Positions 1 through 29,354 of a stretch of 29,354 nt of DNA are shown one piece after another (within the stretch, counting starts at the first letter, position 1; each line of letters begins with the position of its first letter). This DNA is from a virus, in the IMG/VR virus record IMGVR_UViG_3300031825_000060, positions 1 through 29,354 of that record, one strand, 5' to 3'. The translations under genes were made by a program, and so were the position numbers. Below the pieces are notes generated by a model that did no database searches, was not told the DNA's origin, and saw only the letters and a list, made by a program, of their open reading frames with translations.

Positions 1-1
1 C

Positions 2-3000
2 GCGTCCGACCCGTATGCAGCGATGATCAAGTCGGCAACCGAACGCGTTGCCTTGCTGCAACTCGAGGGCGAGGCCACCGAAAAAGTCACGGAAGCCGAG
101 AAGCTGCGGACCAAATACCAGGCCGACCTGGCCGCCGGCTATATCAAGTACAACGCGGCCGCCGATCAGAGTTACCTGCGCCAGCTGGACGAAATGGAGG
201 CCCAGGAGAAGGCCAATCGCACCAAGGCCGACGCGATCAAGCTGAGCGAACAGCAGGCGAAGGAAGCCGCCAAGACGCTGGAGACCCAGCAAAAGCAAGC
301 CGAAAGGGCCGAGGCGGACCTCGAAAAACAGCAGGCCTACAACGCCACGCTCGGCCTGTCGAAGGTTGCCGTGGCGGAACTCAATGCCGCAAAGCTGGAG
401 GACCTGGCCACCAGCAAGGAGCGGCAAGCCGCCTACGAGGACGAAATCGATTCGAGCGGCCGGCTCGGCGACGCCTATCGGCGCGAAGCCGACGCGCTGC
501 GACAACGGGCACAGGCGACGCGCGATGGCGCAGCCAAGGAAGCGGGGATCGAGGCGGCAAAGGAAACCTCGAAGGCCTGGAAGGAGACCGGCGACTTCAT
601 CGAACGCACGCTGCTCGATAGCGTGCAGGCGGGCTTTCGCCACGGCGAGAGCTTCGGCAAAGCGTTCTTCAAGTCTCTGGAGGCCACGGCCAAGACGACG
701 GTGCTGCGCTTTGGCGTGCAGATGGTGGGGCAAGGCATCACGGGGATGCTGGGCGGCTCCGCCGGCGGCGGGACGAGCAGCCTTGGCAGCCTTAGCAACT
801 TGAGCAGCATGAATACGCTGTACCAGGGCGGCACCGGCTACATGAACGGCGGGGTTTACGGGGCCGCAAACAATCTTGGCTTCGGCTCCCAGTTCGCCGC
901 GGGCGGTCTATTCGGTCAGGGCGGCGCGGCGTCTGGTGCTATGGGTGTCGGCGGCGGAGCGGGCGGGGCATCTGGCGTAGCGGAGCTCACCGGCACTGCC
1001 GCATCCAATGGTGCAGCCGGCAGCGGCATGGCTGCTGCGGCGCCATTCGCGGTCATCCTGGCACCGCTCTTTGCCGCTTACGCGGACGGATTTTTCAGCG
1101 GCGAGCAACGCGGCGGCGGCCAGTACGGCTACAGCCTCGACGGCATCAGCGTGACCAACGCCAGGCGCGGCACGCAGCAGGCGGCCAATGGCGTGGGTGC
1201 GACCTTCCTGGAAGGCCCTGACGGCGGCGACCTGGCCGCAGAAGCCACCAAGCTGGTGATCAACAGCACGGTGGCCGGCATCAACGATGCACTGCGGTCC
1301 TTCGGCAGCCAGGCCACGCTCACCGGCTTCCAGGCCGCCTACGAAACGTCGCAGCAGGGCAAGGGCGGCGTGTTCGCCGGCGGCAGGCTCAGCACGGGCG
1401 CGGCGTTCGGCGAGTCGGGCCAGGGCAGCAATGAGCCCGGGAGTAACGGGGCCGACCCCGCCCGATCGCTGTACGAGATGTGGGGCGCGCAGATCGGCGC
1501 GTTCGGAACTACGGGCTTAGACACCAACGGCTCGCCCGAGCAGCTGGCCACCGACGCGGCTCAGTCCTACATTGAGGCGATCCAGGCATCTGCAGGACTG
1601 ATCCCCCGGATCGTCAAGGAGCAGTACCAGCGCGATCTGAGCGGCAACACCAGTGGCTATGCGTTCGGGGCGACGATGGGCGGCGGCGATGGCGCCGAGA
1701 CCGTGACCGACGCGACCACCACCCAGTTTCGGCGCGTGTACGACGACGCCATGAAGCAATCGGCGCGCGAGCTCGGCTTGCTGCCCAAGCGGATCCTGGA
1801 CCTGGTGATCGACGTCGACCCCGAGGCACTGTCCGCCGAAGCGACGGCGGCGCTCTCGACCAAGATCCAGGCGCTGGTCAACAACGTCAACGGTTTCCAC
1901 GCCATCGTGGACACGCTGCCGGTAAAGGAGCTGCGCAGCGCCTCCTTCGACGCCGCGGCCGCCTTGGTCGAGCTGTCGGGCGGCCTGGAAAAGTTCGCGG
2001 CCAACGTCTCTTCCTACGTCGACAACTTCTATTCCGACGAGGAAAAGCGGCGCGCCATCGCGAGCAACATCAGCGCCACCCTGGCCGGTGCCGGGATCGA
2101 CGTCAGCGCCGACACGCTGCTGACCACCACCCGCGAGCAGTTCCGCGCGGTGGCGGAAGGGCAAGACGTGGTCACCGAAAGCGGCCAGCGGGCGAAAGCG
2201 GCTTTGATGAGCGTGGCCCCCGCCTTCGCGAGCATCACCAAGGAGGCGGTTTCGGCCGGCGAGCAGCTGCGCAACACAATCGACACGCAGCGCGACACCA
2301 TCACCAGCCAGCGCGCCTATGCGCGCGAGCTGCGCGAGTTCCGCGACGGATTGTTGCTGGGCGACAAGTCACCGCTCAATGTGTCCGACCGGCAGCGCGA
2401 GGCCGAGCGCCAATTCAATGCCACGCTGGCCGGCGCCCAAGCGGGCGATGCGACGGCCCGCGGCGCGCTCACCGGCGCGAGCGACAACTACCTCTCGGCA
2501 TCCCTGGCCAGCGCGCGCAGCAAGTCGGAATACGACGCGATTTTCGCGAGGGTCAGCACCGCCCTGACGATCACGGCCGCGGGCGCGGACAGCCAGGCCA
2601 CCGTCGCCGAGCAGCAGCTCGGGGTGCTGCAAAGCCAGCTCGACGCGCTGGGCGCAATAGACATCAACGTCGAATCGCTCGCCGCTGCGTTCGACGCCTA
2701 CACCAGCACGCAGACCGTGCTGGATGCGGCCAAGGCCTCCGCGAAGGCGGCGGCCCAGGCCGCGGCCGATGCAACGGTGGCAGTCTTCGGCCGCGTCAAC
2801 TCGGCGCAGGCGCCGACGCCCGCGCCAGACGCACCTGTCAGCGGGAGCGGGGCGACGTGGGACTTCGGCAACGTCCCGAAATTCGCCTCAGGTGGCATGC
2901 ACCTGGGCGGCGCGCGCATTGTGGGCGATGGAGGCGGGCCCGAGCTGGAAGTCACCGGCCCGGCGCGCATCTTCAGTGCCAGCCAGACGCGCGACATTCT

Positions 3001-3181
3001 GCGGGGGGACAGCGGCGCCGGCAATCAGGAGCTGCTGGCCGAGATGCGCCTGCTGCGCCAGGAAATCGAGCAGCTGAAGGGCGCGGCCAACTCCACGGCC
3101 ATCAGCGCCCGCCGCACCTCCGACGTGCTGGAGACAGCCATGCAGGACGGTGACTACCTGCGCACGAAGGCGGTCGCATGA
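2..3181 (+). CDS. Phage tail tape measure protein (5'-truncated by window)
   Basis: The reading frame is open at the first base of the window, so the gene begins upstream; about 1,059 residues are visible. Tape measure proteins run through the tail tube, set its length and help deliver DNA. The first ~190 visible residues are a charged Ala/Glu/Lys/Gln-rich coiled coil. A Gly/Ala-rich hydrophobic part follows (about residues 225-360), then a long helical region. The end carries the FASGGMHLGGARIVGDGGPE-like closing block (about positions 2879-2985) with VTGPARIFSASQT, which is common at the C-termini of such proteins in Proteobacteria phages, then a short coiled coil. Its stop overlaps the start of the next tail gene (ATGA), as expected in a tail operon. 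The family call is from composition and the C-terminal block; upstream head and tail-tube genes cannot be seen. Confidence 0.88.
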   Translation, partial: ASDPYAAMIKSATERVALLQLEGEATEKVTEAEKLRTKYQADLAAGYIKYNAAADQSYLRQLDEMEAQEKANRTKADAIKLSEQQAKEAAKTLETQQKQAERAEADLEKQQAYNATLGLSKVAVAELNAAKLEDLATSKERQAAYEDEIDSSGRLGDAYRREADALRQRAQATRDGAAKEAGIEAAKETSKAWKETGDFIERTLLDSVQAGFRHGESFGKAFFKSLEATAKTTVLRFGVQMVGQGITGMLGGSAGGGTSSLGSLSNLSSMNTLYQGGTGYMNGGVYGAANNLGFGSQFAAGGLFGQGGAASGAMGVGGGAGGASGVAELTGTAASNGAAGSGMAAAAPFAVILAPLFAAYADGFFSGEQRGGGQYGYSLDGISVTNARRGTQQAANGVGATFLEGPDGGDLAAEATKLVINSTVAGINDALRSFGSQATLTGFQAAYETSQQGKGGVFAGGRLSTGAAFGESGQGSNEPGSNGADPARSLYEMWGAQIGAFGTTGLDTNGSPEQLATDAAQSYIEAIQASAGLIPRIVKEQYQRDLSGNTSGYAFGATMGGGDGAETVTDATTTQFRRVYDDAMKQSARELGLLPKRILDLVIDVDPEALSAEATAALSTKIQALVNNVNGFHAIVDTLPVKELRSASFDAAAALVELSGGLEKFAANVSSYVDNFYSDEEKRRAIASNISATLAGAGIDVSADTLLTTTREQFRAVAEGQDVVTESGQRAKAALMSVAPAFASITKEAVSAGEQLRNTIDTQRDTITSQRAYARELREFRDGLLLGDKSPLNVSDRQREAERQFNATLAGAQAGDATARGALTGASDNYLSASLASARSKSEYDAIFARVSTALTITAAGADSQATVAEQQLGVLQSQLDALGAIDINVESLAAAFDAYTSTQTVLDAAKASAKAAAQAAADATVAVFGRVNSAQAPTPAPDAPVSGSGATWDFGNVPKFASGGMHLGGARIVGDGGGPELEVTGPARIFSASQTRDILRGDSGAGNQELLAEMRLLRQEIEQLKGAANSTAISARRTSDVLETAMQDGDYLRTKAVA

Positions 3182-4107
3182 GAGGCCTGGCCATCGTCAC
3201 GCCGGTGATCGTCGAGCCCAACATGCTGTTTACCGATGTGCCGGAGAACGACTATCCCCTGCATGCCAACAGCACAGCGTATGCGCAAGGGGATCGCGTC
3301 ATCGTGGCCGTTCCCACGCACAAGATCTACGAGTGCGTGCTGGCGTACGTCTCCGGCGCGCCGGCGGTGCAGCCCTACCTTGACACGACGCACTGGGTGG
3401 AGGTAGGCCCGACGAACCGCTGGAGCTGCCTGGACAACAAGAACAGCAGCAAGACCGCGCAGGCGGGCAGCATGTACTACCGCATCACCCCGGGCCAGCT
3501 CCCCTCGGTGGCGTACCTGGACGGCCTGGTGGACGCGACGTCGGTGCGCATCCATGTCGAAACCTGGTCGAACGTCACCTCGTCATACACCACCGTGTAC
3601 GACAAGACGACGCAGTTGCGCTCGGTGCCGGCCACGCCGTCGTGGTGGCAGTTCTGGTTCGGCCGTCGCCAGTCGCGCCAGTGGGTGCTGGCGATGGACC
3701 TGCCGCCGGCGCCAATAGCCTCGATCGACATCTGGATCGAGGGCGGCGCGGACCTGGCCGTGGGCGTGATCCAGGTCGGGCAGGCCACCGAGTTCGGTGA
3801 GGGCATCGAGCTGGGCGCCTCCGGCGGCATCCAGGACTGGTCGCGCAACGAGGAGAACCGCTGGGGCGACATGGTGCTCACCAAGGGCGCGTTTTCCAAG
3901 CGGCGGCGCTGGCAGCTCCTGCTCAAGAACACCGAGCTCGACGCGTTCGAAGATTTCATGGCCGAAATCCGCGCCACCCCTTGCCTGTTCATCGCCAAGG
4001 ACGACATGTCGTTCACGCGGTTGTGGGGCATCTGCTCCAGGTTCGAGCCGGTCATCAACATGCCCAAGCACTCCCTGTGCGACCTGGATATGAAAGGACT
4101 CATCTAA
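3178..4107 (+). CDS. Distal tail / tail-tip structural protein
   Basis: 309 residues, starting at an ATG that overlaps the tape measure stop. Position directly after the tape measure protein is where distal tail and tail-tip proteins are encoded. Residues ~35-85 (YAQGDRVIV ... YECV ... THWVEVGPTNRW) resemble the small aromatic-rich carbohydrate-binding modules often found in phage tail proteins. The middle is beta-rich with several Trp (SWWQFWFGRR). The C-terminal third includes GIQDWSRNEENRWGD and RRRWQLLLKN, patterns seen in tail proteins of other Burkholderiales prophages. No catalytic motif is visible. It probably forms part of the tail tip or baseplate hub and may bind surface glycans; that role is inferred from position and composition. 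TAATG coupling links it to the next gene. Confidence 0.7.
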   Translation: MRGLAIVTPVIVEPNMLFTDVPENDYPLHANSTAYAQGDRVIVAVPTHKIYECVLAYVSGAPAVQPYLDTTHWVEVGPTNRWSCLDNKNSSKTAQAGSMYYRITPGQLPSVAYLDGLVDATSVRIHVETWSNVTSSYTTVYDKTTQLRSVPATPSWWQFWFGRRQSRQWVLAMDLPPAPIASIDIWIEGGADLAVGVIQVGQATEFGEGIELGASGGIQDWSRNEENRWGDMVLTKGAFSKRRRWQLLLKNTELDAFEDFMAEIRATPCLFIAKDDMSFTRLWGICSRFEPVINMPKHSLCDLDMKGLI

Positions 4108-4736
4108 TGCCCATCACCCCTCTGCCGCCGGCGCCGCTCATCACGGACACCGCGTTCGACTTCGACGTGAAGGCGTTCGCCCGCGTGAACGCCGAGGTGC
4201 AGTTCGTCACCGAGGCCAATGCGCTCGAGGCGAACGTGAACGCGAAGGAGGCCTCGGCCGTCGCCACCGCGGCGGCGGCGGCGGCGGCGACGAGTGCCGC
4301 CGCGCTGCTGTTCAACGCCGCCACGAACTACGCCGTCGGCCAGGCGGCGATCAGCGGCGTCAACTTCATGACGTACCGCAACACCCTGGGCGGCGTGAAC
4401 GCCACCGATCCGGCCAGCGACACCACCGGCCGCTGGGTCGACGTGGGCGCGCCGCCCGTGACGGTGGTGGACGTGGCCACCAATTTCACGTTCCAGCCCG
4501 GCGTGCTGTACCGCATCGTCGGCTCGTGCAACGGCACCATTCCCGCGCTGGGCACCATCGCGCGCGGCGACGTGTTCAGCGCAATCAACACCAGCGCCGC
4601 CTACGCGGCCAACATCCTGAGCAATGGTCACGCGGTGCAGGGCGTGGTGCGCGATGTCTCGCTTGACACCGATGCGGTCGGGCGCGCGCTCAGCCTGCTT
4701 TATTCCGGCCCGGCCGACGGCCTGGTGGCGATCTAA
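4107..4736 (+). CDS. Tail fibre protein (N-terminal fibre-type)
   Basis: 209 residues; the ATG overlaps the previous stop (TAATG), so translation is coupled. The N-terminus (MPITPLPPAPLITD... FARVNAEVQFVTEANALEANVNAKEASA) has the form common in phage tail fibres: a short proline-rich lead, then an alanine-rich helix. An alanine run follows (residues ~50-63), then a carbohydrate-binding-like module (ATNYAVGQAAISGVNFMTYRN ... DPASDTTGRWVDVG) and a beta-rich tail. The alanine run is encoded by a tandem GCG/GGC tract near 4268-4288. The protein is shorter than a full fibre, so it may be a connector on which the following fibre proteins assemble. The fibre call rests on the N-terminal pattern and context. 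Confidence 0.7.
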   Translation: MPITPLPPAPLITDTAFDFDVKAFARVNAEVQFVTEANALEANVNAKEASAVATAAAAAAATSAAALLFNAATNYAVGQAAISGVNFMTYRNTLGGVNATDPASDTTGRWVDVGAPPVTVVDVATNFTFQPGVLYRIVGSCNGTIPALGTIARGDVFSAINTSAAYAANILSNGHAVQGVVRDVSLDTDAVGRALSLLYSGPADGLVAI

Positions 4737-4748
4737 GGAGAAACCAAC

Positions 4749-5537
4749 ATGCCAAGCGTCAAAGCCAGCAACCTGCTCGGCGTCATTGCGGCTCGCAACC
4801 GCCTGCTGAACCCGACCTTCCAGGTCAATCAGCGCGCGGTGGTCAGCCCTGTCACGCTGGCCGCCGGCGCGTATGGGCACGACCGCTGGAAGGCCGGCGC
4901 GGCCGGCTGCACCTATTCGTGGGCCACCGTGAACGGCCTGACCACGATCACCATCACAGCGGGCTCGCTGGTCCAGGTGATCGAGGGCAACAACCTGGAT
5001 GACGGCGCGGCCAACACCTACGTGCTGGCGTGGAACGGCACGGCCCAAGGCAAGATCGGCGCCGGCGCGTTCTCCGGCTCGGGCGTCACGGGCACGGCCG
5101 ATGGCGGCACCAATCTGAGCATCGAGTTCGGCGTGGGCACGCTTGCCAAGCCGCAGCTGGAGCCTGGAGCGTTCAGGTCGGCGTTCGAGCGGCGCCCGGC
5201 CGGGTTGGAGATGTATTTGTGCCGCCCGTATTACCAGCGGGTCGGCGACTCGCAGATCAATACGCTGGCTTCCGGCGCGTTCTATTCCGCCACGTTGTGG
5301 TTGGGCGCGCTGCAGTATTCGCCCATGCGAGCGGCCCCGACGCTGATCGTCAGCGCGGCGGCGGATTTCTCGATCGAGGCCAGCTCCGTCAGCTATGCGG
5401 TTACGGCGATCTCGCTCACGCGCCCGAGCAAGACTTCAACCCGGATCGACGCCGTCGTATCAGGCGCAACACAGGGCCAGGGCGGCCACATCAACATCGC
5501 CGCGAATAAATTCTTCGCGCTTGACGCGGAGCTGTGA
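4749..5537 (+). CDS. Tail fibre / receptor-binding protein
   Basis: 262 residues. An AAGGAG ribosome site (4735-4740) sits 8 bases before the ATG. The N-terminus has the LLNPTFQVNQR pattern found at the start of many phage fibre domains, followed by a carbohydrate-binding jelly-roll-like region (GHDRWKAGAAGCTYSWA ... GTNLSIEFGVGTLAKPQLEPGAFRSAFERRP). 'KPQLEPG...F..R' is a familiar closing motif of such modules in prophage fibres. The rest (EMYLCRPYYQRVGD ... ALDAEL) is the usual C-terminal beta domain, probably the receptor-binding tip. No enzymatic residues are recognisable. The family-level match is fairly sure; the receptor cannot be predicted. Confidence 0.75.
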   Translation: MPSVKASNLLGVIAARNRLLNPTFQVNQRAVVSPVTLAAGAYGHDRWKAGAAGCTYSWATVNGLTTITITAGSLVQVIEGNNLDDGAANTYVLAWNGTAQGKIGAGAFSGSGVTGTADGGTNLSIEFGVGTLAKPQLEPGAFRSAFERRPAGLEMYLCRPYYQRVGDSQINTLASGAFYSATLWLGALQYSPMRAAPTLIVSAAADFSIEASSVSYAVTAISLTRPSKTSTRIDAVVSGATQGQGGHINIAANKFFALDAEL

Positions 5538-5539
5538 CC

Positions 5540-6067
5540 ATGTACCAGATCATCAACACCTCCAGCGTTCGACGTCTCGCCGATGGCTGGTGCATCCCGG
5601 CCGACCCGGACAACACCGCTTATGCCGCCTATCTGGCCTGGCTGGCCGCAGGCAACGTGCCGCAGCCAGCCGACGTGCCGAGCCTGGCCGCGCAGCAGGC
5701 CGACGCCGTGCGCCAGATCGACGCCGACGCCGACGCCATCTACGGCGCCGTGCTGGGCAACCGCGGCGAGGAATACAAGAACGCCGAGGCCGATGCGCTG
5801 GCCTACCAGGCCGCCGGCTACCAGGGCACGGTGCCGGCTGGCGTGGCGTCGTGGGCCACCGCCAGCGGCATGACCGCGCAGGACGCGGGCGACGACATCC
5901 TGGCCACGGCCGCCAATTGGCGCGGCGCCATGGCGCAGATCCGCGCCGAGCGGCTGCTTTGCAAGAAGCTGGCTGAGGCCGCCGTCGACCAGGCCGCGCT
6001 CGATGCCGTGCTGGCGCAGTGGGCGGGCTTTGTTATTGCCATGCGCGCCGGCCTGGGGCTGAGCTGA
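5540..6067 (+). CDS. Tail fibre assembly-like protein
   Basis: 175 residues from the ATG at 5540; a GTG at 5534 overlapping the previous stop is an alternative start that adds two residues. Residues 1-50 have the form typical of proteins that follow fibre genes: 'RRLADG..IPADPDNTAYAAYLAWLAAGN.PQPAD'. The remainder is alanine-rich and helical (EYKNAEADALAYQAAGYQG ... AAVDQAALDAVLAQWAGFV). Relatives are annotated variously as tail fibre assembly proteins, tail chaperones or hypothetical proteins. It lies between two fibre genes, which supports a role in fibre folding or attachment. It could equally be a structural connector. No membrane segment or signal peptide is visible. Confidence 0.6.
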   Translation: MYQIINTSSVRRLADGWCIPADPDNTAYAAYLAWLAAGNVPQPADVPSLAAQQADAVRQIDADADAIYGAVLGNRGEEYKNAEADALAYQAAGYQGTVPAGVASWATASGMTAQDAGDDILATAANWRGAMAQIRAERLLCKKLAEAAVDQAALDAVLAQWAGFVIAMRAGLGLS

Positions 6068-6069
6068 GC

Positions 6070-7356
6070 ATGGGCTCCTACGCATTGGGCCTGGCCCGCC
6101 GCGCTGCTCGCCGGGGCACCCATGACCGGCGCGTGAACTGGTCCGCGCTGTGGGACTTCAGGACCGGCTCACTGGCCGATGTCATCGGCGGCGTCAGGCC
6201 GACGGTGACGCGGGCCAGCACCGCCTGGGCGTTCAATGCGGCCGGCGTGCTGACAGCGTACCCGGCCGATGTGCTGCGCATCGTGCCGAGCCCGGCGGGG
6301 GTGATGAGCGCGCTGGTCGAGGCGACGAGCACGAACCTGATCACCAATGGGGAGGGCGTCGGCGCGGCCGGCGCGGCTGTTCCCACCGGCTGGCAGGTGC
6401 AGCAACAATTTGGCGGCCTCAGTCCTGATTCGTGGGTGTCCGGCGTGGACGCGAAGGGTTGCGGCTACGCGCAGTTCCGGGTGAATGGTGTCACCACCGT
6501 TGCGAATCGATGCCTGCTGTCCTACACCGGTGCAAGGGTCGCGGTGGCGGCGGCTGTGCCGGTGACCTTCAGCTCTAGCCTCGCGCTTGTGGCTGGCGTC
6601 GGGTATGACATGCAGATGGTGTATCTGTGGTACGACGCGGGCGGTGCATTGCTATCCCAGACCGTGGGCGCCGTTCGCACTCCGGGGGCGTATGCCCGAT
6701 ACGCCGAAACCGTGACGCCACCCGCGAACGCCGTCACTTGCAATGCGCGATGGGACTTCGTCGGCTACAACGGCGCGGTTGGCACGGCGGTGAATTTCAC
6801 ACTGCGATTGGCTGCTGCGCAGCTCGAAGCGATGCCCTTTGCGACTAGCTACATCCCGACCTCGGGCGCCGCAGTCACCCGCGCCGGTGACTTTATCGCC
6901 CTGCCATTTGCCCCCGGACTCAGCATCACGGAAGGCACGCTGTTTTGCTCATATGAGGCGTACGCGACCGTCGTCGCCGCGCGTACCTACGCCATCAACC
7001 TCGTCGATGGTGGCCTCGCTCGCCTGGCATTGCGGGCTTCTGACCCTGGTGAGATCTATCCGAAGGCAGTCGTTGGCGACGGGGCTGTCAATACCACCTT
7101 CAGCGTCAATAACGCGTTCAACGCGGACAACAAGGTGGCCCTCGCCTATAGCTCGGCAGGTACCACCCTCGCGCGCAATGGCGCGTCCGCGGCCACCCCG
7201 ACCGCTTGGGCCGGTGGCTCTAGCCTTCCTGCCACCGTGTACGTCGGGTGCACCGTCGCGCCCGGCGGCAATCAACTGAACGGGTACATCCGCCTTTTCG
7301 GCACCCTCCGCTCGCGCCTGTCCGACGCGCAGCTCCAGGCGCTCACCGCCGCATAA
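6070..7356 (+). CDS. Tail spike/fibre with lectin-like C-terminal domain
   Basis: 428 residues from the ATG at 6070, two bases after the previous stop; a longer in-frame start at 6019 would overlap the upstream gene and is less likely. The N-terminal ~75 residues contain WSALWDFRTGSLADVIGG and PTVTRASTAWAFNAAG. Next comes VEATSTNLITNGEG...PTGWQV, the usual entry to a carbohydrate-binding module. A second block (FATSYIPTSGAAVTRAGD) leads into a concanavalin/LamG-like beta-sandwich ending GYIRLFGTLRSRLSDAQLQALTA. This architecture is typical of prophage tail proteins that bind cell-surface polysaccharide. It is the last and largest fibre gene, so it is the best candidate for the host-range determinant. 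No hydrolase catalytic motif can be picked out. Confidence 0.75.
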   Translation: MGSYALGLARRAARRGTHDRRVNWSALWDFRTGSLADVIGGVRPTVTRASTAWAFNAAGVLTAYPADVLRIVPSPAGVMSALVEATSTNLITNGEGVGAAGAAVPTGWQVQQQFGGLSPDSWVSGVDAKGCGYAQFRVNGVTTVANRCLLSYTGARVAVAAAVPVTFSSSLALVAGVGYDMQMVYLWYDAGGALLSQTVGAVRTPGAYARYAETVTPPANAVTCNARWDFVGYNGAVGTAVNFTLRLAAAQLEAMPFATSYIPTSGAAVTRAGDFIALPFAPGLSITEGTLFCSYEAYATVVAARTYAINLVDGGLARLALRASDPGEIYPKAVVGDGAVNTTFSVNNAFNADNKVALAYSSAGTTLARNGASAATPTAWAGGSSLPATVYVGCTVAPGGNQLNGYIRLFGTLRSRLSDAQLQALTAA

Positions 7357-7368
7357 AGGACACGCAGC

Positions 7369-7788
7369 ATGCAAGCCATCTTCTGCCGTCGTACCAATCT
7401 GGCCAGCCTGCTGCTGCGCACCGTCACCTGGTCATCGTGGAGCCACTGCGCCATCGTGACGCCCGAGGGCACGGTGATCGAGGCCGCCGCCCCGCATGGC
7501 GTCATCGAGCGCCCGCGCGCCGCCTTCCTGGCCGGCGTCAGCAAGTTCAGCGAAAAGACCATCGAGTTGCCCGACGACGCCGCGGCGATTGCCTGGGCCC
7601 GCGCCCAGATCGGCAAGCCCTATGACTGGCTGGGCGCGCTCGGCCTGGCCTTGCACCGCGAGTGGGACAACCCCGAGCGCTGGTGGTGCAGCGAGCTGGT
7701 CGAGGGCGCGGCCGCAGCCGGGCGCCGGCCGCGGTTTGTGAGCAACGCCGGCCGCGTGACGCCGCAGCACTCCTGGATGGTGGCGTGA
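7369..7788 (+). CDS. Permuted NlpC/P60-like (papain-fold) peptidase/amidase
   Basis: 139 residues. The order of motifs is that of the circularly permuted papain-like group (YiiX/YebB type): a His in WSSWSHCAIV (His26), a central IGKPYDWLGALG segment, and a Cys in ERWWCSELV (Cys107) as the likely nucleophile. Such proteins are common in phages of Gram-negative hosts next to lysis or tail-tip genes and are predicted to cut peptide or amide bonds, perhaps in peptidoglycan; homologues are sometimes misnamed enoyl-CoA hydratase. It lies between the last fibre and the holin-like gene, so a part in entry or lysis is plausible. There is no signal peptide, so it would need a holin or the virion to reach the cell wall. 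The fold call is from visible motifs; the substrate is unknown. Confidence 0.65.
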   Translation: MQAIFCRRTNLASLLLRTVTWSSWSHCAIVTPEGTVIEAAAPHGVIERPRAAFLAGVSKFSEKTIELPDDAAAIAWARAQIGKPYDWLGALGLALHREWDNPERWWCSELVEGAAAAGRRPRFVSNAGRVTPQHSWMVA

Positions 7789-7833
7789 TGCCGTCGCCAG
7801 CTTTCTAACCGACGCGACGAAAGGACCGCATTC

Positions 7834-8214
7834 ATGCCCGAACCCACGTCAACAACCGGCGCCGCCGGCGCCGCGCTAGTCGCCATTGGCGTGAACATCG
7901 CCGGCAGCAGGTACGGCCCGCTGGCCACCACCGCGGCCGCGGCTTTCGTCGGCACGCTGATCAGCCTGGGCGAGGTGCCAACGGCCGGGCGCCTGGCTGG
8001 CGCCTGGTACATGCTGCGCTACGTGGCCATGGCCACCATCATCGCGGGCACGCTTAGCTTTCTGATCGAGCGTTTTACTGGCGTGCCGGCCATCGAGATC
8101 CTGGCGCTGGTGGCATTCGTGATCGGCTGGGTCGGCAGCCGCTGGCAGGGCTTGCTGGCGTCTGCAATCAATGCGCTGCAGGCGCTGGTCGGTCGCAAAG
8201 GGGCCGGCCAATGA
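7834..8214 (+). CDS. Holin-like membrane protein
   Basis: 126 residues with an AAAGGA ribosome site upstream (around 7820). Three hydrophobic segments can be seen: about residues 12-45 (AALVAIGVNIAG ... LATTAAAAFVGTLISL), 62-80 (YVAMATIIAGTLSFLIE) and 87-103 (IEILALVAFVIGWVGS), followed by a short basic tail (GRKGAGQ). Small size, three membrane spans, charged C-terminus and position just before an endolysin fit a class I-type holin, which opens the inner membrane at a set time to release the endolysin. No family signature was recognised beyond topology and position. ATGA overlap couples it to the next membrane protein. Confidence 0.65.
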   Translation: MPEPTSTTGAAGAALVAIGVNIAGSRYGPLATTAAAAFVGTLISLGEVPTAGRLAGAWYMLRYVAMATIIAGTLSFLIERFTGVPAIEILALVAFVIGWVGSRWQGLLASAINALQALVGRKGAGQ

Positions 8215-8501
8215 AGCTTTACCTGGTGATCATCTTCGAGGTGGCCTCGGCGCTGCTGGTGGCTTCGTGCTTCTGCCGGGCGTCCTTCACGCACAAGCGC
8301 AACACGCGCCGGCCGATCCGCTGGGCCTTCGCGCTGCTGTCCATCATGGCTTGCATCTGCTTCTTCGCGCCGATCCTGTGGCACTACGAGCCCGACGGCG
8401 TGTCCGCCGGCCTGGCCGGCGCGATCGCGCTGACCCAGCTGGTTACCAGCCACTACTGGCGGCAGGGCGTGCCGCCTCAGTTTCAACAGGAGCCGTCGTG
8501 A
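8211..8501 (+). CDS. Small membrane protein, second holin or antiholin candidate
   Basis: 96 residues, starting inside the stop of the holin-like gene (ATGA). Three hydrophobic stretches: residues 3-21 (LYLVIIFEVASALLVASCF), 37-56 (WAFALLSIMACICFFAPIL) and 64-78 (SAGLAGAIALTQLVT), separated by a basic loop (CRASFTHKRNTRRPIR). Four cysteines are present. Phage lysis cassettes often contain two small membrane genes before the endolysin, one the holin and the other its regulator. This pairing and translational coupling are the only grounds for the role. The next gene starts at a GTG overlapping its stop. Confidence 0.55.
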   Translation: MKLYLVIIFEVASALLVASCFCRASFTHKRNTRRPIRWAFALLSIMACICFFAPILWHYEPDGVSAGLAGAIALTQLVTSHYWRQGVPPQFQQEPS

Positions 8502-8965
8502 ATCTCACCGCGAATTTCACCTTGGCGGAATTCACCGCCAGCGACACCGCCGCACGTCTGGGAATCGACAACAGCTTGCCGGCGACGCTGCTGGTGGCGG
8601 CGACCAACACCTGCGACATGCTCGAGCAGATCCGCGACCGCCTGGCCGCGATTGCCGGTCACCAGGTGCCCATCATCCTCACCAGCGGCTTCCGCTGCCC
8701 GGCCCTGAACACGGCCATCGGCAGCGGCCCCGGCAGCGATCATCCCAAGGCGATGGCGGCGGACTTCAAGGCGCCGGCGTTCGGCACGCCTTACGAGGTG
8801 GCCCGGGCCCTCGCGCCGCTGGTGGGCGAGCTGGGGATCGGCCAGCTGATCCACGAGTACGGCAGCTGGGTGCATGTGAGCACGCGCCGGCCGGACAAGG
8901 ACGTGAATCGCATCATCACGATCAGCAAGGCCGGCACGCGCGTGGGCGTTGAGGTTGTGGCATGA
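8498..8965 (+). CDS. Endolysin, M15-family D-Ala peptidase
   Basis: 155 residues using the GTG at 8498 that overlaps the previous stop; the frame is open further upstream, but that part is antisense-like to the membrane gene and lacks the family pattern. The start 'NLTANFTLAEFTAS..AARLGIDN' is typical of phage M15A peptidases. Zinc-binding residues are in place: SDHPKAMAADF (His82 and Asp89) and WVHVS (His126); SGFRCPALN is also a family block. These enzymes cut D-Ala-containing peptide cross-links in peptidoglycan. No signal peptide is seen, so export through a holin is expected. The position after two holin-like genes and before the spanins completes a canonical lysis cassette. Confidence 0.9.
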   Translation: MNLTANFTLAEFTASDTAARLGIDNSLPATLLVAATNTCDMLEQIRDRLAAIAGHQVPIILTSGFRCPALNTAIGSGPGSDHPKAMAADFKAPAFGTPYEVARALAPLVGELGIGQLIHEYGSWVHVSTRRPDKDVNRIITISKAGTRVGVEVVA

Positions 8966-9432
8966 ACCTCCTTGCCCAACTTGTCGTTGTGTTGTTCATC
9001 TTCGTCGCCGGCACGGCCGCCGGCATCCGCTGGCACGCTGGCCAGGACGCGATCGCCGAGGTAGCAGCGCGTGAGCTCCGCGACACCGATGCACGCCAGC
9101 AGCGCCAGTTCGCCGATCGCAAGGCCGGCGAGTTCGCGGCCAAGGTCGACAGGATCGCCAACCAACTGGGGAACGCCCGTGAAAAAATCGCTTCTCTCTC
9201 GAGCACTGATCGGTGCATCGACGCTGACACTGTGCGCGTGCTCAACGCTATCGGCGCCGACCCAGTGCGAGCCGCTGCCAGCGAACCTGCGACAGCGCCC
9301 GGCGGCTTTGCCACCGCTCATGACGTCGGGGCAGACATTGCCACCTGCCGCGCCGGTTACGCCAAGCTCGCCGGCCAGGTGAATGAGATCCTCGACATCG
9401 AGGACCGCCGGCACCCGCCGGCGCCGCCCTGA
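8962..9432 (+). CDS. Rz: Rz-like inner-membrane spanin
   Basis: 156 residues, ATGA overlap with the endolysin stop. One N-terminal membrane segment (residues 3-22, LLAQLVVVLFIFVAGTAAGI) is followed by a long periplasmic helical region (ARELRDTDARQQRQFADRKAGEFAAKVDRIANQLGN...), the standard shape of an Rz i-spanin. The i-spanin joins the o-spanin across the periplasm and fuses inner and outer membranes in the last step of lysis. The call rests on topology, length and position; spanin sequences are poorly conserved. A lipoprotein gene fitting Rz1 lies entirely within it in another frame (9179-9382), which strongly supports the assignment. Confidence 0.8.
   Translation: MNLLAQLVVVLFIFVAGTAAGIRWHAGQDAIAEVAARELRDTDARQQRQFADRKAGEFAAKVDRIANQLGNAREKIASLSSTDRCIDADTVRVLNAIGADPVRAAASEPATAPGGFATAHDVGADIATCRAGYAKLAGQVNEILDIEDRRHPPAPP
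9179..9382 (+). CDS. Rz1: Rz1-like outer-membrane spanin lipoprotein, nested in Rz
   Basis: 67 residues from the GTG at 9179, in the +1 frame relative to Rz and entirely inside it. The N-terminus is a lipoprotein signal: basic VKKSLLSR, hydrophobic ALIGASTLTL, then the lipobox-like LCAC with the cysteine followed by Ser. The mature part is short and proline-rich (STLSAPTQCEPLPANLRQRP ... LPPLMTSG ... LPPAAPVTP), exactly the o-spanin pattern. A GGGGAA stretch just upstream (9168-9173) can serve as ribosome site. Nested Rz/Rz1 pairs are known from lambda-like phages. An in-frame ATG at 9071 would give a longer product but would bury the lipoprotein signal, so the GTG is preferred. Confidence 0.8.
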   Translation: MKKSLLSRALIGASTLTLCACSTLSAPTQCEPLPANLRQRPAALPPLMTSGQTLPPAAPVTPSSPAR

Positions 9433-9468
9433 ATTTTTGCAGTCGCCCGAGCACCTCCGGCAAGCCTT

Positions 9469-10116
9469 CTAGCCTTGCCAGACGCGGCCCTCCTGCCACC
9501 CAGCGCGCTTGATCTTCAGCCAGTCGCGCGATCGCACGCCCGGCTGGTAGGTGCTGGCTCGCCGCTTGGCCACGAACCCCTCGAGGCCCAGCGGCAGCAC
9601 GAACTGTTGGAACAGCGCGGCCTCGGCCGGCAGCTCGCCTAGCACCAGGATCGACTGGGGCGGCACCCCAGCGAACAGCCTGGCCAGGCGCGCCTTACGC
9701 TCTACCAGCGGCAGCTCCATGATGCTGTGGCCGTCGTGCACCAGCAGGTCGAACGCGAGCAGTGTGACCGGGTCGCAACCCTTGTACCAGCGCCGCCGGC
9801 GCGCGCGGGCCTGCATTCGGTTGAAGTCGGCGCGGCCCAGGTCATCGAGCACGCAGGCCTCGCCGTCCACCACGTGCGGCCCGCGGGGCACCTGCGCCAG
9901 CACTGCGGCCACCTCGGGATACCAGGGCGTGCAGTCGGCGCCGCTCTTGGTGCGCAGCTGCACCGCGCGGCCGCCGCCCAATCCGGCCAGGCAGCGGTAG
10001 CCGTCGAACTTGATCTCGTACAGCCAGGCCGGGTCGGTGAACGCCGGCACGGCCCGATCCAGCGCCTGCATGGGCCTGATCTGGTCGACGGTGGGGGCGG
10101 GCTTCACGGCGCCCAT
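9469..10116 (-). CDS. Minimal ATP-dependent DNA ligase (adenylation domain only)
   Basis: 215 residues. Nucleotidyltransferase motifs are complete and in order: motif I EIKFDGYR (Lys36 would take the AMP), motif III VVDGEA (Glu86), motif IIIa LLAFDLL (Phe122-Asp123), motif IV LEGFVAKR (Glu179) and motif V DWLKIKR (Lys201, Lys203). It most resembles the ligase domain of LigD-type enzymes. The chain ends about a dozen residues after motif V, so the usual C-terminal OB-fold is missing; most ATP-dependent ligases are considerably longer. It would seal nicks in DNA, but without an OB-fold it may need a partner or be weakly active. It is the last gene of a minus-strand cassette convergent with the lysis genes, so it may be an accessory gene or a nick-repair factor for phage replication. 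Confidence 0.85.
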   Translation of the reverse strand: MGAVKPAPTVDQIRPMQALDRAVPAFTDPAWLYEIKFDGYRCLAGLGGGRAVQLRTKSGADCTPWYPEVAAVLAQVPRGPHVVDGEACVLDDLGRADFNRMQARARRRRWYKGCDPVTLLAFDLLVHDGHSIMELPLVERKARLARLFAGVPPQSILVLGELPAEAALFQQFVLPLGLEGFVAKRRASTYQPGVRSRDWLKIKRAGWQEGRVWQG

Positions 10117-10122
10117 GGGACC

Positions 10123-10623
10123 TTAATCGCCCAGGCAGGACAGCACAGGCCCTTGCAGACGGCGCCACGCTTCGGGCGGTCGGCGCAGCTTGGTTCCCAA
10201 CGGGCCTTTGTCGATGGTGTCCCCACCCGACAGCTGCCATTTGCCGTCCTGGAATGCGAACTCGATCACATCTACGGACTGGATGCCGCCCGCGTCCAGG
10301 GCGACTTGTAGCGCCCGGGCGCTCGCCTCGTCATCGGCCCGGTTGCTGTTGAATGCCTGTTCGATCCGGATCTTGGCCTGGTAGGGCGTGACGAGCGAAT
10401 TGGTGCGCTGCACGTCATAGGCGACGGTGGCCCGGCTAAACACCCGGTGCACCCACTTCTTGGTGATGGGGTGAAGGATGACGTCGTCAAGCGGCTGCAC
10501 TTCGAAGGCGGCCTTGCAGGTCCTGGCGATGCGCTCGAACGCTGCCAGCGCCGTGGCGTCCTGGGCCTGTGCGGCGCCGGCGGCCAGCAGGGCGGCCAGG
10601 CAAAGCAATGGTTTCTTGGACAC
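10123..10623 (-). CDS. Secreted protein of unknown function
   Basis: 166 residues from a GTG start with AGGAG 6 bases upstream on the minus strand. Residues 1-21 form a clear signal peptide (MSKKPLLCLAALLAAGAAQAQ, cut after AQA), so the product should be periplasmic. The mature protein contains two cysteines (Cys36 and Cys163) that could form a disulphide, and a beta-rich region (KKWVHRVFSRATVAYDVQR ... SVDVIEFAFQDGKWQLSGGD). I do not recognise a family. It sits between a ligase and an RHH regulator in a minus-strand group, a usual place for genes expressed in the lysogen, so a lysogenic-conversion or exclusion role is possible but unproven. Confidence 0.65.
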   Translation of the reverse strand: MSKKPLLCLAALLAAGAAQAQDATALAAFERIARTCKAAFEVQPLDDVILHPITKKWVHRVFSRATVAYDVQRTNSLVTPYQAKIRIEQAFNSNRADDEASARALQVALDAGGIQSVDVIEFAFQDGKWQLSGGDTIDKGPLGTKLRRPPEAWRRLQGPVLSCLGD

Positions 10624-10639
10624 GGCTCTCTCCTGGCCT

Positions 10640-10942
10640 TCACTTGAACAGCGACAGCAGCGCCAGCTGCTTTTCGGGCGACATCTTCTTGAAGACCGTC
10701 AGCAGGGCGCGCTCGCTGTCTGACAGCTCCGCGCCGTAGGCCGGCCGCCCTTCGGCCACACCGTACTTGGCGGCGCCGCCCTCCTCGTGGGCGAGCGAGT
10801 TCCGAAGCCGCTGAACGATTTCGCCGTGCAGGGTGCGTCCGTTGATCGCGGCCTCCCGCGCAAGGGCGTGCCGCACCTCGGGCGGCAGGCGCACCGCGGT
10901 AGGCGGCAAATCGCGAACCTTTGTTTTGATTTCAGTCGTCAT
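10640..10942 (-). CDS. Arc-like ribbon-helix-helix DNA-binding protein
   Basis: 100 residues. Residues 15-50 (AVRLPPEVRHALAREAAINGRTLHGEIVQRLRNSL) fit the Arc-type ribbon-helix-helix fold: a short beta strand with alternating residues, helix A, a turn with NGRT, and helix B. RHH proteins bind DNA as dimers of the strand and act as repressors (Arc and Mnt in phage P22). The C-terminal half (SDSERALLTVFKKMSPEKQLALLSLFK) is a separate helical hairpin, perhaps for oligomerisation. It is the first gene of the minus-strand cassette and is transcribed divergently from another RHH gene across a 105-bp region with a palindrome, so it is a good candidate for the lysogeny repressor. No good ribosome site is visible, so translation may be weak or leaderless. 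Confidence 0.75.
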   Translation of the reverse strand: MTTEIKTKVRDLPPTAVRLPPEVRHALAREAAINGRTLHGEIVQRLRNSLAHEEGGAAKYGVAEGRPAYGAELSDSERALLTVFKKMSPEKQLALLSLFK

Positions 10943-10987
10943 GTAGGCGCTGAGGGTTTCCGGCTGGCAAGTGTAGGGCGGCTCATC

Positions 10988-11016
10988 TTGCGTTCCGTGT
11001 ATTCATCGTGTATCGT
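10988..11016 (+). promoter_or_regulatory. Putative sigma-70-type promoter of the early rightward operon
   Basis: TTGCGT (10988-10993) and TATCGT (11011-11016) are separated by 17 bases, each matching four of six consensus positions. Transcription would start near 11023, about 25 bases before the first gene of the rightward operon. The -10 element lies within the GTGTAT palindrome, so a protein bound there would block it. Confidence 0.45.
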
Positions 11017-11025
11017 GTAATACAC
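10997..11025. promoter_or_regulatory. Putative RHH operator (GTGTAT repeats and palindrome)
   Basis: GTGTATT at 10997-11003 pairs with AATACAC at 11019-11025. A further GTGTAT at 11008-11013 gives a shorter palindrome with ATACAC at 11020-11025, and GTGTA recurs at 11015-11019. So four half-sites lie within 29 bases, overlapping the -10 element. Arc-type dimers bind short half-sites side by side, which suits this layout. The site lies between two divergent RHH genes. Which protein binds is inferred. Confidence 0.5.
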
Positions 11026-11047
11026 CAAGATACGGGGCGACAAGACA

Positions 11048-11215
11048 ATGACATTGAAAAAGGAACCGACAACCATGCTGACGGCCCGCGTGCCGACCAA
11101 GCTGGTGAAGGCGCTGGACAGAGTGCGGGCAAAGGCGCATCGCACCCGCAGCGCGGAGGTGATCGTCCGGCTCGAGGCTTCCCTGAAGGCCGATCGGGAA
11201 CGGAGCCAGTCATGA
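11048..11215 (+). CDS. Small ribbon-helix-helix (CopG/Arc-type) regulator
   Basis: 55 residues, shorter than most gene finders keep. MLTARVPTKLVKALDRVRAK (residues 10-29) followed by AHRTRSAEVIVRLEASLKAD is a clean RHH pattern: beta strand LTARVP, helix A LVKALDRVRAKA, turn with T/S-R-S, helix B AEVIVRLEASL. It would bind DNA as a dimer. The next gene starts inside its stop (ATGA), so the two are coupled. An internal ATG at 11075 with AAGGA at 11060-11064 gives a 46-residue protein that still holds the whole domain and may be the true start. As the first gene after the divergent control region it may act as a Cro-like counterpart to the minus-strand Arc-like protein. Confidence 0.7.
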   Translation: MTLKKEPTTMLTARVPTKLVKALDRVRAKAHRTRSAEVIVRLEASLKADRERSQS

Positions 11216-11757
11216 AATCGCGTGTAGTCACAAAAGCGATGATCGGCGCAAAAAACCCCCGGTCCAACCGAAATCGGGACGCCGATTCGGACATTTCCGC
11301 CAAACGCGCAGTGGCCGCCAATCCGCAGGAGGCGTTCCGCGACGTGGTGTACCGCGCCGGCGTGCGGGACATGGCCGCCAAGCTGATGTGCAAGGTGGGC
11401 ACCCTCTACAACAAGTGCGAAGCCGACGAGGAGAGCCATAACCAGCCGACGCTGCGCGAGGTGGTGCGGGTCACCCAGATCAGCGGTGACATGTCGATCC
11501 TGGACAGCCTGGACCGCATGTTCAACCGCGCGGCCTATGACGTGACGCCCGGGCTGCCGGTGAGCGACCAGGCGATCCTGGAGCTGCTGTGCAAGGTGGG
11601 CAGCGAGCAGGGTGACATCTATCAAGCGCTGGGTAAGGCGCTGGGCCACGCGCGCTTCACCTCGCAGGATCTGGCGGCCGTCAGGGCGGAGGTGTTCGAC
11701 CTGGTGTCGGCCGTGTTGACCTTCCTGCAGCGCCTGGAGGGCCTGGTCGATGAGTGA
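11212..11757 (+). CDS. Phage regulatory protein of the CII (CP76) family
   Basis: 181 residues from the ATG overlapping the RHH gene stop; the frame is open upstream but the family similarity begins at about residue 38. FRDVVYRAGVRDMAAKLMCKVGTLYNKCEADEESHNQPTLREVVRVTQISGDMSILDSL (residues 42-100, read in pieces) closely follows the pattern of Pfam Phage_CP76: an HTH in which MAAKLMCKVGTLYNK is the turn and recognition helix, followed by the SH.PTL..V..IT..TGD block. The C-terminal part (GDIYQALGKALGHARFTSQDLAAVRAEVFDLVSAVLTFLQRLEGLV) is helical and probably makes the oligomer. Such proteins control the lysis/lysogeny choice by activating lysogeny promoters. Position right after the switch region fits. 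Confidence 0.82.
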   Translation: MKSRVVTKAMIGAKNPRSNRNRDADSDISAKRAVAANPQEAFRDVVYRAGVRDMAAKLMCKVGTLYNKCEADEESHNQPTLREVVRVTQISGDMSILDSLDRMFNRAAYDVTPGLPVSDQAILELLCKVGSEQGDIYQALGKALGHARFTSQDLAAVRAEVFDLVSAVLTFLQRLEGLVDE

Positions 11758-11992
11758 CCCGCGCACCTTCACCGCCCACCACCGGCTACCCGCTGGCCGC
11801 TGCCCTGCGGTACGGGGCCCCATGGTTTCCCTTTTCGGCCGCGAGTTCGCCGCGGCCCTTGATCGGAGGCGCATCGATGGCAACACCCCAAGCCCAACCC
11901 GAGCTGGCCCTGGACCACACACCGGCCCTGGAGACAGCGATGCGGACGCTGTTCGAGCTGCGCTGGAAGCGCTGGCACCCCCTCACGTTTGA
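11750..11992 (+). CDS. Possible small protein overlapping the next gene
   Basis: 80 residues starting with ATGAGTGA, so the start overlaps the CII-family stop by 8 bases, as for other genes of this operon. The first ~45 residues (SDPRTFTAHHRLPAGRCPAV...MVSLFGREFAAALDRRRIDG) look protein-like, but the rest is proline/glycine-rich and lies in a different frame under the well-supported gene at 11877-12095. The alternative is that this stretch is a spacer and the true next gene is 11877. No family recognised; weak call. Confidence 0.35.
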   Translation: MSDPRTFTAHHRLPAGRCPAVRGPMVSLFGREFAAALDRRRIDGNTPSPTRAGPGPHTGPGDSDADAVRAALEALAPPHV

Positions 11993-12095
11993 GGAAGCCG
12001 TGCAGGACGCGATCACCCGCCGCCTGTTGTGCCTGGCCGTGCAGCACATGCCGTCGCAGCTGCAGCCGCGCCGCGCGAGGAGGGCGTCCAAGTGA
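11877..12095 (+). CDS. Small phage protein of unknown function
   Basis: 72 residues from the ATG at 11877, which has CGGAGG 7 bases upstream; a longer frame from 11754 has no comparable ribosome site and reads unlike protein. ALETAMRTLFELRWKRWHPLTFEEAVQDAITRRLLCLAVQHM (residues ~16-57) is a regular helical segment, and the C-terminus is strongly basic (QPRRARRASK). Not recognised as a family. Its stop is overlapped by the next ATG. It could be a small nucleic-acid-binding protein, judged only from charge. Confidence 0.6.
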   Translation: MATPQAQPELALDHTPALETAMRTLFELRWKRWHPLTFEEAVQDAITRRLLCLAVQHMPSQLQPRRARRASK

Positions 12096-12451
12096 TGGAG
12101 CGAGACGAGGTGCCGATCACGACGCCCGGCGGCGTGGTGGGTGCATTGGTGGTGGCCAGCGTGGTGTGCCTGGCGACCGCCTTCCTTGATGACGCACACC
12201 AAGAACCGAGGACACAAAAAAATGAGGCGTTATCTGACCGAGGCCGAGCAGCGCAAGCTGCTGGCGACCGCCAAGCGGGTGAACGAGCTGCTGGCTCAGC
12301 GGGACTATCACTGGATGGCCGCGCTGATCCTGACTGGCATGCGGATCCAGGAGTTCAGCCGGCTCACGGCGCCGCAAGTGCGCCAGGCGCTGGTGTGCGG
12401 CTGGCTGGTGAGCCTGCGCGAGCACTGCAAGGGCAAGAAGCACACCAATGA
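12095..12451 (+). CDS. Small membrane protein, C-terminal part doubtful
   Basis: 118 residues if read to its stop. The start overlaps the previous stop (TGATG), as elsewhere in the operon. Residues 12-32 (GGVVGALVVASVVCLATAFL) form a good membrane segment, then DDAHQEPRTQKNEALSD. From about residue 48 the sequence is an arginine/alanine/glycine-rich shadow of the tyrosine recombinase that begins at 12222, an unusually long overlap of 230 bases for this region. Either a short membrane protein has lost its stop codon by frameshift, or the tail is translated without selection. The N-terminal half is the believable part. Confidence 0.4.
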   Translation: MERDEVPITTPGGVVGALVVASVVCLATAFLDDAHQEPRTQKNEALSDRGRAAQAAGDRQAGERAAGSAGLSLDGRADPDWHADPGVQPAHGAASAPGAGVRLAGEPARALQGQEAHQ

Positions 12452-12890
12452 GTACCTGGTCACGCACCCGCTGCGCCAGCACCTGCAGGCGCTGCTGAAG
12501 ATCAGCGACGAGCTGGCCCGGGCGATCGAGCACGACGACGAACAGCTGCAGCCGCTTGTCTGGGGCCGCGACGTGGCGGGCAAGGCGGGGCACCTGTCGG
12601 TGCGCAGCTACGAGGCGCGGCTGAAGGAGTGGGCGGTGGCCGCGGATCTCGATGCGCGCATCAGCCCGCACTGGCTGCGCCACACCCGGGGCATGAACGT
12701 GATCAACCGCACGCGGGGCAAGGACGGCCTGCGGGTGGCCAAGCTGGCGCTGAACCACCAGAGCATCCGCAGCACGGGGATCTACACGCAGATGAGCCGC
12801 GAGGCCTACGAGGCGGAGATCCGCATGGTGGACGGCGGCAGGGTGCCGCGGCGGGTGGCGCGCGAGCTGGCGCAGCAGGGGGTGATGTGA
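12222..12890 (+). CDS. Short tyrosine recombinase (catalytic domain only)
   Basis: 222 residues from the ATG at 12222, with GAGGA 9 bases upstream; an in-frame ATG at 12141 is possible but falls inside the upstream gene. All catalytic parts are visible: LTGMRIQEFSRL (Arg41, Glu44), SPHWLRHTRG (His150, Arg153), LALNHQSIRSTGIYTQ (His179, nucleophile Tyr188). The usual N-terminal SAM-like core-binding and arm-binding domains are missing: the catalytic fold begins almost at residue 1 (YLTEAEQRKLLATAK). It would cut and join DNA through Tyr188. It is buried in an early operon rather than next to an attachment site, so it is unlikely to be the integrase; resolution of multimers or control of a DNA switch are alternatives. 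Confidence 0.82.
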   Translation: MRRYLTEAEQRKLLATAKRVNELLAQRDYHWMAALILTGMRIQEFSRLTAPQVRQALVCGWLVSLREHCKGKKHTNEYLVTHPLRQHLQALLKISDELARAIEHDDEQLQPLVWGRDVAGKAGHLSVRSYEARLKEWAVAADLDARISPHWLRHTRGMNVINRTRGKDGLRVAKLALNHQSIRSTGIYTQMSREAYEAEIRMVDGGRVPRRVARELAQQGVM

Positions 12891-13300
12891 TGGCGGCACA
12901 GCACACGCCGGGGCCGTGGTTGATCGTCAGCCTGAAGCACACCAGCAGCCGTGATGAGCACATCACATTCTGGAGACCGAATCGCTGCGGTTACACGCCG
13001 GTGGTGCCCCGCGCTGGCGACTACGACGTTGACTTCGCGCGGGACCACAACGACGGCGTGGATCACATTGCCGTGCCGCGCGCTGTGGTGGAGGCGATCT
13101 CCTGCCCGACGCCGTACTGGAAGCCAGGCGCGCAGTTCTACGACCACGCCGGCGCCGTCGTGGACAACGACAGGGACCATTGGGGCGCGCTGATCCTCGC
13201 ACGGCTCAGGCCTACCCAGCCGGAAGCCAGAGTGAAGCCCGATGTGTTCAAGGGCCGTCGCCGCTGCCTGCCGGCCAACGCCACCGGGAGCACGTCATGA
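12890..13300 (+). CDS. Phage protein of unknown function, HTPGPW type
   Basis: 136 residues; the ATG overlaps the recombinase stop (TGATGG). It begins AAQHTPGPWLIV, a lead found on many small phage and plasmid proteins of unknown function, followed by a beta-rich part with RDHNDGVDHIAVPRAVVEAI. A basic end (FKGRRRCLPANATGSTS) is present. No catalytic motif seen. An in-frame extension to 12629 lies over the recombinase gene and reads as a shadow. Confidence 0.6.
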   Translation: MAAQHTPGPWLIVSLKHTSSRDEHITFWRPNRCGYTPVVPRAGDYDVDFARDHNDGVDHIAVPRAVVEAISCPTPYWKPGAQFYDHAGAVVDNDRDHWGALILARLRPTQPEARVKPDVFKGRRRCLPANATGSTS

Positions 13301-13578
13301 GCGCCGCGATCGCCAATCGGGCCAAGTCCGCGAAACCGGCCAAGCCGCCAGCGCTTACCGACCGCATCGTCAAGCTGCAGGTCAACACCACTGGCGCCTG
13401 GCGCAACGTGATGGATTTCAACGTGCAAGACGAGGACGTGCTGCACCTGGCTGCGAGCCTGTTCGCCTTGGACAAGGACCGTGAGCGGTTGCGCCTGCGA
13501 ATCATCGCGCCGGGCGACACCGCGCCACTGATGGACTGGACGCACCAGCGCGGCTGGCTTGAGTGGAGAGCCGCATGA
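13297..13578 (+). CDS. Small phage protein of unknown function
   Basis: 93 residues; ATGA overlap with the previous stop. The first 20 residues are basic and alanine/proline-rich (RAKSAKPAKPPA). The rest is a compact beta/alpha segment: IVKLQVNTTGAWRNVMDFNVQDEDVLHLAASLFALDKDRERLRLRII...WTHQRGWLEWR. No family recognised. Spacing and coupling make it a real member of the early operon. Confidence 0.6.
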   Translation: MSAAIANRAKSAKPAKPPALTDRIVKLQVNTTGAWRNVMDFNVQDEDVLHLAASLFALDKDRERLRLRIIAPGDTAPLMDWTHQRGWLEWRAA

Positions 13579-14189
13579 AGACGCCCAAGGATTTGGCGCA
13601 GGCCTTCCTGCGCAGCGCCGACGAGTTCGCCACCAAGGCGACCACCTGCAAGCGGCTGGCAAGCGGCATCGGCGCGCTGGATGCCGACCTGCTGGGACTG
13701 ACAGACAAAGAGCAGAAGGCGCTGGTGGAGGCCCGCGCTTTGCTCGGCGAGATCGCGTCGCGTTATGTGAAGGCGGCAAAGCTCAAGAAGCAGGCGCAGG
13801 AGGTGCGCGAGAAGCGGCAAAAGGACGTGCGCGCCGCGATGAAGGACACCTTCGATGCGCTTGAGACCACGGCCGACAAGGTGGCGCTGATCGCGTCGAT
13901 CAAGCCCTACACGTTCGCTCACGACGGTTTGGGTATGGGCAACGGCCGGAAAACGGGAGACGCGGAGTATCTGCTGGGGCCCTACTTCAACGATTGTCTC
14001 GACGGTATCGCGTACAGCACCGCCGCCAGTGGCGCGGCTGACATCAAGGACTTGGCTCCGGCCGCGGCCGCGGCCGTGATCTGGCAGCGATTCCTCGAGC
14101 GCCGCCCGCAGCTGCAGGACAAGTACGCGGTCGAGATCGTGCGCATCGATCGGCAGCTGGCCATGCCGGCGAGCGGGAGCCCGGCATGA
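13575..14189 (+). CDS. Helical phage protein of unknown function
   Basis: 204 residues from the ATG overlapping the previous stop (a GTG at 13563 is the other option). The first ~95 residues are strongly helical with heptad-like spacing (EQKALVEARALLGEIASRYVKAAKLKKQAQEVREKRQKDVRAAMKDTF), probably a coiled coil. The second half is more globular (SIKPYTFAHDGLGMGNG ... YLLGPYFNDCLDGIAYSTAASGAADIKDLAPAAAAAVIWQRFLERRPQLQDKYAVEIVRIDR). I cannot assign a family. The shape would fit a DNA-associated or scaffolding helper, but nothing specific shows that. Confidence 0.6.
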   Translation: MKTPKDLAQAFLRSADEFATKATTCKRLASGIGALDADLLGLTDKEQKALVEARALLGEIASRYVKAAKLKKQAQEVREKRQKDVRAAMKDTFDALETTADKVALIASIKPYTFAHDGLGMGNGRKTGDAEYLLGPYFNDCLDGIAYSTAASGAADIKDLAPAAAAAVIWQRFLERRPQLQDKYAVEIVRIDRQLAMPASGSPA

Positions 14190-14437
14190 CCAGTGGTAGC
14201 AGATACCGCGTTGTGATGGTCGGCACCTGCGTGGGCGAGCGGGACTATCTGGAGCGCATGTTGCCTGACGGCACGCCCTGCCTGACCGGCAACTTTCCGG
14301 CGTACGCCGGGGTGTTCCCCAAGGTCTGCGCCGAGCGCATCGCGGCCAATCTGCGCAGGAACTGGATGGGTGCACCGCATGTGGCGGTGGAACTGGAAGC
14401 TGTCACGAACAACGCAGCCGGTGAGGCCCAGTCATGA
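14186..14437 (+). CDS. Small phage protein of unknown function
   Basis: 83 residues, ATGA overlap on both sides. Mixed alpha/beta with YRVVMVGTCVGERDYLERMLPDGTPCLTG and a helical AERIAANLRRNW. Three cysteines. No recognised family and no membrane segment. Its reality is supported by the tight coupling to neighbours. Confidence 0.55.
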   Translation: MTSGSRYRVVMVGTCVGERDYLERMLPDGTPCLTGNFPAYAGVFPKVCAERIAANLRRNWMGAPHVAVELEAVTNNAAGEAQS

Positions 14438-15009
14438 GCGCCACCAAACACCCAGTGATGGCAACGGTTGCATGCACCAGCGGCGTGATCGCCAGGCTCG
14501 CTTCGTCCGCCGTCCTGGCGAGCCTGGCATTTGCCGCGGCCGCGCGGGCCGAGCTGCTGCCTCCGCCAGCCGTGATCGGCCTGCACCTGCGCAGCGTGCA
14601 CCACGACGACGGCAAGGCGCCGGACGGCAGTTTCGGCTGGAACGACAACAACGTCGGCGCCTATGCGCGATGGAGCGGCGGCCTGACCGTGGGCGCGTTT
14701 CGCAACAGCCTGTATCGCACCTCGGCCTACGTGGGCTGGACCGTGTCGGACAGCGCCGATCGGTTCAGCCTGACGCTGGCCGCCATGAGCGGCTACGACA
14801 GGCTCACCGACGGCGCGGGCGACTACCAGGCCGTGCGCTGCGACAAGGTCAACGGCTGCCGCAAGGTGCACCTCAAGCGCGTGATTGTTCCGGTGCTCGT
14901 GCCGAGCGTGCGCGTGGGCCTCACGGACCGGCTCGGCGTGCGGATCTCGGTCATCGCTCCGCCCGGCCAGCCCGCGGCGGTGCATTTTTCGCTTGAGTGG
15001 AGGCTGTGA
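14434..15009 (+). CDS. Predicted secreted outer-membrane beta-barrel-like protein
   Basis: 191 residues. After a short hydrophilic lead there is a signal-type segment (about residues 17-39, GVIARLASSAVLASLAFAAAARA) with a cleavage site at ARA. The mature part alternates in beta-strand fashion (VIGLHLRSVHHDD ... NNVGAYARWSGGLTVGAFRNSLYRTSAYVGWTVSDSADRFSLTLAAMSGY ... SVRVGLTDRLGVRISVIAPP) and ends in the aromatic-terminated strand VHFSLEWRL. Outer-membrane beta-barrels show this alternation and ending. It lies in an early operon, so it may alter the lysogen surface, for example to exclude other phages. Topology is visible; function is a guess. Confidence 0.65.
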   Translation: MSATKHPVMATVACTSGVIARLASSAVLASLAFAAAARAELLPPPAVIGLHLRSVHHDDGKAPDGSFGWNDNNVGAYARWSGGLTVGAFRNSLYRTSAYVGWTVSDSADRFSLTLAAMSGYDRLTDGAGDYQAVRCDKVNGCRKVHLKRVIVPVLVPSVRVGLTDRLGVRISVIAPPGQPAAVHFSLEWRL

Positions 15010-15113
15010 TGCTGCCGCGATACCTGACCTGGTGGACGGTGCGCGGGGCATTGGGCCTGGCCGCGATGGTGCTGATTCCGCTGTCGCTGGCGATCTTCTG
15101 GATCACCAAGTAG
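15009..15113 (+). CDS. Single-span membrane peptide
   Basis: 34 residues; the ATG overlaps the previous stop (TGATG). MLPRYLTWWTVRG is followed by a single hydrophobic span (ALGLAAMVLIPLSLAIFWI) and a short TK end. It is probably inserted in the inner membrane. Below the usual length cut-off, but the clear span and the coupled start argue it is real. Confidence 0.55.
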   Translation: MLPRYLTWWTVRGALGLAAMVLIPLSLAIFWITK

Positions 15114-15206
15114 GTGCGGCGCGGCGAGGACCACGCCGACATGGCGCTGCTGCGCGCGAGCGCAGTCCTGAAAAACAACATGGAACGCAAGGGGACTCGG
15201 AGATGA
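15114..15206 (+). CDS. Possible very small basic protein
   Basis: 30 residues from a GTG immediately after the previous TAG: RRGEDHADMALLRASAVLKNNMERKGTRR. It forms one amphipathic, strongly charged helix, and its stop overlaps the next ATG (ATGA). The filled spacing and coupling suggest translation, but a stretch this short could be open by chance. Confidence 0.35.
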   Translation: MRRGEDHADMALLRASAVLKNNMERKGTRR

Positions 15207-15454
15207 ACAGGCAGATGTTCGTGGTGCTGACCGCATCGCGCGTGGAGACGGGGCCGGTGGAGAGCGTGGCGGGTGCGCTGCAGCAGGAGACGCGGATGTT
15301 CGACGGCGAGCAGTGCATCTGCGTGCTGCTGGTGACCTTTCCCCCGGGCAGCCCGGAGTGGATGAAGTGGACCGTGGCCCGCACGCTGGACGGCATGCCC
15401 GCCGGCCGCGATGGCGCGACTGCATCGGCCCCGCTCGTCCACCACCCGATATGA
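15203..15454 (+). CDS. Small phage protein of unknown function
   Basis: 83 residues; ATGA overlap with the preceding short frame, and GGGGAC/GGAG sequence upstream at 15191-15202. Mixed alpha/beta: NRQMFVVLTASRVETGPVESVAGALQQETRMFDGEQCICVLLVTFPPGSPEWMKWTVARTL (read in pieces). No recognised domain. Confidence 0.55.
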   Translation: MNRQMFVVLTASRVETGPVESVAGALQQETRMFDGEQCICVLLVTFPPGSPEWMKWTVARTLDGMPAGRDGATASAPLVHHPI

Positions 15455-15897
15455 GCCAGGGCCAAAGAAGCCTGGCGGCGCGGCTGACGGATGCCCTCAT
15501 CGATGGCGGCACCTGGATGAGCCGCGACGAGCTGCAGGCAGCGCAGGAGTGCAGCCCCGTGGCCCTGGAGGACGCGCTGGCCGATCTGGTGATCGCCAGG
15601 GTGGCGGATTACCGGGAGAACGTGGGTTACCGCCTGGCCGCAACCAACGTGTGCCGCAGCACCGCGCAGCTGATGCGCCGCGATGGAAAGCGCGTGGCGG
15701 TGGTGGGCGGCCCCAACAAGGACGGCTACCGCGTGGGCGTGGCCGAAGACAGGGCCGATATCGGCCTGGTGATGTACGAGCTGGCGCTGCCCCTGCCGGA
15801 GGCCGGCGAGGACGCCCTTCAGGCGCATCTGGCGCAGGTGGGCGGGGTGATCGAGTTTTTAAATTCACGAGGAGGTGGTGATGGAACGACTGTTTGA
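15451..15897 (+). CDS. Probable winged-helix-like phage protein
   Basis: 148 residues; ATGA overlap with the previous stop. The first half reads as a winged helix: RSLAARLTDALIDGGTWMSRDELQAAQECSPVALEDALADLVIARVADYRENVGYRLA, with a helix-turn-helix (RDELQAAQECSPVALEDALADLV) and a wing (VADYRENVGYRLA). The second half (STAQLMRRDGKRVAVVGGPNKDGYRVGVAEDRADIGLVMYELALPLP) is of unknown fold. It may bind DNA in replication or control. The call is by pattern only. Confidence 0.5.
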   Translation: MSQGQRSLAARLTDALIDGGTWMSRDELQAAQECSPVALEDALADLVIARVADYRENVGYRLAATNVCRSTAQLMRRDGKRVAVVGGPNKDGYRVGVAEDRADIGLVMYELALPLPEAGEDALQAHLAQVGGVIEFLNSRGGGDGTTV

Positions 15898-16348
15898 GAG
15901 CGCGGCGCCCCAGGCGTCCGCAGGCCTTGCCGGCGAGTCGGCGGTCCAGGCGCAGCTGAACGATGTGCTGCTGGCCTATTACGCCGCCCTGGCGCCCACG
16001 CATGACGCGGGCCAGACGCGAGCGGGCTGGCTGGCTGCCTTTGCCCTGGCGGCGCTGCAACGGCACACCTGGCGCCCGGCCAGCGCGCCGCCGGAGGCCC
16101 TGCCGCATGGCCCGCATTACCCGGTGACGGTGCTGGGCGTGATCGACGATCCGCGCTTCCGCATTAACGGCGATGAGCCGTTCGTGGACACGGTCAGCTG
16201 GTGGCCGGCCGCGCAGAAGTGGACCGTGACGCACCAGGTGCGTTCGGACGCCGATGCCGAGGATTACCCGTGCCGGGTGATCGCCTGGCAGCCGATGCTG
16301 GAGCTGCCTGCGCCGTGGAGCGACCTGTGGCGGGGGGCGCGGCCATGA
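15881..16348 (+). CDS. Phage protein of unknown function
   Basis: 155 residues from the ATG at 15881, which has GGAGG at 15871-15875; GTG codons at 15875 and 15878 are less likely because they fall on the ribosome site. It overlaps the upstream gene by 17 bases. The N-terminal half is helical (QAQLNDVLLAYYAALAPTHDAGQTRAGWLAAFALAALQRHTW). The C-terminal half has VDTVSWWPAAQKWTVTHQ and VIAWQPMLELPAPW, similar in style to DUF551-like 'VIAWmPLPePP' endings common in small phage proteins. Function unknown. Confidence 0.55.
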   Translation: MERLFESAAPQASAGLAGESAVQAQLNDVLLAYYAALAPTHDAGQTRAGWLAAFALAALQRHTWRPASAPPEALPHGPHYPVTVLGVIDDPRFRINGDEPFVDTVSWWPAAQKWTVTHQVRSDADAEDYPCRVIAWQPMLELPAPWSDLWRGARP

Positions 16349-16674
16349 ATTGCAAGCCGAATCAGCGGGCATGGATCGACGTCCCCCGCACCCCCCAGAC
16401 GATTGCCCTGGGCATCGACCAGATCCACGGGCACGTGGTGGAAACGAAGTTCCTGCATCCGGATTCGCCGGGCGGCGAGCCGCAGTGGATCGTGGAGCCG
16501 CCGCAGTCGTGCACGGTGCCGCGGGACGTGCACGGGCGCAATGCGTCGGTGGCCGCGGGCACCGTGATGAAGCTCCTCGGCATCCCCGACAGCTACCTGC
16601 GGCCGTTCGACGACTTGCCGCCCGAGGAGCTGCGGCACCTGCAGGAGGAGCTGCAGCGGGAGTTGACGTCGTGA
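16345..16674 (+). CDS. Small phage protein of unknown function
   Basis: 109 residues, ATGA overlap with the previous stop. Visible parts are WIDVPRTPQTIALGIDQIHGHVVETKF, a proline/glycine-rich middle, and a helical end (DLPPEELRHLQEELQRELTS). No family recognised; coupling on both sides supports it. Confidence 0.55.
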   Translation: MNCKPNQRAWIDVPRTPQTIALGIDQIHGHVVETKFLHPDSPGGEPQWIVEPPQSCTVPRDVHGRNASVAAGTVMKLLGIPDSYLRPFDDLPPEELRHLQEELQRELTS

Positions 16675-17144
16675 TGCCGCGCGGTTCCCTGTTGCACCCG
16701 GACCCGAGCGACCTGACCAGGCACATCTGCATCGGCTGCGGCTGCACGGACGACTGTGCTTGCGAGGGCGGCTGCAGCTGGCGCGTGCAGAACGTCGGGG
16801 TAGGCGTTTGCAGTAGGTGCGAGCACGCCATGCCAGCTTGGGCCCAGGGCGCGCGCCTGGCCGGCTGGTGCCCGGAGCCCGCGCCGGCGCAGCTGCTCGA
16901 GGTGCGCGTGGACGGCGAGCGCTTGAGTGAATACCACGCCGGCCGCGGCCAGCCTCCGGGAATGTACTTCGAGGTCAATTACGAAGCCGCGACGCTGCGG
17001 ATCGTCGACGAGCAAGGGCAGCCAGTCGTCGGCGGCCGCGGTGAGCTGATGGTGAAGCGCGGCCAGCAGCTGAAGACCAAGCGCGGCCGCCAGCGTGCCA
17101 AGGCGGCCAAGAAGGCGCGCCAGGCAGCGCGGAGGCTGTCATGA
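16674..17144 (+). CDS. Cysteine-rich, probably zinc-binding phage protein
   Basis: 156 residues from the ATG at 16674 (a GTG at 16671 is the alternative). Residues ~18-48 hold a dense cysteine set, HICIGCGCTDDCACEGGCSW followed by CSRC, with eight Cys that could bind one or two zinc ions. The middle is beta-rich (QLLEVRVDGERLSEY ... YFEVNYEAATLRIVDEQG). The C-terminus is highly basic (KRGQQLKTKRGRQRAKAAKKARQAARR) and would bind nucleic acid. Cys cluster plus basic tail suggests a DNA- or RNA-binding protein. The precise family is unknown. Confidence 0.6.
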   Translation: MPRGSLLHPDPSDLTRHICIGCGCTDDCACEGGCSWRVQNVGVGVCSRCEHAMPAWAQGARLAGWCPEPAPAQLLEVRVDGERLSEYHAGRGQPPGMYFEVNYEAATLRIVDEQGQPVVGGRGELMVKRGQQLKTKRGRQRAKAAKKARQAARRLS

Positions 17145-17911
17145 ACCCCAGCTGCTCTCAAGAGCTGCGGGCGAGAGGCCTTCGTCCGGCCGCCGAGCTG
17201 GCCGCGCAGCGCGCACACGGTGATCGACTTCGCTATCTCGCGGGCTGCCGGTGCGCAGACTGCCGGCGGGCAAACACGCAATACGAGAGCGTGCGCGCCG
17301 CTGCGCGCAAGGCCGGCGACTGGAATGGCATCGTGCCGGCGCTGCGCGCGCAGGCGCACATTGCTGCGCTCTCTAAGGCCGGAGTGGGGCGGCGGCAGGT
17401 CGCCGACGCCGCTGGAGTGTCCGAGTCGGTCATCGGGATGATCATCGGCGGCACGCGCAAGAACATCCGCGCGCGCGCCGAACGGGCAATTCTTGCCGTC
17501 ACTCCCCAGGCGGCGGCCGATCGCGCGCTGATCGATGCCGCGCCGACGTGGAAGTTGATCGACGCGCTCCTCTCCTGGGGCTACACGAAGGCCCACCTGG
17601 CCCGGGAGCTGGGGTACGAGCGTGCCGCGCTGCAGCTGAATCGAAACCAGTGCACGGCCCGAAACGCGCACGAGGTGCAAAAGCTGCACGCGCGGCTGCG
17701 TCGGGTGCCCTACGAGAAGACCGCGAGGCTGATCGCGGATCTGCGCGACGAGGGATACCGGCAACAGCGGATTGAGGAGATGGTGCTGGAGCTTGCCGCG
17801 CGCGATGGCCAGCCCGCGCCGGACCTGACGGTTCATCGGGGGTTCATCAGCGCCGCGGCAGCCGCGCTCTTCCAGCGCCTGCACGAGGAAGTCATGGAGG
17901 TGCCCGCCTGA
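17141..17911 (+). CDS. HTH protein with an N-terminal Cys motif
   Basis: 256 residues, ATGA overlap with the previous stop. AAQRAHGDRLRYLAGCRCADCRRANTQYE (residues ~21-48, in pieces) is a short Cys motif (CRCADCRRAN) that occurs in many actinophage and some proteobacterial phage regulators, there usually followed by an HTH. Here the HTH is residues ~77-105: HIAALSKAGVGRRQVADAAGVSESVIGMIIGGTRKNI. The C-terminal half has a second HTH-like segment (LIDALLSWGYTKAHLARELGYERAAL) and ends helical. A role as transcription regulator in the early operon is likely. Target sites are unknown. Confidence 0.65.
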   Translation: MNPSCSQELRARGLRPAAELAAQRAHGDRLRYLAGCRCADCRRANTQYESVRAAARKAGDWNGIVPALRAQAHIAALSKAGVGRRQVADAAGVSESVIGMIIGGTRKNIRARAERAILAVTPQAAADRALIDAAPTWKLIDALLSWGYTKAHLARELGYERAALQLNRNQCTARNAHEVQKLHARLRRVPYEKTARLIADLRDEGYRQQRIEEMVLELAARDGQPAPDLTVHRGFISAAAAALFQRLHEEVMEVPA

Positions 17912-18222
17912 TGGACGCGACCTACTGGCAAGACAGGTGCCAGGCCGCCGAGCGCGCGCTGCAGCTCGCGCGCAGCGGCCTGCAGCTGAGCGCGCAGCGC
18001 AAGTGCGTGCTGGAGCTGCTGGCCGACTTGAAGGCCGACGCCCACGCCGACACGCATCGCATCGCCGGTTTGCTGGGCTGCCGGGTCCAGCGTGCCCACA
18101 CGCTTCTCAGGACGATGGAGGGCCTGGGGCTGGTGGAGCGCGACAAGGGCCGCGTGGGGCGCCACGGCTTCCCCTCGGGCTGGCGGCTGGGCTACATGGT
18201 GCAGGTGGAGCCGACCGAATGA
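17911..18222 (+). CDS. Winged-helix DNA-binding protein
   Basis: 103 residues; the ATG overlaps the previous stop (TGATGG). After a helical lead, residues ~31-90 read as a winged helix: KCVLELLADLKADAHADTHRIAGLLGCRVQRAHTLLRTMEGLGLVERDKGRVGRHGFPSGWRLG. HRIAGLLGCRVQRAHTLLRTM is the helix-turn-helix and VERDKGRVGRHGFPSGWRL the wing. It would bind DNA as a regulator or replication helper. The pattern is of the general MarR/replication-protein wHTH type; the exact family is not clear. Confidence 0.6.
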   Translation: MDATYWQDRCQAAERALQLARSGLQLSAQRKCVLELLADLKADAHADTHRIAGLLGCRVQRAHTLLRTMEGLGLVERDKGRVGRHGFPSGWRLGYMVQVEPTE

Positions 18223-18497
18223 CGGCGCCGCTGCTGCTCCAGATCTGCGCCTCGTGCTTCGCCCTGGTCGGCGCCTGGCTGCTGCGCAAGCCCGGGCGCT
18301 GGGCGCCCTGGGGCTTTGTGACCTGGCTGGTGAGCAACCCGGCCGCGATGGCGTTCATGGCCCTGCAAGGCCATTGGCTGTTCTTCCTGCAGCACCTGGT
18401 GTTTTTCATTTTCGCGGTCGAGAGCGTGTGGAACTGGCTCGTGGAACCGCGGCTTCAACAAACCGAGGAGAGATTTCGTGTCGAACAAAGTGAATAA
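18219..18497 (+). CDS. Small membrane protein, PnuC-like topology fragment
   Basis: 92 residues, ATGA overlap with the previous stop. Three membrane segments: residues 3-21 (PLLLQICASCFALVGAWLL), 29-49 (PWGFVTWLVSNPAAMAFMALQG) and 51-72 (HWLFFLQHLVFFIFAVESVWNW). The W-G-F..WL.SNP.....A....H.LF..Q..F..... pattern is seen in small phage membrane proteins distantly like the PnuC/MtN3 half-repeat. Function in the phage is unknown. It overlaps the next gene by 20 bases. Confidence 0.6.
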   Translation: MTAPLLLQICASCFALVGAWLLRKPGRWAPWGFVTWLVSNPAAMAFMALQGHWLFFLQHLVFFIFAVESVWNWLVEPRLQQTEERFRVEQSE

Positions 18498-19167
18498 CGC
18501 GGCCATCACGGCGTACCCGCTTCAGTGGCCCGCAGGCTGGAGGCGCACCGAGGAGGGATTACGCGAGCACGCGCGGTTCGGCAAGGCCAGCCGGAACGAA
18601 GGCTACGGCGACAGCAAGCGCTGGGTGCCAGGCCGCGACCTGACCATCTTCGAGGGCATCGGCCGCGTTCTGGCCGAGCTCAAGAAGATGGGGCTCGGAC
18701 GCGATGACGTCGTGATCTCCACGAACCTGCGGCTTCGCCTGGACGGCCTGCCGCGGAGCGACCAGCGTGAACCCCAAGATTCGGGCGCGGCCGTCTACTG
18801 GGAAGACTCGGCGCAAGGGCGCAAGGTGATGGCGATTGACCTGTACGACCGCGTGGCCGACAACCTTGCGGCTGTTGCCGCCACCTTGGAGGCGATGCGC
18901 TCGATCAAGCGGCACGGGGGCGCCGCGATCCTCGAGCGCGCGTTCACCGGCTTCATCGCGCTGCCGCCGCCGATCGCGTCGGGGATGAAGCGCGACTGGT
19001 GGGCGGTGCTGGACTGCAGCCCGAACAGCGGCCGCGAAATCATCGAGCACGCATACAGGCGCCTGGCCAGCCGCTACCACCCGGACAAGGAAGGTGGCGA
19101 TCAGGCCAAGATGGCGGAGCTGAACGCGGCACGCGCCGAGGCGCTGGGGGAGGTGGGCAATGTCTGA
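18478..19167 (+). CDS. J-domain (DnaJ-like) phage protein
   Basis: 229 residues from the GTG at 18478, with GAGGAGA 8 bases upstream. The N-terminus (AITAYPLQWPAGWRRTEE) is a lead shared by a known group of phage J-domain proteins. The middle is of unknown fold (LTIFEGIGRVLAELKKMGLGRDDVVISTNL). The C-terminal ~60 residues are a J-domain: WWAVLDCSPNSGREIIEHAYRRLASRYHPDKEGGDQAKMAELNAA, with the HPD triad needed to stimulate Hsp70 ATPase intact in SRYHPDK. The protein could recruit host DnaK to a phage process such as replication complex remodelling, as lambda does through DnaJ. The J-domain is sure; the phage role is inferred. Confidence 0.82.
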   Translation: MSNKVNNAAITAYPLQWPAGWRRTEEGLREHARFGKASRNEGYGDSKRWVPGRDLTIFEGIGRVLAELKKMGLGRDDVVISTNLRLRLDGLPRSDQREPQDSGAAVYWEDSAQGRKVMAIDLYDRVADNLAAVAATLEAMRSIKRHGGAAILERAFTGFIALPPPIASGMKRDWWAVLDCSPNSGREIIEHAYRRLASRYHPDKEGGDQAKMAELNAARAEALGEVGNV

Positions 19168-19450
19168 GATCAGGCCGGCACCCTACCAGCTCACCCCGCA
19201 TGCCAGCAAGAACAACGCGTTCTGCTGGCTGACGTGGGAGCCGCAGATCCGCTGGCGCGGCAGCAAGGACGAGGTCGAGGCGCAGAACAAGCGCGCCCGC
19301 GGCATCGAACAACAGCGCGCGGCCGGCGTCGACCCGCTGCACATCGCCGGCCTGCGCAGCAAGACCGTGCTGGACCCGGCGCGCTTTGCCCTGCCAGGCA
19401 TGACCCGCACGCCCTGGGCCAAGGGCCTTCCGGGGGCGCGCCGTGCTTGA
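19160..19450 (+). CDS. Small phage protein of unknown function
   Basis: 96 residues; starts inside the end of the J-domain gene (8-base overlap). Readable parts are PAPYQLTPHASKNNAFCWLTWEPQIRWRGSKDEVEAQNKRARGIEQQ and a basic, proline/glycine-rich end. No domain recognised. Supported by operon overlap on both sides. Confidence 0.5.
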   Translation: MSEIRPAPYQLTPHASKNNAFCWLTWEPQIRWRGSKDEVEAQNKRARGIEQQRAAGVDPLHIAGLRSKTVLDPARFALPGMTRTPWAKGLPGARRA

Positions 19451-19781
19451 GGTCACGTCCGAACAAACCATGACCCAGGATGGCCTGGAAATGCACGCGG
19501 ACCTGCCCGGCGAGCAATGGACGCCGTCCAACTCCGATGTTGGCCACGGCTTCATCGGGGACTGGTGTGGGCATTGCGCACGTGACAAGGTGGCCAACGG
19601 CTCTATCCATCAAGACGCCGCGCAGCCGGAAGACCTATGCCCGATCCTGGGGGCGAGCTTTCGTGGCGAAGCACTCGAGTGGCGGCGCGTCGACGGCGAA
19701 GTGAAGTGCCTGAAGTTCGTCGACGCGTGCGATCCGGTACCCGCGGATCGCTGCCAGCACACGCTGGAACTGCCGCTATGA
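19443..19781 (+). CDS. Small phage protein of unknown function
   Basis: 112 residues from a GTG at 19443 overlapping the previous gene; an ATG at 19470 is a shorter option. Contains GFIGDWCGHCARDKVANG, a Cys-x2-Cys pair with a nearby His, and later DLCPILGASFRGEALEWRRVDGEVKCLKFVDACDPVPADRCQHTLELP. The six cysteines and the pattern 'C..C....' suggest a small zinc-binding protein of the kind often seen in phage early regions. No named family. Confidence 0.5.
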   Translation: MLEVTSEQTMTQDGLEMHADLPGEQWTPSNSDVGHGFIGDWCGHCARDKVANGSIHQDAAQPEDLCPILGASFRGEALEWRRVDGEVKCLKFVDACDPVPADRCQHTLELPL

Positions 19782-19791
19782 GGCCCACACG

Positions 19792-19842
19792 ATGAAAGCG
19801 CTATCCATCCTCCAGCCTTATCGGGTGGAGAAGTCGCGGTGA
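19792..19842 (+). pseudogene. 16-codon remnant resembling an ASCH-domain gene start
   Basis: The frame reads MKALSILQPYRVEKSR then stop. MKALS.RQPWAWLI.. is the usual beginning of phage ASCH-domain proteins (a PUA-like RNA-binding fold), so this looks like the first ten codons of such a gene fused by deletion to other sequence. Its stop overlaps the GTG start of the next gene (GTGA), so it may now serve only to couple translation. A chance resemblance cannot be excluded. Confidence 0.35.
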
Positions 19843-20243
19843 GCCGGTACTACGGGCCGATCGCCCGCATCGAGGGCGATCGCGAGCGGGAGCGCCGGCG
19901 CAAGGGGCGCGAAGCGGATCGCGAGCGCAAGCGCAAGGCTTGGCTGGCATCCCCGGCCGGCCAGGAACACCTGGCACGCAAGGCGCGGCGCCTGGAGCGG
20001 CAGAAGACCTGCTGCGTCTGCGGCACGCCGACGCCGCCCGCTGGCATCAGCGGCGCGGCGGGCTGCTGTAGCTGGGAGTGCGCCGCAGTGCACTGGCTGT
20101 ACCTGGACGAGCTCGAGCAGGCGCGGCGCGAGGGCATGCCGGTGGCCGAGTGGCGGGCGGGACCCGGCGCCGAGCACCATGCCGACTACCTGGACCGGAA
20201 GGCGCGGCGGGCGATTGCCGCGCAGGCGGTGGTCAAACCATGA
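19839..20243 (+). CDS. Basic coiled-coil protein with a Cys cluster
   Basis: 134 residues from the GTG at 19839. The first 60 residues are extremely charged (GDRERERRRKGREADRERKRKAW ... ARKARRLERQ), forming one long helix. Then comes a cysteine set, KTCCVCGTPTPP and AGCCSWECAAVHW, able to hold a zinc ion, and a helical end. It likely binds nucleic acid, judged from charge and the zinc-like motif. No family recognised. The next gene starts inside its stop. Confidence 0.55.
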   Translation: MSRYYGPIARIEGDRERERRRKGREADRERKRKAWLASPAGQEHLARKARRLERQKTCCVCGTPTPPAGISGAAGCCSWECAAVHWLYLDELEQARREGMPVAEWRAGPGAEHHADYLDRKARRAIAAQAVVKP

Positions 20244-20458
20244 AAACCCGCATCAAGGACATCCCCGGCCGCGGCTTCGGCTTCCAGTACACGGAGGCAC
20301 GCAATCACGCGACGGAGCGCGACTGGCACAGCGTAGGCGGGGACGCGTCCCCGGCGACGTGGGTGACGGCCGACCAACGCGATCGCGCCCGCGCGTGCTT
20401 CACAAACCGGCGTTCGGTGTCGGCCGCGCTGGCGGACATAAAGCGGGCGGGACTCTAA
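20240..20458 (+). CDS. Small phage protein of unknown function
   Basis: 72 residues; ATGA overlap with the previous stop and TAATG overlap with the next start. MKTRIKDIPGRGFGFQYTEARNHATERDWHSVGGDASPATWVTADQRDRARACFTNRRSVSAALADIKRAGL read in pieces shows no family, but the even amino-acid mix and the C-terminal helix support a real gene. Confidence 0.5.
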   Translation: MKTRIKDIPGRGFGFQYTEARNHATERDWHSVGGDASPATWVTADQRDRARACFTNRRSVSAALADIKRAGL

Positions 20459-20688
20459 TGGGATACATCAATCCGCTCCTGCGTCTACCAGCGGCCCGGC
20501 GACTGATAGCGCTGCCGGCCGAACAGCGTGAGCCCCTAGAGGCGCTGCTCCGCGAACTCCGCGCGGAAGCCGATCGTGAGGCTGAAAACGCCTGGCGCCG
20601 GCGAAAGGGGCCGATGGCCGCGTACTGGCGTGCGGTCGCGACCTACGCTAGGCATGTAGCTCACGTGCTGGCGAGGGGTTCTTCATGA
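20458..20688 (+). CDS. Small helical phage protein
   Basis: 76 residues; start coupled to the previous stop (TAATG). LLRLPAARRLIALPAEQREPLEALLRELRAEADREAENAWRRRKGPMAAYWRAVATYARHVAHVL (in pieces) is nearly all helix and strongly charged. No family recognised. The frame extends upstream to 20179 only as a shadow of the earlier gene. Confidence 0.5.
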   Translation: MGYINPLLRLPAARRLIALPAEQREPLEALLRELRAEADREAENAWRRRKGPMAAYWRAVATYARHVAHVLARGSS

Positions 20689-20972
20689 AGCCGCGCACCC
20701 GCACCTGCAAAGCCATCGGCTGTCAGCACGTGATCGGCCAAAAGCTGATGTGCCTGGACCACTGGCGCATGGTGCCGGCGCCGCTGCGGCGCGAGATCCT
20801 GGAGCTGCTCAAGCTGTCCAGGCGGGATGGCCCGTTCGCGGTGACGGCCGCGGGCGAGCACGTGGACGAGAAGTACGCGGACGCGGTCGCCCGGGCAGTG
20901 ACGGCCGTGCAGGAGAAGCAGGAGCGCAAGGTCGCGGCGATCGCCGGGCCGAGCGGCAGTTTGTTCACCTAA
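20685..20972 (+). CDS. Small phage protein with a Cys/His pair
   Basis: 95 residues; ATGA overlap with the previous stop. The beginning CKAIGCQHVIGQKLMCLDHWRMVPAPLRREI has Cys-x4-Cys ... Cys-x2-His, the pattern of a small zinc finger seen in phage proteins of this type ('C..H....R.MCR.HW..VP..LR..I'). The rest is helical. Likely a small nucleic-acid- or protein-binding helper. It is the last gene before a 61-base gap and the primase. Confidence 0.55.
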   Translation: MKPRTRTCKAIGCQHVIGQKLMCLDHWRMVPAPLRREILELLKLSRRDGPFAVTAAGEHVDEKYADAVARAVTAVQEKQERKVAAIAGPSGSLFT

Positions 20973-21033
20973 GGCGTGGGCCCGGCCCGCACGCGGCTGG
21001 CGTGCACAGCCATCAAAAGAATAGCAATTCGCA

Positions 21034-23904
21034 ATGGCAACAAGAACACAAGGCGGCAGTGACCTGGGCGAGGTGGCCAGGATCCTGAACGAGAAGATCG
21101 ACTGCAACGACCTGGCCGATCGGCTGGGGTTGCGCCGCGATGGTGCCAAGGGCAATTACCACAGCCCGCACCACGAGGACAAGACGCCCAGTGTCTCGGT
21201 CTATCGCGACAAGAAAAGCGGGCTGTCCAAGTTCATGGACTACAGCATCGATAAGGGCGGCGGGCCCGTGGACATGCTGATGTGGCACAGCGGCCTGGAC
21301 TTCGTGAAGGCGGTGAAGGAGCTGGCGGGCATGTTCAACGTGCCGATCGCCGAGAGGGGCAAGCCGGCCGAGCAGCGCAAGGAAACGCTGGCCGAGTTCA
21401 TCGCTAGCAAGTGCAAGGCCGCGGTGCGCGAGGACGCGAACCCGCTCTATGACTACCTGCAGGGTCGCGGCATCAACAGCAAGGCGATTGACCACGCGAT
21501 CGAGCGCGGCACGCTGGGCCTGAACCTGTATACGAGCCCAGCCATTGACGCCGGCCAGATCAATCACGGGGGGCCCGCCGCGGCCTTCCTGGTCAAGGAC
21601 CGCAGCTCGGCGCAGATCGTGGCGGTGGACATGCGCTACTTCGACGCCGACCTGAACGGCGGCCAGAAGACGATGAGCCAGGGTGAGAAGGTGGGCTTCC
21701 CCTGGTGCAGCGACTGGCGCCGCCTCGAGGCGGCCCGCACGGTGTATGTGGTGGAGAGCTCGATCAACGCGCTGTCGATCGAGAGCTGCGTGCTGCCCGG
21801 CTGCGCGGCCGTGGCCACGCGGGGCACGGGCAATGTCGGCCGCACCGACTGGAGCTTTCTGCGCGGCAAGAGCGTGATCGCCTGCTTCGACAACGACAAG
21901 CCGCTCGAGCGCGGGCCCGACGCCGGCTACTGCGCCGGCGCCAAGGCGGCCTGGCTTCTGCACGAGATCCTGACGGGCCTGGACATCAGCTGCCAGCTGG
22001 TCGACCAGAGCGGCTGGTTCGAGGACGCCGAAAAGAAGAAGCCGATCAAAGACATCAACGACTTCCTGAAGATCCACGGCTGGGAGCGCACGACAGTGGA
22101 GCTGCGCAAGGTCGAGGAATGGGCGATCCCGGGCGTGCCGGCCGAGGGCTCGCGGGTGGGCAAAGCCAGGCTCTACTTCCCCGGCCACGACTGGTTCGCT
22201 TACACCCGCTACCGGGTGCAGCCGGACTTCACGCGCACGCTGGACAAGCAGGTGAAGAACGAGGAGAGCGGCGAGACGCGCTGGACCTACAACGACGTGT
22301 GCGGCTTCCGCATCGCCGCGGTGAGCCGGGTGCAGATCGCCAGCGACGAGAGCGCGATGACGGGCACGCCGGACCACTCGCCGCAGACGATGTTCGCCCT
22401 GACGGTGCAGACGCCGGCGGACGGCCCGGTGCTGCAGCGCATGGTGGTGGACCGCGCCCAGCTGCGCAACCTGGAGGTGTGGAAGAAAAACGGCTTCATC
22501 TTTGCGCCCACGCAGTTCAGCCGCCTGGTGAGCCTGTGGGAGCGCGCCGCCGGCATCGGCGAGCGTGACGCCGTAAATTTCGTGGGCCTGGCCTGGCGCA
22601 ACGGCAAGCCGGTGGTGAACGAAGGCGCGGACTGCTTCTTCACCGAGCCGAGCGAGCAGTGCCCGTACCACGCCCTGACGTTCCCCAGCGGCCGGCCGCA
22701 GGACGCCGGCGAGGTGCTGCAGGCGTTCCAGGCGACGTTCAAGGCGAACGCGGCCGCCATTCCCCTGATCTGGGCCGTGGGCTCGCACCTGAAGGCGTTC
22801 CTGGGTTTCTGGCCGCACTTCGTGCTGCAGGCCGAGAAGGGCGCCGGCAAGACGACGCTGGTGAAGGCGATCGGCCGCGCGATCGCGATGGCGCAGTTCA
22901 GTCGCCAGACGCTGGGCAGCGAGTACCGGATCATTGGCTCGATCAGCTACACCAGCCACCCGGTGGGCTGGGGCGAGTTCAGCACGCTCAAGCAGGACAT
23001 GCGGGCCAAGGCGGTGGCCAGCCTGCAGGAGAGCTACGGCTACGAGGCGACGAGCCGCGGCATGGGCCTGAAGCGGCGCTTTCTGCTGTGCGCGCCGGTG
23101 CTGCTGTCGGGCGAGGACGTGCCGGTGGACGCGCTGGAGGGCAAGGTGATCCGCAGCACGCTGACGCTGGCCGGCCAGGGCGAGGAGATCTCCGAGAAGC
23201 TGCCGGCGTTCCCGGTGAAGGAGTGGCTGCGCTTTCTGGCCGGCCAGGGCAAGCAACGGGTGCGCGAGGTGCACGCGGCGGCCGTGGAGCAGCTGGGCGA
23301 GCGCTGCGCCGCCGAGCTGGCCGACGCCGGCGCCAAGCGGATGCTGCAGAACTACGGCGCGGTGCTGGCCACCTGGATGCTGCTGGGGGAGTTCATGGGG
23401 CAGGAGCCGGACGACGCTGGCGCCTTCGTGCGCGACCTGGCCAAGGAGATGAACACGCACATCCAGGAGACGAAGGCGACCAGGCAGCCCTGGGTGTCGA
23501 TCATCGAGAAGCTGCTGTCCGAGATCGCGGCGCACAACTTCCGGCACCCGTTTGCCTTCGACAAGGCCGACGAGACCGACGTGCTGTTCGTCCGCACCGG
23601 CCACGTGATGGCGCACATCGCCCAGTCGAACAGCCTGCGGGACTTCTACGACGAGATCACGATCAAGAGCGACCGGGTGCTCAAGCAGCAGCTGGTGTCC
23701 GCCGGCGTGGTCGACCTGGTCAGCGAGGGCAGCAAGGAGCCCAAGCACTACGAGAAGACCGTGCGCGGCCAGCGCGTCGGGCACATGGTGGCGCTGATCG
23801 TCGATCGCCTGAAGGAGTTCGGGCTGCATCCGTCGGTGCCGATCGAGAGGGACCCGTCCGAGGAGGGCGGATCGAGCCAGCGGCGATATCGGGAGGATGC
23901 GTGA
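21034..23904 (+). CDS. Phage primase-helicase with degenerate zinc-finger region
   Basis: 956 residues. The N-terminal part (about 40-85) follows a CHC2 primase finger (NYHSPHHEDKTPSVSVY ... GGGPVDML) but the metal-binding cysteines are gone. A Toprim-like domain follows: VYVVESSINALSIE (about residue 238, catalytic Glu) and VIACFDNDKP (about residue 281, acidic pair), the metal site for primer synthesis. A middle region of unknown fold leads to a P-loop ATPase with Walker A EKGAGKTTLVK (about residues 605-615), then a helical end. It would unwind the fork and may make primers. It starts 61 bases after the early operon without a strong ribosome site. The helicase part is sure; priming activity is uncertain because of the finger. 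Confidence 0.85.
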   Translation: MATRTQGGSDLGEVARILNEKIDCNDLADRLGLRRDGAKGNYHSPHHEDKTPSVSVYRDKKSGLSKFMDYSIDKGGGPVDMLMWHSGLDFVKAVKELAGMFNVPIAERGKPAEQRKETLAEFIASKCKAAVREDANPLYDYLQGRGINSKAIDHAIERGTLGLNLYTSPAIDAGQINHGGPAAAFLVKDRSSAQIVAVDMRYFDADLNGGQKTMSQGEKVGFPWCSDWRRLEAARTVYVVESSINALSIESCVLPGCAAVATRGTGNVGRTDWSFLRGKSVIACFDNDKPLERGPDAGYCAGAKAAWLLHEILTGLDISCQLVDQSGWFEDAEKKKPIKDINDFLKIHGWERTTVELRKVEEWAIPGVPAEGSRVGKARLYFPGHDWFAYTRYRVQPDFTRTLDKQVKNEESGETRWTYNDVCGFRIAAVSRVQIASDESAMTGTPDHSPQTMFALTVQTPADGPVLQRMVVDRAQLRNLEVWKKNGFIFAPTQFSRLVSLWERAAGIGERDAVNFVGLAWRNGKPVVNEGADCFFTEPSEQCPYHALTFPSGRPQDAGEVLQAFQATFKANAAAIPLIWAVGSHLKAFLGFWPHFVLQAEKGAGKTTLVKAIGRAIAMAQFSRQTLGSEYRIIGSISYTSHPVGWGEFSTLKQDMRAKAVASLQESYGYEATSRGMGLKRRFLLCAPVLLSGEDVPVDALEGKVIRSTLTLAGQGEEISEKLPAFPVKEWLRFLAGQGKQRVREVHAAAVEQLGERCAAELADAGAKRMLQNYGAVLATWMLLGEFMGQEPDDAGAFVRDLAKEMNTHIQETKATRQPWVSIIEKLLSEIAAHNFRHPFAFDKADETDVLFVRTGHVMAHIAQSNSLRDFYDEITIKSDRVLKQQLVSAGVVDLVSEGSKEPKHYEKTVRGQRVGHMVALIVDRLKEFGLHPSVPIERDPSEEGGSSQRRYREDA

Positions 23905-24422
23905 TCGCGCCGCTGGTCACATTCGACCAGATAGACCTCGGCGAAGCGAATCAATGCCTGGGGCGCTGGGGCCACAGGATGGGCGCCCTCAACCGCGGCA
24001 ACGTGGCCGGCGTCCACTACGCCCTGTTCGAGGAGGGTCAGCCCGTGGCTGTCGCTATGGCCGCTGCGCTGATCCGCGAGCGTGTCGGCGGCGGTCTTGG
24101 CCACCTGAACCGCGAAAACACCATCGAGCTGGCCAGGCTGTGCGCCGTACGCCCCGGCCTGTGCCGCGTGGCCCTGCGGCTCTGGCGAGAGTTCGTGCTG
24201 CCCCGGATGGGCTACCTCTGGGCAATCAGCTACCAGGACGCCGACATGCACAACGGGCATACCTACCGTTTCGACGGCTGGGAGCGCGCCGGCTTCGCTC
24301 ATAGCGGCGTTGACACCCGCAGTGGCCGCCCAGGCCGCAACAAGTGGATCTGGACGTGGGAAGTGCCCGCCATACCGCCGAGCACGGCCCTACAGCCCCC
24401 TGCAGCGCGCCGGCAGGCCTGA
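23901..24422 (+). CDS. GNAT-like / Mom-like DNA modification candidate
   Basis: 173 residues from the GTG at 23901 overlapping the primase stop (GTGA). The order of motifs, GHRMGALNRGNVAGVHYALFEEGQPVAVAMAAALI, then NTIELARLCAVRPGLCRVALRLWREFVLPRMGYLWAISYQDADMHNGHTYRFDGWERAGFAHSG (in pieces), is that of the acetyltransferase-fold family that includes phage Mu Mom: an ELARLC strand, a helix, a W.ISY.D strand, and a 'G..YR..GW' loop. Mom adds a carbamoylmethyl-type group to adenine to evade restriction. Alternative: an unrelated small GNAT enzyme. The family call is by pattern and is not certain. Confidence 0.5.
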   Translation: MIAPLVTFDQIDLGEANQCLGRWGHRMGALNRGNVAGVHYALFEEGQPVAVAMAAALIRERVGGGLGHLNRENTIELARLCAVRPGLCRVALRLWREFVLPRMGYLWAISYQDADMHNGHTYRFDGWERAGFAHSGVDTRSGRPGRNKWIWTWEVPAIPPSTALQPPAARRQA

Positions 24423-24594
24423 GCCATGCCGTCCTGCCACCTTCCCCCCGCACCCCCCATGCTCAAAGTCCTTCCGCGCCGCCAGGCGCGCACCGTAATG
24501 CGTCGCGCAGCGACATGCTGGCATTCATGCTGCCCGGGCATCAATGCGTCCCTCTCCCCCCACCCCCTCACCGAAGGTGGCGCCGCCCGGGGTA

Positions 24595-24638
24595 GGGTCC
24601 GACCCGGAGGGAAGGGGGTCGCCGCGATAGGTTTTTTT
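24595..24638 (+). terminator. Possible terminator after the early/replication operon
   Basis: GGGTC (24595-24599) and GACCC (24601-24605) face each other, and a second GGGTC lies about 10 bases further on, so two alternative stems can form. A run of seven T follows around 24631. The distance from stem to T-run is longer than in a classical intrinsic terminator, so the call is weak. Confidence 0.25.
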
Positions 24639-24667
24639 GATCCTGGGTATCACAGGGAGTCTCGTGG

Positions 24668-24951
24668 ACCCGTGGATCAGTGGTCTTGTCACCATGCACC
24701 GCTAGGTTTGACTAAGCGAAGCGGCCAGTTCGCAAGATTTCAAGTTCCACGGGTTGAGGCTTTTCTTCCACGGGTCGGTCTGTTTTATCCACGGGTCGAT
24801 TTTTCGTCACACCAGACCATCACTCTCTCTCTTTCTTTTTTTATAGAGGGAGAGAGAGGAGAGAAAGGGACGGCGGCAGCGATCGAGCGATCCACGGGTT
24901 CAAAATATGTAACAGAAATGTATCCACGGGTTGAAAGCTCCATCCACGGGT
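24668..24951. repeat. Array of seven TCCACGGGTY repeats (iteron-like)
   Basis: Six direct copies of TCCACGGGT start at 24746, 24767, 24788, 24891, 24923 and 24943. One inverted copy lies at 24668-24676. The next base is always T or C. Start-to-start distances are 21, 21, 103, 32 and 20, close to whole turns of the helix, so a protein would sit on one face. Degenerate copies flank it (inverted TCCGTGGA near 24954, TCCACGGAT at 25026-25034). The third copy reads TTATCCACG, one base from a DnaA box. Confidence 0.85.
24823..24858. repeat. CT/GA-tract hairpin between the two repeat clusters
   Basis: CTCTCTCTCTTTC (24823-24835) pairs with GAGGGAGAGAGAG (24846-24858) around a loop of seven T and ATA: 11 standard pairs and two G-T pairs. 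The purine strand continues as GAGAGAAAGGGA. A homopurine/homopyrimidine tract of this type next to an AT-run could open easily or fold back; it sits in the middle of the repeat array. Confidence 0.6.
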
Positions 24952-24970
24952 TTTCCGTGGATGATTTTTT
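24942..24970 (+). terminator. Hairpin built from the last repeat, followed by T-run
   Basis: ATCCACGG (24942-24949) and CCGTGGAT (24955-24962) form a perfect 8-bp stem with a GTTTT loop, followed by GATTTTTT. The shape is that of a factor-independent terminator on the plus strand. The left arm is the sixth TCCACGGGT repeat, so the site may also be an inverted binding site. Confidence 0.5.
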
Positions 24971-25080
24971 AGGCAGAAGCGAGCAACGGCGCGGGTTTGC
25001 GGCCCATCGGCCCCCGATCCACGCATCCACGGATTGCGCTGCGTGTGTGGTGCCCGCGGCGGCTCGGGCAGGAGGTGTGC

Positions 25081-26115
25081 GTGGCTGAAAAGATCTGGAC
25101 GGACGACGAGGCGATTGATGCCTGGCTGACATGGCTTGAGGCCAGCCGCGGCCGCAAGAAGCGCACCCTGGAGAGCTACGGCATGGCGATCCGCCGGCTG
25201 CACGACTACCTGCGCGAGGACGGCTGCGCGCTGCTCGATGCCGACAAGACGCAGCTCGAGCTGTTCACCGGCCTGTACCTGCACAAAAGGGGCGTGGTGG
25301 CCCGCAGCCGCATGCCCTACATCAGCGCGGTAAAGGGCTTCTACAAGTTCGCGGCCGCGCGTCGCATGTGCCGGGCGGATCCGGCCCGGGAGCTCACGCA
25401 TCCGGCTGCCGGCAAGCCGCTGCCAAACGTGATCAGCCTGGCCAACGCGGAACGGCTGATGTGGGCGCCCGACATGAGCACCTTCATCGGGATCCGGGAC
25501 GCCGCGATGCTGTCGCTGCTGATTGGCTGCGGCCCGCGGGTGTCCGGCCTGGTGGGCCTGAACGAGAGCGCGCTGAAGACCACGCAGATCGGCAAGGAAG
25601 CGCGCATGACGGTGACCTTCGTCGAGAAGGGCGACAAGGCTCGGATGCTGCCGGTGCCGCGCGAGGCTGAAATGCTGCTGCGCGTGTACCTTGGCCATGA
25701 GGATCTGAAGGCCGTCGATCGGGAGATCGAGCCCAGGCCTGGCCAGCATGATCGGGTGCTGTTCGTGTCGGTGCGCAGCACGAAGCTGACGCCGGACCAG
25801 CACCGCGGCGAGAAGCGTCGACTAACGCGCAAGGCCGTGCACGACATGGTGCAGCGCTACGGCCGGCGCCTGGGCATCCCGGACGACGAGCTGCATCCGC
25901 ATGCCTTTCGCCACCTGTTTGGCACCGAGCTCACCGAGGACGATGTCTCATTGGCCGCGACGCAGGAGCTGATGGGCCATGCCGATCCCAAGAGCACAGC
26001 GATCTACATCCAGCTCGCCCAGCGCAAGAAGGCCCAGCTGATCGATCAGAACGCACCGCTGGCCAAGATGCGCACGCCGGTCTCCGACCTGCTCAAGCGC
26101 CTGCCGCCAGGCTGA
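25081..26115 (+). CDS. Tyrosine recombinase / phage integrase
   Basis: 344 residues from the GTG at 25081, with AGGAGG 5 bases upstream; the frame is open to 24997 but that part lies in the gene-free region. An N-terminal SAM-like core-binding domain (about residues 10-100: AIDAWLTWLEASRGRKKRTLESYGMAIRRLHDYL) precedes the catalytic domain with CGPRVSGLVGL (Arg153), VEKGDKAR (Lys186), HPHAFRHLF (His274, Arg277), LMGHADPKSTAIYIQ (His300, nucleophile Tyr309). It is full length, of XerC/D-like size, without an extra arm-binding domain. The usual Glu after the first Arg (R..E) is replaced. It may integrate the phage, resolve multimers, or be a relic next to the serine recombinase. Confidence 0.88.
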   Translation: MAEKIWTDDEAIDAWLTWLEASRGRKKRTLESYGMAIRRLHDYLREDGCALLDADKTQLELFTGLYLHKRGVVARSRMPYISAVKGFYKFAAARRMCRADPARELTHPAAGKPLPNVISLANAERLMWAPDMSTFIGIRDAAMLSLLIGCGPRVSGLVGLNESALKTTQIGKEARMTVTFVEKGDKARMLPVPREAEMLLRVYLGHEDLKAVDREIEPRPGQHDRVLFVSVRSTKLTPDQHRGEKRRLTRKAVHDMVQRYGRRLGIPDDELHPHAFRHLFGTELTEDDVSLAATQELMGHADPKSTAIYIQLAQRKKAQLIDQNAPLAKMRTPVSDLLKRLPPG

Positions 26116-26141
26116 CCCGCCCCACCTGAAAGGCCATCCCC

Positions 26142-26348
26142 ATGCCCGAAGCCACAACACAGGTACACAAACCATCTACCGTAACCATGGCACAGAGAGA
26201 TATACGGCGCCAGCGTGTGCTCTCGCGAGATCTCCAAATGTGTAACAGGAACAGCCTAAATCGTAGGAGGGGGCGCTGCGTACTCTGGCAGAAGTCGCAG
26301 TGGATCGAGGTGCGCTCACAGCGGAGGGGAGGGGCGAACCATGCATGA
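26142..26348 (+). CDS. Doubtful small basic protein
   Basis: 68 residues with AAAGG 8 bases before the ATG and an 8-base overlap with the next start. The product is basic with no recognisable fold (MAQRDIRRQRVLSRDLQMCNRNSLNRRRG). The DNA under it holds the palindrome TCTCGCGAGA and a TGTAACAG repeat, so it may be control DNA rather than a gene. Confidence 0.3.
   Translation: MPEATTQVHKPSTVTMAQRDIRRQRVLSRDLQMCNRNSLNRRRGRCVLWQKSQWIEVRSQRRGGANHA
26221..26251. promoter_or_regulatory. Palindrome and TGTAACAG repeat between integrase genes
   Basis: TCTCGCGAGA (26221-26230) is a perfect palindrome and overlaps GAGATCTC (26227-26234), itself palindromic. AAATGTGTAACAGGAA (26236-26251) matches AAATATGTAACAGAAA at 24903-24918 in 14 of 16 positions, so related sites flank the tyrosine integrase gene. 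A regulator or recombinase site is possible; nothing more specific can be said. Confidence 0.35.
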
Positions 26349-26838
26349 AAGCCGCAGTGGTGGGGCTGCACAGCTCACGTTGGATGGTGTTGCGCTACCG
26401 AATGAGATTGATTCGCGTGGGGTGGGGGGTCGGCGGGCCAGGCCTCGCCGCGGGCGGAGGGGGGGTGGGTACCTGAATGAACTCACTACCTCAAATGTTT
26501 GGGAAGTGGCAAAAATTCGCGAGCTCGAATCGATGGGCCTGCCGGGCGTTTGGCTCGCCGTTGCTCGCGAGATCGGCTACGACCGCTTCATGGCCATGTG
26601 GCGCATCCTGGACCGCTCTGTGCAGCTGCGCTCGGAGAGCGAGTCGATGATCGAGGTCCAGCTGCGCAGGCTGTCGAGCTTCCATCGCTACCAGCGCAAT
26701 CGCTTCATCGAGTCGCTCGTGGCCAGCGGCTTCGGCGACCGGGCGATCCGCGAAATGGTTCAGGCCGAACTGGGTGAAAAACTGAGTCTTTCTCATATAT
26801 CGCGCCTGGCCGGACGCCGTAAAGTAAGGGCAGCATGA
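26341..26838 (+). CDS. Probable HTH DNA-binding protein coupled to the serine recombinase
   Basis: 165 residues; a GGAGGGGAGG ribosome site precedes the ATG. The first 45 residues are basic and Gly/Arg-rich (RRARPRRGRRGGG). The rest is helical: ELESMGLPGVWLAVAREIGYDRFMAMWRILDR, then SSFHRYQRNRFIESLVASGFGDRAIREMVQAELGEKLSLSHISRLAGRRKVRAA (in pieces), whose end reads as a helix-turn-helix (AIREMVQAELGEKLSLSHISRLAG). The form is reminiscent of Mor/C-like phage activators. Its stop overlaps the recombinase start (ATGA), so the two are made together; it could control or direct the recombinase. Confidence 0.6.
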   Translation: MHESRSGGAAQLTLDGVALPNEIDSRGVGGRRARPRRGRRGGGYLNELTTSNVWEVAKIRELESMGLPGVWLAVAREIGYDRFMAMWRILDRSVQLRSESESMIEVQLRRLSSFHRYQRNRFIESLVASGFGDRAIREMVQAELGEKLSLSHISRLAGRRKVRAA

Positions 26839-28412
26839 CGAAGCGCGCGGTGATCTATGCCCGAGTGAGCAAGCAACGCGAGGAGAGCGTGTCGATAGAG
26901 GCCCAGATCGAGCAATGCACGGCGCGCGCGGCTCAGCTGGGGGCGTCCGTGGTCCAGGTGTTCCTGGACGACGGGATCAGCGGGCGGGAGGCACGCAACC
27001 GGGCCGCGTTCCTTAAGGCGAAGGCGTATTGCGAAGCGGCGAACGTCGATTACTTCATCACCTGGTCGACGTCGCGGTTTGCGCGCAACCTGATGGAGCT
27101 GTTCAAGAGCGAGGCCGAGCTGAGGGAGATCGGCACCAGGCTGGAGTGCCTGAATGCCGACACCGACGACGAGACGGACGCCGGCTTCATCAGCAAGGTG
27201 TTCAACGGCGCGATGGACGAGATGTATTCGCGCCAGGTGGCCCGCGACACGCTGCGATCGCAGAAGAAGTCGGCCGAGGCGGGCTACTTCACCGGCGGCC
27301 AGATGCCATTCGGGTACCGGCCGGTGAAGGACGGGCAGAAGACCCGGCTGGAGATCGATCCGGACACCGCGCCCATCGTGCTCAAGGCGTTCGAGCTCTG
27401 CCTGCAGGGCGGCCTGGGCGTGCAGGCGATCGCGCTGCAGCTGAACCACCTGGGCATGCTGCGTGCCGGCAAACGGTGGGGCAAGAACACCGTCAACTAC
27501 ATGCTGAAAAACGAGGTTTACACCGGCGTGAAGACGTTCAACAAGACACATCGCAAGACGCGGAAGATCAAGCCGCGGGACCAATGGGTCCAGGTGGCCA
27601 GCCATCCGGCCCTGGTGAGCAAAGACGATTTTGAAAAGGTTCAGGCCATGATGGAACAACGCATGCCGCATGGCGGCCACGGCGGTACGCCACTGAGCAC
27701 CTTCCTCTTCACGGGCCTGGTCGAGTGTGGAATCTGCGGCGAAAAACTGCAGATTTCGAACGGCACCGGCCGCAACGGGATGCGTTACAGCTACTACGGC
27801 TGCATGGCGCACAAGAAGGGCGCGCCGCGGTGCCTGTTCCGCAAGGTGCGGGCCGATCTGCTGGACGAATGGCTGCTGGGCGAGATCCTCGAGCACGTGA
27901 TCACGCCTGCCACGATGGCCGAGGCGATGGAGGACCTGATTGGCGCAAGCGTCGAGTGGGTCCGCGAGCGGGAAACGACGCGCGCCGCCCTGGTGAAACA
28001 GCTGCGCCAAGTGGAAGCGGGACGTGATCGGCTGCTCGAAGTGCTCGAAGCTGCTGGCAAAGACACCGGCGATCTCGCCCAGGTGCTCAAGCGTCTGCGC
28101 GAGCGAGGTGCTGAGATCGAACAGCTGCAGCGCGACCTGACGGCCCTGGAGACCATGCCAGCGCCCGGGCGCATTTCCAAGATCGACCCGGTCGTGGCGG
28201 TCGAAGTGATGCGCGAAGTAATCGACGTCTCGGACACCAAGAAAAAACGCGCCTTCCTGGGCGCGTTTATCCAAAAGGTAGTTCTGGAGACGGGCGTGGC
28301 CACCGTGGACTACCGCACCGACGGGCTGATACATGCTGGCACCAAGACCAGTTTTCACAGCGTGAATCGTTGGCTCCTCGACCTGGGCTCGAACCAGGGA
28401 CCTACGGATTAA
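26835..28412 (+). CDS. Large serine recombinase (phage integrase)
   Basis: 525 residues. N-terminal resolvase-fold catalytic domain: AVIYARVSKQREESVSIEAQ with nucleophile Ser12, plus Arg81/Arg84 in WSTSRFARNL. A recombinase domain follows (from ~150: GYFTGGQMPFGYRPVKDG ... WGKNTVNYMLKNEVYTG), then a zinc ribbon (Cys298, Cys301, Cys323, Cys333: VECGICGEKL ... YYGCMAHKKGAPRC) and a long coiled coil (~370-440) of the type that controls the direction of large serine integrases. The last residues, NRWLLDLGSNQGPTD, are read from the antisense strand of a tRNA-Asn gene, so the gene end is also the attachment site. It is coupled to the HTH gene upstream. Confidence 0.9.
   Translation: MTKRAVIYARVSKQREESVSIEAQIEQCTARAAQLGASVVQVFLDDGISGREARNRAAFLKAKAYCEAANVDYFITWSTSRFARNLMELFKSEAELREIGTRLECLNADTDDETDAGFISKVFNGAMDEMYSRQVARDTLRSQKKSAEAGYFTGGQMPFGYRPVKDGQKTRLEIDPDTAPIVLKAFELCLQGGLGVQAIALQLNHLGMLRAGKRWGKNTVNYMLKNEVYTGVKTFNKTHRKTRKIKPRDQWVQVASHPALVSKDDFEKVQAMMEQRMPHGGHGGTPLSTFLFTGLVECGICGEKLQISNGTGRNGMRYSYYGCMAHKKGAPRCLFRKVRADLLDEWLLGEILEHVITPATMAEAMEDLIGASVEWVRERETTRAALVKQLRQVEAGRDRLLEVLEAAGKDTGDLAQVLKRLRERGAEIEQLQRDLTALETMPAPGRISKIDPVVAVEVMREVIDVSDTKKKRAFLGAFIQKVVLETGVATVDYRTDGLIHAGTKTSFHSVNRWLLDLGSNQGPTD
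28371..28412. other. Prophage attachment site within tRNA-Asn (overlap of recombinase end)
   Basis: The recombinase reading frame runs 42 bases into the 3' half of the tRNA gene before its stop. Phage genes lie to the left and a host gene to the right, so the crossover must lie in or near this stretch. The left copy is outside the window, so the exact core cannot be measured. Recombination that leaves the tRNA intact is standard for tRNA-targeting elements. Confidence 0.6.
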
Positions 28413-28446
28413 CAGTCCGGCGCTCTACCGACTGAGCTATCGAGGA
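28371..28446 (-). tRNA. tRNA-Asn (anticodon GTT)
   Basis: On the minus strand the 76 bases begin TCCTCGA and end TCGAGGA-G-CCA, giving a perfect 7-bp acceptor stem with encoded CCA. The D-arm GCTCAGTCGGTAGAGC, anticodon loop CTGTTAA (GTT, Asn) and T-arm with GGTTCGAGCC are all canonical and very close to bacterial tRNA-Asn. The gene looks intact after integration: its 5' half is on the host side, the 3' half overlaps the serine recombinase gene in antisense. Confidence 0.96.
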
Positions 28447-28456
28447 ACAGCCTTGA

Positions 28457-28485
28457 ATTATAGCGTCATTTCTGGACCGTTTCAG
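28457..28485 (-). promoter_or_regulatory. Promoter of tRNA-Asn
   Basis: On the minus strand, CTGAAA (28485-28480, four of six matches to -35) is followed after 17 bases by a perfect TATAAT (28462-28457). Transcription would start near 28450, a few bases before the tRNA. The promoter overlaps the stop of the host receptor gene and lies on the host side of the junction, so the tRNA stays expressed in the lysogen. Confidence 0.7.
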
Positions 28486-29354
28486 AGCGCGGCGGTGACC
28501 GACAGCCGCAGCGTGCGGGGGGCGCCGGGGTAGAGGTAGACATGGCCGAACTGGAAGGGCGATTCTTTCCAGAAGCGCTTGTCCGCGATGTTGTCGATGC
28601 CGAGCGTCCACGTGGTCGCGGTGCCGCCCAGCCTGGTTTCGTAGCGAAGCGCGGCGTCGAAGCGCGTCCATGCCGGCAGCTTGACCGATTCGTCGAGCAG
28701 GACGGCTCGGCGCCCTTCGTACGAGACCTGGCCTTGCAGCTCCAGACCCGGCACCGACGCGAATCTCCAGGCGGTCTGTGCGCGCGCGACGACGTTCGGA
28801 ACATTGGGCGGACGTTTGCCATTGCTTGCCGGCTCCAGCGCGCTGCCCTGGCGCTTGGCATCGAGCAAGGTCAAGCCGCCGCCCAGCCGCCACGGGCCTT
28901 GTGCCCATTGCGCGCTGGCTTCCAGGCCGCGATGCACGGCCTCGCCGTCGAACTGCCCGGTGCAGGAGGAAAACGTGCGATTGCAAAAGTCGATGTTGGT
29001 CATCGGGCGGTTGATGTGGAACCAGGCCAGCTGCCACGCAAAGGCTTGCTGTCCGCCCTTGATGCCGATCTCCCACTGCCGGGATTTCAGCGCCGGCAGC
29101 GCCACGCCGGGGTTCGCGTAGATGAAGCTGTTGTTGGGCACCACCTGCGACTCCACGCCCTGGCCCCAGCTCGCGTATCCGGCCAGGCCCGATCCAAGCT
29201 GGTAACTGGCGGCCACCCAGGGCGTGGTGAGGCTTTGGTCGTAGGCGGTGGCCCCGGAGCCATCCGTCATGATGCTTTCGCGCTTCAGGCGCGTATGGCG
29301 CAGGCCCAGCCAGGTGGTGAGCCGCTCGTTCCAGCGAATGGCATCGTGCAGCGA
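28482..29354 (-). CDS. TonB-dependent (siderophore) receptor, C-terminal part
   Basis: The frame is open to the window edge, so 290 C-terminal residues are seen and the start is outside. The sequence is an alternating beta-barrel: SLHDAIRWNERLTTWLGLRHTRLKRES, then WVAASYQLGSGLAGYASWGQGVESQVVPNN, LKSRQWEIGIKGG, TAWRFASVPGLELQGQVSYEGRRAVL, WTLGIDNIADKRFW (in pieces), ending in LRLSVTAAL. 'YASWGQGVES..VP', 'K.R.WE.G.K' and 'N.ADKRFW' are typical of TonB-dependent siderophore receptors. It imports ferric siderophores through the outer membrane. It is a host gene beyond the prophage end, convergent with the phage genes; the ligand is not predictable here. Confidence 0.88.
   Translation of the reverse strand, partial: SLHDAIRWNERLTTWLGLRHTRLKRESIMTDGSGATAYDQSLTTPWVAASYQLGSGLAGYASWGQGVESQVVPNNSFIYANPGVALPALKSRQWEIGIKGGQQAFAWQLAWFHINRPMTNIDFCNRTFSSCTGQFDGEAVHRGLEASAQWAQGPWRLGGGLTLLDAKRQGSALEPASNGKRPPNVPNVVARAQTAWRFASVPGLELQGQVSYEGRRAVLLDESVKLPAWTRFDAALRYETRLGGTATTWTLGIDNIADKRFWKESPFQFGHVYLYPGAPRTLRLSVTAAL

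What the first reader, a model, noticed from the sequence alone, without database searches (positions are those of the whole stretch)
24668..24951. Phased array of TCCACGGGTY repeats beside the primase-helicase gene
Seven identical 9-mers (six direct, one inverted) lie in a gene-free, AT-richer region between the replication and recombination genes. Spacings of 21, 21, 32 and 20 bases put them on one face of the helix, and the third copy (TTATCCACG) is one base from a DnaA box. This is the layout of an iteron origin or of a cooperative operator. No known initiator (RepA/O-type) gene is obvious nearby, so the protein that reads the repeats is unknown and could be one of the small HTH proteins of the operon.
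Basis: partly seen in the sequence, partly recalled or inferred. Interest (0 to 1): 0.72.

Follow-up and report, generated by a model that had tools for sequence, protein, structure and literature searches.

The report
Phage replication origin with iterons
The repeats are most likely the DNA landing pad of the phage's own primase-helicase, that is, its replication origin; the same layout recurs in more than 150 related phage loci with the repeat letters changed, and those changes track changes in the DNA-binding end of the protein.

Summary
The array is real: seven exact TCCACGGGT 9-mers in 284 bp, plus degenerate direct and inverted copies. Its layout (inverted copy, three direct copies 21 bp apart, polypyrimidine/polypurine hairpin, copies 32 and 20 bp apart, inverted copy) recurs downstream of the primase-helicase gene in 155 of 196 related loci, including Burkholderia phages KS5, KL3, Carl1 and Musica; KS14 and FLC5 carry it a little further away. 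A letter-free search found it; shuffled controls never reached those scores. Repeat letters differ between lineages while spacing is kept. Changes at iteron bases 1, 4 and 7 (more weakly 2 and 8) coincide with changes at single residues of the primase's C-terminal winged helix (909, 854, 917; 907, 880). The predicted structure is a DnaG-type primase fused to a helicase like SaPIBov1 Rep and SCCmec Cch, a type of initiator that binds iterons directly downstream of its own gene. A DnaA box is not supported. Most relatives carry flanking IHF consensus sites, which this window lacks. Replication from the array is inferred, not shown.

The parts
21034..23904 (+). Primase-helicase gene (956 aa): CHC2 zinc ribbon, TOPRIM primase, SaPI Rep/Cch-like helicase, C-terminal winged helix (about aa 855-922). 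Proposed initiator.
   Evidence: phrog_5629 DNA primase, Pfam Zn_ribbon_DnaG and Toprim_3; fold matches DnaG, SaPIBov1 Rep, SCCmec Cch
24668..24676 (-). Left inverted iteron
   Evidence: conserved about 69-78 bp before block 1 in relatives
24746..24796 (+). Block 1: iterons at 24746, 24767, 24788 (21-bp spacing)
   Evidence: same spacing in relatives
24823..24858 (.). Polypyrimidine/polypurine inverted repeat in the AT-richer gap between the blocks (candidate opening region)
   Evidence: present in every aligned relative shown
24891..24951 (+). Block 2: iterons at 24891, 24923, 24943 (32- and 20-bp spacing) with AT-rich spacer 24900-24922
   Evidence: same spacing in relatives
24941..24963 (.). 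Iteron hairpin CATCCACGG-GTTTT-CCGTGGATG followed by a T run; the right arm is an inverted iteron
25018..25034 (+). Two degenerate terminal iterons (TCCACGC, TCCACGGAT)
   Evidence: paired terminal copies recur in relatives
25081..26115 (+). Neighbouring XerD-like tyrosine recombinase; not needed for the array in relatives
   Evidence: Pfam Phage_integrase; absent beside the array in 61 loci with enough flank

Best explanation
The array is the phage's replication origin, and its initiator is the primase-helicase encoded upstream (21034-23904). The C-terminal winged helix of the protein binds the iterons; copies on both sides of an AT-richer, hairpin-forming segment assemble helicase rings, the segment opens, and the fused DnaG-type primase domain primes synthesis. 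In most relatives IHF probably bends the DNA at two flanking sites; this window lacks them. Shown by computation: the conserved layout, its tie to this gene, residue-base covariation, and the predicted fold. Inferred: binding, ring loading, opening, and replication starting here.
For: Same layout, different letters, downstream of the same primase family in 155 of 196 loci; shuffled segments never exceed score 20 while real ones reach 41. P2-like phages and plasmid prophages with other or no integrases keep it. Iteron bases 1, 4, 7, 8 have aa 909, 854, 917, 880 as the top-ranked of 873 columns on a tree made from aa 1-740 only; bases 1, 2, 4, 7 exceed all 53 control spacer positions of the same arrays. 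All these residues lie in the predicted winged helix (recognition helix start, wing, N-terminal arm). Full model matches SaPIBov1 Rep (E 1e-8) and SCCmec Cch (E 7e-7) besides DnaG; SaPI Rep reads iterons directly downstream of its gene with its C-terminal domain (PMC7581432). IHF sites about 80-fold enriched in relatives' arrays at fixed places. The window's residues R854, D880, T909, H917 are those expected for TCCACGGGT. No Rep_3, RepL or other plasmid-type initiator was found among the window proteins scanned.
Against: No binding or replication data exist. Spacer bases also co-change with primase columns (up to p 3e-8), so part of the covariation is physical linkage. Prediction of bases from residues barely beats nearest-neighbour copying, and some close pairs change base 7 or 8 without a matching residue change. 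Yong1 keeps the array 11.6 kb from the primase and violates the base-1 rule. The window has no IHF site. GC skew is inconclusive. Some relatives of the primase show no such array within 3.6 kb.
Confidence: 0.85

Rival explanations
1. Arm-type or accessory binding sites of the adjacent tyrosine recombinase, i.e. a recombination or dimer-resolution site assisted by IHF, as in lambda attP.
For: The recombinase gene follows the array here and in 40 relatives; in yong1 the array lies by the recombinase and far from the primase; IHF sites are common.
Against: 61 loci with enough flank have the array without this recombinase; no integrase is annotated in KS14 and FLC5, which keep it. The window's att end appears to be the tRNA-Asn at 28371-28446, 3.4 kb away. 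Covariation points to the primase; covariation with the recombinase was not tested.
Confidence: 0.06
2. A cooperative operator at which the primase or another regulator controls transcription of the downstream recombinase genes, without origin function.
For: The array sits just before a gene; the terminal hairpin with a T run resembles a terminator. Many initiators also repress at their iterons.
Against: The genes downstream differ between relatives while the array does not; more than seven sites over about 370 bp on both sides of an AT-rich hairpin is more than an operator needs; the reader protein is a helicase-primase.
Confidence: 0.05
3. Centromere-like partition site (parS).
For: In KS14 and FLC5 the array lies near parA.
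Against: No ParA was identified among the window proteins scanned, and most relatives are integrating prophages. FLC5 and KS14 have separate TTGATATCAA-type palindromes by parA, better parS candidates.
Confidence: 0.02

Closest known systems
SaPI Rep and its origin (staphylococcal pathogenicity islands), with SCCmec Cch/Cch2
   Same: Self-loading initiator helicase whose C-terminal domain reads iterons directly downstream of its own gene (PMC7581432); full-length fold matches SaPIBov1 Rep 8tch and Cch 5dgk
   Different: Here a DnaG-type primase is fused in the same chain; phages of Proteobacteria; much longer two-block scaffold with hairpin, inverted copies and, in most relatives, IHF sites
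Phage P4 alpha protein and its ori/crr iterons (from own knowledge)
   Same: Primase, helicase and origin-binding winged helix in one chain acting on iterons
   Different: P4 alpha origin-binding domain was not among the fold hits; different primase domain and layout; not tested by sequence
Iteron plasmid origins with Rep_3 initiators (RK2, R6K, pSC101 type)
   Same: Direct repeats about two helical turns apart, AT-rich part, IHF sites in many members
   Different: Initiator is not Rep_3; no such gene among window proteins scanned
Burkholderia P2-like phages KS5, KL3, KS14, AP3
   Same: Same primase family, 46-49% identity; array found here in KS5, KL3, Carl1, Musica, KS14, FLC5 (AP3 array not inspected)
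   Different: Their genome papers do not mention iterons; iteron letters differ; other integrase, or plasmid prophage

Membership tests
SaPI Rep/ori-type replicon | Initiator helicase of the SaPIBov1 Rep/Cch fold | tested here: met
   8tch E 1.1e-8, 5dgk E 7e-7 with the full model; the ATPase core itself is poorly modelled and sequence search finds only DnaG
SaPI Rep/ori-type replicon | C-terminal winged helix that reads the iterons | tested here: inconclusive
   Winged helix predicted at pLDDT 91 and residue-base covariation above control, but binding is untested and linkage contributes
SaPI Rep/ori-type replicon | Iterons directly downstream of the rep gene | tested here: met
   Median 470 bp from primase stop to fourth iteron; in the window a Mom-like gene lies between
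SaPI Rep/ori-type replicon | Replication starts at the iterons | not testable with these tools
   Needs replication data; GC skew inconclusive
Rep_3 iteron plasmid origin | Rep_3 initiator gene in the element | tested here: not met
   None among window proteins scanned
DnaA-dependent origin | DnaA boxes above chance | tested here: not met
   No exact box; near-matches at chance level
attP of a tyrosine recombinase | Array always accompanies its recombinase | tested here: not met
   61 loci with array and flank but no window-type recombinase
P4 alpha-type initiator | Origin-binding domain homologous to P4 alpha | tested here: inconclusive
   P4 origin-binding domain not among listed fold hits; no direct comparison made

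The most novel reading that the evidence does not exclude
This is an undescribed, widespread family of phage origins with a partly readable recognition code (aa 909, 854, 917, 880 against iteron bases 1, 4, 7, 8), so that nature has produced many mutually incompatible origin-initiator pairs on one scaffold; in KS14 and FLC5 it coexists with a separate plasmid replication gene, one origin for lysis and one for lysogeny.
Probability: 0.5. Interest if true: 0.7.

Novelty: new variant of a known kind. Interest (0 to 1): 0.6.

Why it matters
It names the likely origin and initiator for a large group of phages of Proteobacteria, including Burkholderia P2-like phages studied for therapy, whose genome papers do not mention iterons. 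It links the SaPI/SCC type of self-loading initiator helicase to DnaG-fused phage primases. The natural variety of iteron letters on a fixed scaffold makes the question of how initiators change origin specificity directly testable with existing sequences.

Tried and rejected
DnaA box at 24785: rejected, chance level. IHF site in the window itself: none in the array apart from a one-mismatch hit that is an iteron, although most relatives have them. Direct DNA similarity of the array to phage records: no match, because letters diverge. GC skew of KS14 and FLC5: inconclusive. Plasmid state of KS14 as proof of origin function: dropped, since KS14 gp37 is a Rep_3 initiator and FLC5 ORF44 is RepL-like. 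A first control run wrongly treated Asn as missing data; it was repeated correctly and one search should be ignored. Many of the 73 contigs from the exact two-copy pattern scan are chance matches or simple tandem repeats; only those with the layout were used. One paper look-up by a guessed DOI gave an unrelated paper.

Full report
Observation. The region is 50% G+C in a 67% G+C record. The window is a 29,354-bp virus record. At its right end the serine recombinase gene runs into a tRNA-Asn gene, followed by an ORF that looks like the end of a TonB-type receptor, probably host (by eye).

Relatives by exact pattern. A scan of viral contigs for two copies 8-30 bp apart gave 73 contigs. About 30 of these show the same architecture, often to the base: inverted copy, about 69 bp, then copies at +21, +21, +103, +32, +20, an inverted copy 18 bp on, and one more at about +65. 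In nearly all, the primase gene lies on one side, and in most the XerD-like recombinase on the other. Named phages with the same primase are mainly P2-like Burkholderia phages, and Microcystis phage yong1. Read by eye, they carry the same scaffold with other letters: GCCACGGGT in Carl1, GCCACGAGT/GCCACTAGT in KL3, KS5 and Musica, TCCTCGG in FLC5 and KS14, TTCCACGG in yong1.

Relatives by protein, letter-free. 160 loci fetched with primase alignments were searched, with the earlier ones, for words that resemble each other at the fixed spacings, without fixing the letters. Scores reach 21-41 in 155 of 196 loci (a few borderline hits removed by eye), while block-shuffled versions of the same segments had a median of 16 and a maximum of 20. 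Many loci are near-duplicates; 35 remain at below 80% primase identity. The distance from primase stop to the fourth iteron has median 470 bp, but is 1-3 kb in 15 loci; in FLC5 the array is about 2.6 kb downstream, and in yong1 11.6 kb away on the other side. The loci were selected by their primase; the window-type recombinase is beside the array in 40 loci, missing in 61 with enough flank, and untestable in 53.

Who reads it. Consensus iterons of 129 loci were compared with every column of the primase alignment. By normalised mutual information over all loci, the best column for base 1 is aa 909 (R with G 77 times, T with T 43 times), for base 4 aa 854 (R with A 104, N with C 13), for base 7 aa 917 (Y with A 61, H with G 52), for base 8 aa 880 (D with G 101; A, G or other residues with T) (column numbers are aa + 3). 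On a tree from aa 1-740 only, these four residues are rank 1 of 873 for co-change (p 5.9e-6, 1.2e-15, 9.3e-8, 6.0e-6; base 4 shows R>N with A>C six times and N>R with C>A six times). Spacer positions in the same arrays also co-change with primase columns, so linkage exists, but their best overlap is at most 0.32 and only 25% of their best columns lie at aa 826 or beyond. Iteron bases 1, 2, 4 and 7 reach 0.40, 0.50, 0.59 and 0.39, and their best columns all lie there. Base 8 (0.29) is within the control range. A natural experiment: L133 and L152 primases are 97.6% identical with 22 differences, 12 of them at aa 820 or beyond and including R854N, and their iterons are GCCACGAGT and GCCCCGAGT. 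Against over-reading: leave-one-out prediction barely beats nearest-neighbour copying (57 v 55, 53 v 53, 53 v 50, 50 v 47 of 61), and some pairs change base 7 or 8 with no matching residue change. The code is therefore a tendency, and co-transfer of the gene end with the neighbouring array explains part of it. The window's own residues (R854, D880, T909, H917) are those expected for TCCACGGGT.

Structure. The C-terminal 216 aa are predicted at pLDDT 91 as a helical domain followed by a winged helix with helices 855-864, 866-874, 880-889 and wing strands 906-910 and 913-922. The covarying residues lie at the start of the third (recognition) helix, in the wing, and just before the first helix. 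Fold search of this part alone gave no match below E 0.001; the best were a winged-helix relaxosome accessory protein of pCW3 bound to oriT DNA (5vfx, E 0.03) and SaPIBov1 Rep (8tch, E 0.075, 208 aligned columns). The full model (pLDDT 78, with the ATPase core around 590-704 poorly modelled) matches DnaG primase and then SaPIBov1 Rep and SCCmec Cch.

Origin features. The segment between the blocks is the most AT-rich part on average (48% G+C against 62-65% nearby), and IHF consensus sites are about 80-fold enriched in arrays (167 in 57 kb against 53 in 1.45 Mb), 92 of them at exactly -28 from the first iteron and 55 at +97/98 from the fourth. The window itself lacks them, so IHF is not obligatory for the design or has been replaced there. 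[quoted passage not shown] That is the closest working model.

Conclusion. The array is most likely the replication origin bound by the primase-helicase (0.85). Shown here by computation: the array, its conservation, its tie to the primase gene, residue-base covariation above control for four bases, the predicted fold. Not shown: binding, opening, initiation. It works like SaPI Rep/ori and, from own knowledge, like P4 alpha; as a DnaG-fused, phage-borne version with its own scaffold it is a new variant of that kind. No paper found in the held library describes iterons or an origin for this phage group, but most subscription papers are not held, so novelty in the literature is provisional.

Noticed in passing
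L247 27740-28495 (KS14) and L248 30290-30799 (FLC5): These phages, KS14 a known plasmid prophage, carry Rep_3 and RepL-like plasmid replication proteins beside the primase and array, suggesting two separate origins.
   Followed up: partly
window 26835-28446: The serine recombinase gene ends inside a tRNA-Asn gene on the other strand, which looks like the attachment end of the prophage.
   Followed up: no
window 25081-28412: A tyrosine recombinase, a 165-aa protein without family, and a serine recombinase form a block conserved in many relatives; why two recombinases are kept together is unknown.
   Followed up: partly
window 23901-24422: Mom-like DNA modification protein family (phrog_1384) between primase and array.
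   Followed up: no
window 9469-10116 (-): ORF with an ATP-dependent DNA ligase domain.
   Followed up: no
L081 2060-2420; L010 3110-3560: In Microcystis phage yong1 the array lies next to the tyrosine recombinase and 11.6 kb from the primase; the L010/L096 contig also has them apart.
   Followed up: partly
L193, L216, L222, L229, L232, L245 downstream of the primase: Several loci, mostly gammaproteobacterial, with this primase show no array of this layout within 3.6 kb; their origin may have another layout or place.
   Followed up: partly
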